Below are positions 1 through 34,441 of a stretch of DNA of 34,441 nucleotides, piece after piece. Every line of letters starts with the position of its first letter. The stretch's first letter is position 1. Both the position numbers and the translations under genes were made by a program. This DNA comes from a virus: IMG/VR virus record IMGVR_UViG_3300042556_001594, positions 1 to 34,441 of that record. One strand, written 5' to 3'. The notes under the pieces were generated by a model. The model was not told the origin of the DNA and did not search any database. It saw only the letters and a list, made by a program, of their open reading frames with translations.

Positions 1-176
1 AATCGACCGTGACGCTGACCACGGCGGGCATTTCGACGACAAACCCGTTTGTCATCGTTCACTATGACCTTGGCAGCGCCAAGACCATCCAGTTTGCCGA
101 CACGGTGGGGCTCATCGTTGACGGCGGTTCGGGCGTGTCGAACGAGGTGTTCATCCAGTATTCGACGGATAACATC
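1..176. repeat. Terminal overlap, copy 1 (circular assembly)
   Basis: Bases 1-176 are identical to 34266-34441, in the same orientation. Joining the two ends restores one long open frame across the junction, so the window represents a circular or circularly permuted molecule of about 34,265 bp. The repeat lies inside a tail gene. That argues against a T7-like physical terminal repeat, which normally lies outside genes, and for an assembler overlap or headful permutation. Confidence 0.95.
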
Positions 177-2162
177 AGCTTCACCTCGCTGGGGGCGGCA
201 ATCCCCGTGGACACGACGGCGCGCAACCGCCGCCGCACCGGCCCGGTCTCGGCGCGCTACTGGCGCGTGGCGCGCATTGGCTCGACCGACCTGAGCACCA
301 ACGATTTCAGCATTCAGGAATTCAGCCTGTGGGAAATGGGCTCGACCATCAGCGCCACGCGCGAGGTCAATTTCACCTTCTCCACCGAGCAGCAATATCT
401 GCTGGTCTTCAGCGACCGCAACCTGCGCATTTACAAGGATGGCGCTTCCCAGGCTGACGTGCGATCGCCTTACACCAGCGCGCAGCTTGGCACGCTCACA
501 TGGGTGCAATCGCTCGATACGCTGCTGTCGTTCCATGAGGATGTGGCAACCCAGCGCCTGATCCGCGAGGGCAGCGACACGGCATGGTCGATGCGCAACA
601 TCGTATGGGACGTGGTGCCGGAGTATGCGTTTACGCTCACCGAGCAGGAACCGTCGCAGACCCTGACCCCATCGGCGGTCACGGGATACATCACGCTGAC
701 CACGGGCGGCGCCGTGTGGGCGACCGGCGACGTCGGCAGCTATGTGAACGGCAATTTTGGCCGGGCACGAATCATCGAATACACCAGCGCCACCGTGGTC
801 AAGGCGTTCGTGACGGTGCCGTTCTTCTCGACCAGCGCCATTGCGGCCGGCGACTGGAACCTCGAGGCGGGATACGAAGACGCATGGTCATCGACCCGCG
901 GCTATCCGATCTGCGGCACCTTTTACCAAGGCCGCCTGTGGATTGGCGGCTCGCGCGACCTGCCGTCAACCATGTGGGGCAGCAAGGTTGGCCTGCTGTT
1001 CGACTTCGACCCGGCGACCGGGCTGGATGACGAGGCCATCGAATACACGCTTGACGCAAACGACGTGGCCGCGATCAAGGCGCTTCATCCTGGGCGGCAT
1101 CTGCAGATCTTCACCGGCTCAAGCGAGTGGTACATCCCGCAAAACCCCGGCGCACCGATCACGCCGTCGAACGTCGCGGTCGACGTTACAACGAAATTCG
1201 GATGCCGCGAGGGCCTGCCGGTCATCGACGTGTCCGGCGCCGTGCTGTTCATCCAGCGCGAGGGCAAGGCGATCCGCGAGTTTCTGTTCACCGACACCGA
1301 GCAGGCTTACACCGCGCAGAACATTTCGCTGCTGGCCCCGCACCTCATCCGCACGCCGGTCGATTTTGCGCTGCGCAAGGCGACCAGCACCGACGAAAGC
1401 GACCTGATCATCCTGATCAACAGCGATGGCACGGCGGCAACGCTGACCACGCTGCGCGATCAGGAAATCACGTCATGGCAGCTTCACACGACGCGCGGCA
1501 CGTTCAAGAGCGCGGCCGAGGTTGATAGCGAAGTGTATTTCGTGGTGCAGCGCACCATTGGCGGCACCGATTATCGCTTTGTCGAGAAATTCAACTCATC
1601 GATGCGCACCGATTGCGGCGTCTATGCGGCATCGGCCGGCAGCACGATCACGGGCCTGAGCCATATCAACGGCGAAACGGTCAAGGTCATCGTCGATGGC
1701 AGCGTGCAGAATGACGATGTGGTGGCCGGCGGCAGCATCACGCCCGACCGCGCCGCAACCACGACCCGCGAGGCGGGCCTGAAATTCGTGGTGACGGACA
1801 GCTCTTTGCCGAGCGATGAGACCATCCCGACCAATGCCGAGATATGGATCAAGCTGATGCCGGTGGCGTTCGATCCGCAGTCCGGCGCGGCGCTGGCGAT
1901 GAAGAAAAAGCGTATCCTGCGCGTGCAAGCCGACCTGCTGGAAACCGTGCACATGATCTGCCAGGGCGAGCGCGCATCGTTTCGGGGCTTCGGCGCGGGC
2001 AGCGGCGGCGGATCACCGCTCGACATTGCCCCGCCGGTCTTCACGGGTCAGAAGGAATTTGCCGGGCTGCTGGGCTATGACGACCTTGCCGAGCTGGAAA
2101 TCTGGCAGGACACGCCCGCCTACATGACCGTGCTGGGCGTCAAAATGGAGGTGTCGGTATGA
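1..2162 (+). CDS. Tail nozzle / tail tubular protein B-like, 3' part (continues from 34004)
   Basis: This is the C-terminal 720 residues or so of an 807-residue protein whose first 87 codons lie at 34004-34265. The frame is open from base 3, and the GTG at 9 is not a real start. The protein occupies the T7 gp12 position (tail nozzle of the short podovirus tail): directly after a gp11-like protein and before the internal virion proteins. Its length is close to the usual 750-900 residues. An inserted stretch (around junction residues 70-180) reads like a beta-rich carbohydrate-binding/discoidin-like module and is absent from T7 gp12. The stop overlaps the next ATG (ATGA at 2159). The tail nozzle call rests on the N-terminal family signature and gene order. 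Confidence 0.85.
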   Translation, partial: STVTLTTAGISTTNPFVIVHYDLGSAKTIQFADTVGLIVDGGSGVSNEVFIQYSTDNISFTSLGAAIPVDTTARNRRRTGPVSARYWRVARIGSTDLSTNDFSIQEFSLWEMGSTISATREVNFTFSTEQQYLLVFSDRNLRIYKDGASQADVRSPYTSAQLGTLTWVQSLDTLLSFHEDVATQRLIREGSDTAWSMRNIVWDVVPEYAFTLTEQEPSQTLTPSAVTGYITLTTGGAVWATGDVGSYVNGNFGRARIIEYTSATVVKAFVTVPFFSTSAIAAGDWNLEAGYEDAWSSTRGYPICGTFYQGRLWIGGSRDLPSTMWGSKVGLLFDFDPATGLDDEAIEYTLDANDVAAIKALHPGRHLQIFTGSSEWYIPQNPGAPITPSNVAVDVTTKFGCREGLPVIDVSGAVLFIQREGKAIREFLFTDTEQAYTAQNISLLAPHLIRTPVDFALRKATSTDESDLIILINSDGTAATLTTLRDQEITSWQLHTTRGTFKSAAEVDSEVYFVVQRTIGGTDYRFVEKFNSSMRTDCGVYAASAGSTITGLSHINGETVKVIVDGSVQNDDVVAGGSITPDRAATTTREAGLKFVVTDSSLPSDETIPTNAEIWIKLMPVAFDPQSGAALAMKKKRILRVQADLLETVHMICQGERASFRGFGAGSGGGSPLDIAPPVFTGQKEFAGLLGYDDLAELEIWQDTPAYMTVLGVKMEVSV

Positions 2163-2719
2163 CCGACGTGGTAACGCCGATCTTCCGGGCGACGACCGGC
2201 AACGCCGCTGCCGTGCCCGTGGCTGCGACGGCGGCCAAGAGCGCGGCGACGACCCTGCCGCTGATCGGCAGCGTGACGCTGGACGACATTCTTGCCGGCG
2301 GTGCAACCGCGTTTGGCGCCCTGTCGAATATCCGGGCCGGTCAGGCAAGCGCGGCCGCGCTGGAAACCGAGGCCCGGTTCGAGACCTTCCGCGCCGGTCA
2401 GGAGCAGACCAAGGGGCAGCAGGAACAGAACGCCATTCGCGAAAAGCTGCTGCGCACGCTGGCCCAGAACCGCGCGGCGGCGGGTGCGTCGGGCATCACG
2501 CTCGACAGCGGCAGCGTGGAAACCGTGATGAATGAAAGCATCGCCGCGGCGAACCGCGAGTTGAGTATCACTCGCGACAATGCGGCCATTGCCTCGTCCG
2601 CCCGTGCGGCGCGTGCCGATCAACTGCGCCTGTCAGCGGGCGCCGCCCGCAGCGGTGGCGTGGGCCGGGCGGCCTTCGGGCTGCTGGACGCTGCCATGAG
2701 GGAGCGCCGTCGTGGCTGA
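2159..2719 (+). CDS. Internal virion protein, T7 gp14-like
   Basis: 186 residues, close to T7 gp14 (196). The N-terminal third is alanine-rich and mildly hydrophobic (IGSVTLDDILAGGATAFGAL), as expected of an ejected protein that inserts into the outer membrane. The rest is helical, with an A-G-A-S-G-I-x-L-D-S-G-S segment near residues 110-120 followed by E-L-x-I-x-R-D-N-A. This arrangement is common in podophage and siphophage internal or core proteins. It overlaps the nozzle gene by 4 bp and the next gene by 8 bp, so it is probably translationally coupled. By analogy it is packed in the capsid core and ejected at infection. The assignment rests on position, length and motif, not on strong identity. 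Confidence 0.7.
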   Translation: MTDVVTPIFRATTGNAAAVPVAATAAKSAATTLPLIGSVTLDDILAGGATAFGALSNIRAGQASAAALETEARFETFRAGQEQTKGQQEQNAIREKLLRTLAQNRAAAGASGITLDSGSVETVMNESIAAANRELSITRDNAAIASSARAARADQLRLSAGAARSGGVGRAAFGLLDAAMRERRRG

Positions 2720-4832
2720 GCGCGCCCGCCTCACCGGAGGCCAGACCACCATTGCGCCGATCCCGTCGATCGGGGTGACGGACGCGGCCGCCAAGAACCT
2801 GACCGACTTTGCGTCCGGCCTCGCCAAGATCGGCGACCAGGCGCAGACGCAGCTCGATATTCAGGCGGTGCAGGAGGGCGAGAAGGCCGGCATTATCGCG
2901 GGCCTGTCGCCCAAGTTTGAGGTGCTGGGCGATGCGACCCTGCGCGCACGGGCCTATGACCGCGCCGGGCTTAACGTGTTCGTCAACCAGACGGACATTG
3001 CGACCCAGGCAAAGATTGACGAGCTGTATCAGGAAAATCAGGCCGACCCGATTGCGCTGAAGGCTGCGCTTAATGGCTGGCGCGAGGGGTTCCGCGCCGA
3101 CATGGAAGCGAACACGCCGCAGGCGGTGCCGTATTTCGACCAGTCTTTTGCGCGCAATACGCGGCCTGTGATTTTCGCTGCCGAGCGCCAGTTCCGCGAC
3201 AATCTGGAAAAGGAAGCCCGCGCCTCGCTGGTGTCGGCGGTCGAGACCAGCACCAACGCCGCGGCCCGCCTTGCATTCCTGTCCGATGCCAGCCCGGAAG
3301 CGGCCGGCGATCTGGTCGCGGCGCGCAATGCGCTGATCGACAAGCTGGTCGAGAATGGTCCGCAGGGCGCCTTTACCTTTGAGGGCCGCACGATGTCCAC
3401 CGACATCACCCGTCAAAAGGTGCTGGACGTGGCGCAGATGCAGAAGGTGCTCGCCGATTGGGATGAGCAGGCATATTCGCAGACGGTGCTTGGCCGTTTC
3501 AGCCGCGCGCCAGACAAGCGCAAATTCTTCGAGACGTTTAGCAAGGAACAGCAGGAAGACACCGCCTCGCCCATCGGCATCGACACCGTGAAGCGCATCC
3601 AGGCTGAAATGCGCGGGGCGCTGATCGCCGAGGATGCCGAGCGCCGTGCCCGCCGGGCCGAACTGAAGGACGGTGTGACGGATGCCGTCTATGTCCTCAA
3701 CCGCGGCCGCCTGCCTGCCGGGCTTGGCCAGTTGCGCGCGGCGGTGGCGGGCGATCCCGAATTGTCGGCGGAAGTCGAGGGCGCCATTCAGGACCGCGCC
3801 GTGGCCGGTGAATTTCTCAAGCTGAACCCCGGCGAACAGCGGGCCGCACTGACCGCGCTGACGCAGGACAAGAACGCGCCGACCGACCGCCGCAGCGTTG
3901 AACTGACCGCGCGCCTCGAAGCCCTGCACAACGAAACGCTGACCGGCCTGCGCGACGATCCCATCACCTTTGGCGCCGAGGCCGGGCTTTATGCGCTGCC
4001 CGTCATGGATCCGGCCAAGCCGGAAACCATTGCCGCCCGCGTGCGCGCCGCCCGCATCGTCGAAGATCGCTACGGCGTAGTGTCGTCGGGCCTGACCGCG
4101 CCGGAAGTCGAGCAGGTAACGCGCCGCATTGCCGGGGCCGACGCTGACGGCAAGGTGGGCTATATGCAGTCTTTCAACGCCGCCCTGGGCCGCGACCGGG
4201 CGGGCGTGCTGTGGGGTCAGGTGGCCAAGAAACAGCCGGCCTTTGCGCTGGCCGCCAGCATCGCCGACCAGTCGCCCGGCCTCGCTTCCGAGATCATCCG
4301 GGGTCAGGCGCTGGTTGACACCATGGGCGGCGGCGCCATCCCCGGCCCGGTCGACTATCGCCCCAAGGCTGATGCCACCCTGCGCGCCGCGTTCAAGTGG
4401 TCGCCGTCCAGTGCCGAGAATGTCACCAACGCCGCGCTTGCCGTCGAACTGGTGCGCCGTGCATCGACTGGCAAGACGACCTCTGCCGACTTCGACAAGG
4501 GCGTTTTCTCCGAGGCCCTGACCGAAATCACCGGCGGCATCCTGCTCCAGCCGAACGGCGGCAGGGTGGATCGCATCGTTGCCCCGGTGCGCGGTATGTC
4601 GCAGGACCGATTCTACGACCTGTTCGACAGCCTGGCCGACGATGACGTGGCCGGCGCGCTGGCTGGCACCAGCAAGATCACCGCGAAGGACATCAAGCGG
4701 TATGGCGTGCTCGAAAGCGTGGGCGATGGCCGCTATCTGGTCCGCATCGCGAATGGCTATGCCATGACGGCGGCGGGCGATCCGTTCCAGCTCGACCTTG
4801 GCGCCATCGCGCGCAAGCGGGGCGGCCGATGA
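2712..4832 (+). CDS. Internal virion protein, T7 gp15-like by position
   Basis: 706 residues, mostly predicted alpha-helical, with no signal peptide or obvious membrane segment. The start is a GTG at 2712 overlapping the previous gene by 8 bp, with GGGAG upstream. Length and position (between gp14-like and the large ejected proteins) match T7 gp15 (747 residues), part of the inner core and of the DNA-ejection conduit. The sequence is acidic and rich in Ala, Asp, Glu and Arg, with long amphipathic helices (for example residues 150-260). No catalytic motif was recognised. The functional call is by synteny only. Confidence 0.6.
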   Translation: MAERARLTGGQTTIAPIPSIGVTDAAAKNLTDFASGLAKIGDQAQTQLDIQAVQEGEKAGIIAGLSPKFEVLGDATLRARAYDRAGLNVFVNQTDIATQAKIDELYQENQADPIALKAALNGWREGFRADMEANTPQAVPYFDQSFARNTRPVIFAAERQFRDNLEKEARASLVSAVETSTNAAARLAFLSDASPEAAGDLVAARNALIDKLVENGPQGAFTFEGRTMSTDITRQKVLDVAQMQKVLADWDEQAYSQTVLGRFSRAPDKRKFFETFSKEQQEDTASPIGIDTVKRIQAEMRGALIAEDAERRARRAELKDGVTDAVYVLNRGRLPAGLGQLRAAVAGDPELSAEVEGAIQDRAVAGEFLKLNPGEQRAALTALTQDKNAPTDRRSVELTARLEALHNETLTGLRDDPITFGAEAGLYALPVMDPAKPETIAARVRAARIVEDRYGVVSSGLTAPEVEQVTRRIAGADADGKVGYMQSFNAALGRDRAGVLWGQVAKKQPAFALAASIADQSPGLASEIIRGQALVDTMGGGAIPGPVDYRPKADATLRAAFKWSPSSAENVTNAALAVELVRRASTGKTTSADFDKGVFSEALTEITGGILLQPNGGRVDRIVAPVRGMSQDRFYDLFDSLADDDVAGALAGTSKITAKDIKRYGVLESVGDGRYLVRIANGYAMTAAGDPFQLDLGAIARKRGGR

Positions 4833-7288
4833 TCTGGGATGATCGCGATGCCCTGAATGTGGCGCGCGGCACACCCGCGACCGGCGTGCCCACCAGCTTT
4901 GCCGAAAACTACCAGGCGGCGCGCGATGGCTTCATCCGCGAGAACCAGTCGGACAGCGCCTACACGCTCTACAGCGAGGCATATGACGACTACATCCAGC
5001 GTTTCGAGAAGCTGACCGGCAAGCGGCTGCGCAGCCCGACCGAATACGGCGGCATCGGCAGCAGCATCGCGGCCAACGGTGCCGTGCTGAAGGCAATTCA
5101 GGATCAGACCGCCGAAGTCGAGAAGATGCGGGCAAACTTTCCCGACCTTGCCGGCCAGATTGAGCCATTCCCGACGCTGGACACAATCCGCACGGCGGCA
5201 ATCCCGCGCGCTCGGGCGCAGCGTGCCAGCGAGGCCGACATCGCCAGCCGGTCAACCATCGGGGGCGATCTTGGCGCGGTGGCGGGCATGGTGGTCGGTG
5301 GCGTCACCGATCCCATTAACCTTGTTTCCCTGCCATTTGGCGCGGCTGCTGGCACCCGCGTGCTGACGGCAGCGGCTATCGAGGCGGGCGTCGTGCTGGG
5401 CACCGAGGCGCTGGTGGTGCAGCCGAATACCTATCGTTTCAAGGAATCCATCGACAGCCCCTACACCTTCAGCGAGGCCGTGGGCAACGCAGTGCTGGCG
5501 GCGGCTGGCACGGCGGTCCTGTCCGGCGCCATGCGCGCCGCCCCAATGACGGCCCGCAAGTTTCTGGACTGGTCGCGCGGCAACCGGCCCGACCGCCCCT
5601 TGACCCAGGCTGAACGCAACGCCGACGCGCTGCTGCAGCGCGAGGCCGAGGTGGGCGACAGCACGCCGAACGCGCCGACCGTCGAGGGCGACACCGCCCA
5701 TCTGGACACCTTTCAGCGTGCGATGGATGAGGTGGCCGAGGGCCGCCCGCTGGCCGAGGTGACGCCCGCGCCCCGTGGTGAGGCGCCCTTTGCCCCGCCG
5801 CTGGGTATTTCCCGCGTGCGTGCGGGCGACCTGCTGACCGGAGGCGAGGCACGCGGCGCAATCCCCGACGATTTTGACCCGGCCCGTGCTGGCGTCCTGC
5901 TGGTCTATGAGCGCGAAGACGGCGGGCTCATGGTCATGGATGGCCGGAAGCGCGTCGAGGCCGCCCAGCGGGCAAATCCGGGGCAGGAACTGGATGCCGT
6001 GGTTGTGCGCGAGCGGGACGGCTACACGCCCGACGAGGTGCAGGCCCGCGCCTTGCTCAAAAACGCGCTAGAGGGGACCATTTCCGGGCGCGAGCGATTC
6101 GACATCGACCGGGCCATTGATGGCGCTGGCCTGCCTCCCCTTGGCCCGCCCCTACGGCAGACAAAGCCACCCGAAACACTGGTCGAGTATCTTTCGCGGG
6201 TTGGCATTCGCCCCGACGATCCTGAGTTGAGCGATCTTGCGGTTGGCGAATTGCTGGCATCGTGGCACACCGGGAAACCATTTCGTCGTCGCATTTTGCG
6301 CGCGGATGGCCTGACGGTTCGCCAGGCGTTGGAACGCGCCGAAGGCGAGGGTTTCCTTGGGCTTCAGCTTGGGAACCGCATGCAGGGGGCCGACGAGTCG
6401 GCATTGTCCCGCGAAGCCTATCGCGCCGATAACATTGATGCGCTGGCCGACGCGCTCAATGATGAGCTGTTGCGCGGTCGGGCGCGCGTCCGTGGTCGCG
6501 ATGAGGCGGCCCGCGCGCAGATCGAGGGCGATGCCACGGCAGCGCGGCAAAATGATGAGTTTGAATCACGCTACGGTGCAGGCCGCGAAGGTGAATTGCG
6601 CTACCAGGCGCAGCAACTGGGAATGGACCGATGGGATACCGCCGACGAGGTTGACCTGCGCGACTTCATTGACGAACGGTTGGCGATTGAAGGCGAAGGT
6701 ATTACATTTGGCATTGACGAAAGCCTCACCGCCGCCCGCAACCGCGTGCTTGACGAGGCCGAAGCGGCCATCCGCGAGCGTCACGCCGACTGGCCGGGCG
6801 ATCCCGATGACCTGATCCGCGCCCTGCGGGAATCGACCGAAACGGAAGGGAGCCTGACCGATGCCCTCAACGATGCCGCCCGCGCCCTTGACGCCGGAGA
6901 TCAGCGCGCCGTCACCGCAACCCGCGATTTTCTCGGGGCTTTCCGCCGCGCAGTTGACGCGGGCGCTCTCGCTGGCGCGGATCGACGCGGTGGCGGACCT
7001 CTATCACCGGACGCAGGCGGCCCTCAGCGCCAGCGCGCCGAAGCCCTAGCCCGCGCCCAGGCTGACCAGACTGCCCGCCTTTCCGACGATCCCGCCTTCG
7101 ACGCGGCGCAGGCCGCCGAGGTGCGCCGTATCATGGCCAGCACCCCGGACATTGCCGTGCCCGTCCGGCAGGAGATCGACCCCGAAACCGGCCTGACCCG
7201 CGCGGAAACCATGAGCGCCGAGGCAATCCTGAAGGACGCCGACGATACCGCCCGGCTCGCTGACATCGTGAAAGGCTGCGCCACATGA
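4829..7288 (+). CDS. Large ejected virion protein with ParB/DdrB-like domain
   Basis: 819 residues, starting at the ATGA overlap with the previous stop. Residues 1-140 are helical. Residues 145-235 hold three hydrophobic glycine/alanine stretches (LGAVAGMVVGGV, AAAGTRVLTAAAIEAGVVLG, AVLAAAGTAVLSGAM) resembling membrane-inserting segments of ejected core proteins. Residues 325-430 resemble the ParB/DdrB-like fold of phage polyvalent proteins: a hydrophobic strand pair, then VMDGRKRVEAAQ at 369-380, equivalent to the G-x-R-R box, then an ALLKNALEGT helix. Residues 449-513 match the short polyvalent-associated motif (L-V-E-Y-L-S...RRILRADGLTV...A...EGFLG). The C terminus is helical and charged. 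It probably enters the cell with the DNA. T7 gp16-like lytic transglycosylase motifs were not seen. Confidence 0.65.
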   Translation: MIWDDRDALNVARGTPATGVPTSFAENYQAARDGFIRENQSDSAYTLYSEAYDDYIQRFEKLTGKRLRSPTEYGGIGSSIAANGAVLKAIQDQTAEVEKMRANFPDLAGQIEPFPTLDTIRTAAIPRARAQRASEADIASRSTIGGDLGAVAGMVVGGVTDPINLVSLPFGAAAGTRVLTAAAIEAGVVLGTEALVVQPNTYRFKESIDSPYTFSEAVGNAVLAAAGTAVLSGAMRAAPMTARKFLDWSRGNRPDRPLTQAERNADALLQREAEVGDSTPNAPTVEGDTAHLDTFQRAMDEVAEGRPLAEVTPAPRGEAPFAPPLGISRVRAGDLLTGGEARGAIPDDFDPARAGVLLVYEREDGGLMVMDGRKRVEAAQRANPGQELDAVVVRERDGYTPDEVQARALLKNALEGTISGRERFDIDRAIDGAGLPPLGPPLRQTKPPETLVEYLSRVGIRPDDPELSDLAVGELLASWHTGKPFRRRILRADGLTVRQALERAEGEGFLGLQLGNRMQGADESALSREAYRADNIDALADALNDELLRGRARVRGRDEAARAQIEGDATAARQNDEFESRYGAGREGELRYQAQQLGMDRWDTADEVDLRDFIDERLAIEGEGITFGIDESLTAARNRVLDEAEAAIRERHADWPGDPDDLIRALRESTETEGSLTDALNDAARALDAGDQRAVTATRDFLGAFRRAVDAGALAGADRRGGGPLSPDAGGPQRQRAEALARAQADQTARLSDDPAFDAAQAAEVRRIMASTPDIAVPVRQEIDPETGLTRAETMSAEAILKDADDTARLADIVKGCAT

Positions 7289-9708
7289 GCGTTTTCGACT
7301 GCATCGACGAGCGCGTCATTAATGGCGAAATGGCGCCGGAAGAGGCCGAAATGATCAAGCCGATCATTTCCCGGCTGGCGCGCGAGAACGCGGGCCGCAT
7401 GGCGCCGGATCAGGCCGAGGCCGCTGCCCTGATCGACGCCGCGAAAATCCTTGGCTATCAGGCCGAACGCAAGCGCCGCCTCGCCAACCTGTCGATCCTT
7501 GCAACCGACCGCAACGCCACGCTCGCCCAGGCGCACCCGCAGGGCACCATTGCGGGCATTCTGTCGCTGCTGACCCGCGACACCCACGAATGGGCCAGCC
7601 ACGCCAATGTTGAGGCCCGCATCAAATCCATCCGAGGCGCCCTGCACGCGAAATGGAACGAGGGCCTGGCCGCGCTCAAACCGAAATTCGGCCTGATCCC
7701 GCGCACCGCCGAACTGCGCAACGTGGTGCGCGAGCTGCACGGCGTCTCGACCGGCGACGAGGCTGCGTCGATGCTGGCCCGGTCATGGGCCGATGCTGCC
7801 GAATATGCCCGGCAGCGGTTCAATCTGGCCGGTGGGGCCATAGGCAAGCGCGAAGACTGGGGCATGCCGCATCAGTATGACGCCCGCCGCGTGGCCAGTG
7901 TTTCACGTGAAACATTTGTGGATGAGATCGAGGCCGCCATCGATCCGGGCCGATCATTCGACCCCGAAACCAACATGCCGATGACCCGCGAGGCAATCCG
8001 CGACAGCATCGGCCGCAGCTATGACGCTATCGTGTCCTATGGTTGGTCGCGCCGCGAGCCCGGAACCTTTACCGGACGGGGCATGGTGGCCAACCGCCAT
8101 CAGGAGGGCCGCGTCTGGACATTCCGCGACGGCGACTCGTGGCTGGGCATCAACGACAAATACGGCGACCCGGACCTGTTCGGCTCCCTCACGGGGCATT
8201 TCGAGCGCATGGCACGCGACACGGCGATGCTGGAAATTCTCGGCCCGAACCCGGATGCCATGGTCCGCCACCTGATCGACATCGCCAAGCAGAAGGCGGC
8301 GACCAGTGGCGCCAAGGCACCCACCGGCAAAATCGTTGACGACACCTATAGGGTTCTGACCGGCGACATCAACCGGGGCGGCGACTGGTGGCTTCCGCGC
8401 TTCATGGACGGCCTGCGCAACATGCTGACCGCGGCGCAGCTCGGCGGCGCATTCCTGTCCAGCGTGACCGACTGGAACACCGTCCGCCTGGCCACGCAAT
8501 TTAACGGCCTGTCGGCCACCCGCACAATCTCGCGCTACACGCGGTTGGTGACGCCGCTCGGCATCGAATACCAGAAAACCGCCGTTCGCCTTGGCCTGAT
8601 CGCGGAAAACTGGACCAGCATGGCAGTAGCCGCCGCGCGCATCCAGGGCGAAGTTCTCGGCCCCAAGATGACGCGCATGTTTGCCGACACGGTGATGCGC
8701 GCCTCGCTTCTGTCCCCGCACACCCAGGCATCACGCTGGGCTTTCGGCATGGAGTTTCTCGGCCGGCTGGCCGACGACGTGGCGTCCCCGATCGACGACC
8801 TTGCGCCGCCGCTGCGCAACGCGCTGCAGCGGTACGGCATCACCGCCGCCGATTGGGATGCGATCCGCGCTGCGCCGCTTTACGATTACGAGGGCGCCAA
8901 CTTCATTGACTTTGAGGCTATCGCCCAGCAGCCGGGCGGTACGCGCCTTGCCTCGCGCATGATCGAGATGGTGCAGACGGAAACCGAATTTGCCATCCCG
9001 TCGGGCAATGCGCTGGTCAAGGGCATCCTGACCCAAGGCACCGAGCGCGGCACCTTTATCGGCGAAATGGCACGCAGCATCGCCATGTATAAATCGTTCC
9101 CGGTAACGCTTATGGCGACCCATCTGATGCGCGGCCTTTCGCGGCCATCGGTGGCGCAAAAGGGCATCTATCTCGCGGACATTTTTGTTTCGCTCACGAT
9201 GTTTGGCGCGCTTGCCTACCAGCTTAAACAGGTGCAGCGCGGCAAAGACCCGGCGCCGATGGACAACGAGAAATTCTGGATGGCCGCCATGATGCAAGGC
9301 GGCGGGCTCGGGCTGTTCGGCGATTTCTTCTTTGCCGATCAAAACCGTTTTGGCGGCGGGCCGATCGAGAGTTTTGCCGGCCCGGTTGCTGGCCTTGGCG
9401 CGGACCTGCTGCGCGTTACCGTCGGCAACCTGCAGCAAGCCGTCAAAGGCGAAGACACCAACGCTGGCCGCGAAGCTGTGCGGGCGCTTGGCCGCTACGC
9501 GCCGGGCGGCAGTTTGTGGTATACGAGGCTTGCCTTTGAGCGACAGGTGCTCGACCGCTTGCAAGAGCAGGTTGACCCTCGGGCGGCCCGATCCTTTCGC
9601 GACACCGAGTCCCGTGCGCGGCGGGACATGGGTCAACGGTTCTGGTGGGCGCCTGGCGAGCGCGCACCCGAGCGTGCCCCCGATCTTGACGCGGCGCTTG
9701 GAGGCTAG
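7285..9708 (+). CDS. Large internal (ejected) virion protein
   Basis: 807 residues, start by ATGA overlap. It belongs to a type seen in many podophage and prophage core clusters: N-terminal helical part; a segment around 178-215 (RFNLAGG...W-G-M-P-H-Q-Y-D); then DGDSWLGINDKYGDPDLFGSLTGHFERMARDTAMLEILGPNPDA at about 282-325; then a long helical C-terminal half with a hydrophobic, glycine-rich stretch near 665-690. It fills the gp16 position together with the upstream 819-residue protein. No protease or transglycosylase active site was identified. The gene contains a perfect parS palindrome at codons 205-210, described separately. Confidence 0.65.
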   Translation: MSVFDCIDERVINGEMAPEEAEMIKPIISRLARENAGRMAPDQAEAAALIDAAKILGYQAERKRRLANLSILATDRNATLAQAHPQGTIAGILSLLTRDTHEWASHANVEARIKSIRGALHAKWNEGLAALKPKFGLIPRTAELRNVVRELHGVSTGDEAASMLARSWADAAEYARQRFNLAGGAIGKREDWGMPHQYDARRVASVSRETFVDEIEAAIDPGRSFDPETNMPMTREAIRDSIGRSYDAIVSYGWSRREPGTFTGRGMVANRHQEGRVWTFRDGDSWLGINDKYGDPDLFGSLTGHFERMARDTAMLEILGPNPDAMVRHLIDIAKQKAATSGAKAPTGKIVDDTYRVLTGDINRGGDWWLPRFMDGLRNMLTAAQLGGAFLSSVTDWNTVRLATQFNGLSATRTISRYTRLVTPLGIEYQKTAVRLGLIAENWTSMAVAAARIQGEVLGPKMTRMFADTVMRASLLSPHTQASRWAFGMEFLGRLADDVASPIDDLAPPLRNALQRYGITAADWDAIRAAPLYDYEGANFIDFEAIAQQPGGTRLASRMIEMVQTETEFAIPSGNALVKGILTQGTERGTFIGEMARSIAMYKSFPVTLMATHLMRGLSRPSVAQKGIYLADIFVSLTMFGALAYQLKQVQRGKDPAPMDNEKFWMAAMMQGGGLGLFGDFFFADQNRFGGGPIESFAGPVAGLGADLLRVTVGNLQQAVKGEDTNAGREAVRALGRYAPGGSLWYTRLAFERQVLDRLQEQVDPRAARSFRDTESRARRDMGQRFWWAPGERAPERAPDLDAALGG
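7899..7914. promoter_or_regulatory. parS: parS-like palindrome (ParB binding site)
   Basis: TGTTTCACGTGAAACA is a perfect 16-bp palindrome identical to the canonical chromosomal parS site recognised by ParB in most bacteria, including alphaproteobacteria. It lies in frame within the ejected-protein gene, coding V-S-R-E-T at residues 206-210. It uses codons (TCA, CGT, ACA) that are unusual beside the AGC/TCG, CGC and ACC of the surrounding gene. That suggests selection for the DNA sequence. No second full site was found by eye. Confidence 0.75.
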
Positions 9709-9711
9709 GCC

Positions 9712-10944
9712 ATGACCGACTTTCCCATCACGGCGAACGACGCCCGCATTCAGTATACGGCGACGGCATCGCAGACTGTCTTTCCGTATGACTTTCCGAT
9801 CTTCGACCAGTCGCATCTCGCCGTCACGCGGGTGCGCGCGGGTGTCACCACGACGCTGGTCATCACCACCGACTATACGGTCAGCGGCGTTGGGGTGCAG
9901 GCGGGCGGCAACGTCACCCTCACTAGCGGCGCGACGACCGGCGACCTCATCACCATTTCCCGCGACGTGCCGGCCGCCCGCGCCACCGACTACAACGAGG
10001 CCGGAGATTTCTTTGCCACCGCGCTCAACCAGGATCTTGACCTGCTGGTGATGCAAGACCAGCAGATCATCCGCGACCTCGACCGCTCGCTGCGGCTGGC
10101 GGCAGAAGACATCCTGACCACGCTGAATGCCATCCCCAGCGTCAGCACGCGCGCCGGGCAATTCTTCACCTTCGACAGCAGCGGCCAGCCATCGGTGGCG
10201 GCGGGGGCGTCTGACGCGCCGGTTTCAAGCGCCATGGCCCCGGTTGTCGCCGCCATCAGCGTCAGCGCCGGCCGCGATGCCTTCGGGCTGGAAATCGGCA
10301 GCGACGTGCAAGCCTATGACGCGGGCCTGTCGAGCATCGCCAGCATCACCGTGACGGCCGATCGCCTGCTATACGCCATTGCGGCCGACCAGTTTGCCGC
10401 GACGACCATCACGCAATTCGGCCGCACTCTGATCGACGACGCCGACGCCGATGCGGCGCGCACCACCATCGGCATTTCAAACCACAACGCGATCACGGTG
10501 GACAGCACCGGGCGCATGACCAATGCGACCCAGCCGGCTTTCCTCGTCACCAAGAGCGCGTCACAGACCAACATCACGGCAGGCACGGCTATCACCGTGG
10601 CTTGGCAAACCGAGATCGTGGACCGGGGCGGCAACTTTGGCAGCAACCTGTTCACCGCGCCCATTACCGGCCTCTACCAGCTTGCCGTGCTGCTGCAGCT
10701 TACCGACATCGACACTGCGGCCTCGCAGTTGACCATTCGCCTCGTGACCAGCAATCGCAGCTATGTCACGGGCTATGACCCGGCGCGATTTAGCGCCGAC
10801 CTGAGCCTGTGGACGACGCCCATCAACATCCTTGCCGACATGGACGTGGGCGATACGGCGCACGTCACCGTGACGCAGACCGGCGGCAGCAACCAGCTTG
10901 ACATCAACGACACGTCGTTCTTCAGCGGCGTGCTGATCGCATAG
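9712..10944 (+). CDS. Tail fibre protein (T7 gp17-type N terminus, C1q-like C terminus)
   Basis: 410 residues, with GGAGG about 7 nt before the ATG and overlapping the end of the preceding gene. Residues 1-140 match the T7 tail-fibre N-terminal domain that attaches fibres to the tail: Y-T-A-T-A-S-Q-T-V-F-P-Y-D-F-P-I-F near 17-33, the L...R-D-V-P...T-D-Y-N segment around 83-95, then the long LNQDLDLLVMQDQQI helix. The middle is a short repetitive shaft. Residues 265-410 look like a trimeric C1q/TNF-like beta sandwich (FTAPITGLYQLAVLLQL; C-terminal F-x-G-V-L-I), a probable receptor-binding head. The fibre is short compared with T7 gp17 (553 residues). Confidence 0.85.
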   Translation: MTDFPITANDARIQYTATASQTVFPYDFPIFDQSHLAVTRVRAGVTTTLVITTDYTVSGVGVQAGGNVTLTSGATTGDLITISRDVPAARATDYNEAGDFFATALNQDLDLLVMQDQQIIRDLDRSLRLAAEDILTTLNAIPSVSTRAGQFFTFDSSGQPSVAAGASDAPVSSAMAPVVAAISVSAGRDAFGLEIGSDVQAYDAGLSSIASITVTADRLLYAIAADQFAATTITQFGRTLIDDADADAARTTIGISNHNAITVDSTGRMTNATQPAFLVTKSASQTNITAGTAITVAWQTEIVDRGGNFGSNLFTAPITGLYQLAVLLQLTDIDTAASQLTIRLVTSNRSYVTGYDPARFSADLSLWTTPINILADMDVGDTAHVTVTQTGGSNQLDINDTSFFSGVLIA

Positions 10945-10956
10945 GAGTGCATCGCC

Positions 10957-11172
10957 ATGACACGCCCCATTACTGACGACGAGCGCGCCGTTCTGGCGCA
11001 TGTCCTGATCGACCCGGACGCATGGTGGGCGCACGTCCAGTCGGCACCCAACGGGATCGACCCCGAGGCCATTATTGCCGAAAAGGTCAGCCGCTGGCGT
11101 CCGGCTTACCTGGCCGCGCGCCAGGCCGAGGGTGACGCCTACATGGCCCGATCCGAAAGGGAGCCAGAATAA
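10957..11172 (+). CDS. Small protein downstream of the tail fibre, unknown function
   Basis: 71 residues, with AGGAG 9 nt upstream of the ATG. The sequence is helical and charged (R-A-V-L-A-H-V-L-I-D-P-D-A-W-W-A-H, then A-E-K-V-S-R-W-R-P-A-Y). Similar small proteins sit after fibre genes in other phages, where a fibre-assembly role has been supposed. No function can be read from the sequence. Its stop overlaps the next ATG (TAATG). Confidence 0.7.
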   Translation: MTRPITDDERAVLAHVLIDPDAWWAHVQSAPNGIDPEAIIAEKVSRWRPAYLAARQAEGDAYMARSEREPE

Positions 11173-11501
11173 TGGCAGACGTTGAATACATAGACGACGG
11201 TATGCCGCGCAGGCTATCCGATGCCGAAATCAAGATGATTGCCCGGCAGGCCGGACGCGCGGCAGTCGAGGAAGCCATGCCGAAAATGCTGCTGCACATT
11301 GGCATCGACATCGGCGACCGCCCATCGGTTCTCGAGTTTCAGGCCGACCAGCGGTTTGTTCGGCGGGCGCGACGGTCGGCGGAAGACACTGGCCGGCAAA
11401 TCAAGAACGTCGGAATAGGCGCGGGCGTCATCTTCCTGTTCACGATCATCGGCATGGGGATGCGCGCATGGCTGAAACAGCAGGGGAGCGACATTCCATG
11501 A
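11172..11501 (+). CDS. Small single-TM protein, possible lysis accessory
   Basis: 109 residues. Residues 1-75 are soluble and helical (AGRAAVEEAMPKMLLHIGID, then a positively charged helix rich in arginine). One membrane segment follows near residues 80-98 (VGIGAGVIFLFTIIGMGM), then a short polar tail. It lies directly upstream of, and coupled by ATGA to, the M15 endolysin and two genes before the holin. A role in lysis (auxiliary holin or membrane anchor) is plausible. The layout resembles small phage proteins of the DUF6127 kind, but that match is from memory and unverified. Confidence 0.6.
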   Translation: MADVEYIDDGMPRRLSDAEIKMIARQAGRAAVEEAMPKMLLHIGIDIGDRPSVLEFQADQRFVRRARRSAEDTGRQIKNVGIGAGVIFLFTIIGMGMRAWLKQQGSDIP

Positions 11502-11890
11502 GCGAATATTTCAGCGATGCGGAGCTGGCCTGCCGGGCCAGTGGCAAAGTCATCATGGCGCCCGGCTTCCGGTCGGCGCTGAATGACCTGCGCGCCGAGT
11601 TTGGCGAGGCCATGCTGGTCACCAGCGCCTGCCGCACGCCGGAGCACAACGCCAGCGTGGGCGGCAACCCGCGCTCCCTGCACATGATCGGCAATCCGCA
11701 CTACGTCTTTGACGGCCGGGCGCTCGACACCTGCGCGGTGGACATTCAGACGCCCGATGGGGCCTATCGCGCCCGGCTGATCCGCATGGCGCTGCTGCGC
11801 GGCTGGTCCGTCGGCGTGGCCAAGACATTCACCCACATCGACCTGCGCACCCGCTACACCGCGATCCCGCAGCAGGTGTTCACCTACTAG
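11498..11890 (+). CDS. Endolysin, M15-type D-Ala-D-Ala carboxypeptidase/L,D-endopeptidase fold
   Basis: 130 residues from the ATG at 11498, which overlaps the previous stop. An in-frame ATG 30 bp earlier has no comparable logic. The zinc-peptidase pattern is visible: S-A-C-R-T-P-E-H-N near 43-51, then S-L-H at 60-62 (first ligand H62), A-V-D at 80-82 (ligand D82), and T-H-I-D-L at 112-116 (ligand H113). About ten residues are inserted between the first H and A-V-D compared with the usual S-x-H-x-x-G-x-A-x-D spacing. There is no signal peptide, so release would depend on the holin encoded next. It cleaves peptide crosslinks of the host cell wall. Confidence 0.85.
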   Translation: MSEYFSDAELACRASGKVIMAPGFRSALNDLRAEFGEAMLVTSACRTPEHNASVGGNPRSLHMIGNPHYVFDGRALDTCAVDIQTPDGAYRARLIRMALLRGWSVGVAKTFTHIDLRTRYTAIPQQVFTY

Positions 11891-11901
11891 AGGGATTCAC
11901 C

Positions 11902-12429
11902 ATGGCTATTCCATTGCTTGCAATCGCTGGCCTGGCGGCCGAATTCCTACCGGGGCTGGTCAAGCATCTGGCCGGCGACAAGGCCGGCGACGTTGCAGAG
12001 AAGATCGGCGGCGTCGTCACCCGCCTGACCGGCAAAAGCGATCCTGACGAGGCTTCGACCATCCTGCGCGCCAACCCCGATCTCGTCATTGCGCTGCGCC
12101 GCGACATGGCCGCCTATGAGGTTGAGCTGGAAAAGGCCTATCTCGCCGACCGGCAGGACGCCCGCGCCCGCGACGTGGCAATTCACTCCATGGGCCGGCG
12201 CAACTGGCGCGCCGACATCATGCTTGTCTGCGCCACGGCATCGCTGGTCTACATCATCTATGCCATCAACGGCAGCATCGGGAAGATCAGCGGCGAGGTG
12301 CTGGCCATTTTCAACATGGCGATCGGCGCGCTGCTCAAGATGATCGGTGACGCTTTCGCTTTTGAATTCGGCAGCTCGCGCTCGAGCAAAGACAAAGACG
12401 CCGCAATCATCGACCTCGCGCGGCGATAG
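11902..12429 (+). CDS. Holin, GTA-type three-TM family
   Basis: 175 residues, with AGAGGG before the ATG. The N terminus is hydrophobic (MAIPLLAIAGLAAEFLPGLV). An amphipathic, charged middle with E-V-E-L-E-K-A-Y-L-A-D-R-Q-D-A-R-A-R-D follows. Two membrane segments lie around 103-125 (ADIMLVCATASLVYIIYAI) and 132-150. The tail reads F-G-S-S-R-S-S-K-D-K-D, the ending typical of the three-TM holin family of alphaproteobacterial gene transfer agents and phages. It would let the M15 peptidase reach the wall. The 3' end overlaps the convergent leftward gene by 23 bp. Confidence 0.85.
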   Translation: MAIPLLAIAGLAAEFLPGLVKHLAGDKAGDVAEKIGGVVTRLTGKSDPDEASTILRANPDLVIALRRDMAAYEVELEKAYLADRQDARARDVAIHSMGRRNWRADIMLVCATASLVYIIYAINGSIGKISGEVLAIFNMAIGALLKMIGDAFAFEFGSSRSSKDKDAAIIDLARR

Positions 12430-12652
12430 GCCGCGGCGGCGGCTCCGGCTTGATGCCCGGCAGCGGCACGATGATCACCTCGACGTTGTGAGCGCGCAGC
12501 ATCGCGTCGATTGCTGACAGGGGCGGCGTCGCGCTTTCGTCCAGGCGCCACGAAATGCGCTCCGGCCCGACGCAGAACAGGCCGGACGGCGACGGCGGGA
12601 AGTCGTCGCACCACGTCACCAGCATCGTGATGAGCAGGATCTGCGCGGTCAT
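12407..12652 (-). CDS. Last gene of leftward unit, unknown, possibly exported
   Basis: 81 residues. The ATG follows the upstream TAG directly. The N terminus (MTAQILLITMLVTWC) is hydrophobic and could act as a signal or anchor, but the residues before Cys are not a good lipobox. The C terminus is proline-rich (I-V-P-L-P-G-I-K-P-E-P-P-P-R-P-I). Its position beside the lysis block and its layout faintly recall an outer-membrane spanin. The evidence is weak and it is best left as hypothetical. Confidence 0.5.
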   Translation of the reverse strand: MTAQILLITMLVTWCDDFPPSPSGLFCVGPERISWRLDESATPPLSAIDAMLRAHNVEVIIVPLPGIKPEPPPRPIAARGR

Positions 12653-12994
12653 CTAGGGCTGCTTCTCCTTCGCGCGGGCTTCGATGATCTCAGCCGCCTT
12701 TTCGAGATATGTTGCCGCCTTCTCGCACCGATCTTCGCCAGTGGCGTTAAGGTCGGCCCTGTACCGAGCGGCGCTTTGGCGGAGATTCTTGGCCCGCTCC
12801 CGCGCAATCTCCGCCGCCTCCCTGAGCCCTCGCAGGAACTCAGGGTGGATCGAATCGTCGCGCGACAGTCGGGCAATGAACGATGGGCCATCCTTGCAGT
12901 CGTGGGTGACGCCGTAGGTTATTTCCTGCTTGCAGCGCCCGCACTTGGGCAGACTGGCTAGCGGGGTCGCGTCACGTTCGGCGGGGGTGGTCAT
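12653..12994 (-). CDS. Small protein with zinc-knuckle-like cysteines and coiled coil
   Basis: 113 residues, start by ATGA overlap with the upstream stop. C-G-R-C near residues 18-21 and a later H-D-C (31-33) suggest a small metal-binding knuckle. Residues 50-110 form a long charged helix, probably coiled coil (LREAAEIARERAKNLRQS...YLEKAAEIIEARAKE). Function unknown. Confidence 0.65.
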   Translation of the reverse strand: MTTPAERDATPLASLPKCGRCKQEITYGVTHDCKDGPSFIARLSRDDSIHPEFLRGLREAAEIARERAKNLRQSAARYRADLNATGEDRCEKAATYLEKAAEIIEARAKEKQP

Positions 12995-13257
12995 GGCTTG
13001 GGGTACTCCCGAAAATACAGGCCGGCAATGTTGTGCTGGCAGAACTCGGCAATGGCGACATCACCCCGCCACACGCGCACGTATGGAATGTTGCTATACA
13101 TCCCGTCCTTCATGGTCGCCTCGATGCGCGTGACCCCGTTGCTGCCGACCGTGAAGCCGCCGACCTCTGGTTGGCCACTTTCGCCCGTGACGCCGAACAC
13201 TTCGATGCAGGCGATTTCTTGCTCAATGGGATGTATTCCCGGCTGACGTTCGCTCAT
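12991..13257 (-). CDS. Hypothetical phage protein
   Basis: 88 residues from the ATG at 13257, which overlaps the upstream TGA (ATGA) and sits just after GGGGCCGGGGA. A longer frame to 13287 exists, but the coupled start fits the operon pattern. Predicted beta-rich (I-A-C-I-E-V-F-G-V-T-G, Y-V-R-V-W-R-G-D-V-A-I-A-E-F-C-Q). No recognised domain. Confidence 0.6.
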   Translation of the reverse strand: MSERQPGIHPIEQEIACIEVFGVTGESGQPEVGGFTVGSNGVTRIEATMKDGMYSNIPYVRVWRGDVAIAEFCQHNIAGLYFREYPKP

Positions 13258-13276
13258 TCCCCGGCCCCCTCGCTGC
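13250..13276. repeat. 27-bp direct repeat, copy A (stop/SD/start cassette)
   Basis: Identical to 13623-13649. Read on the minus strand it encodes the last S-E-G-A-G-E codons of the upstream frame, a G-rich ribosome binding stretch and the ATGAGCGA stop-start of the next gene. A duplicated translational junction within the operon. Confidence 0.85.
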
Positions 13277-13430
13277 GTCGGTTCCATGCGGCGATGGCTT
13301 GCTGTTCTGTTTCTCCGAAAAACGCTTTAACAGGCCAAGCCGAGCACTCGACATACCACCTGCCTTTGCGTTTCTCGACGCGCGCTGACGCACCGCAACC
13401 GCACGGCTTCAGTTCTTCCTGGCTGGTCAT
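13254..13430 (-). CDS. Lar-like restriction alleviation family protein
   Basis: 58 residues from the ATG at 13430 (ATGA overlap). The pattern L-K-P-C-G-C-G-A near 8-15, W-Y-V-E-C near 25-29, T-E-Q-Q-A-I-A-A-W-N-R-R at 41-52 is the classic Lar/zinc-ribbon layout (cysteines, then A-I-x-x-W-N-x-R). Rac prophage Lar modulates type I restriction, but most phage members are uncharacterised. Only three of the usual four or more cysteines are present, so the metal site may be degenerate. Confidence 0.7.
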   Translation of the reverse strand: MTSQEELKPCGCGASARVEKRKGRWYVECSAWPVKAFFGETEQQAIAAWNRRSEGAGE

Positions 13431-13630
13431 GGCGCTATCCCCGTGTCCCACCCATACGTATCCGGGCCGTCTTCGCCGTCGCAAGATTCGCGCACCAAGG
13501 CGTCGTATTTGTCGCCAGTCAGGATGCGCAGCATTTGGTCGATCACCCACATCTTGTGGTGCGCGCCGTCAATGCCGCCGTATTGGAACGCCAGTTCGAT
13601 CGCGGCCTCAATCTTCTCTGCGTCGCTCAT
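13427..13630 (-). CDS. Conserved small phage protein
   Basis: 67 residues from the ATG at 13630, in an ATGA overlap with the 16-codon frame upstream. The segment A-F-Q-Y-G-G-I-D-G-A-H-H-K-M-W-V-I-D-Q-M and the ending G-P-D-T-Y-G-W-D-T-G-I-A-P are typical of a small conserved protein found in many phages, whose function is not known to me. It probably folds as a helical unit. Confidence 0.7.
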   Translation of the reverse strand: MSDAEKIEAAIELAFQYGGIDGAHHKMWVIDQMLRILTGDKYDALVRESCDGEDGPDTYGWDTGIAP

Positions 13631-13649
13631 TCCCCGGCCCCCTCGCTGC
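13623..13649. repeat. 27-bp direct repeat, copy B (stop/SD/start cassette)
   Basis: Identical to 13250-13276. In this copy the upstream frame is only 16 codons long. The mismatches on either side (13622 vs 13249, 13650 vs 13277) define the exact length. Confidence 0.85.
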
Positions 13650-13677
13650 TGCAATAATAATTCACCTTGTCGCTCAT
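13627..13677 (-). CDS. Possible 16-residue leader peptide
   Basis: M-S-D-K-V-N-Y-Y-C-S-S-E-G-A-G-E, preceded by AAGGGG about 7 nt before the ATG, and ending with an ATGA overlap onto the next gene. The last residues (S-E-G-A-G-E) match the end of the Lar-like protein because both lie on a 27-bp duplicated DNA segment. It could be a translated leader that couples ribosomes to the next gene, or a decayed duplicate. Confidence 0.4.
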   Translation of the reverse strand: MSDKVNYYCSSEGAGE

Positions 13678-13707
13678 CGTTTGACCCCTTGTTGTACGCC
13701 CCCTTGT

Positions 13708-15291
13708 CTACTGAGAAAATACGTCGAAGTCAAGCGACAATACGCCGCCGTTCTTTTCCCACGTTTGACCGGCTGGCAGCAGGCCGCGCATCGAGCGGTA
13801 TTCCCCGCCGCCCAGCGTCAGGTAGCCCAGCGCATCGCCCAAGTCTGAATACGGATGGTTCTTATTCGGCTTGTCGTGGAAGCGTTCTTCGCCCGAAACC
13901 TGCACCCGCTTGTAGTGCCAGCCGCCGGACAACGCCTTCCGCAGCATCCGGCACCGCGAATGCACCAGCAACCCGGCCTGGCCGTACTCGGTGGTGACGC
14001 GGCGGCCTAGCGCGTTCTCGATCGCCTGGATGCGCATGGCTGGCTCGTTGGACGGCGCTGGCTCGATAGGGATGCCGTCATTTCGCAGGTGGTCAAAAAT
14101 AACCGTCTCAAACAGCTCGTCGCGCTTTGCGCCGGCAGGATCTCCATACGCCTTGCCGATCTGGATTGTCTGGCCGAAGCCGGGCACCGTTCCGATCAAT
14201 CGCTTCAGCTCGGTGGCAAAGCGACTAAGCCCCATGTCCGATGCATACATTTCGTAGTGAATGAGCCACACGCCCGCCGGGTGATACTGGCCGATGACGG
14301 CAGCGGGTTGCAGCGTGCCGCCGCCCACGTCGGCGCCAATCATCAGCGGCAACCCTTCCAGCACGGGGAAATCGGCGCTGCAGGCACGGTCATCGTAGGA
14401 CGGGATGACCGGCTTGCCTTCCTGCAGGAAGCCCGTCCGCGATTGCAGGAACCGCCGTATCCACGCCTCCGACGCGCCGCTGATGGTCTCAGCGTAGTAA
14501 TTCTTGCCCAGGTTGTTGATGTTCTCGGCCTGCGGGTTGACGATCCAGAACTTGCCCGCCGCCTTCATCGCATGGCCGGGGATGATGCGCCCGGCGAACC
14601 GTTCATCCTGCTCGGTGCAAAGCCATTGCCCATCCTGATGGGGAATGACATCAAGCACCGCGGGCGGCTGGCGGTAGAACGCCCAGCCCTCGGGCCGCTC
14701 CAGCTCCTTCGTGGCCAGCCAATGGTCATGGTCGACGGCGTTGGTGTCGCACAGGATCGTGGCGCGATGCGCCTCGAAGTCGCCCTGCCGGCGCGGGAAC
14801 CGGCCGACGCGGGTGCGCAGCATCTGGATGATCGCGGGCGGCAGCTCGCTCGCCTCGTTGCACCACGCCGCCGTCAGATCAAGCGAACGAAGGTGCCGCA
14901 CGTCCTTCGGCTTGTCCAGCGGAATGAACATAAACTCCGCCTCAATGCCGGGCTGGCCGTTGCGCGGCGGGCGGCTGATCACGTGGGTCATGGGCGAGGA
15001 TTCGCGCAGCGGCCCGGTCTTCTCCGGTGGCCAACACTCCTGCCACGTCTTCATCGTGGTGGTTTTCAATTCGCCGGACGTGTTGCGAATCAGGGCAAAG
15101 CGCGACCGGCGCATGTCGGTGCCAGGCTCGACCGGCTGGCTCGACGCGATCTGCATTAAATCCACGCAATGCGCGGTGGACTTGCCCGAACCGACCGGGC
15201 CGGTGGTGATGCGGATCTTGCTGGTGCCGTCGGCCAAAACCTGACCGATGACGGGCGACTGGCTGAAGTTAAACGTCGGGCGATAGCCCAT
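13708..15291 (-). CDS. terL: Terminase large subunit (TerL)
   Basis: 527 residues from the ATG at 15291, which overlaps the upstream stop (TGATG). The longer frame to 15465 has a basic, non-homologous N-terminal extension. Walker A is G-P-V-G-S-G-K-S-T at 31-39. Walker B with catalytic Glu lies around 137-146 (S-L-D-L-T-A-A-W-C-N-E). The RNase H-like nuclease acids are D321 (M-I-G-A-D-V-G-G-G), D384 (Y-G-D-P-A-G) and D483/D486 (Y-S-D-L-G-D-A-L-G-Y). It is the packaging motor and headful/cos nuclease. It is transcribed leftward with DNA-metabolism genes, about 10 kb from the small subunit on the other strand, which is unusual. Confidence 0.95.
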   Translation of the reverse strand: MGYRPTFNFSQSPVIGQVLADGTSKIRITTGPVGSGKSTAHCVDLMQIASSQPVEPGTDMRRSRFALIRNTSGELKTTTMKTWQECWPPEKTGPLRESSPMTHVISRPPRNGQPGIEAEFMFIPLDKPKDVRHLRSLDLTAAWCNEASELPPAIIQMLRTRVGRFPRRQGDFEAHRATILCDTNAVDHDHWLATKELERPEGWAFYRQPPAVLDVIPHQDGQWLCTEQDERFAGRIIPGHAMKAAGKFWIVNPQAENINNLGKNYYAETISGASEAWIRRFLQSRTGFLQEGKPVIPSYDDRACSADFPVLEGLPLMIGADVGGGTLQPAAVIGQYHPAGVWLIHYEMYASDMGLSRFATELKRLIGTVPGFGQTIQIGKAYGDPAGAKRDELFETVIFDHLRNDGIPIEPAPSNEPAMRIQAIENALGRRVTTEYGQAGLLVHSRCRMLRKALSGGWHYKRVQVSGEERFHDKPNKNHPYSDLGDALGYLTLGGGEYRSMRGLLPAGQTWEKNGGVLSLDFDVFSQ

Positions 15292-15617
15292 CAGCCGATG
15301 AATCCGCGCTCGGTCAGCTTGCGGATGTTGTCCACGTCGCGCTGCAGGGCGGCCTTGCCTTCCTCGGTCATGGCATCGCGCACGCCGCGGGAATTCGCGA
15401 GCACGCTGGTCATCCCTTCCTTGGTAAGCCAGTCGAAATTTGCGTCGATGAAGAACACCTCGCACAGCTTGACGGCCAGCGCCGCAAGGTCGGCCTGCCC
15501 GCCCATGACGTCAGTGTCAACCTCGACCGGATCGGTATAGATGATCTGGCGCGGCGGCAGGTGCGCCTTGATGTCAAAGTCGGTCGGCGTCGAGAGAATG
15601 ATCAGGTGGCGTTTCAC
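15291..15617 (-). CDS. Small protein upstream of TerL, unknown
   Basis: 108 residues, ATGA start overlap with GapR and TGATG overlap with TerL. N-terminal beta strand ([13 protein letters not shown]), then helices; C terminus [20 protein letters not shown]. By position it could be taken for a small terminase. However, a better TerS candidate is at 25206, and no DNA-binding helix-turn-helix is evident here. Confidence 0.65.
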
Positions 15618-15919
15618 TGTGGCCTCGCTTCCATGCTGGTTGCACGGCGCACGGCGGACTGGCCAAGCGGAGTATCCGCCAGCATCCCAAGCGCGCTCAT
15701 GTAGATGTCAATCAGGGCTTCCTGTTCCTGAAACTCCGCGCGGTCCATTTTGCGCAGGCGGATGACCTTGCGCACGATCTTTGCGTCGAAGCCGTCCGAC
15801 TTCAGCTCGGCATAGACCTCCTTGACGTCGGCGGACAGGGCGGTTTTCTCCTCCTCTAGCCGTTCGATGCGCTCGACATATGACCGCAGCTTGTCCGATG
15901 CGATGATGCTATCGCCCAT
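15614..15919 (-). CDS. gapR: GapR family (DUF2312) nucleoid-associated protein
   Basis: 101 residues, GGGAG 7 nt before the ATG. Residues 9-80 carry the family signature: [15 protein letters not shown], then [27 protein letters not shown], then [10 protein letters not shown]. In Caulobacter, GapR tetramers clamp overtwisted AT-rich DNA ahead of replication and transcription and stimulate type II topoisomerases. A phage copy could help its own replication or packaging, or alter host chromosome topology. It marks the host as alphaproteobacterial. The C terminus (about 20 residues) is polar and variable. Confidence 0.9.
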
Positions 15920-16079
15920 TGTTCAACTCCCTTTTCAGCCTGGCGGCCATGATGCGGACCAGCTTTCGCCGGGCACTGTGAACGGTTCCGGCGCGCTGGC
16001 CAATCGCGATCTTGACCGCGCGTTGCCCGGCCCGTTGCGCCCGCAGCGTGGCGGCGTCGTTGAGATCAAGCTGCCGCAT
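15909..16079 (-). CDS. Small basic protein, unknown
   Basis: 56 residues from the ATG at 16079 (AAGAGA just upstream), overlapping the methyltransferase 3' end by 14 bp. An upstream in-frame start at 16100 is possible. Rich in Arg/Lys and Ala ([17 protein letters not shown]). Could bind nucleic acid, but nothing specific is recognised. Confidence 0.5.
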
Positions 16080-16953
16080 TCTCTTGGGCAAACAGATCAA
16101 TCTGCTTGTCCTGCGCGTCGAGGTAGCGGCACGCCTGCCGGAAATAGGACGGCTTCAATTCGACGCCGACGAACTTGCGCCCGAGCTTCAGCGCCGTCAC
16201 GCCCTCGCTGCCGATGCCCATGAACGGCGACAGGACAACCTCGCCAGGATTACTCCACATGATGCAACCGCGCTCGATCACGTCGAGTTGCAGCGGGCAC
16301 AGGTGGCGCTCGTCGCCGGTTTCCTTCGCTGCCCGGACGTTGAGCACGTTGGACTGGTTGATAGTCATCCATACCGGCGATGCCCATTCCTGCCACTGGT
16401 CAAGCGGAAATGACTGCGGCGTCTGCTTGATCGGCGCGGCGTTGTCGCCCGGCTTCACGAACGTCATCAGATAGTCCGGCATCCCGCCGCGCGACTTGAT
16501 GCTGTCCTTCTGCAGTTGCTTGTAGAGCAGGCCGACATGCTTGGTCCGGGTCATCTCCGTGACGGGCGATTTCCAGATGGTGCGCCGGCTGTGCAAGATC
16601 CATCCCGCCGCCTCATGGATGCGGATGATGTCGCCGCTGAAATCCTTGATGCCAACGGCGCCTTCGCGCCACTTGGTCATCGGCAGGTCGGAGCAATGCA
16701 CGGCCGTGATGCGGCCCGGCTTGGTGATGCGGAACATTTCCCGCACCAGATAGCCATAGTGTTCCGCGAACTCGTCATCGGTGCTGTTGCCCATGTCGGC
16801 AGCGGATTCGCTGTAGACAAAGAGCGATCCGAACGGCGGCGAGTAGATCGAGAAATCGACGCAGGCATCGGGCATCTGCGAAACCACGTCAACGCAGTCG
16901 CCATTGTATGCCGTGAACTTGTCGCCGTGATGTTCAGCCAGGCAGCGGATCAT
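16066..16953 (-). CDS. DNA methyltransferase, N4-cytosine/N6-adenine type
   Basis: 295 residues from the ATG at 16953 (ATGA overlap with the helicase stop); an ATG two codons earlier is also possible. Catalytic motif IV reads S-P-P-F at 38-41, closer to the S-P-P-Y of N4-cytosine and some N6-adenine enzymes than to D-P-P-Y. The AdoMet-binding motif is at the C-terminal end (L-S-P-F-M-G-I-G-S-E-G near 241-251, then F-V-G-V-E-L), giving the IV-then-I order of the beta class. No restriction endonuclease is nearby, so it is an orphan enzyme. Protection against host restriction or epigenetic marking are both possible. The target site cannot be read from sequence. Confidence 0.88.
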   Translation of the reverse strand: MIRCLAEHHGDKFTAYNGDCVDVVSQMPDACVDFSIYSPPFGSLFVYSESAADMGNSTDDEFAEHYGYLVREMFRITKPGRITAVHCSDLPMTKWREGAVGIKDFSGDIIRIHEAAGWILHSRRTIWKSPVTEMTRTKHVGLLYKQLQKDSIKSRGGMPDYLMTFVKPGDNAAPIKQTPQSFPLDQWQEWASPVWMTINQSNVLNVRAAKETGDERHLCPLQLDVIERGCIMWSNPGEVVLSPFMGIGSEGVTALKLGRKFVGVELKPSYFRQACRYLDAQDKQIDLFAQENAAA

Positions 16954-18332
16954 AGCCATTTCGGAAGCCTCCCCTCGTGTGTTGGATTGTAACCGATGCG
17001 GGCGACCTGATCGCCGTATACCGCATCGCGCATCGCCTGCCGCATTGCGGCGCGCATCCTATCGTGGTCTGCCGCTTTGCGCTCCACGACGCGGCCGATC
17101 TCGGTTTCACCTTCGGCCACGACAACATGCACTTGCAGGTTGCGCGTCTGGCCAAAGCGCCAGCATCGCCGGACGGCCTGATACCATGCCTCGTAGGAAT
17201 AGGACCGGCCGCAGAAGATCATCCGGGCACAGTGCGACCAGTCGAGGCCAAAGCCAAGCATGGACGGCTTGCCGATCAGATGCTGGATGGAACCCGTCGC
17301 GAAGCCTTCAATGCGTTCCTCTTTCTTCTCAGTGGGCATCGATCCCCGCACGTCAAGCGCGGTCGGGATCGCGGCCAGTAGGGCATCGGCCTCGTAGTCG
17401 GTATCGCACCAAATGATCCATGGTTCACTGGCATCTTCCGCCACAATGGCCGCAACCTTCTCCGCACGGGCGGCGCTCGTCTGCCGCTTTACATCGTGCA
17501 TGTTGGTCGCGCTCATGTTGACCTGGCCAAACATATCGGAAAGGTCACTGTCTACGTTGCTGTCGCGGGCGCGGTGGCGGATAACGTCGAAGGGCGGCAG
17601 CACATAGCCATCATCGTTGTCGCCCAGGTCAGACGGCAGGCTGGCCATGCGTGCCCATGACGCCATCCAGCGCCAGAAATCTCGCTCGGCATGGCCCTTA
17701 AGCCGCCATGTCTGCGATGCTGTAGATGCGTCGTTGATAAACCACCGGCTCAACATTTCGTTGGCCTGCATAATCGACAGGAACTCGGCATAGTTGCCGA
17801 TCTCCATGTGATCGTTGGGCGCTGGCGTTGCCGTGGCGGCCAGTCGAAAGCGGTGCCCGCCAAATGCCGCGATCAGTGCCTTGGTGGTTTTGCCGGTAAA
17901 GCTCTTAAGAATAGATGCCTCGTCAAGCGCCACCGCGCCATAGGCCGATGGGTCGAGTTTGTCGAGACGGTCATAGTTGCAGATGTTGATGCCCGGCCCG
18001 GCCTCGGATTGCTCGCGGATGACGCGGGCCTCATAGCCCCAGCGTTCGGCGCGGCGGCGCGTCTGGCCAGCAACCGCAAGCGGCGTCAAGATCAGCGCCC
18101 GTCCATTTGTGGCGCGCATCGCCTGGTTGCACCATTCCAACTGAACTTCCGTCTTGCCCATGCCGGTGTCGAGAAAGCACCCGGTTGACCCAACGCGCAG
18201 CGCAAATTCGACGCATAGCCGCTGGAACGGGAACAGGTGCGGCGCAAGGTCCGGCACGGTGTCCAGTCCCCGGATCGCAGGTGTCACGGCCTTCGACGCG
18301 AGGAATGACTTGTAGTCAGGTCGCATGTTCAT
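16950..18332 (-). CDS. SNF2-like superfamily 2 helicase/translocase
   Basis: 460 residues, start by ATGA overlap. Motif I is D-T-G-M-G-K-T at 55-61, motif II D-E-A-S at 137-140, motif III A-T-A-T-P-A-P-N-D near 166-174 and motif VI Q-A-V-R-R-C-W-R-F-G-Q near 385-395. This is the compact Snf2/DEAD-like type found in many phages, often beside a DNA methyltransferase as here. It would move along DNA using ATP; roles in replication, recombination or displacing bound proteins have been proposed. The C-terminal 65 residues are helical and charged. Confidence 0.9.
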   Translation of the reverse strand: MNMRPDYKSFLASKAVTPAIRGLDTVPDLAPHLFPFQRLCVEFALRVGSTGCFLDTGMGKTEVQLEWCNQAMRATNGRALILTPLAVAGQTRRRAERWGYEARVIREQSEAGPGINICNYDRLDKLDPSAYGAVALDEASILKSFTGKTTKALIAAFGGHRFRLAATATPAPNDHMEIGNYAEFLSIMQANEMLSRWFINDASTASQTWRLKGHAERDFWRWMASWARMASLPSDLGDNDDGYVLPPFDVIRHRARDSNVDSDLSDMFGQVNMSATNMHDVKRQTSAARAEKVAAIVAEDASEPWIIWCDTDYEADALLAAIPTALDVRGSMPTEKKEERIEGFATGSIQHLIGKPSMLGFGLDWSHCARMIFCGRSYSYEAWYQAVRRCWRFGQTRNLQVHVVVAEGETEIGRVVERKAADHDRMRAAMRQAMRDAVYGDQVARIGYNPTHEGRLPKWL

Positions 18333-18520
18333 GCCACCTTCTCCGCAATCATCTTAAGCATGGCGATCTCCCGTTTCATGTCGAGGCATGTCCGCGTGTG
18401 GATCAGCCGTTCGACTTCGCTTTCGGCTAGGCGGATTGCCCGGCCGATCTCTGCCGTGTTCATGCCATTGACAAAACGGCGCATGACATCGATGCGCTCG
18501 CGCGCGGCGGCTCTTGTCAT
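18329..18520 (-). CDS. Small helix-turn-helix-like protein
   Basis: 63 residues from the ATG at 18520 (ATGA overlap with the TM micropeptide). Residues 17-42 (FVNGMNTAEIGRAIRLAESEVERLIH) fit a helix-turn-helix of the sigma-region-4/transposase type, with M-N-T-A-E-I-G-R-A-I as first helix and turn. It could act as a DNA-binding regulator. Identity with a named family was not recognised. Confidence 0.6.
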   Translation of the reverse strand: MTRAAARERIDVMRRFVNGMNTAEIGRAIRLAESEVERLIHTRTCLDMKREIAMLKMIAEKVA

Positions 18521-18612
18521 ACCGTCACCAATCGCATCAGCGCAATCGTTGTCATCACTGCAACCCAGAAACACGTTACCGCCAGCAAGTCGCCCCACGC
18601 TTCCTTGCTCAT
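18517..18612 (-). CDS. 31-residue membrane peptide
   Basis: M-S-K-E-A-W-G-D-L-L, then a single hydrophobic span (about residues 9-29), with AAAGGTGA placed 4-11 nt before the ATG. Coupled by ATGA to the next gene. The good ribosome site and exact coupling support a real gene. Function unknown. Confidence 0.6.
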   Translation of the reverse strand: MSKEAWGDLLAVTCFWVAVMTTIALMRLVTV

Positions 18613-18616
18613 GTCG

Positions 18617-18862
18617 TCACCTTTGCAGGATGTTCGGCGCTTTCGCGCGCGGTGCATATTTGTCCATTTCGTACTTCCGCGTCGTCTTGCGCAGATACGC
18701 GGTGCACGGGTCAAGAGCGGGGGCGGCGGCCATGTCCTCGTAATGCGGCTCTGTGAGAACCGGAGAGGCAGGAATTGACACGGGCTGCTCGCCCACGCTG
18801 GCCGCCTTGGTATGCTCCGGCGCCCCACGCGCCGGCCGGAGAAGCGCCCCTCTGGCAGTCAT
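18617..18862 (-). CDS. Hypothetical protein
   Basis: 81 residues, start 1 nt after the upstream stop (TGACATG). Low-complexity N terminus, then C-T-A-Y-L-R-K-T-T-R-K-Y-E-M-D-K-Y near residues 53-69. The short basic C terminus may bind nucleic acid. No family recognised. Confidence 0.5.
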   Translation of the reverse strand: MTARGALLRPARGAPEHTKAASVGEQPVSIPASPVLTEPHYEDMAAAPALDPCTAYLRKTTRKYEMDKYAPRAKAPNILQR

Positions 18863-18863
18863 G

Positions 18864-19031
18864 TCAGCGCGCCTTGACCTTGGCGGCGCCGCGAACCTGC
18901 GTCAGCTCGACCAGGCCATCAAGCCACGCCTTCAGATCCTCGGCGGACATGCCGACGACTTCGGCAAGGTCGCGGTGATCTTCGGCCAGCTTCACGCCCG
19001 GCGCGTCGGAAATAATGATTCGTACGTTCAT
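18864..19031 (-). CDS. 55-residue protein, unknown
   Basis: M-N-V-R-I-I-I-S-D-A-P-G-V-K-L-A-E-D-H-R, then E-V-V-G-M-S-A-E-D-L-K-A-W-L-D-G-L and a basic tail. It starts by ATGA overlap with the upstream stop and fills an otherwise empty 165-bp slot in the operon. The middle could be a short helix-turn-helix, but it is too small for certainty. Confidence 0.6.
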   Translation of the reverse strand: MNVRIIISDAPGVKLAEDHRDLAEVVGMSAEDLKAWLDGLVELTQVRGAAKVKAR

Positions 19032-19366
19032 TGGATGCCCCACCTTTTCATCATGTCCCGGTCATCCGCCGAGACGTTCGGATTCTCGATGTCCTTCACC
19101 ACCACTGCGAAATGATGCCACCACTTGACGATCTGCAACTGCTCGCGCCGTTCGAGAAACTTCCACTCGACGCCGCGCAGGATACCGGACGGCAGCACGT
19201 CCACCACGTCGCCCGCGATCACGATGCCATTGCTGACCTTGCGACCTTCGATCGCTTGATTGAACGCCTTGGGCACCATGTGGCGGCCCTTGAAATCCCA
19301 CCAGGTGCTGGCGCGGCCGACCGCCTCGCTTACCTTCATGCCGGACGACAGGCGGTCCTCGATCAA
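19028..19366 (-). CDS. Hypothetical DNA-metabolism protein
   Basis: 112 residues from a TTG at 19366 that overlaps the upstream TGA (TTGA). The next ATG is at 19339. Predicted beta-rich core (V-S-N-G-I-V-I-A-G-D-V-V-D-V-L-P-S-G-I-L-R-G-V-E-W-K-F-L-E-R-R-E-Q-L) with basic residues. Position after the RecA-like ATPase suggests a partner in recombination. No family recognised. Confidence 0.6.
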   Translation of the reverse strand: MIEDRLSSGMKVSEAVGRASTWWDFKGRHMVPKAFNQAIEGRKVSNGIVIAGDVVDVLPSGILRGVEWKFLERREQLQIVKWWHHFAVVVKDIENPNVSADDRDMMKRWGIQ

Positions 19367-20421
19367 AGCGACACCTCGCTGATTCGTTCGTTGATCATAT
19401 TCTGGATTGCGTGACCGGCTTCACTGTCTTTTGCGGCAATGTCCAAAAATACGTCAGCGTTGCGCTTGCGGAAAGCGTCGATGCGGGCGGTGTCACCCAT
19501 GGCGGTCAGGCCCTGCTTCAGCCTGGCGGCAAAGGCGTCCCGATCGGTAAACTTCTCGATCTTGCCGTCGGCCTTGATCAGCCGCCACGACGGGGCTGCG
19601 CTGGCGTCTGGCAGGCCCTTGTCGGTCGGGTTGGCCATGGGCGGCTCGGTCGGCAGCGGCGCTTCAGCGGGCGGCTTTGGGGCCTTGGCGGCGGCCCCAC
19701 CACCCCGCGCCCATTCGGCGAGCTGTTCGCCGTGGCGCTCGGATAGCTGCTCGCCGTGCTTGAATATCTCGGCATGGGCGCCCTCCATCTTCCACGACTT
19801 GTAATCGGTAAGGTCGATATAGCCCTTGCGCTCGGTGGCCAGCCGAAAGGACACCGTGACCTCAAACAGGAACGACTGGTTGCAGACGGCCTTAAAGAAC
19901 TTCTCGGCTGGCGGCTTGAATGTTTCCTCGCCGCGGATGCTGAAGATGATGGGAATGCGCCGCTCCAGCAGCGAATAGACCATCGACTTGTGGGCCTGCT
20001 TCGGCTTGATCCACGAGGCGCCCTTGACGCGCTCCAGCTTCGATTCGTCGCCGCGCGCCATGCGCTGCGCTTCCTCGTCTGCCCACCCCAGCACGCCACC
20101 CAGGCCCGCCCATTCGGCGCTGAAACTGTCGATGACCAGCACGTCATACTTGGCGGCCTCGGCATCGCGCGCCAGATCGGCATAGCGGCTGGGGCGGTGC
20201 GGTGGGTCCATCATCGCGACGTCAAAGGCAAACTCTTTCTTGAGGTGCAGTGTGCGCCCGCCCTCGGTGTCGGCCACGGCGATACGGCCATGCGGCCCGG
20301 CGATGCCACGGGCGAGGCGCAAAGCAGAGAACGTCTTGCCGCTGTTGGTCCCGCCGACCAGCGCAACAAAAAGCCCGTGCCTGTCGTGAATGTCCCTTGC
20401 CGGGCGAAACTCAAAACTCAT
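19363..20421 (-). CDS. RecA-like AAA ATPase (phage Sak4-type)
   Basis: 352 residues, AGGAG 7 nt upstream, the upstream TAG being part of that site. Walker A G-G-T-N-S-G-K-T at 23-30; Walker B hydrophobic strand ending in D at K-Y-D-V-L-V-I-D-S-F near 91-100. The N-terminal 225 residues form the AAA_24-like core used by phage Sak4 single-strand annealing/recombination proteins. A Pro/Ala-rich linker (about 236-275) leads to a small C-terminal domain (about 280-350). With the exonuclease two genes upstream it makes a plausible two-component recombination system. Strand annealing activity is inferred. Confidence 0.8.
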   Translation of the reverse strand: MSFEFRPARDIHDRHGLFVALVGGTNSGKTFSALRLARGIAGPHGRIAVADTEGGRTLHLKKEFAFDVAMMDPPHRPSRYADLARDAEAAKYDVLVIDSFSAEWAGLGGVLGWADEEAQRMARGDESKLERVKGASWIKPKQAHKSMVYSLLERRIPIIFSIRGEETFKPPAEKFFKAVCNQSFLFEVTVSFRLATERKGYIDLTDYKSWKMEGAHAEIFKHGEQLSERHGEQLAEWARGGGAAAKAPKPPAEAPLPTEPPMANPTDKGLPDASAAPSWRLIKADGKIEKFTDRDAFAARLKQGLTAMGDTARIDAFRKRNADVFLDIAAKDSEAGHAIQNMINERISEVSL

Positions 20422-20431
20422 CGTCGCTCTC

Positions 20432-20584
20432 CTAGTTGAACGCCGCGAGAAAGGCGACCATCGCCAGTGCGGCCCATGTCATCCGAAATGCCCCGCCGAA
20501 GTCGCGGATGGCGTCCCCATCGGAAACCGTCAGCGCCAGCATACAGAAAAATACGCCGATGAAAACACATAACGTGCGTTTCAC
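20432..20584 (-). CDS. 50-residue two-TM protein
   Basis: GTG start at 20584 overlaps the exonuclease stop (GTGA). Two hydrophobic spans (about 4-20, FVIGVFFCMLALTV type, and 36-49) separated by a short polar loop S-D-G-D-A-I-R-D-F. It sits between two recombination genes. Function unknown. Confidence 0.6.
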   Translation of the reverse strand: MKRTLCVFIGVFFCMLALTVSDGDAIRDFGGAFRMTWAALAMVAFLAAFN

Positions 20585-21486
20585 AACGGCGCCTGCCAGT
20601 GCATCATCCGGTTGATGTCCACGCCGTGCTGCTGGTCGCGTTCCTCGCGCTCGAGCCATTGCTTTTCGTGCCAGGCCGGGGGCTCGACATAGACCGTGCG
20701 GCCCGGATAGCCCGGCCACTGGTTCGCCTTCATGCACTGCGACCATAGGGCCAGCGCGGCATCGACCTTGCGGTCGGCCATGTCTAGCGCCGCCGGGGTG
20801 AGCGCGGCGACCGTGAGCGCGTAGGGCGCAGTTTTCTCCTGCACGATAAAGCGAAACTGCGGGCTGTGGACGGCCAGAATCTTGCGAATGCCGCGCCGGT
20901 AGAATGCGGCCTGCACGTCATAGCCATTGCCGAACACGCTGCGAACCACGGCCTCGGGCGATGCGTCGGTGGTGGTCTTGTAGTCGTCGAAGAACACGCG
21001 GTCTTTCGGGAGCCAGTCGAGGCGGCAGCGGCACCACACATCGCCCTCGCGCCAGATCAGCGTGACCTCTGGCTGGCCGTTGGTGAAGGCGCCGGCCGCT
21101 TCCTCGTGGCCCGATAGCTGCGCGCGGCAGGCTTGGTGCATCGCGACGATGCCCTCGAATTGCTCCGTCAGCACGGGGATCTTGCCATCGGCCCGCGCCT
21201 TGTCGCGCGCTTCCTGCGCCGCCTTGGTGCGGTAGCTGTCGGCTTCGATGATCGACAGATCGGCGCCCTTGCCCAGCACGACGCGGTGCGCCGCCGAGCC
21301 AATGTCAAAGATGCCGCTTTCCTCGGGCTCGTGTCGCTTGTTTAGCCTGGGGTGAGCGGTCCACGCATGGCGCGGCGACTGGTCAAGCAGCAGCCGGGCG
21401 ATGCTCGACGATAGCGACGGCTGCAGAGCTGGGTCGGCGTGATACTCAGTCTCGCCAATCTCGTGGATGCCTTCGGTCAGGCTCAT
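20581..21486 (-). CDS. PDDEXK exonuclease, RecE/Cas4-like
   Basis: 301 residues from the ATG at 21486, coupled by ATGA to a 24-codon frame; the longer frame to 21735 has an unrelated basic extension. An N-terminal G-S-A-A-H-R-V-V-L (63-71) matches the RecE/DUF3799-type helix. The nuclease core shows R-L-D-W-L near 155-159 (D157), then F-F-D-D-Y-K-T-T at 165-172 (D168, K170), and Q-A-A-F-Y near 192-196. This is the layout of exodeoxyribonuclease VIII-type enzymes that resect double-strand ends. It would work with the RecA-like ATPase. Confidence 0.85.
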   Translation of the reverse strand: MSLTEGIHEIGETEYHADPALQPSLSSSIARLLLDQSPRHAWTAHPRLNKRHEPEESGIFDIGSAAHRVVLGKGADLSIIEADSYRTKAAQEARDKARADGKIPVLTEQFEGIVAMHQACRAQLSGHEEAAGAFTNGQPEVTLIWREGDVWCRCRLDWLPKDRVFFDDYKTTTDASPEAVVRSVFGNGYDVQAAFYRRGIRKILAVHSPQFRFIVQEKTAPYALTVAALTPAALDMADRKVDAALALWSQCMKANQWPGYPGRTVYVEPPAWHEKQWLEREERDQQHGVDINRMMHWQAPL

Positions 21487-21557
21487 GGCAGCACCGCCAG
21501 CAGGGAGAACAGCATGGCAAAGATCAGGAACGCGCACATAAACTCGGCAACGGTCAT
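21483..21557 (-). CDS. 24-residue hydrophobic peptide
   Basis: M-T-V-A-E-F-M-C-A-F-L-I-F-A-M-L-F-S-L-L-A-V-L-P: a single membrane span and nothing else. It has ATGA overlaps at both ends, onto the preceding stop and onto the exonuclease start. Either a true micropeptide or a translated coupler. Confidence 0.5.
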   Translation of the reverse strand: MTVAEFMCAFLIFAMLFSLLAVLP

Positions 21558-21781
21558 TTGGTTTCCTTTCGCGGATCGCTCGCAAGGATGCTGTTGATGT
21601 GCAGCAGGGCAAGGTCTTTCTCGCCGTTGATGATGGCCCGCCGGGCGTGCTCCGCAGCGTCCAGCGCGGAAATGAACAACCCGGCCAGCGCACCGGAGAC
21701 GACCGGGTAAAACCGATCGTCCGACGGCTGGTCATGCTGCCGTGCCACAGCGTCCAGTAGGTTCAATGGAATGCGGGGCAT
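21554..21781 (-). CDS. Hypothetical protein
   Basis: 75 residues from the ATG at 21781 (TGATG overlap with the methyltransferase-like gene). Helical; G-A-L-A-G-L-F-I-S-A-L-D-A-A-E-H-A-R-R-A-I-I-N near 31-53. No domain recognised. Confidence 0.6.
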   Translation of the reverse strand: MPRIPLNLLDAVARQHDQPSDDRFYPVVSGALAGLFISALDAAEHARRAIINGEKDLALLHINSILASDPRKETK

Positions 21782-22545
21782 CAATTTCTCCCAATAAAAT
21801 TGGAAACAGACTGCGCCACCGCAGCGGCAATGCCGGGATATGTGTCGGCTCGTTTCTGCCAGCGGTCGGCGCCAGGTGAAATGCGGTTCTGGCCGGCGTC
21901 GGTCTGGTTCGCCCAGCGCAGCCGCCCGCCGACGTTGCGAGCCGGAACAAGTTTTGCCGGGTCGCGCGGCAATTGCCAGTCCAACACTTGCGCGTCCCGG
22001 TTAATGAACCAAAGGCATGTTGCCTTGCTGGCGTCATCGCCAAAGTGATACGGCTGCACAATGTCAGACGGCCGGCACCACGCGCTTGACAGGTGGCCAA
22101 CCGGATTTTCAATCACTTTGATGTCGATGGGCAGCGCGGCCAGCCGGTTCACATGCGCGACTGCTTCCCGGCGCGCATCGCGGCGCGCTCGCCCAACCAG
22201 CGTTTCGGGCTTCACCTTCTGATGATAGCCAACACCCGGCCAGCGCGTGTAATCGGGATCGGCAAATGCCCATGACGCACTGTTCGTCAGATTGGTGCAG
22301 TCGGGATGGAGCACGGCGGCTGCGGGCCACATATCTGTGGCGCGCATGTTCTCCAGCATCTCGAATATATCGCCGGTCATATGACGGCCGAGCGGCAGGC
22401 CGTCGGCGCTGTATGCCATTTCCTCGCCGTCATCCTGAGATGGCAGACGGTCTATCGAATAGGTTTCATGCCCCAACGCCTGAAAAGCGCGGCGCATCAC
22501 GCCGGACGTTTCCATGCCCACGACGACGATGCCGTGGCGCTTCAC
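21781..22545 (-). CDS. Divergent C5-cytosine methyltransferase-like protein
   Basis: 254 residues from a GTG at 22545 in a GTGA overlap. Rossmann start G-I-V-V-V-G-M-E-T-S-G-V-M-R-R-A-F (motif I), then G-H-E-T-Y-S-I-D (motif II), A-A-V-L-H-P-D-C-T in the place of the catalytic P-C loop (Cys kept), and I-E-N-P-V-G (motif VI E-N-V). The typical C-terminal target-recognition and motif X regions are missing or altered. Many phages encode this short type, annotated as DNA cytosine methyltransferase without proven activity. It may protect phage DNA or act on another base derivative. Confidence 0.75.
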   Translation of the reverse strand: MKRHGIVVVGMETSGVMRRAFQALGHETYSIDRLPSQDDGEEMAYSADGLPLGRHMTGDIFEMLENMRATDMWPAAAVLHPDCTNLTNSASWAFADPDYTRWPGVGYHQKVKPETLVGRARRDARREAVAHVNRLAALPIDIKVIENPVGHLSSAWCRPSDIVQPYHFGDDASKATCLWFINRDAQVLDWQLPRDPAKLVPARNVGGRLRWANQTDAGQNRISPGADRWQKRADTYPGIAAAVAQSVSNFIGRN

Positions 22546-22742
22546 TGCGCGGCCTTCTCGGCAGCGTAGGCCCGGCACCACTCCCGAGCCTCATCCGTGC
22601 AATTGCCAACCCGCACGATGGCGTCAGCCATGCCGGGCGCCAACCGCTTGTCGCGGCGGCACTCCATCATGCGGATAGTTTCCTGCACGTCGGCCAATGT
22701 CTGTGTGCGGCGCTTGCCGTCATATGCGGGCTGGTTGTTCAT
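22542..22742 (-). CDS. Hypothetical protein
   Basis: 66 residues from the ATG at 22742, 1 nt after the preceding stop. Helical, with T-L-A-D-V-Q-E-T-I-R-M-M-E-C-R-R-D-K-R near 20-38. Coupled by GTGA to the methyltransferase-like gene. Function unknown. Confidence 0.6.
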   Translation of the reverse strand: MNNQPAYDGKRRTQTLADVQETIRMMECRRDKRLAPGMADAIVRVGNCTDEAREWCRAYAAEKAAQ

Positions 22743-22743
22743 A

Positions 22744-22956
22744 TCAGCACCCACCCCGCCCGACCTCGTACATATCGGGATCGCGTGGGAGATAGTCGTC
22801 TTCCGCCATTTCGGCCTCCTGCTCCAGCGAGGCAATGCTGCGCGCGATATCGTCGATGCCGTTGTAATCGGCCAGCTTCTTCATCGCGGCCAGACCTTCG
22901 CGGATCGCTTTCAGCGCCTTCAGGCAGTCGGCCTTTTCGCCGTTCGTCAGTGCCAT
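22744..22956 (-). CDS. First gene of leftward unit, hypothetical
   Basis: 70 residues from the ATG at 22956, preceded by a G-rich site (GGGGACGGGAC). Helical bundle-like sequence (K-A-L-K-A-I-R-E-G-L-A-A-M-K-K-L-A-D-Y) with an acidic C terminus. As the promoter-proximal gene it may be an early host-directed or regulatory protein. That is a guess from position. Confidence 0.6.
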   Translation of the reverse strand: MALTNGEKADCLKALKAIREGLAAMKKLADYNGIDDIARSIASLEQEAEMAEDDYLPRDPDMYEVGRGGC

Positions 22957-23102
22957 GTCCCGTCCCCGTGTTTGATGCTGCAATGGGCAAACCATCCCAT
23001 ACCGCGCCGGGCGTGTAAAGCAGAAAAATACGGACCATTAATCTTTACATATCCGTAATTATGCTGTAGACGGCGCAACACTACATCAAACAGAGGTTCA
23101 CA
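22957..23102. promoter_or_regulatory. Divergent control region between leftward and rightward units
   Basis: This 146-bp gap is the only place from which both units diverge, and 23020-23070 is the most AT-rich stretch around. It contains a 6-bp inverted repeat, TACGGA (23029-23034) and TCCGTA (23052-23057), that could be an operator. TTTACA at 23044 on plus (17 bp before a poor -10, TAGACG) and TTTACA at 23019-23014 on minus are the best -35-like boxes. Neither has a convincing -10. The promoter calls are weak. Confidence 0.5.
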
Positions 23103-23279
23103 ATGGCTGGAAATAGCAAGTCAGGCCGCAAGGCCGCCGCCACCCCGTCGATCCCCGTCATGTTCCGGCTCGACAAGGACGCCGAGACGAAGGGGCGCCA
23201 GATCGCCGCGGCCAAGGGCCTGCCGTTCGCAACCTGGCTGCGCTCAAAAGTCACCGCACTCATCAACCGGAGCAAGTGA
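23103..23279 (+). CDS. Small ribbon-helix-helix-like protein
   Basis: 58 residues, AGAGG 8 nt before the ATG. After a basic N-terminal tail comes a strand (I-P-V-M-F-R-L-D) and two helices (K-D-A-E-T-K-G-R-Q-I-A-A-A-K-G and F-A-T-W-L-R-S-K-V-T-A-L-I), the order of Arc/MetJ-type repressors. As first gene of the rightward unit next to a candidate operator, it may autoregulate the divergent promoters. Confidence 0.65.
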   Translation: MAGNSKSGRKAAATPSIPVMFRLDKDAETKGRQIAAAKGLPFATWLRSKVTALINRSK

Positions 23280-23281
23280 GC

Positions 23282-23494
23282 ATGGCCAAGAAACCCGCCG
23301 ACGACGGCACGTTCACGATCGCCCTGCAGGTCCGGCACGCCGTCTGGGTGCGCAACGCCGCGGCCGCCAACAAAGAAACGCCGCAGCAGCTCATCGAGCG
23401 GCTGATTCGCATGGCCTATGCCGGCGACCGCACCAAGGGCGGCACCATCAGCGGCGGCGCCACGGTGCTCGCGAAGGACTTTCACGGGGAATAG
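23282..23494 (+). CDS. Second ribbon-helix-helix-like protein
   Basis: 70 residues from the ATG at 23282. A GTG at 23276 overlapping the previous TGA is an alternative, and GGAG lies upstream. Strand F-T-I-A-L-Q-V, helix H-A-V-W-V-R-N-A-A-A-A-N-K, turn, helix T-P-Q-Q-L-I-E-R-L-I-R-M-A-Y, then a polar tail. Looks like the same fold as its neighbour but with little shared sequence. Could be a paired regulator or heterodimer partner. Confidence 0.6.
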   Translation: MAKKPADDGTFTIALQVRHAVWVRNAAAANKETPQQLIERLIRMAYAGDRTKGGTISGGATVLAKDFHGE

Positions 23495-23725
23495 CCGGAA
23501 CAACCGCCAGCCGTGGGGGCATTGTGGAAAACATGCGTCAAGGGGGCAAAAGGATTACCGCGTTTGCCCAAGGCTGCGGTATCATGGGGTTGAACTCTGC
23601 AAGGTTCCCTATGACCCATAATCGACACATCCCCCGGTTTCGCTCGCTATGTCCAGGGCGCCCCGCGCCTAAAGGCGACCGATCCGGCGTCACGCGGAAC
23701 CTTGCAGGGCCGGGGGCATTTCAAC
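23495..23725. promoter_or_regulatory. Structured noncoding region before the replication genes
   Basis: A 231-bp gap without a convincing gene, although a 69-codon GTG frame crosses it. It holds a perfect 12-bp inverted repeat, CTGCAAGGTTCC at 23597-23608 and GGAACCTTGCAG at 23696-23707. Just upstream is a smaller one, TACCGC 23556-23561 with GCGGTA 23576-23581. The arms could form a long-looped stem or two protein-binding sites. A leader of the replication operon or an origin element is possible. Confidence 0.45.
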
Positions 23726-24607
23726 ATGGCTGACTATCCGGCATTGCCGCTGTGGACAGATGCCTATCTGGCCGACACCACCCACCTGAGCGCGACCGAA
23801 AGCGGGGCATATCTGCACCTGCTCATGGCGGCATGGCGCGCTCCCACATGCTCAATTCCGAACAACGACCGGCAGCTTGCCCGCATGGCGCGCTGCACCC
23901 CGCGCGAGTGGCAGAAGGTCCGCGGCGTCGTGATGGCATTCTGGACGCTTGATGACGCGACCACTTTTTGGACTCAGAAACGCCTGTTGACGGAACGAAT
24001 CAGGGTCCGCGAAAACTCGCGCGAGCAGTCACGCAAGGCGGGCATTAAGTGGTTGAAAGAAAAAGAAACACGTAATGCCGCGGCATCTTCCGGGCATATG
24101 CCGAACGTATCCCCAGACGATGCCTCCATATCCATATCCATATCCATAGAAGAACCTAACGGTTCTTCTTCCCCCCTAGTCCCCCCGAATGTTGACGCAG
24201 CGGCAAAGGAGCCAAAGCCAGATGGACGAAAGCGACCGGCACGGCCACTCCCGGCCGATTGGAAACCTGATCAGGCCGATCATCGAGCAGCACGCGAAAG
24301 GGGCCTCAGCTACGCCGACATCGCCGTCGAGGCGACCAAGTTCCGCGACTACTGCCTCGCCCACGACAAGCGGTATGTCGACTTCGCCGCAGCCTGGCGC
24401 AACTGGTGCGACAGCCCCTACCGCAAGGCCGGACCCCCGAGGGTCAACGGTGGTGGCTCTGCCGCTGAAACCCTCGCTGCCCATCGCGAGCGAGACCGAC
24501 GTGGCATCCTTGCTGCACTCGCTCCAGAGCTGGACAATCGAGGTGCCACTGCCGGCGACGGTGACGGCGGCGCAGGTGCAGGCGGCGACGGCGCTGATGG
24601 TTTCTAG
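23726..24607 (+). CDS. DUF1376-containing replication initiator-like protein
   Basis: 293 residues from the ATG at 23726, with GGGGG 8 nt upstream; the frame is open 8 codons earlier. Residues 1-90 are the DUF1376/YdaU type (Y-P-A-L-P-L-W-T-D-A-Y-L-A-D-T, then S-G-A-Y-L-H-L-L-M-A-A-W). A low-complexity linker around 130-165 contains S-I-S-I-S-I from a hexanucleotide repeat. Residues 170-240 resemble the C-terminal segment of primosome or helicase-loader proteins (P-L-P-A-D-W-K-P...F-R-D-Y-C...W-R-N-W-C). The last 50 residues are Gly/Asp-rich and overlap the next gene in another frame. Probably directs phage replication initiation. Confidence 0.75.
   Translation: MADYPALPLWTDAYLADTTHLSATESGAYLHLLMAAWRAPTCSIPNNDRQLARMARCTPREWQKVRGVVMAFWTLDDATTFWTQKRLLTERIRVRENSREQSRKAGIKWLKEKETRNAAASSGHMPNVSPDDASISISISIEEPNGSSSPLVPPNVDAAAKEPKPDGRKRPARPLPADWKPDQADHRAARERGLSYADIAVEATKFRDYCLAHDKRYVDFAAAWRNWCDSPYRKAGPPRVNGGGSAAETLAAHRERDRRGILAALAPELDNRGATAGDGDGGAGAGGDGADGF
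24125..24169. promoter_or_regulatory. Iteron-like repeat and hairpin, candidate replication origin
   Basis: Four head-to-tail copies of TCCATA (24125-24148) are followed at once by a 9-bp perfect hairpin, AGAAGAACC-taac-GGTTCTTCT (24148-24169). The segment is AT-rich relative to the gene. Its place inside a replication initiator gene copies the lambda-type arrangement, in which the origin lies in the O gene. The alternative is a simple microsatellite in a linker. Confidence 0.4.
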
Positions 24608-24917
24608 GCTCGAGCCTGCGGGCGCCCAGCAATTTGCGGTGGCGCTGGCGCGGCTGTTTGATTTCATGCGCGCGTTCGGCACGCGGGACTTTGACAGCGA
24701 CGTGGTGACGGCGCACTACCGGGCGGCGCTAGGCGACATCCCTGCCGACCTGATGGGACGTGCCGTCGAGCGCATCATGGCGATGTGGCAGTGGCCATCG
24801 CTGCCGAAGCCTGCGGATCTGCGCAAGGCTGTCCAGGCGGAAATGGACAAGCGCACGGCGGCAAAGAACCGCCTGCAGACGGCAGCGATGCGGCTGCGCT
24901 GGGATGGCCGGGCATGA
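24450..24917 (+). CDS. Replication-associated protein (helicase-loader-like), start uncertain
   Basis: 155 residues if started at the GTG at 24450, with GAGGGT 6 nt upstream, overlapping the previous gene by 158 bp in another frame. An ATG at 24597 would give 106 residues and an 11-bp overlap. The C-terminal half (about residues 80-155) has the pattern Y-R-A-A-L-G-D-I-P-A-D-L-M-G-R-A-V-E-R...W-P-S-L-P-K-P-A-D-L-R, common in small phage proteins next to DnaC- or G39P-like loaders. Its position between the DUF1376 gene and a DnaA-domain gene fits replication. The function is inferred. Confidence 0.6.
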   Translation: MVALPLKPSLPIASETDVASLLHSLQSWTIEVPLPATVTAAQVQAATALMVSRLEPAGAQQFAVALARLFDFMRAFGTRDFDSDVVTAHYRAALGDIPADLMGRAVERIMAMWQWPSLPKPADLRKAVQAEMDKRTAAKNRLQTAAMRLRWDGRA

Positions 24918-25213
24918 TCACGATCAACGACATCAAGCAGGCCGTGGCCGAAGAGTGGCGCGTGTCGATGAATGAACTTCTCAGCGAGCGGCGCGGTCGG
25001 CACGTTTCGGTTGCGCGGCAGGCCGGATACATGCTGGCCCGCGACTTGACGCCATACAGCTTTCCGCGGATCGCTCGTGGCTTTGCGCGCATTGACCACA
25101 CAACGGTGATGCATGGCATTCGCGCAACCGAGAACCGCGTTAACAGCGACCCCGAATTTGCCAAGCGCGTAAACGCGGTGAGGGCACGCCTGGCGGCAAG
25201 GGCCAATGTCTAG
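24914..25213 (+). CDS. Stand-alone DnaA domain IV protein
   Basis: 99 residues, ATGA start overlap. It matches only the C-terminal DNA-binding domain of DnaA: helices with R-R-G-R-H-V-S-V-A-R-Q-A-G-Y-M-L-A-R-D-L-T at 26-46, the S-F-P-R-I-A-R-G-F-A segment, and the signature R-I-D-H-T-T-V-M-H-G-I at 59-69. Full-length DnaA (over 450 residues) has an ATPase domain that is absent here. The protein should be able to bind DnaA boxes without ATP control, either to help phage initiation or to compete with host DnaA at oriC. Start and end overlap its neighbours. Confidence 0.9.
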   Translation: MITINDIKQAVAEEWRVSMNELLSERRGRHVSVARQAGYMLARDLTPYSFPRIARGFARIDHTTVMHGIRATENRVNSDPEFAKRVNAVRARLAARANV

Positions 25214-25757
25214 CCGAACGTCCGGCCTTGACCCGTCGAGCGGCCTGACCGATCTGCAGGTTCTGTTCTGCCGCGCCTACGTGACCGAATTCAACGTGGA
25301 CGCAGCCGAGCGCGCCAGCGGTTGCCACGAAGGCTACGGCTCCGACCTGCTTAAGCTGGACAAGATTCAAACCTACATCCGCAAACTGACCAGCAGCGCC
25401 ACCAAGCGCGCCAAGGTGGACGCGGTGCGCGTGCTGGAGCGTGCATGGGAGATCGGCAACAGCGACATCACCGACGTGTTTGACCACGACCCGCGCGACT
25501 TGCGAACGCTGCCGAAGCGCGTGCGGCGGGCGATCAAGAAAATCAAATTCACCGAGATACTGGACGATGAAGGCCGCGTTGTCGGCCGCAAGGGAGAGAT
25601 CGAGATGCACCCGAAGATGCCGGCGCTGCAACTGCTGGCCGTGGCGACCGGCGCGGTGACGCAGCGCGAGCTGGCGAGCGCCGAGGTATTCGAAGGCTTC
25701 ACGGTGATCATGCCGGGCGACATGGCGCAACTGCCGAAGCCGGAGGGAGGCGAATGA
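25206..25757 (+). CDS. terS: Terminase small subunit (TerS), Terminase_2/XtmA type
   Basis: 183 residues, overlapping the DnaA-domain gene by 8 bp. N-terminal L-T-D-L-Q-V-L-F-C-R-A-Y-V-T-E-F-N-V-D-A-A-E-R-A-S-G near 15-40 is the helix-turn-helix start of the family. Then come the central R-V-L-E-R-A-W-E-I-G-N-S-D-I-T-D-V-F and the C-terminal M-H-P-K-M-P-A-L-Q-L-L-A-V-A-T-G segment. It binds the packaging start site and guides TerL. Encoded rightward among replication/regulatory genes, whereas TerL is on the opposite strand at 13708-15291. Confidence 0.85.
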   Translation: MSSRTSGLDPSSGLTDLQVLFCRAYVTEFNVDAAERASGCHEGYGSDLLKLDKIQTYIRKLTSSATKRAKVDAVRVLERAWEIGNSDITDVFDHDPRDLRTLPKRVRRAIKKIKFTEILDDEGRVVGRKGEIEMHPKMPALQLLAVATGAVTQRELASAEVFEGFTVIMPGDMAQLPKPEGGE

Positions 25758-26422
25758 TGCACGATGACGGAAGCTGCCCACTGTGTGGCCAGCCAAAGCG
25801 CAAGCAGCGATCGCACACATTTGGCGACGTGACCGTGGCCAATGGCGAAATCAGCAAGGGCGGCATGAGCATGATCCTGACGCCGGTTCGCTTTGCCATC
25901 GTCGAGGCGCTGTCGGCGCGTGCAAACAAACCAGTGGCGCTGGAATCGCTCATGCAGGTGGTGTACGGCGACAGCGATGACCCGCCAACCGAGCGCGTGC
26001 TGGACGTTCACCTGTCGCACCTTCGCCGCATGATCGGGGTTGGGGCAATCGAGACACGCTTTGGCGGTTTCCGCATCTTCCGGCCAGACAAGGTTGTGCT
26101 TAACCCGGATGCTGTTGGCGGCGATCCTGTCGCCCGGCACAATGCCTGGACGCGGGAGCACGAGGAAACCCTGCGCGACATGTTCCACCGTGGCATGAGC
26201 GACGAAGCGATTGCCAAGGCGCTAAACCGTGGCACGTCCGGCGTCGTCGCTCGCCGTCTGCGGCTGGGGCTAACGAAGCCGCGCAAGCATGATTTCTGGA
26301 CGGCGAACGAGGATGCTGTGCTGACGCTGACCGCATCGAACCGGCAAGCCGCAGCAGCCACGGGCCGGTCGGTGGTGGCCGTGAAAATCCGCCGTGCCTA
26401 CCTGCGCAGGAAGTCGGCATGA
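25754..26422 (+). CDS. Regulator: zinc knuckle, OmpR/CtrA-type winged helix and GcrA/Myb-like helices
   Basis: 222 residues, ATGA overlap (a second ATG follows directly). C-P-L-C-G at 8-12 suggests a partial zinc knuckle. Residues 39-110 fit an OmpR-type winged helix (I-L-T-P-V-R-F-A-I-V-E-A-L, V-V-Y-G-D-S-D-D-P-P-T-E-R-V-L-D-V-H-L-S-H-L-R-R-M-I, then I-E-T-R-F-G-G-F-R-I-F), close in layout to the CtrA DNA-binding domain but with no receiver domain. Residues 131-173 (A-W-T-R-E-H-E-E-T-L...A-I-A-K-A-L...R-L-R-L-G-L) and 181-217 look like GcrA/Myb-type helix-turn-helix units. Placed before the virion genes, it is a candidate late-gene activator or host cell-cycle regulator mimic. Confidence 0.75.
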   Translation: MMHDDGSCPLCGQPKRKQRSHTFGDVTVANGEISKGGMSMILTPVRFAIVEALSARANKPVALESLMQVVYGDSDDPPTERVLDVHLSHLRRMIGVGAIETRFGGFRIFRPDKVVLNPDAVGGDPVARHNAWTREHEETLRDMFHRGMSDEAIAKALNRGTSGVVARRLRLGLTKPRKHDFWTANEDAVLTLTASNRQAAAATGRSVVAVKIRRAYLRRKSA

Positions 26423-26850
26423 CCCCGCCGCTGACGTTCCACACCAGCCTTGACCACGGCCCGGCGTTCGTGATGTTCGGCGGCTTGCTGGCTGCGGGCG
26501 ATGTGCGCTGGTGGTGGCGTCCGTTCCGGGCGCGGGGCTTCGAGCACGTGTTCGCGATCCTGCCCATGGTCGACGGCTCCTGCGTCGTCAACGGCCTGGC
26601 CAGCCATGTCCTGATCGACTGGTCCCCGTACCCGGCGGCCGACTGCGCGCTCACCCTTTTGCGCCAGTTCCCCCAGATGTCGTGTGTGAGGGTAGTGGAC
26701 CGGACTACCGCTAGCGTGTATGTTCCGTTTGAACCGATGACCTGTGTCACGGTTGTCAAGGCAATTTTCGGCATCCGGGCGCCGTGGGTTGTCAGCCCGA
26801 AAGGGCTACATGACCTCCTTTTGCGACGTGGGGCGGAAAGGTTCGGTTGA
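26419..26850 (+). CDS. Hypothetical protein, possible permuted papain-like fold
   Basis: 143 residues, ATGA overlap. G-F-E-H-V-F-A-I-L at 40-48 followed much later by P-M-T-C-V-T-V-V-K-A-I-F-G-I at 106-119 gives the His-then-Cys order of circularly permuted NlpC/P60-like (YiiX-type) enzymes. The ending W-V-V-S-P-K-G-L-H-D-L-L recurs in related phage proteins, always without function to my knowledge. If active, H43 and C109 would be the catalytic pair. Could also be purely structural. Confidence 0.6.
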   Translation: MTPPLTFHTSLDHGPAFVMFGGLLAAGDVRWWWRPFRARGFEHVFAILPMVDGSCVVNGLASHVLIDWSPYPAADCALTLLRQFPQMSCVRVVDRTTASVYVPFEPMTCVTVVKAIFGIRAPWVVSPKGLHDLLLRRGAERFG

Positions 26851-26851
26851 G

Positions 26852-27079
26852 GTGGGTGATACCGTTTCATCGCTGTTCAGCCGGCCGAAGGCGCAGAATG
26901 TGCCCGCGGCTGCGTCTGCCGCGAACGTGAGCGCGCAAAACGACGCTGACGCCCAGACCCGCGAACTCCGCCGCCGCGAGGCCGCTGCCCGCAATGCCCG
27001 CACCCGCGGGCGATCCCTTCTGCTGTACGACACGCCGCTGGGCGTTGATGGCGGCAGCCTCGATCCGAACCGGAGCTAA
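26852..27079 (+). CDS. Small virion-associated protein with LLLYD C-terminal motif
   Basis: 75 residues from a GTG at 26852 with GGAAAGG about 10 nt upstream; an in-frame ATG at 26810 is possible. The beginning (S-S-L-F-S-R-P-K-A) resembles small podophage structural proteins that start G-L-F-S-x-P-K. The end R-T-R-G-R-S-L-L-L-Y-D-T-P-L-G recurs in the next gene. Probably in the head or connector cluster. Confidence 0.6.
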   Translation: MGDTVSSLFSRPKAQNVPAAASAANVSAQNDADAQTRELRRREAAARNARTRGRSLLLYDTPLGVDGGSLDPNRS

Positions 27080-27081
27080 CG

Positions 27082-27699
27082 ATGGCCGACGGTGAATCCC
27101 CGAGTTTCAGCGCCGGTGAAGTCGGCAACGTGGTCGGCAGCGTCATCGGCGGGTTGCTTGGTGGCGCGCTTGGTCCTGCTGGCGGCATGATCGGCGCGGC
27201 TGTTGGCGGCAAGGCTGGCAGCGCGGTCGGCAATTCCGTCGGGGGCAGCATCGGCACCAACGCAGGCGGCACCACGACTAACGAGCAGGGCGTTGATACC
27301 AGCCTTGACGACTTCGCGGTGAACGATGGATACGGGCCCGGCGCCGCTGGCCCGTCCACCGCGCCAGGCTCGATGCCCGATGTTGTGCAGTCGATGGTCG
27401 ATGCTGCGCCCGGTGCCGGTGGCGACATGGGCACGATCAACCGCACCGACCCGCCCCCGATGAGCGCGCCCGCTGCGCCGCCGTCCGTCACGGCTGACAC
27501 CGTGAGCGTCACCATGGATTCCGGCGTCACCAACGACACGCCGCCTGCCGCTCCCGCCGCGCCTGTAACGCCGCCGGTTACGCCCGCCTCGCTGGCCGAC
27601 AATCGCGGCCCGGTGCGCGTGATCCGTGGTCGCGGCGCGCGCCGCCTGCTGCTGTACGATGCCCAGTCGCAGGGCGCGTCAACGCTGGGTGGTGCGTGA
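27082..27699 (+). CDS. Glycine-zipper, proline-rich virion-cluster protein
   Basis: 205 residues, GGAG 7 nt upstream. Residues 13-65 are a glycine zipper (V-G-S-V-I-G-G-L-L-G-G-A-L-G and repeats) likely to pack into or across a membrane. Residues 80-185 are Pro/Ala-rich linker. The end (R-G-R-G-A-R-R-L-L-L-Y-D-A) repeats the motif of its neighbour. TGATG overlap with the portal. Could be a small ejected or connector-associated protein. Confidence 0.65.
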   Translation: MADGESPSFSAGEVGNVVGSVIGGLLGGALGPAGGMIGAAVGGKAGSAVGNSVGGSIGTNAGGTTTNEQGVDTSLDDFAVNDGYGPGAAGPSTAPGSMPDVVQSMVDAAPGAGGDMGTINRTDPPPMSAPAAPPSVTADTVSVTMDSGVTNDTPPAAPAAPVTPPVTPASLADNRGPVRVIRGRGARRLLLYDAQSQGASTLGGA

Positions 27700-29291
27700 T
27701 GGCCCGCGAATCCGTCGAACGCCTTTGCAAGCGCATCAGCAGCGCCCGCGCCGTCAAAGAGGACTGGCGCTCGATCCTGTCGGACGCCTACGAATACGCG
27801 CAGCCGAACCGCAACCTGTACAAGACCGGCGGCGGCAAGAACTACGTCCAGACACAGGGCCAGCGGAAAGTCGATCGCGTCTTCGACAGCACGGCGATCA
27901 GCTCGACGATGAGCTTTGCCAACCGCATCCAGTCCGACCTCATGCCGCCGTTCCAGCGGTGGGTGAAGCTGACCGCCGGGCCCGCCATGCCGGAGCAATT
28001 CCGCGACCAGGCCAACGCGCTGCTCGAGATCGTCAACGAACAACTGTTCAGCGTCCTGCAGGCTTCTAACTTCGACACGGCCATCAACGAATTCCTGATG
28101 GACCTTGCAATCGGAACGGGGGTGATGTTCGTCCTTGAGGGTGACGTGACCAAGCCGGTGATGTTCGCGCCGATCTCGACCGCGTTCGTCATGCTGGAAG
28201 AGGGCGCTTGGGGCGACATCTGCGGCATCATGTGGGATCAGAAAGTGATGCTGGCCCACATCGAAGAGACATGGCCCGACGTCGAGAACATGCCGACGGA
28301 ATGGGCGCAGATGCTCGAGAATGATCCGACCGTCGAGGTTGACCTGATCTCCTGCGCCTACAAAGACCCCAAGTCGGGCGTCTGGTATTACGAGGTGATT
28401 TACGAAAAGGACAAGGCGCGCATCGTCGAGCGCGAATACGAATCGCAGCCGGTCATCGCCACGCGCTGGCTCAAGCTGCCGGGCGAGGTGTTCGGTCGCG
28501 GCCCGGTCATCCAGGCGCTGCCCGACATCAAGACGATCAACAAGCTGCGCGAGCTGGTGCTGAAGAACGCCGCGCTGCAGGTCGCCGGCGTTTATACCGG
28601 CGTCAACGATGGCGTATTTAATCCCAACACCGCCGTGATCCGCCCCGGTGGCGTGATCCCCGTTGCGTCCAATGGTGGCTCGCGCGGCCCGTCGCTGATG
28701 CCGCTCGACCGCACGGGCGCCATCGACATCGCCGGCATGGAGTGGGACGCGCTGCAGACCAGCATCCGGCAAATGCTGTTCGACGACCGCCTGCCGCCGG
28801 AGACCGGCGCGGTTCGCAGCGCAACGGAAATCGTCGAGCGCGTGAAGGAACTGGCGAAGGACATTGGCGCTCCGTTCGGCCGCCTCATGTCGGAACTGAT
28901 CTCGCCGCTTGTGCAGCGCGTGCTGGCGATCATGGACGCCCGCGGCCTGCTGCCGCAGAAGCTGAAAGTCGATGGCCTGGCAATTCAGGTTCAGGTGATT
29001 TCGCCGCTCGCGCAGATCCAGAACATCAACGACGTGGAAAGCGTCGTCCGCTGGCTCTCGCTGATGGCCGCATCGCTTGGCCCGCAGGTGTCGATGCTGT
29101 CGGCGAAGATGGAAGACATTGGCCCGTGGTTCGGCGAGAAGCTGGGCGTGCCGACAAAGCTGATCCGTCCCATGAAGGAACGCGCCGAGCTGAAGGCAAT
29201 GGCCGGTGCGATGGCGGCAGAACAGGTGAAGGCGCAACAGGCGGCAGCAATTCCCGCCAACGCAAACGCAGCGCCGCGCATCGCGGCATAG
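27699..29291 (+). CDS. Portal protein (head-tail connector, podovirus type)
   Basis: 530 residues from the ATG at 27699 (TGATG). The order matches T7-like head-tail connectors of about 530-560 residues: early W-R-S-I-L-S-D-A-Y-E-Y-A-Q-P near 24-37; F-D-S-T-A-I-S-S-T-M-S-F-A-N-R-I-Q-S-D-L near 61-80; then F-L-M-D-L-A-I-G-T-G-V-M-F-V. The later T-G-A-V-R-S-A-T-E-I-V-E-R segment around 367-379 belongs to the long wing helix region. It forms the dodecameric portal through which DNA is packed and ejected. Confidence 0.9.
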   Translation: MARESVERLCKRISSARAVKEDWRSILSDAYEYAQPNRNLYKTGGGKNYVQTQGQRKVDRVFDSTAISSTMSFANRIQSDLMPPFQRWVKLTAGPAMPEQFRDQANALLEIVNEQLFSVLQASNFDTAINEFLMDLAIGTGVMFVLEGDVTKPVMFAPISTAFVMLEEGAWGDICGIMWDQKVMLAHIEETWPDVENMPTEWAQMLENDPTVEVDLISCAYKDPKSGVWYYEVIYEKDKARIVEREYESQPVIATRWLKLPGEVFGRGPVIQALPDIKTINKLRELVLKNAALQVAGVYTGVNDGVFNPNTAVIRPGGVIPVASNGGSRGPSLMPLDRTGAIDIAGMEWDALQTSIRQMLFDDRLPPETGAVRSATEIVERVKELAKDIGAPFGRLMSELISPLVQRVLAIMDARGLLPQKLKVDGLAIQVQVISPLAQIQNINDVESVVRWLSLMAASLGPQVSMLSAKMEDIGPWFGEKLGVPTKLIRPMKERAELKAMAGAMAAEQVKAQQAAAIPANANAAPRIAA

Positions 29292-29301
29292 GAGCGACAC
29301 T

Positions 29302-29664
29302 TTGAGCGACAAGACACTGACCGATTACCTGACCGGCGGATGGGCCGGGCTCAACAGTGATGCCGCAACGCAGGCGGCTAACACCGAGAACGCCCACGAG
29401 CAATGGCTGATGGCATCGCGCATCGCCAAGCCGTTCATCGGTCGCGAGGGGCAGGAGGCGTTGCAGCTTCTTGCCGAGCGCACGACCGAGAATACGACGT
29501 GGGATCCTGACCTTGGCCCGAACGCGGTCAACAACGGGTTTTTCCGCGAGGGCCAAAACAGCATCGTCCGATTCATCCGGCAGTGCATTGCGAAGGCGCA
29601 GGAAGGTCCGCCGGGCGATCCTGGCAAGGCCGCGCCGCCGCGCAAGCCGAGAAAGCGCGCATGA
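29302..29664 (+). CDS. Hypothetical protein next to portal
   Basis: 120 residues from a TTG at 29302 with AGGAG about 8 nt upstream; no ATG or GTG fits as well. Contains H-E-Q-W-L-M-A-S-R-I-A-K-P-F-I-G-R-E-G-Q-E-A-L-Q-L-L near 32-57 and F-F-R-E-G-Q-N-S-I-V-R-F-I near 80-92. Basic C terminus. Conserved-looking head-cluster gene of unknown role. Confidence 0.65.
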   Translation: MSDKTLTDYLTGGWAGLNSDAATQAANTENAHEQWLMASRIAKPFIGREGQEALQLLAERTTENTTWDPDLGPNAVNNGFFREGQNSIVRFIRQCIAKAQEGPPGDPGKAAPPRKPRKRA

Positions 29665-29879
29665 CCGGCGAAAGCACGGGGCTGCACCATCTGGCCGAGG
29701 CGATCATCGCGCCGGACGTTGGCATTCCCGAGTTGTTCGCAGCCATTCATCAGAAATGCGCGGTCGAAGGTGTCAAGCCCAACGGGACGCTGAAGGCGAT
29801 CCTTGCCGAATTTGACCGCGAAAAGCCCGACATCATCGCGTGGTGGGCGCGCGTGAAAGCGAAGAGAGACAGACGATGA
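29661..29879 (+). CDS. Hypothetical protein before scaffold
   Basis: 72 residues from the ATG at 29661 (ATGA). Helical: H-L-A-E-A-I-I-A-P-D-V-G-I-P-E-L-F-A-A-I, with a basic C terminus R-V-K-A-K-R-D-R-R. Coupled on both sides by ATGA. No family recognised. Confidence 0.6.
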   Translation: MTGESTGLHHLAEAIIAPDVGIPELFAAIHQKCAVEGVKPNGTLKAILAEFDREKPDIIAWWARVKAKRDRR

Positions 29880-30787
29880 GCGACACACCAGCACCCGCAA
29901 CGCCTGCCGCCCCTTCCCCCGCGGCTCCGGCGCCAGCAGCCGCCCCTACGGCTGCGCCTGCGACACCGCCAGCAGCGCCCGCATCCTCCCCGGACGGCCT
30001 GCTGGCGGCTGCGGTTGCTGCGAAGCCCGCCGCGCCTGCCGCTGACCCGGCCGCACCCGCGCCGGCCGCTGCCGCCGAACGTCCGGCCGACGTGCCGGAG
30101 CAATTCTGGGACGCCACGAAAGGCCAGATCCGCACCGACGCGCTTACCAAGGCGTGGAAGGATTCGCGCGAGCACATCAAGCAGCTATCCGCTGACCGCA
30201 CCGTGCCGGAAAGCCACGACAAATACGCTTTCACCAAGCCCGAGGCGCTGAAACGCGAGATCCCCGGCGACGATCCGGCGCTTGGTCTGTTCCGCAAGGC
30301 AGCGCACGCGGCGGGCCTGTCGCAGACGCAATTCGACAAGCTGGCTGGCAACTTCCTGATGGGCGTCGATGCCATGGTGCCGCCCGCGCTCGACCTCGCC
30401 GCCGAAAAGGCGAAGCTGGGTCCGAACGCCGATGCGGTCATCAACCAGGTCGTGGCTTGGGGCGACAAGATGATCAAGGATGGCGTGTGGTCGAAGGACG
30501 AATATGACGAGATCATCGTCATGGGCTCGACCGCGCTCGGCCTGTCGGCACTGCACAAGGCCGCGGTGCGCTACGGCGAGAAACCAATCCCGCTGACCGG
30601 CGCCACGATCGAGGGCCTGCCTTCGAAAGAGGAGCTTTACGCGATGAAGGGCACCGACAAATACCGGGCCGATCCGGCGGAGCGTGCGCGCGTCGAGGCG
30701 CTGTTTGAGAAGGTGTTTGGCACCGACCCGGCGGGCACGTCGGAACCGGGCCTCGGCGTCGGATCTCCCATCCGGCGGTCGGCATGA
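29876..30787 (+). CDS. Capsid assembly scaffolding protein
   Basis: 303 residues, ATGA overlap. The first 65 residues are a Pro/Ala repeat region. The rest is helical and charged, with D-V-P-E-Q-F-W-D near 72-79, and ends in a Pro/Gly tail. Length, composition and place between portal and capsid match T7 gp9 (307 residues), which guides procapsid assembly and is then lost. The low-complexity N terminus is longer than in T7. Confidence 0.8.
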   Translation: MSDTPAPATPAAPSPAAPAPAAAPTAAPATPPAAPASSPDGLLAAAVAAKPAAPAADPAAPAPAAAAERPADVPEQFWDATKGQIRTDALTKAWKDSREHIKQLSADRTVPESHDKYAFTKPEALKREIPGDDPALGLFRKAAHAAGLSQTQFDKLAGNFLMGVDAMVPPALDLAAEKAKLGPNADAVINQVVAWGDKMIKDGVWSKDEYDEIIVMGSTALGLSALHKAAVRYGEKPIPLTGATIEGLPSKEELYAMKGTDKYRADPAERARVEALFEKVFGTDPAGTSEPGLGVGSPIRRSA

Positions 30788-31146
30788 TGCGCCGCGCGGC
30801 TGCTCTCGTGGTGGCCGCGCTGCTGGGCGGCTGCACCGTGCTGACGGTGGACACCGATCTCGAGAAGCTGCAGGGCAAGGCGGTTGTCGTGTATTTCGGC
30901 AACCAGGCTGACATCGCCAGCATGTGCGCGGATTGGGGCCTGCCCGGTTCGGCGGCCTGCGTGGCGATGGCGACCAGCCCGGCCGAGCGCACGCGGATGC
31001 TGCACAAATACACGCAGCACATGATGGAATTCGGGCTCGACTGCGTAATTCTCGCGCCGCCGTCGCCCGAGGCGTTGATGCACGAACTGACCATCTGCGC
31101 CAACCAGCCGAGTTGGTATTGGAACAAGGCCGATCCGAAGGCTTGA
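30784..31146 (+). CDS. Small lipoprotein inside the head gene cluster
   Basis: 120 residues. Signal peptide with lipobox: M-M-R-R, hydrophobic A-A-L-V-V-A-A-L-L, then L-G-G-C with Cys17 as the lipid attachment site. The mature part has four cysteines (in S-M-C-A, A-A-C-V, D-C-V and I-C-A) that could form two disulfides. Start overlaps the scaffold stop. A lipoprotein between scaffold and capsid is unusual. It may be a moron gene, for example for superinfection exclusion, or an unrecognised outer-membrane spanin. Confidence 0.7.
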   Translation: MMRRAAALVVAALLGGCTVLTVDTDLEKLQGKAVVVYFGNQADIASMCADWGLPGSAACVAMATSPAERTRMLHKYTQHMMEFGLDCVILAPPSPEALMHELTICANQPSWYWNKADPKA

Positions 31147-31302
31147 CACAACCCCTAGTGTCTGCGTAGTCTCCCGGCACTAGCACGCAGCGGCCCCATT
31201 CGAGGCAGCGCCTATCCGGGCACCCCCCCCCCGGACCCGCCCCTCCCCGGCCTACCGCCTGACGGCTTGAAAGCAAACCCTTTCAACTGTTGAGGCGACA
31301 TC
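31147..31302 (+). promoter_or_regulatory. Capsid leader with candidate promoter and hairpins
   Basis: The 156-bp gap before the capsid gene is the largest within the virion genes. TTGACA at 31143-31148 is a perfect -35 box, with TAGTCT at 31167-31172 (spacing 18) as a weak -10. CTAGTG/CACTAG (31155-31160, 31178-31183) and CTGCGT/ACGCAG (31162-31167, 31185-31190) interleave. TCCGGG/CCCGGA (31215-31220, 31230-31235) encloses a run of ten C (31223-31232). Probably boosts capsid expression. Ribosome site GAGG about 9 nt before the ATG. Confidence 0.5.
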
Positions 31303-32151
31303 ATGTCGAACACTCTCTCCGCCGCTGCAATTGCCAGCTTTGACGCTGAAGTCAAGCACGCCTATCAGGGCGCCGGCAAACTCCGCCCGACCGTCCGGCT
31401 TCGCACCGGCATCGTCGGCAGCACCCACCGCTTCCCGAATATGGGCAAGGGCACCGCGACCGTCCGCGTTCCGCAGACCGACGTCGTGCCGATGAACATC
31501 GCGCACACCAACCAGACCGCCACGCTGGAGGACTGGAACGCGCCCGAATACACCGACATTTTCCAGCAGGCCAAGGTCAACTTCGACGAGCAGTCGGAAC
31601 TGGCCAAGACCATCGCCGGGGCCATCGGCCGCCGCGAGGATCAGTTGATCCTTGACGCGCTCGACGCCGCCAGCACCACGCTGACCGTCAGCGATGACAT
31701 CGGTGGCACGAACACGGGCATGAACACGGCCAAGCTGCGCCGCGCCAAAAAGCTTCTCGACGACCAGGGCGTCGAATCCGGCAAGGGCACGCGCTCCTTC
31801 GTGATCAGCGCCGAGGGCCTTGAACAGCTTCTCGGCACGACCGAGGCCACGTCGTCCGACTTCGCGATGGTCAAATCGCTGGTCGATGGCGAAATCAGCT
31901 ACTGGCTGGGCTTCGACTTCACGATGATCGAAACCCGAAGCGAGGGCGGCCTGCCGAAAGTCTCGACGGCGCGCACCTCCTACGCCTATGCGAAGTCGGC
32001 CATCGGCCTTGCCGTCGGCATCGATTTCCGCACCGAAGTGAACTACATCCCGCACAAGACGAGCTGGCTGGCGAACGGCCTGTTTAGCGCGGGCAGCGTT
32101 GCCATCGACGCGCTGGGCATCGTTGAAGTCGCCACCGTCGAAGTCGCCTGA
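31303..32151 (+). CDS. Major capsid protein
   Basis: 282 residues, no signal peptide, strong place after scaffold and leader. The order of segments (N-terminal helix S-F-D-A-E-V-K-H-A-Y-Q-G; R-F-P-N-M-G-K-G near 43-50; the D-E-Q-S-E-L-A-K-T-I-A-G-A-I-G-R-R-E-D-Q-L-I-L-D-A-L spine helix near 95-120; A-K-L-R-R-A-K-K-L-L) fits HK97-fold capsids of the short podovirus type. It forms the icosahedral shell on the scaffold. Confidence 0.88.
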   Translation: MSNTLSAAAIASFDAEVKHAYQGAGKLRPTVRLRTGIVGSTHRFPNMGKGTATVRVPQTDVVPMNIAHTNQTATLEDWNAPEYTDIFQQAKVNFDEQSELAKTIAGAIGRREDQLILDALDAASTTLTVSDDIGGTNTGMNTAKLRRAKKLLDDQGVESGKGTRSFVISAEGLEQLLGTTEATSSDFAMVKSLVDGEISYWLGFDFTMIETRSEGGLPKVSTARTSYAYAKSAIGLAVGIDFRTEVNYIPHKTSWLANGLFSAGSVAIDALGIVEVATVEVA

Positions 32152-32172
32152 TCGGCGGAAAGGGAAACCACC

Positions 32173-32766
32173 ATGGCTCTCGACCTCACGAAGATTGACC
32201 CGACCGGCTCCGGCTCGAAGGGCGCGATCAAGATCATCACCTACGGCCCCGTCAGCGACACGCTGGCGACCATCGAAGGTGCCAACTACTTCCAGTCGCT
32301 GGCTTCGCTGCTCAAGACCGGCGACATCATGTACGTGGACGCCTCAAACGGCCAGGCTCAATACCGCCTGACCGTCAGCGGCACCACCGTCACGCTGGTC
32401 GGCCTGCTGGAAAGCGAAAGCTTCACGCAGGAGCTGCAGATCGACGACATCAGCCTGACGATGGGCGCGGCCTTCCGCATCCCCTTCGCCGGCACTGTCA
32501 CGGGCGTTGCCTCCCTGCTCGCGAACATTCGCGGGTCAGGCGCCAGCACCACGCTGCAGGCGTTCTACAACGGCACGGCGATCCCGACCGCCTCGACGAT
32601 CCACACCACGGCGGATGCGGCTTATGCGCAATCCGTCGTGTCGAACCTGTCGCTCGCAGTCACCGCGGGCGGCGTGCTTTCCGTGGTCAGCGACGGCGGC
32701 GCAACGGGCGGCATCAACGGCGGCCAGGTGCCGGCGACGTTCAGCTTTACAATCCGCCGTTCCTGA
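32173..32766 (+). CDS. Capsid decoration/head fibre-like protein
   Basis: 197 residues, GGAAAGGGA before the ATG. Beta-rich: residues 10-90 repeat hydrophobic strands (I-I-T-Y-G-P-V, L-T-V-S-G-T-T-V-T-L-V-G-L-L), and 95-197 look like an adhesin-like sandwich (R-I-P-F-A-G-T-V-T-G-V-A-S-L-L...T-F-S-F-T-I-R-R). Position right after the capsid gene and before a terminator suggests a decoration or head-fibre protein. Not matched to a named family. Confidence 0.6.
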   Translation: MALDLTKIDPTGSGSKGAIKIITYGPVSDTLATIEGANYFQSLASLLKTGDIMYVDASNGQAQYRLTVSGTTVTLVGLLESESFTQELQIDDISLTMGAAFRIPFAGTVTGVASLLANIRGSGASTTLQAFYNGTAIPTASTIHTTADAAYAQSVVSNLSLAVTAGGVLSVVSDGGATGGINGGQVPATFSFTIRRS

Positions 32767-32792
32767 GTCGCTCCGGGCATCGGTCGATACTG

Positions 32793-32830
32793 GCCCGCCG
32801 CTTCGGGAAACCGGGCGGCGGGCTTTTGTT
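32793..32830 (+). terminator. Rho-independent terminator after head genes
   Basis: GCCCGCCGC (32793-32801) pairs fully with GCGGCGGGC (32815-32823), a 9-bp GC stem with 13-nt loop, followed by TTTTGTTT. The clearest terminator in the window. It separates capsid and decoration transcription from tail genes, probably with partial read-through. Confidence 0.9.
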
Positions 32831-32842
32831 TGAAAGGGTCAC

Positions 32843-33403
32843 ATGTCCGCAGTCCCGCCCTATCCCTATCGGCACGCCGGAACGCTGATCGTCATCGGCG
32901 GCGACCCCGGCCGCCCGGAAGACGTGGTGATGGCGCGCCAGATGCGGCCCCACGCCCGCGTCATGTGCATCAACAGCGCGGCCAAGCGGTTCCCCGGCGA
33001 CTTCATCGCGAGCGGCCATGTCGACGAACTGGCCGGATGGCGTGCCGACCAGGCGCGCATCAATTCAAAGCCTTTCACCGTGCATAGCGCGAAGTGGACG
33101 CGCCGCATGACAAACCCGGCGGATTATCCGTTTGTGGATTACTTCTGGCCCGGCTGCGTGTCGGAGGCGACGAGCACCTTCTGCGGCGTGCGCATCGGCC
33201 AAAAGATGTGCTTTGACGAAATCATCGTGTGCTGCGCGCCGCTGGATGAAACCTTCGACCTGATCCACGGCAAGACGCAGGCTGACGTGCACCGCGTCAA
33301 GCTGGCCGAAGAGGCGCGCACCTATCCGAATGTCACGGCCATGAGCGGCTATCCGCGCCGCATCCTTGGCGCACCACGGGAGCTTGTCCATGGCGCTGTC
33401 TGA
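32843..33403 (+). CDS. Rossmann-like protein (DUF115-like), unknown
   Basis: 186 residues, AAAGGG before the ATG. Starts with a strand and glycine loop (L-I-V-I-G-G-D-P-G-R-P-E-D), then A-R-V-M-C-I-N-S-A, T-V-H-S-A-K-W and C-V-S-E-A-T-S-T-F-C-G-V-R-I-G...D-E-I-I-V-C-C-A-P-L-D. This order is like the DUF115/sugar-nucleotide Rossmann proteins, which have G-x-P near the N terminus and a G-S-S-A-x-x-A motif before a final strand. Similar genes lie between head and tail genes in other phages without known role. Overlaps the next gene by 14 bp. Confidence 0.6.
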   Translation: MSAVPPYPYRHAGTLIVIGGDPGRPEDVVMARQMRPHARVMCINSAAKRFPGDFIASGHVDELAGWRADQARINSKPFTVHSAKWTRRMTNPADYPFVDYFWPGCVSEATSTFCGVRIGQKMCFDEIIVCCAPLDETFDLIHGKTQADVHRVKLAEEARTYPNVTAMSGYPRRILGAPRELVHGAV

Positions 33404-34004
33404 CGTAGGCGTCTGCAACCGCGCGCTGCTGCGCATCGGCCTTGCGCCGATCTCATCGCTGGCTGACGGCAGCGACCGCGCGACCACCTGCCAGTCGCTG
33501 TACGAGGACACCAAGATGGGTTGCCTGTCGATGTACGACTGGCGCTTCACGCTGCGCAAGGTGCAGCTCGCCCGGCTGGTGACGACGCCCGTCAATGCAT
33601 GGCGCTATGCCTACCAGCTTCCGACCAACCGCATCAGCGGCCCGCGGGCGATCTACAACTCGACCAGCGTGGGGGTGCAGCCGATCATCGGCGGCTTCGA
33701 GATCTTTGGCGCGCAGGTGTTCACGGATGAAACCGTATTGGTGGCGGACTATCAGGAAAACGTGGCAGAGGCCGACTGGCCGCCCTATTTCACGCCGCTT
33801 GTCGTCTATGCGATGGCCGCCGCGCTGGCGCCGACGCTCACCGACCGCGAAGACCTGACGGTGGAATATCACGCCCGCGCATGGGGAACCCCGCAGGAGA
33901 GTTTCCGGGGCGGCTGGTTCTCCCAGGCTGCGATGCGCGACAGCTTTAGCAACCCGGCGGGCGCGTTTGACACGTCGGAATTCGTCGATGCGCGGTTTTC
34001 CTGA
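33390..34004 (+). CDS. Tail tubular protein A-like (head-tail adaptor)
   Basis: 204 residues from the ATG at 33390 with GGGAG 7 nt upstream, close to T7 gp11 (196). Family-like segments: A-L-L-R-I-G-L-A-P-I-S-S-L-A-D-G-S near 14-30, Y-D-W-R-F-T-L-R-K near 51-59, W-R-Y-A-Y-Q-L-P near 73-80, and L-V-V-Y-A-M-A-A-A-L-A near 140-150. Forms the ring between portal and nozzle. Stop overlaps the nozzle start (ATGA). Confidence 0.85.
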   Translation: MALSDVGVCNRALLRIGLAPISSLADGSDRATTCQSLYEDTKMGCLSMYDWRFTLRKVQLARLVTTPVNAWRYAYQLPTNRISGPRAIYNSTSVGVQPIIGGFEIFGAQVFTDETVLVADYQENVAEADWPPYFTPLVVYAMAAALAPTLTDREDLTVEYHARAWGTPQESFRGGWFSQAAMRDSFSNPAGAFDTSEFVDARFS

Positions 34005-34441
34005 TGGCGCGCGTCCACCGCATCCAGACCAACTTTTCGGCCGGCGAGCTTGACCGCAACCTGCGGGCGCGCACGGACCTGCGCTATTACTATTCAGGCG
34101 CGGGCAAGCTGCGCAATGTGCTGGTGAAGCCGCAGGGCGGCGCGGCACGCCGTCCGGGCCTGCAATACATCGACACGGTGCCCTTCCAGATCACGCGCGT
34201 GTCGAGCGGCGTGACCGCGACCGCGCCCAACGGCGGCACGGCGAACAACGCGAACGACGACAGTGAATCGACCGTGACGCTGACCACGGCGGGCATTTCG
34301 ACGACAAACCCGTTTGTCATCGTTCACTATGACCTTGGCAGCGCCAAGACCATCCAGTTTGCCGACACGGTGGGGCTCATCGTTGACGGCGGTTCGGGCG
34401 TGTCGAACGAGGTGTTCATCCAGTATTCGACGGATAACATC
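34004..34441 (+). CDS. Tail nozzle / tail tubular protein B-like, 5' part
   Basis: First 146 codons in this window; the unique part is 34004-34265 and the rest duplicates 1-176. The N terminus shows the strong family signature: I-Q-T-N-F-S-A-G-E-L-D near 7-17, R-T-D-L-R-Y-Y-Y-S-G near 23-32, then L-R-N-V-L-V-K-P-Q-G-G-A-A-R-R-P-G near 36-52. Joined to base 1 it gives one 807-residue protein. Confidence 0.88.
   Translation, partial: MARVHRIQTNFSAGELDRNLRARTDLRYYYSGAGKLRNVLVKPQGGAARRPGLQYIDTVPFQITRVSSGVTATAPNGGTANNANDDSESTVTLTTAGISTTNPFVIVHYDLGSAKTIQFADTVGLIVDGGSGVSNEVFIQYSTDNI
34266..34441. repeat. Terminal overlap, copy 2 (circular assembly)
   Basis: Exact copy of bases 1-176. Annotation of this segment duplicates the start of the window, so count it only once. 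Confidence 0.95.

Follow-up and report, generated by a model that had tools for sequence, protein, structure and literature searches.

The window analysed here, virus record IMGVR_UViG_3300042556_001594 at its full length of 34,441 bases, is a podophage genome that raises an unexpected question: why should a phage carry, within a gene for a virion protein, the site at which bacterial chromosomes load ParB? The relevant features are as follows.

1..176 and 34266..34441: direct terminal repeat, two identical copies
4829..7288, plus strand: large, rapidly evolving virion-module gene (ORF, 819 aa), upstream of the gp17-like gene
5807..6238, plus strand: ParB/sulfiredoxin-like domain within the 819-aa protein, placed by alignment, with DGRKR where relatives have DGHQR
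7285..9708, plus strand: virion protein gene (807 aa) of the epsilon15/phiV10 gp17 family, matching phrog_684 'virion structural protein' with E=3.5e-172
7899..7914: parS, TGTTTCACGTGAAACA, a perfect 16-bp palindrome and exact match to the consensus

The genome is complete, since its two ends carry the same 176 bases, a repeat representing either a circular map or terminal redundancy. GC content is 64%. Of the ORFs compared with PHROGs, none was recognised as an integrase. A strictly lytic or non-integrating life style is thus possible for this phage, a missing match being no proof. Close relatives were found neither by megablast among phages nor among viral contigs searched with the single 807-aa protein, and the nearest relatives recovered by profile search are only about 43% identical to the window protein.

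The sequence-only reading had reported a palindrome identical to canonical parS, in frame in the virion gene, and an exact match to the consensus as used in PMC10197239 was indeed found at that position. No second parS-like position occurs in the 34,441 bases at up to 4 mismatches. Read in the frame of the virion ORF, the site is covered by codons AGT, GTT, TCA, CGT, GAA and ACA, which encode S-V-S-R-E-T at residues 205-210. The earlier estimate that such a site arises by chance about 8 times in a million holds as a uniform-base value but falls to 1.3e-6 at the base composition of 64% GC, and to 1.6e-6 when proteins are held fixed and synonymous codons are redrawn at genome frequencies. Under the synonymous-codon model, the amino acids permit parS nowhere else in the genes modelled. 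A near-match would mean little, because 5 of 100 dinucleotide shuffles contain a match with 3 mismatches or fewer; an exact match does mean something. The codons TCA, CGT and ACA had also been described as atypical, and each is indeed uncommon in this gene (10%, 5% and 7% of the codons for their amino acids); GTT (31%) and GAA (42%) are ordinary. Collectively, these values make it very unlikely that parS arose by chance or as a coding by-product, and 7899-7914 is almost certainly a real, non-random parS of host type.

Several lines of evidence point to the probable host. Among cellular genomes, those with the best relatives belong to Sphingobium, Sphingomonas, Nitratireductor, Rhizobium, Rhodobacteraceae and other Alphaproteobacteria. 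The window under-uses GANTC, at which CcrM methylates DNA in this class (27 occurrences versus 56 in synonymous shuffles, z -5.4), although two other motifs are equally low. Moreover, 39 genomes with related prophages, nearly all of them alphaproteobacterial, were searched for the identical 16-mer, and 27 carry it in one to two copies each. The host is thus likely a member of the Alphaproteobacteria, as judged from sequence. The window site is identical to this 16-mer, the probable parS of the chromosomal ParABS systems of the group, but it lies in phage coding sequence, away from any parA or parB. The coding sequence of the window also avoids GTAC (11 occurrences versus 50 expected from synonymous shuffles) and CTNAG (15 versus 43). 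Two DNA methyltransferase genes lie on the minus strand at 16066-16959 and 21781-22581 (phrog_67 and phrog_757) and are possibly tied to the avoidance of GTAC, GANTC and CTNAG.

The gene holding the site belongs to a recognisable family. Virion proteins of phiV10, SPN1S and other podophages align with its product from end to end, and tblastn with the 807-aa protein gave matches in 112 phages. The protein is probably packaged or ejected, and the label 'ejected' given to it previously is plausible. In alignments, the parS codons (205-210) fall in a variable stretch. VSRET occurs in none of 31 aligned relatives (36-43% identity), yet its residues are seen singly at these columns (V in 9, S in 7, R in 4, E in 9 and T in 2 of 32 rows, the window included), indicating that the peptide is tolerated here. 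Exact parS was absent from 87 homologous viral or phage loci (1.33 Mb) and from 80 homologous loci of cellular genomes (1.54 Mb), where a single site with one mismatch was found (locus L290). As both sets lack VSRET and reach no more than about 43% identity, they have no power to show whether the palindrome outlasts synonymous change. Since the relatives lack both the palindrome and the amino acids, parS is best read as a lineage-specific gain in a stretch that tolerates VSRET; it is not a conserved trait of the gp17-like family.

Outside this family, parS is far more frequent in phages than matched palindromes. Exact TGTTTCACGTGAAACA was found in 286 of 50,697 phage records, using parS flanked by runs of N as query and a threshold just admitting the exact 16-mer. 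The matches occupy 824 places on the two strands, or about 412 sites, since each palindrome is counted on both. Two control palindromes of the same base composition gave 0 and 0 matches in these records. The collection repeats records of one genus (87 from Listeria, for example), and independent origins therefore lie far below 286. The parS phages span about a dozen host genera and several virus families. Among viral contigs, at least 120 contain parS versus 5 and 9 for the control palindromes, which places the chance share of parS-bearing contigs at no more than about 4-8%. An 18-mer (parS plus GC) was likewise found in at least 120 viral contigs and is held by 5 of the 120 parS contigs listed; extrapolation from these five contigs, with wide error, suggests that parS is present in about 2,900 or more. 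A simple ORF call places 76 of 146 sites between genes, and others lie in terminal repeats or early-type genes. Genes holding parS include those for a DarB-like antirestriction protein, a primase/helicase, and a transglycosylase or tail-type protein. Host-type variants of parS, present in hundreds of phage records, were also noted in virulent P100-like Listeria phages, in Lactobacillus, Gordonia and Arthrobacter phages, in Microbacterium phages (within an HTH gene), and in the terminal repeats of Vibrio phage phi3 and Pseudomonas phage phiPsa374. Roseobacter phage DSS3P8 has 3 sites and 5-kb microviruses have up to 6, and in single viral records (L017, L044, L053 and bajarodino viruses 6 and 69) 3-6 sites cluster within a few kb.

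The variants of parS carried by phages look tuned to their hosts, to judge from the names attached to the records. Pseudomonas phages form the largest group with TGTTCCACGTGGAACA (17 of 58 records). The mixed form TGTTCCACGTGAAACA is commonest in phages of Pseudomonas (36), Arthrobacter (28) and Bacillus (24) among 147 records, and TGTTTCACGTGAAACA in phages of Listeria, Microbacterium, Arthrobacter and Gordonia. Escherichia, which is not known to have a chromosomal ParB, falls outside the ten commonest names for parS, with at least 745 Escherichia phage records in the collection. Ten records of Klebsiella jumbo phages hold TGTTCCACGTGGAACA, the Pseudomonas type, although Klebsiella is not known to possess a chromosomal ParB either. 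Some phage parS sites therefore need not be functional. In Klebsiella phages RaK2, K64-1 and Muenster, the Pseudomonas-type site lies within a baseplate wedge gene.

Few of the parS-bearing viruses appear to encode a partner of their own. A PF02195 ParB match (E<=0.001) was obtained for 4 of 100 parS-bearing viral records and not for the other 96, with the proviso that such records are often fragments, and a ParB-family match was present in 5 of 35 records of a second set. In the window genome, PF02195 gave no match even at E<=10, and no partition family occurs among its PHROGs matches. We thus rejected the idea that the window is a phage-plasmid with its own ParABS.

One candidate partner nearer the site is the ParB/sulfiredoxin-like domain of the upstream gene. 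The 819-aa protein has no PHROG or Pfam match, and nor does the domain by itself in Pfam. Similar genes lie upstream of gp17 homologues in relatives, and a domain of the same pattern is found there in some 50 of them. With a low-confidence model of the domain (pLDDT 52), the top Foldseek matches were Noc and ParB, with Srx lower, but all had E>=0.096 and none was significant. A profile search against solved structures returned mostly multi-copy ubiquitin matches that we judged spurious. DdrB-ParB domains of the polyvalent proteins injected by phages are predicted NTP-regulated DNases unrelated to partition (PMC5512222). The window domain is of the same general pattern, although it lacks a Pfam match and the likeness is by pattern only. 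Its candidacy as the parS binder is weak, for relatives without parS possess the domain as well, and there is no reason to link the two.

In other phages, parS is retained where the surrounding gene diverges. Gene 15 of phi29-like phages carries an intact site in B103, BSP11, Goe1, hmny2 and Chedec 11, with one change in W1188; Chedec 11 and B103 share 74% amino acid identity in this gene and 53% identical codons at shared residues. Phi29 and Goe6 have TGTTTCACGTGGAACA at the same gene-15 codons despite an E-to-G change. The reverse complement of TGTTTCACGTGGAACA is TGTTCCACGTGAAACA, the B. subtilis form of parS. Phi29 contains four TGTTTCACGTGGAACA sites (10445, 15903, 17243 and 18760), one of them that of gene 15, a late gene; a further one is in gene 10, also late. 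Four pairs of divergent viral contigs (34-74% amino acid identity) also hold parS at the same aligned codons, both members of each pair having been found through parS.

A function for such sites is on record in phi29, a virulent phage whose chromosome is reported to become trapped in the spore through the action of Spo0J (ParB) (Meijer et al. 2005 EMBO J 24:3647, cited by PMC9437464). This precedent was absent from the sequence-only reading. As in the window, host-type parS is present on phage DNA and partly inside late genes. Phi29, however, has four sites and a spore-forming host, whereas the window has a single site, which we count against our preferred explanation. The outcome must also differ from that in phi29, because the likely alphaproteobacterial hosts form no endospores.

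What, then, does the window site do? That its codons happen to spell parS would be helped by the tolerance of the stretch for each of the five residues, and by the fact that the window was chosen because the site is present. With 1.6e-6 such sites expected in the genome, and with the control palindromes so rare among viral contigs, this explanation has only a slim chance of being right. That the contig, or a recombination event, took up host DNA is nearly excluded: host pieces do occur in viral contig sets, but the present sequence is a complete phage with terminal repeats, and the site is in frame in a virion gene whose homologues match it from end to end. The site might instead be an operator for a phage DNA-binding protein, reached by convergence, or a centromere for a phage ParB-like protein, as the ParB/Srx-like domain in the adjoining gene could suggest. 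We consider this highly improbable given the lack of PF02195 even at E<=10 and the presence of the domain in relatives devoid of the site; a single-copy operator would moreover be unusual and its exact identity to host parS a coincidence.

The remaining alternatives accept host ParB as the ligand. A local effect on DNA in place of segregation, whereby spreading ParB would silence or road-block transcription, or recruit SMC and so condense phage DNA, in the late virion block, is an unlikely but tangible possibility. The window site lies in the middle of that block, two of the four phi29 sites are in late genes, and spreading of ParB silences the neighbours of the P1 centromere (according to a reference listed in PMC5815017). 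Sites in other phages, by contrast, are often intergenic or lie in terminal repeats or early-type genes. Titration, in which the phage would pull ParB off the host origin and disturb the chromosome cycle, can draw on the facts that ParB molecules are few and spread far and that phage copy number climbs during infection. A single site per genome would nonetheless make a poor sponge early in infection, and we give this account very little credence.

We are left with the proposal that the palindrome recruits host ParB to manage phage DNA. At parS, ParB loads as a CTP-gated clamp, from where it spreads (PMC8367383 and PMC12704722). On injected phage DNA, host ParB-CTP dimers would close on parS and slide over neighbouring DNA. 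The phage genome would thereby gain a partition complex, and host ParA would handle it like a copy of the replication origin; SMC recruited by ParB and polar anchors may also engage it. The likeliest benefit would be that phage DNA is held in position and not lost from the cell or its progeny while lysis is put off. The recruitment idea in the sequence-only reading has gained partial support, through the improbability of the site, its match to the 16-mer of the probable host group, the enrichment among phages, mostly without a phage ParB, host tuning and conservation elsewhere; titration, which it had offered as an option, seems weak with one site in 34 kb. Loading of host ParB at 7899-7914 is, in our judgement, likely. 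We infer both binding and benefit, and judge it reasonably probable that 7899-7914 serves the host's chromosomal ParB as a functional loading site through which phage DNA is handled like an origin. The gain to the phage would be positioning, retention or SMC recruitment.

Comparable exploitation of partition and cell-cycle systems is known. SGI1 hijacks the parABS of IncC plasmids (PMC10954446) and resembles the window as a mobile element relying on the partition system of another replicon, although SGI1 is an integrative element using a plasmid system and the window a phage using that of the host chromosome. CtrA-controlled lytic deferment (PMC9437464) shows alphaproteobacterial phages exploiting host cell-cycle machinery, and its authors draw the phi29 parallel; the means there is a transcription factor, whereas here it would be a centromere site. 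The window was also searched for CtrA sites, which would have hinted further at deferred lysis, but TTAA-N7-TTAA is absent even with one mismatch allowed. In the literature searched, which left aside preprints and most subscription journals, host parS in virulent phages is undescribed beyond the phi29 citation. The kind of device is thus known through phi29; new, within that literature, are the probably non-sporulating host and the breadth among phages.

That breadth invites a more general proposition, for which we see the case as evenly balanced: host-tuned parS would be a strategy common among phages, having arisen repeatedly in those whose hosts possess ParB, and would allow non-integrating phages to ride host segregation in non-sporulating cells, with the window as one of many instances. 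The groups concerned are phages of Firmicutes, Actinobacteria, Pseudomonas and Alphaproteobacteria, and even microviruses. Laboratory phages with sites, including phi29, B103 and Roseobacter phage DSS3P8, make the reading testable, and the parS variant may hint at the host of a metagenomic phage from sequence. If the reading is true, many phages taken for simple lytic viruses have their DNA anchored to the centromere machinery of the host, and this would account for the way in which non-integrating phages keep their position in slow-growing cells or are inherited by them.
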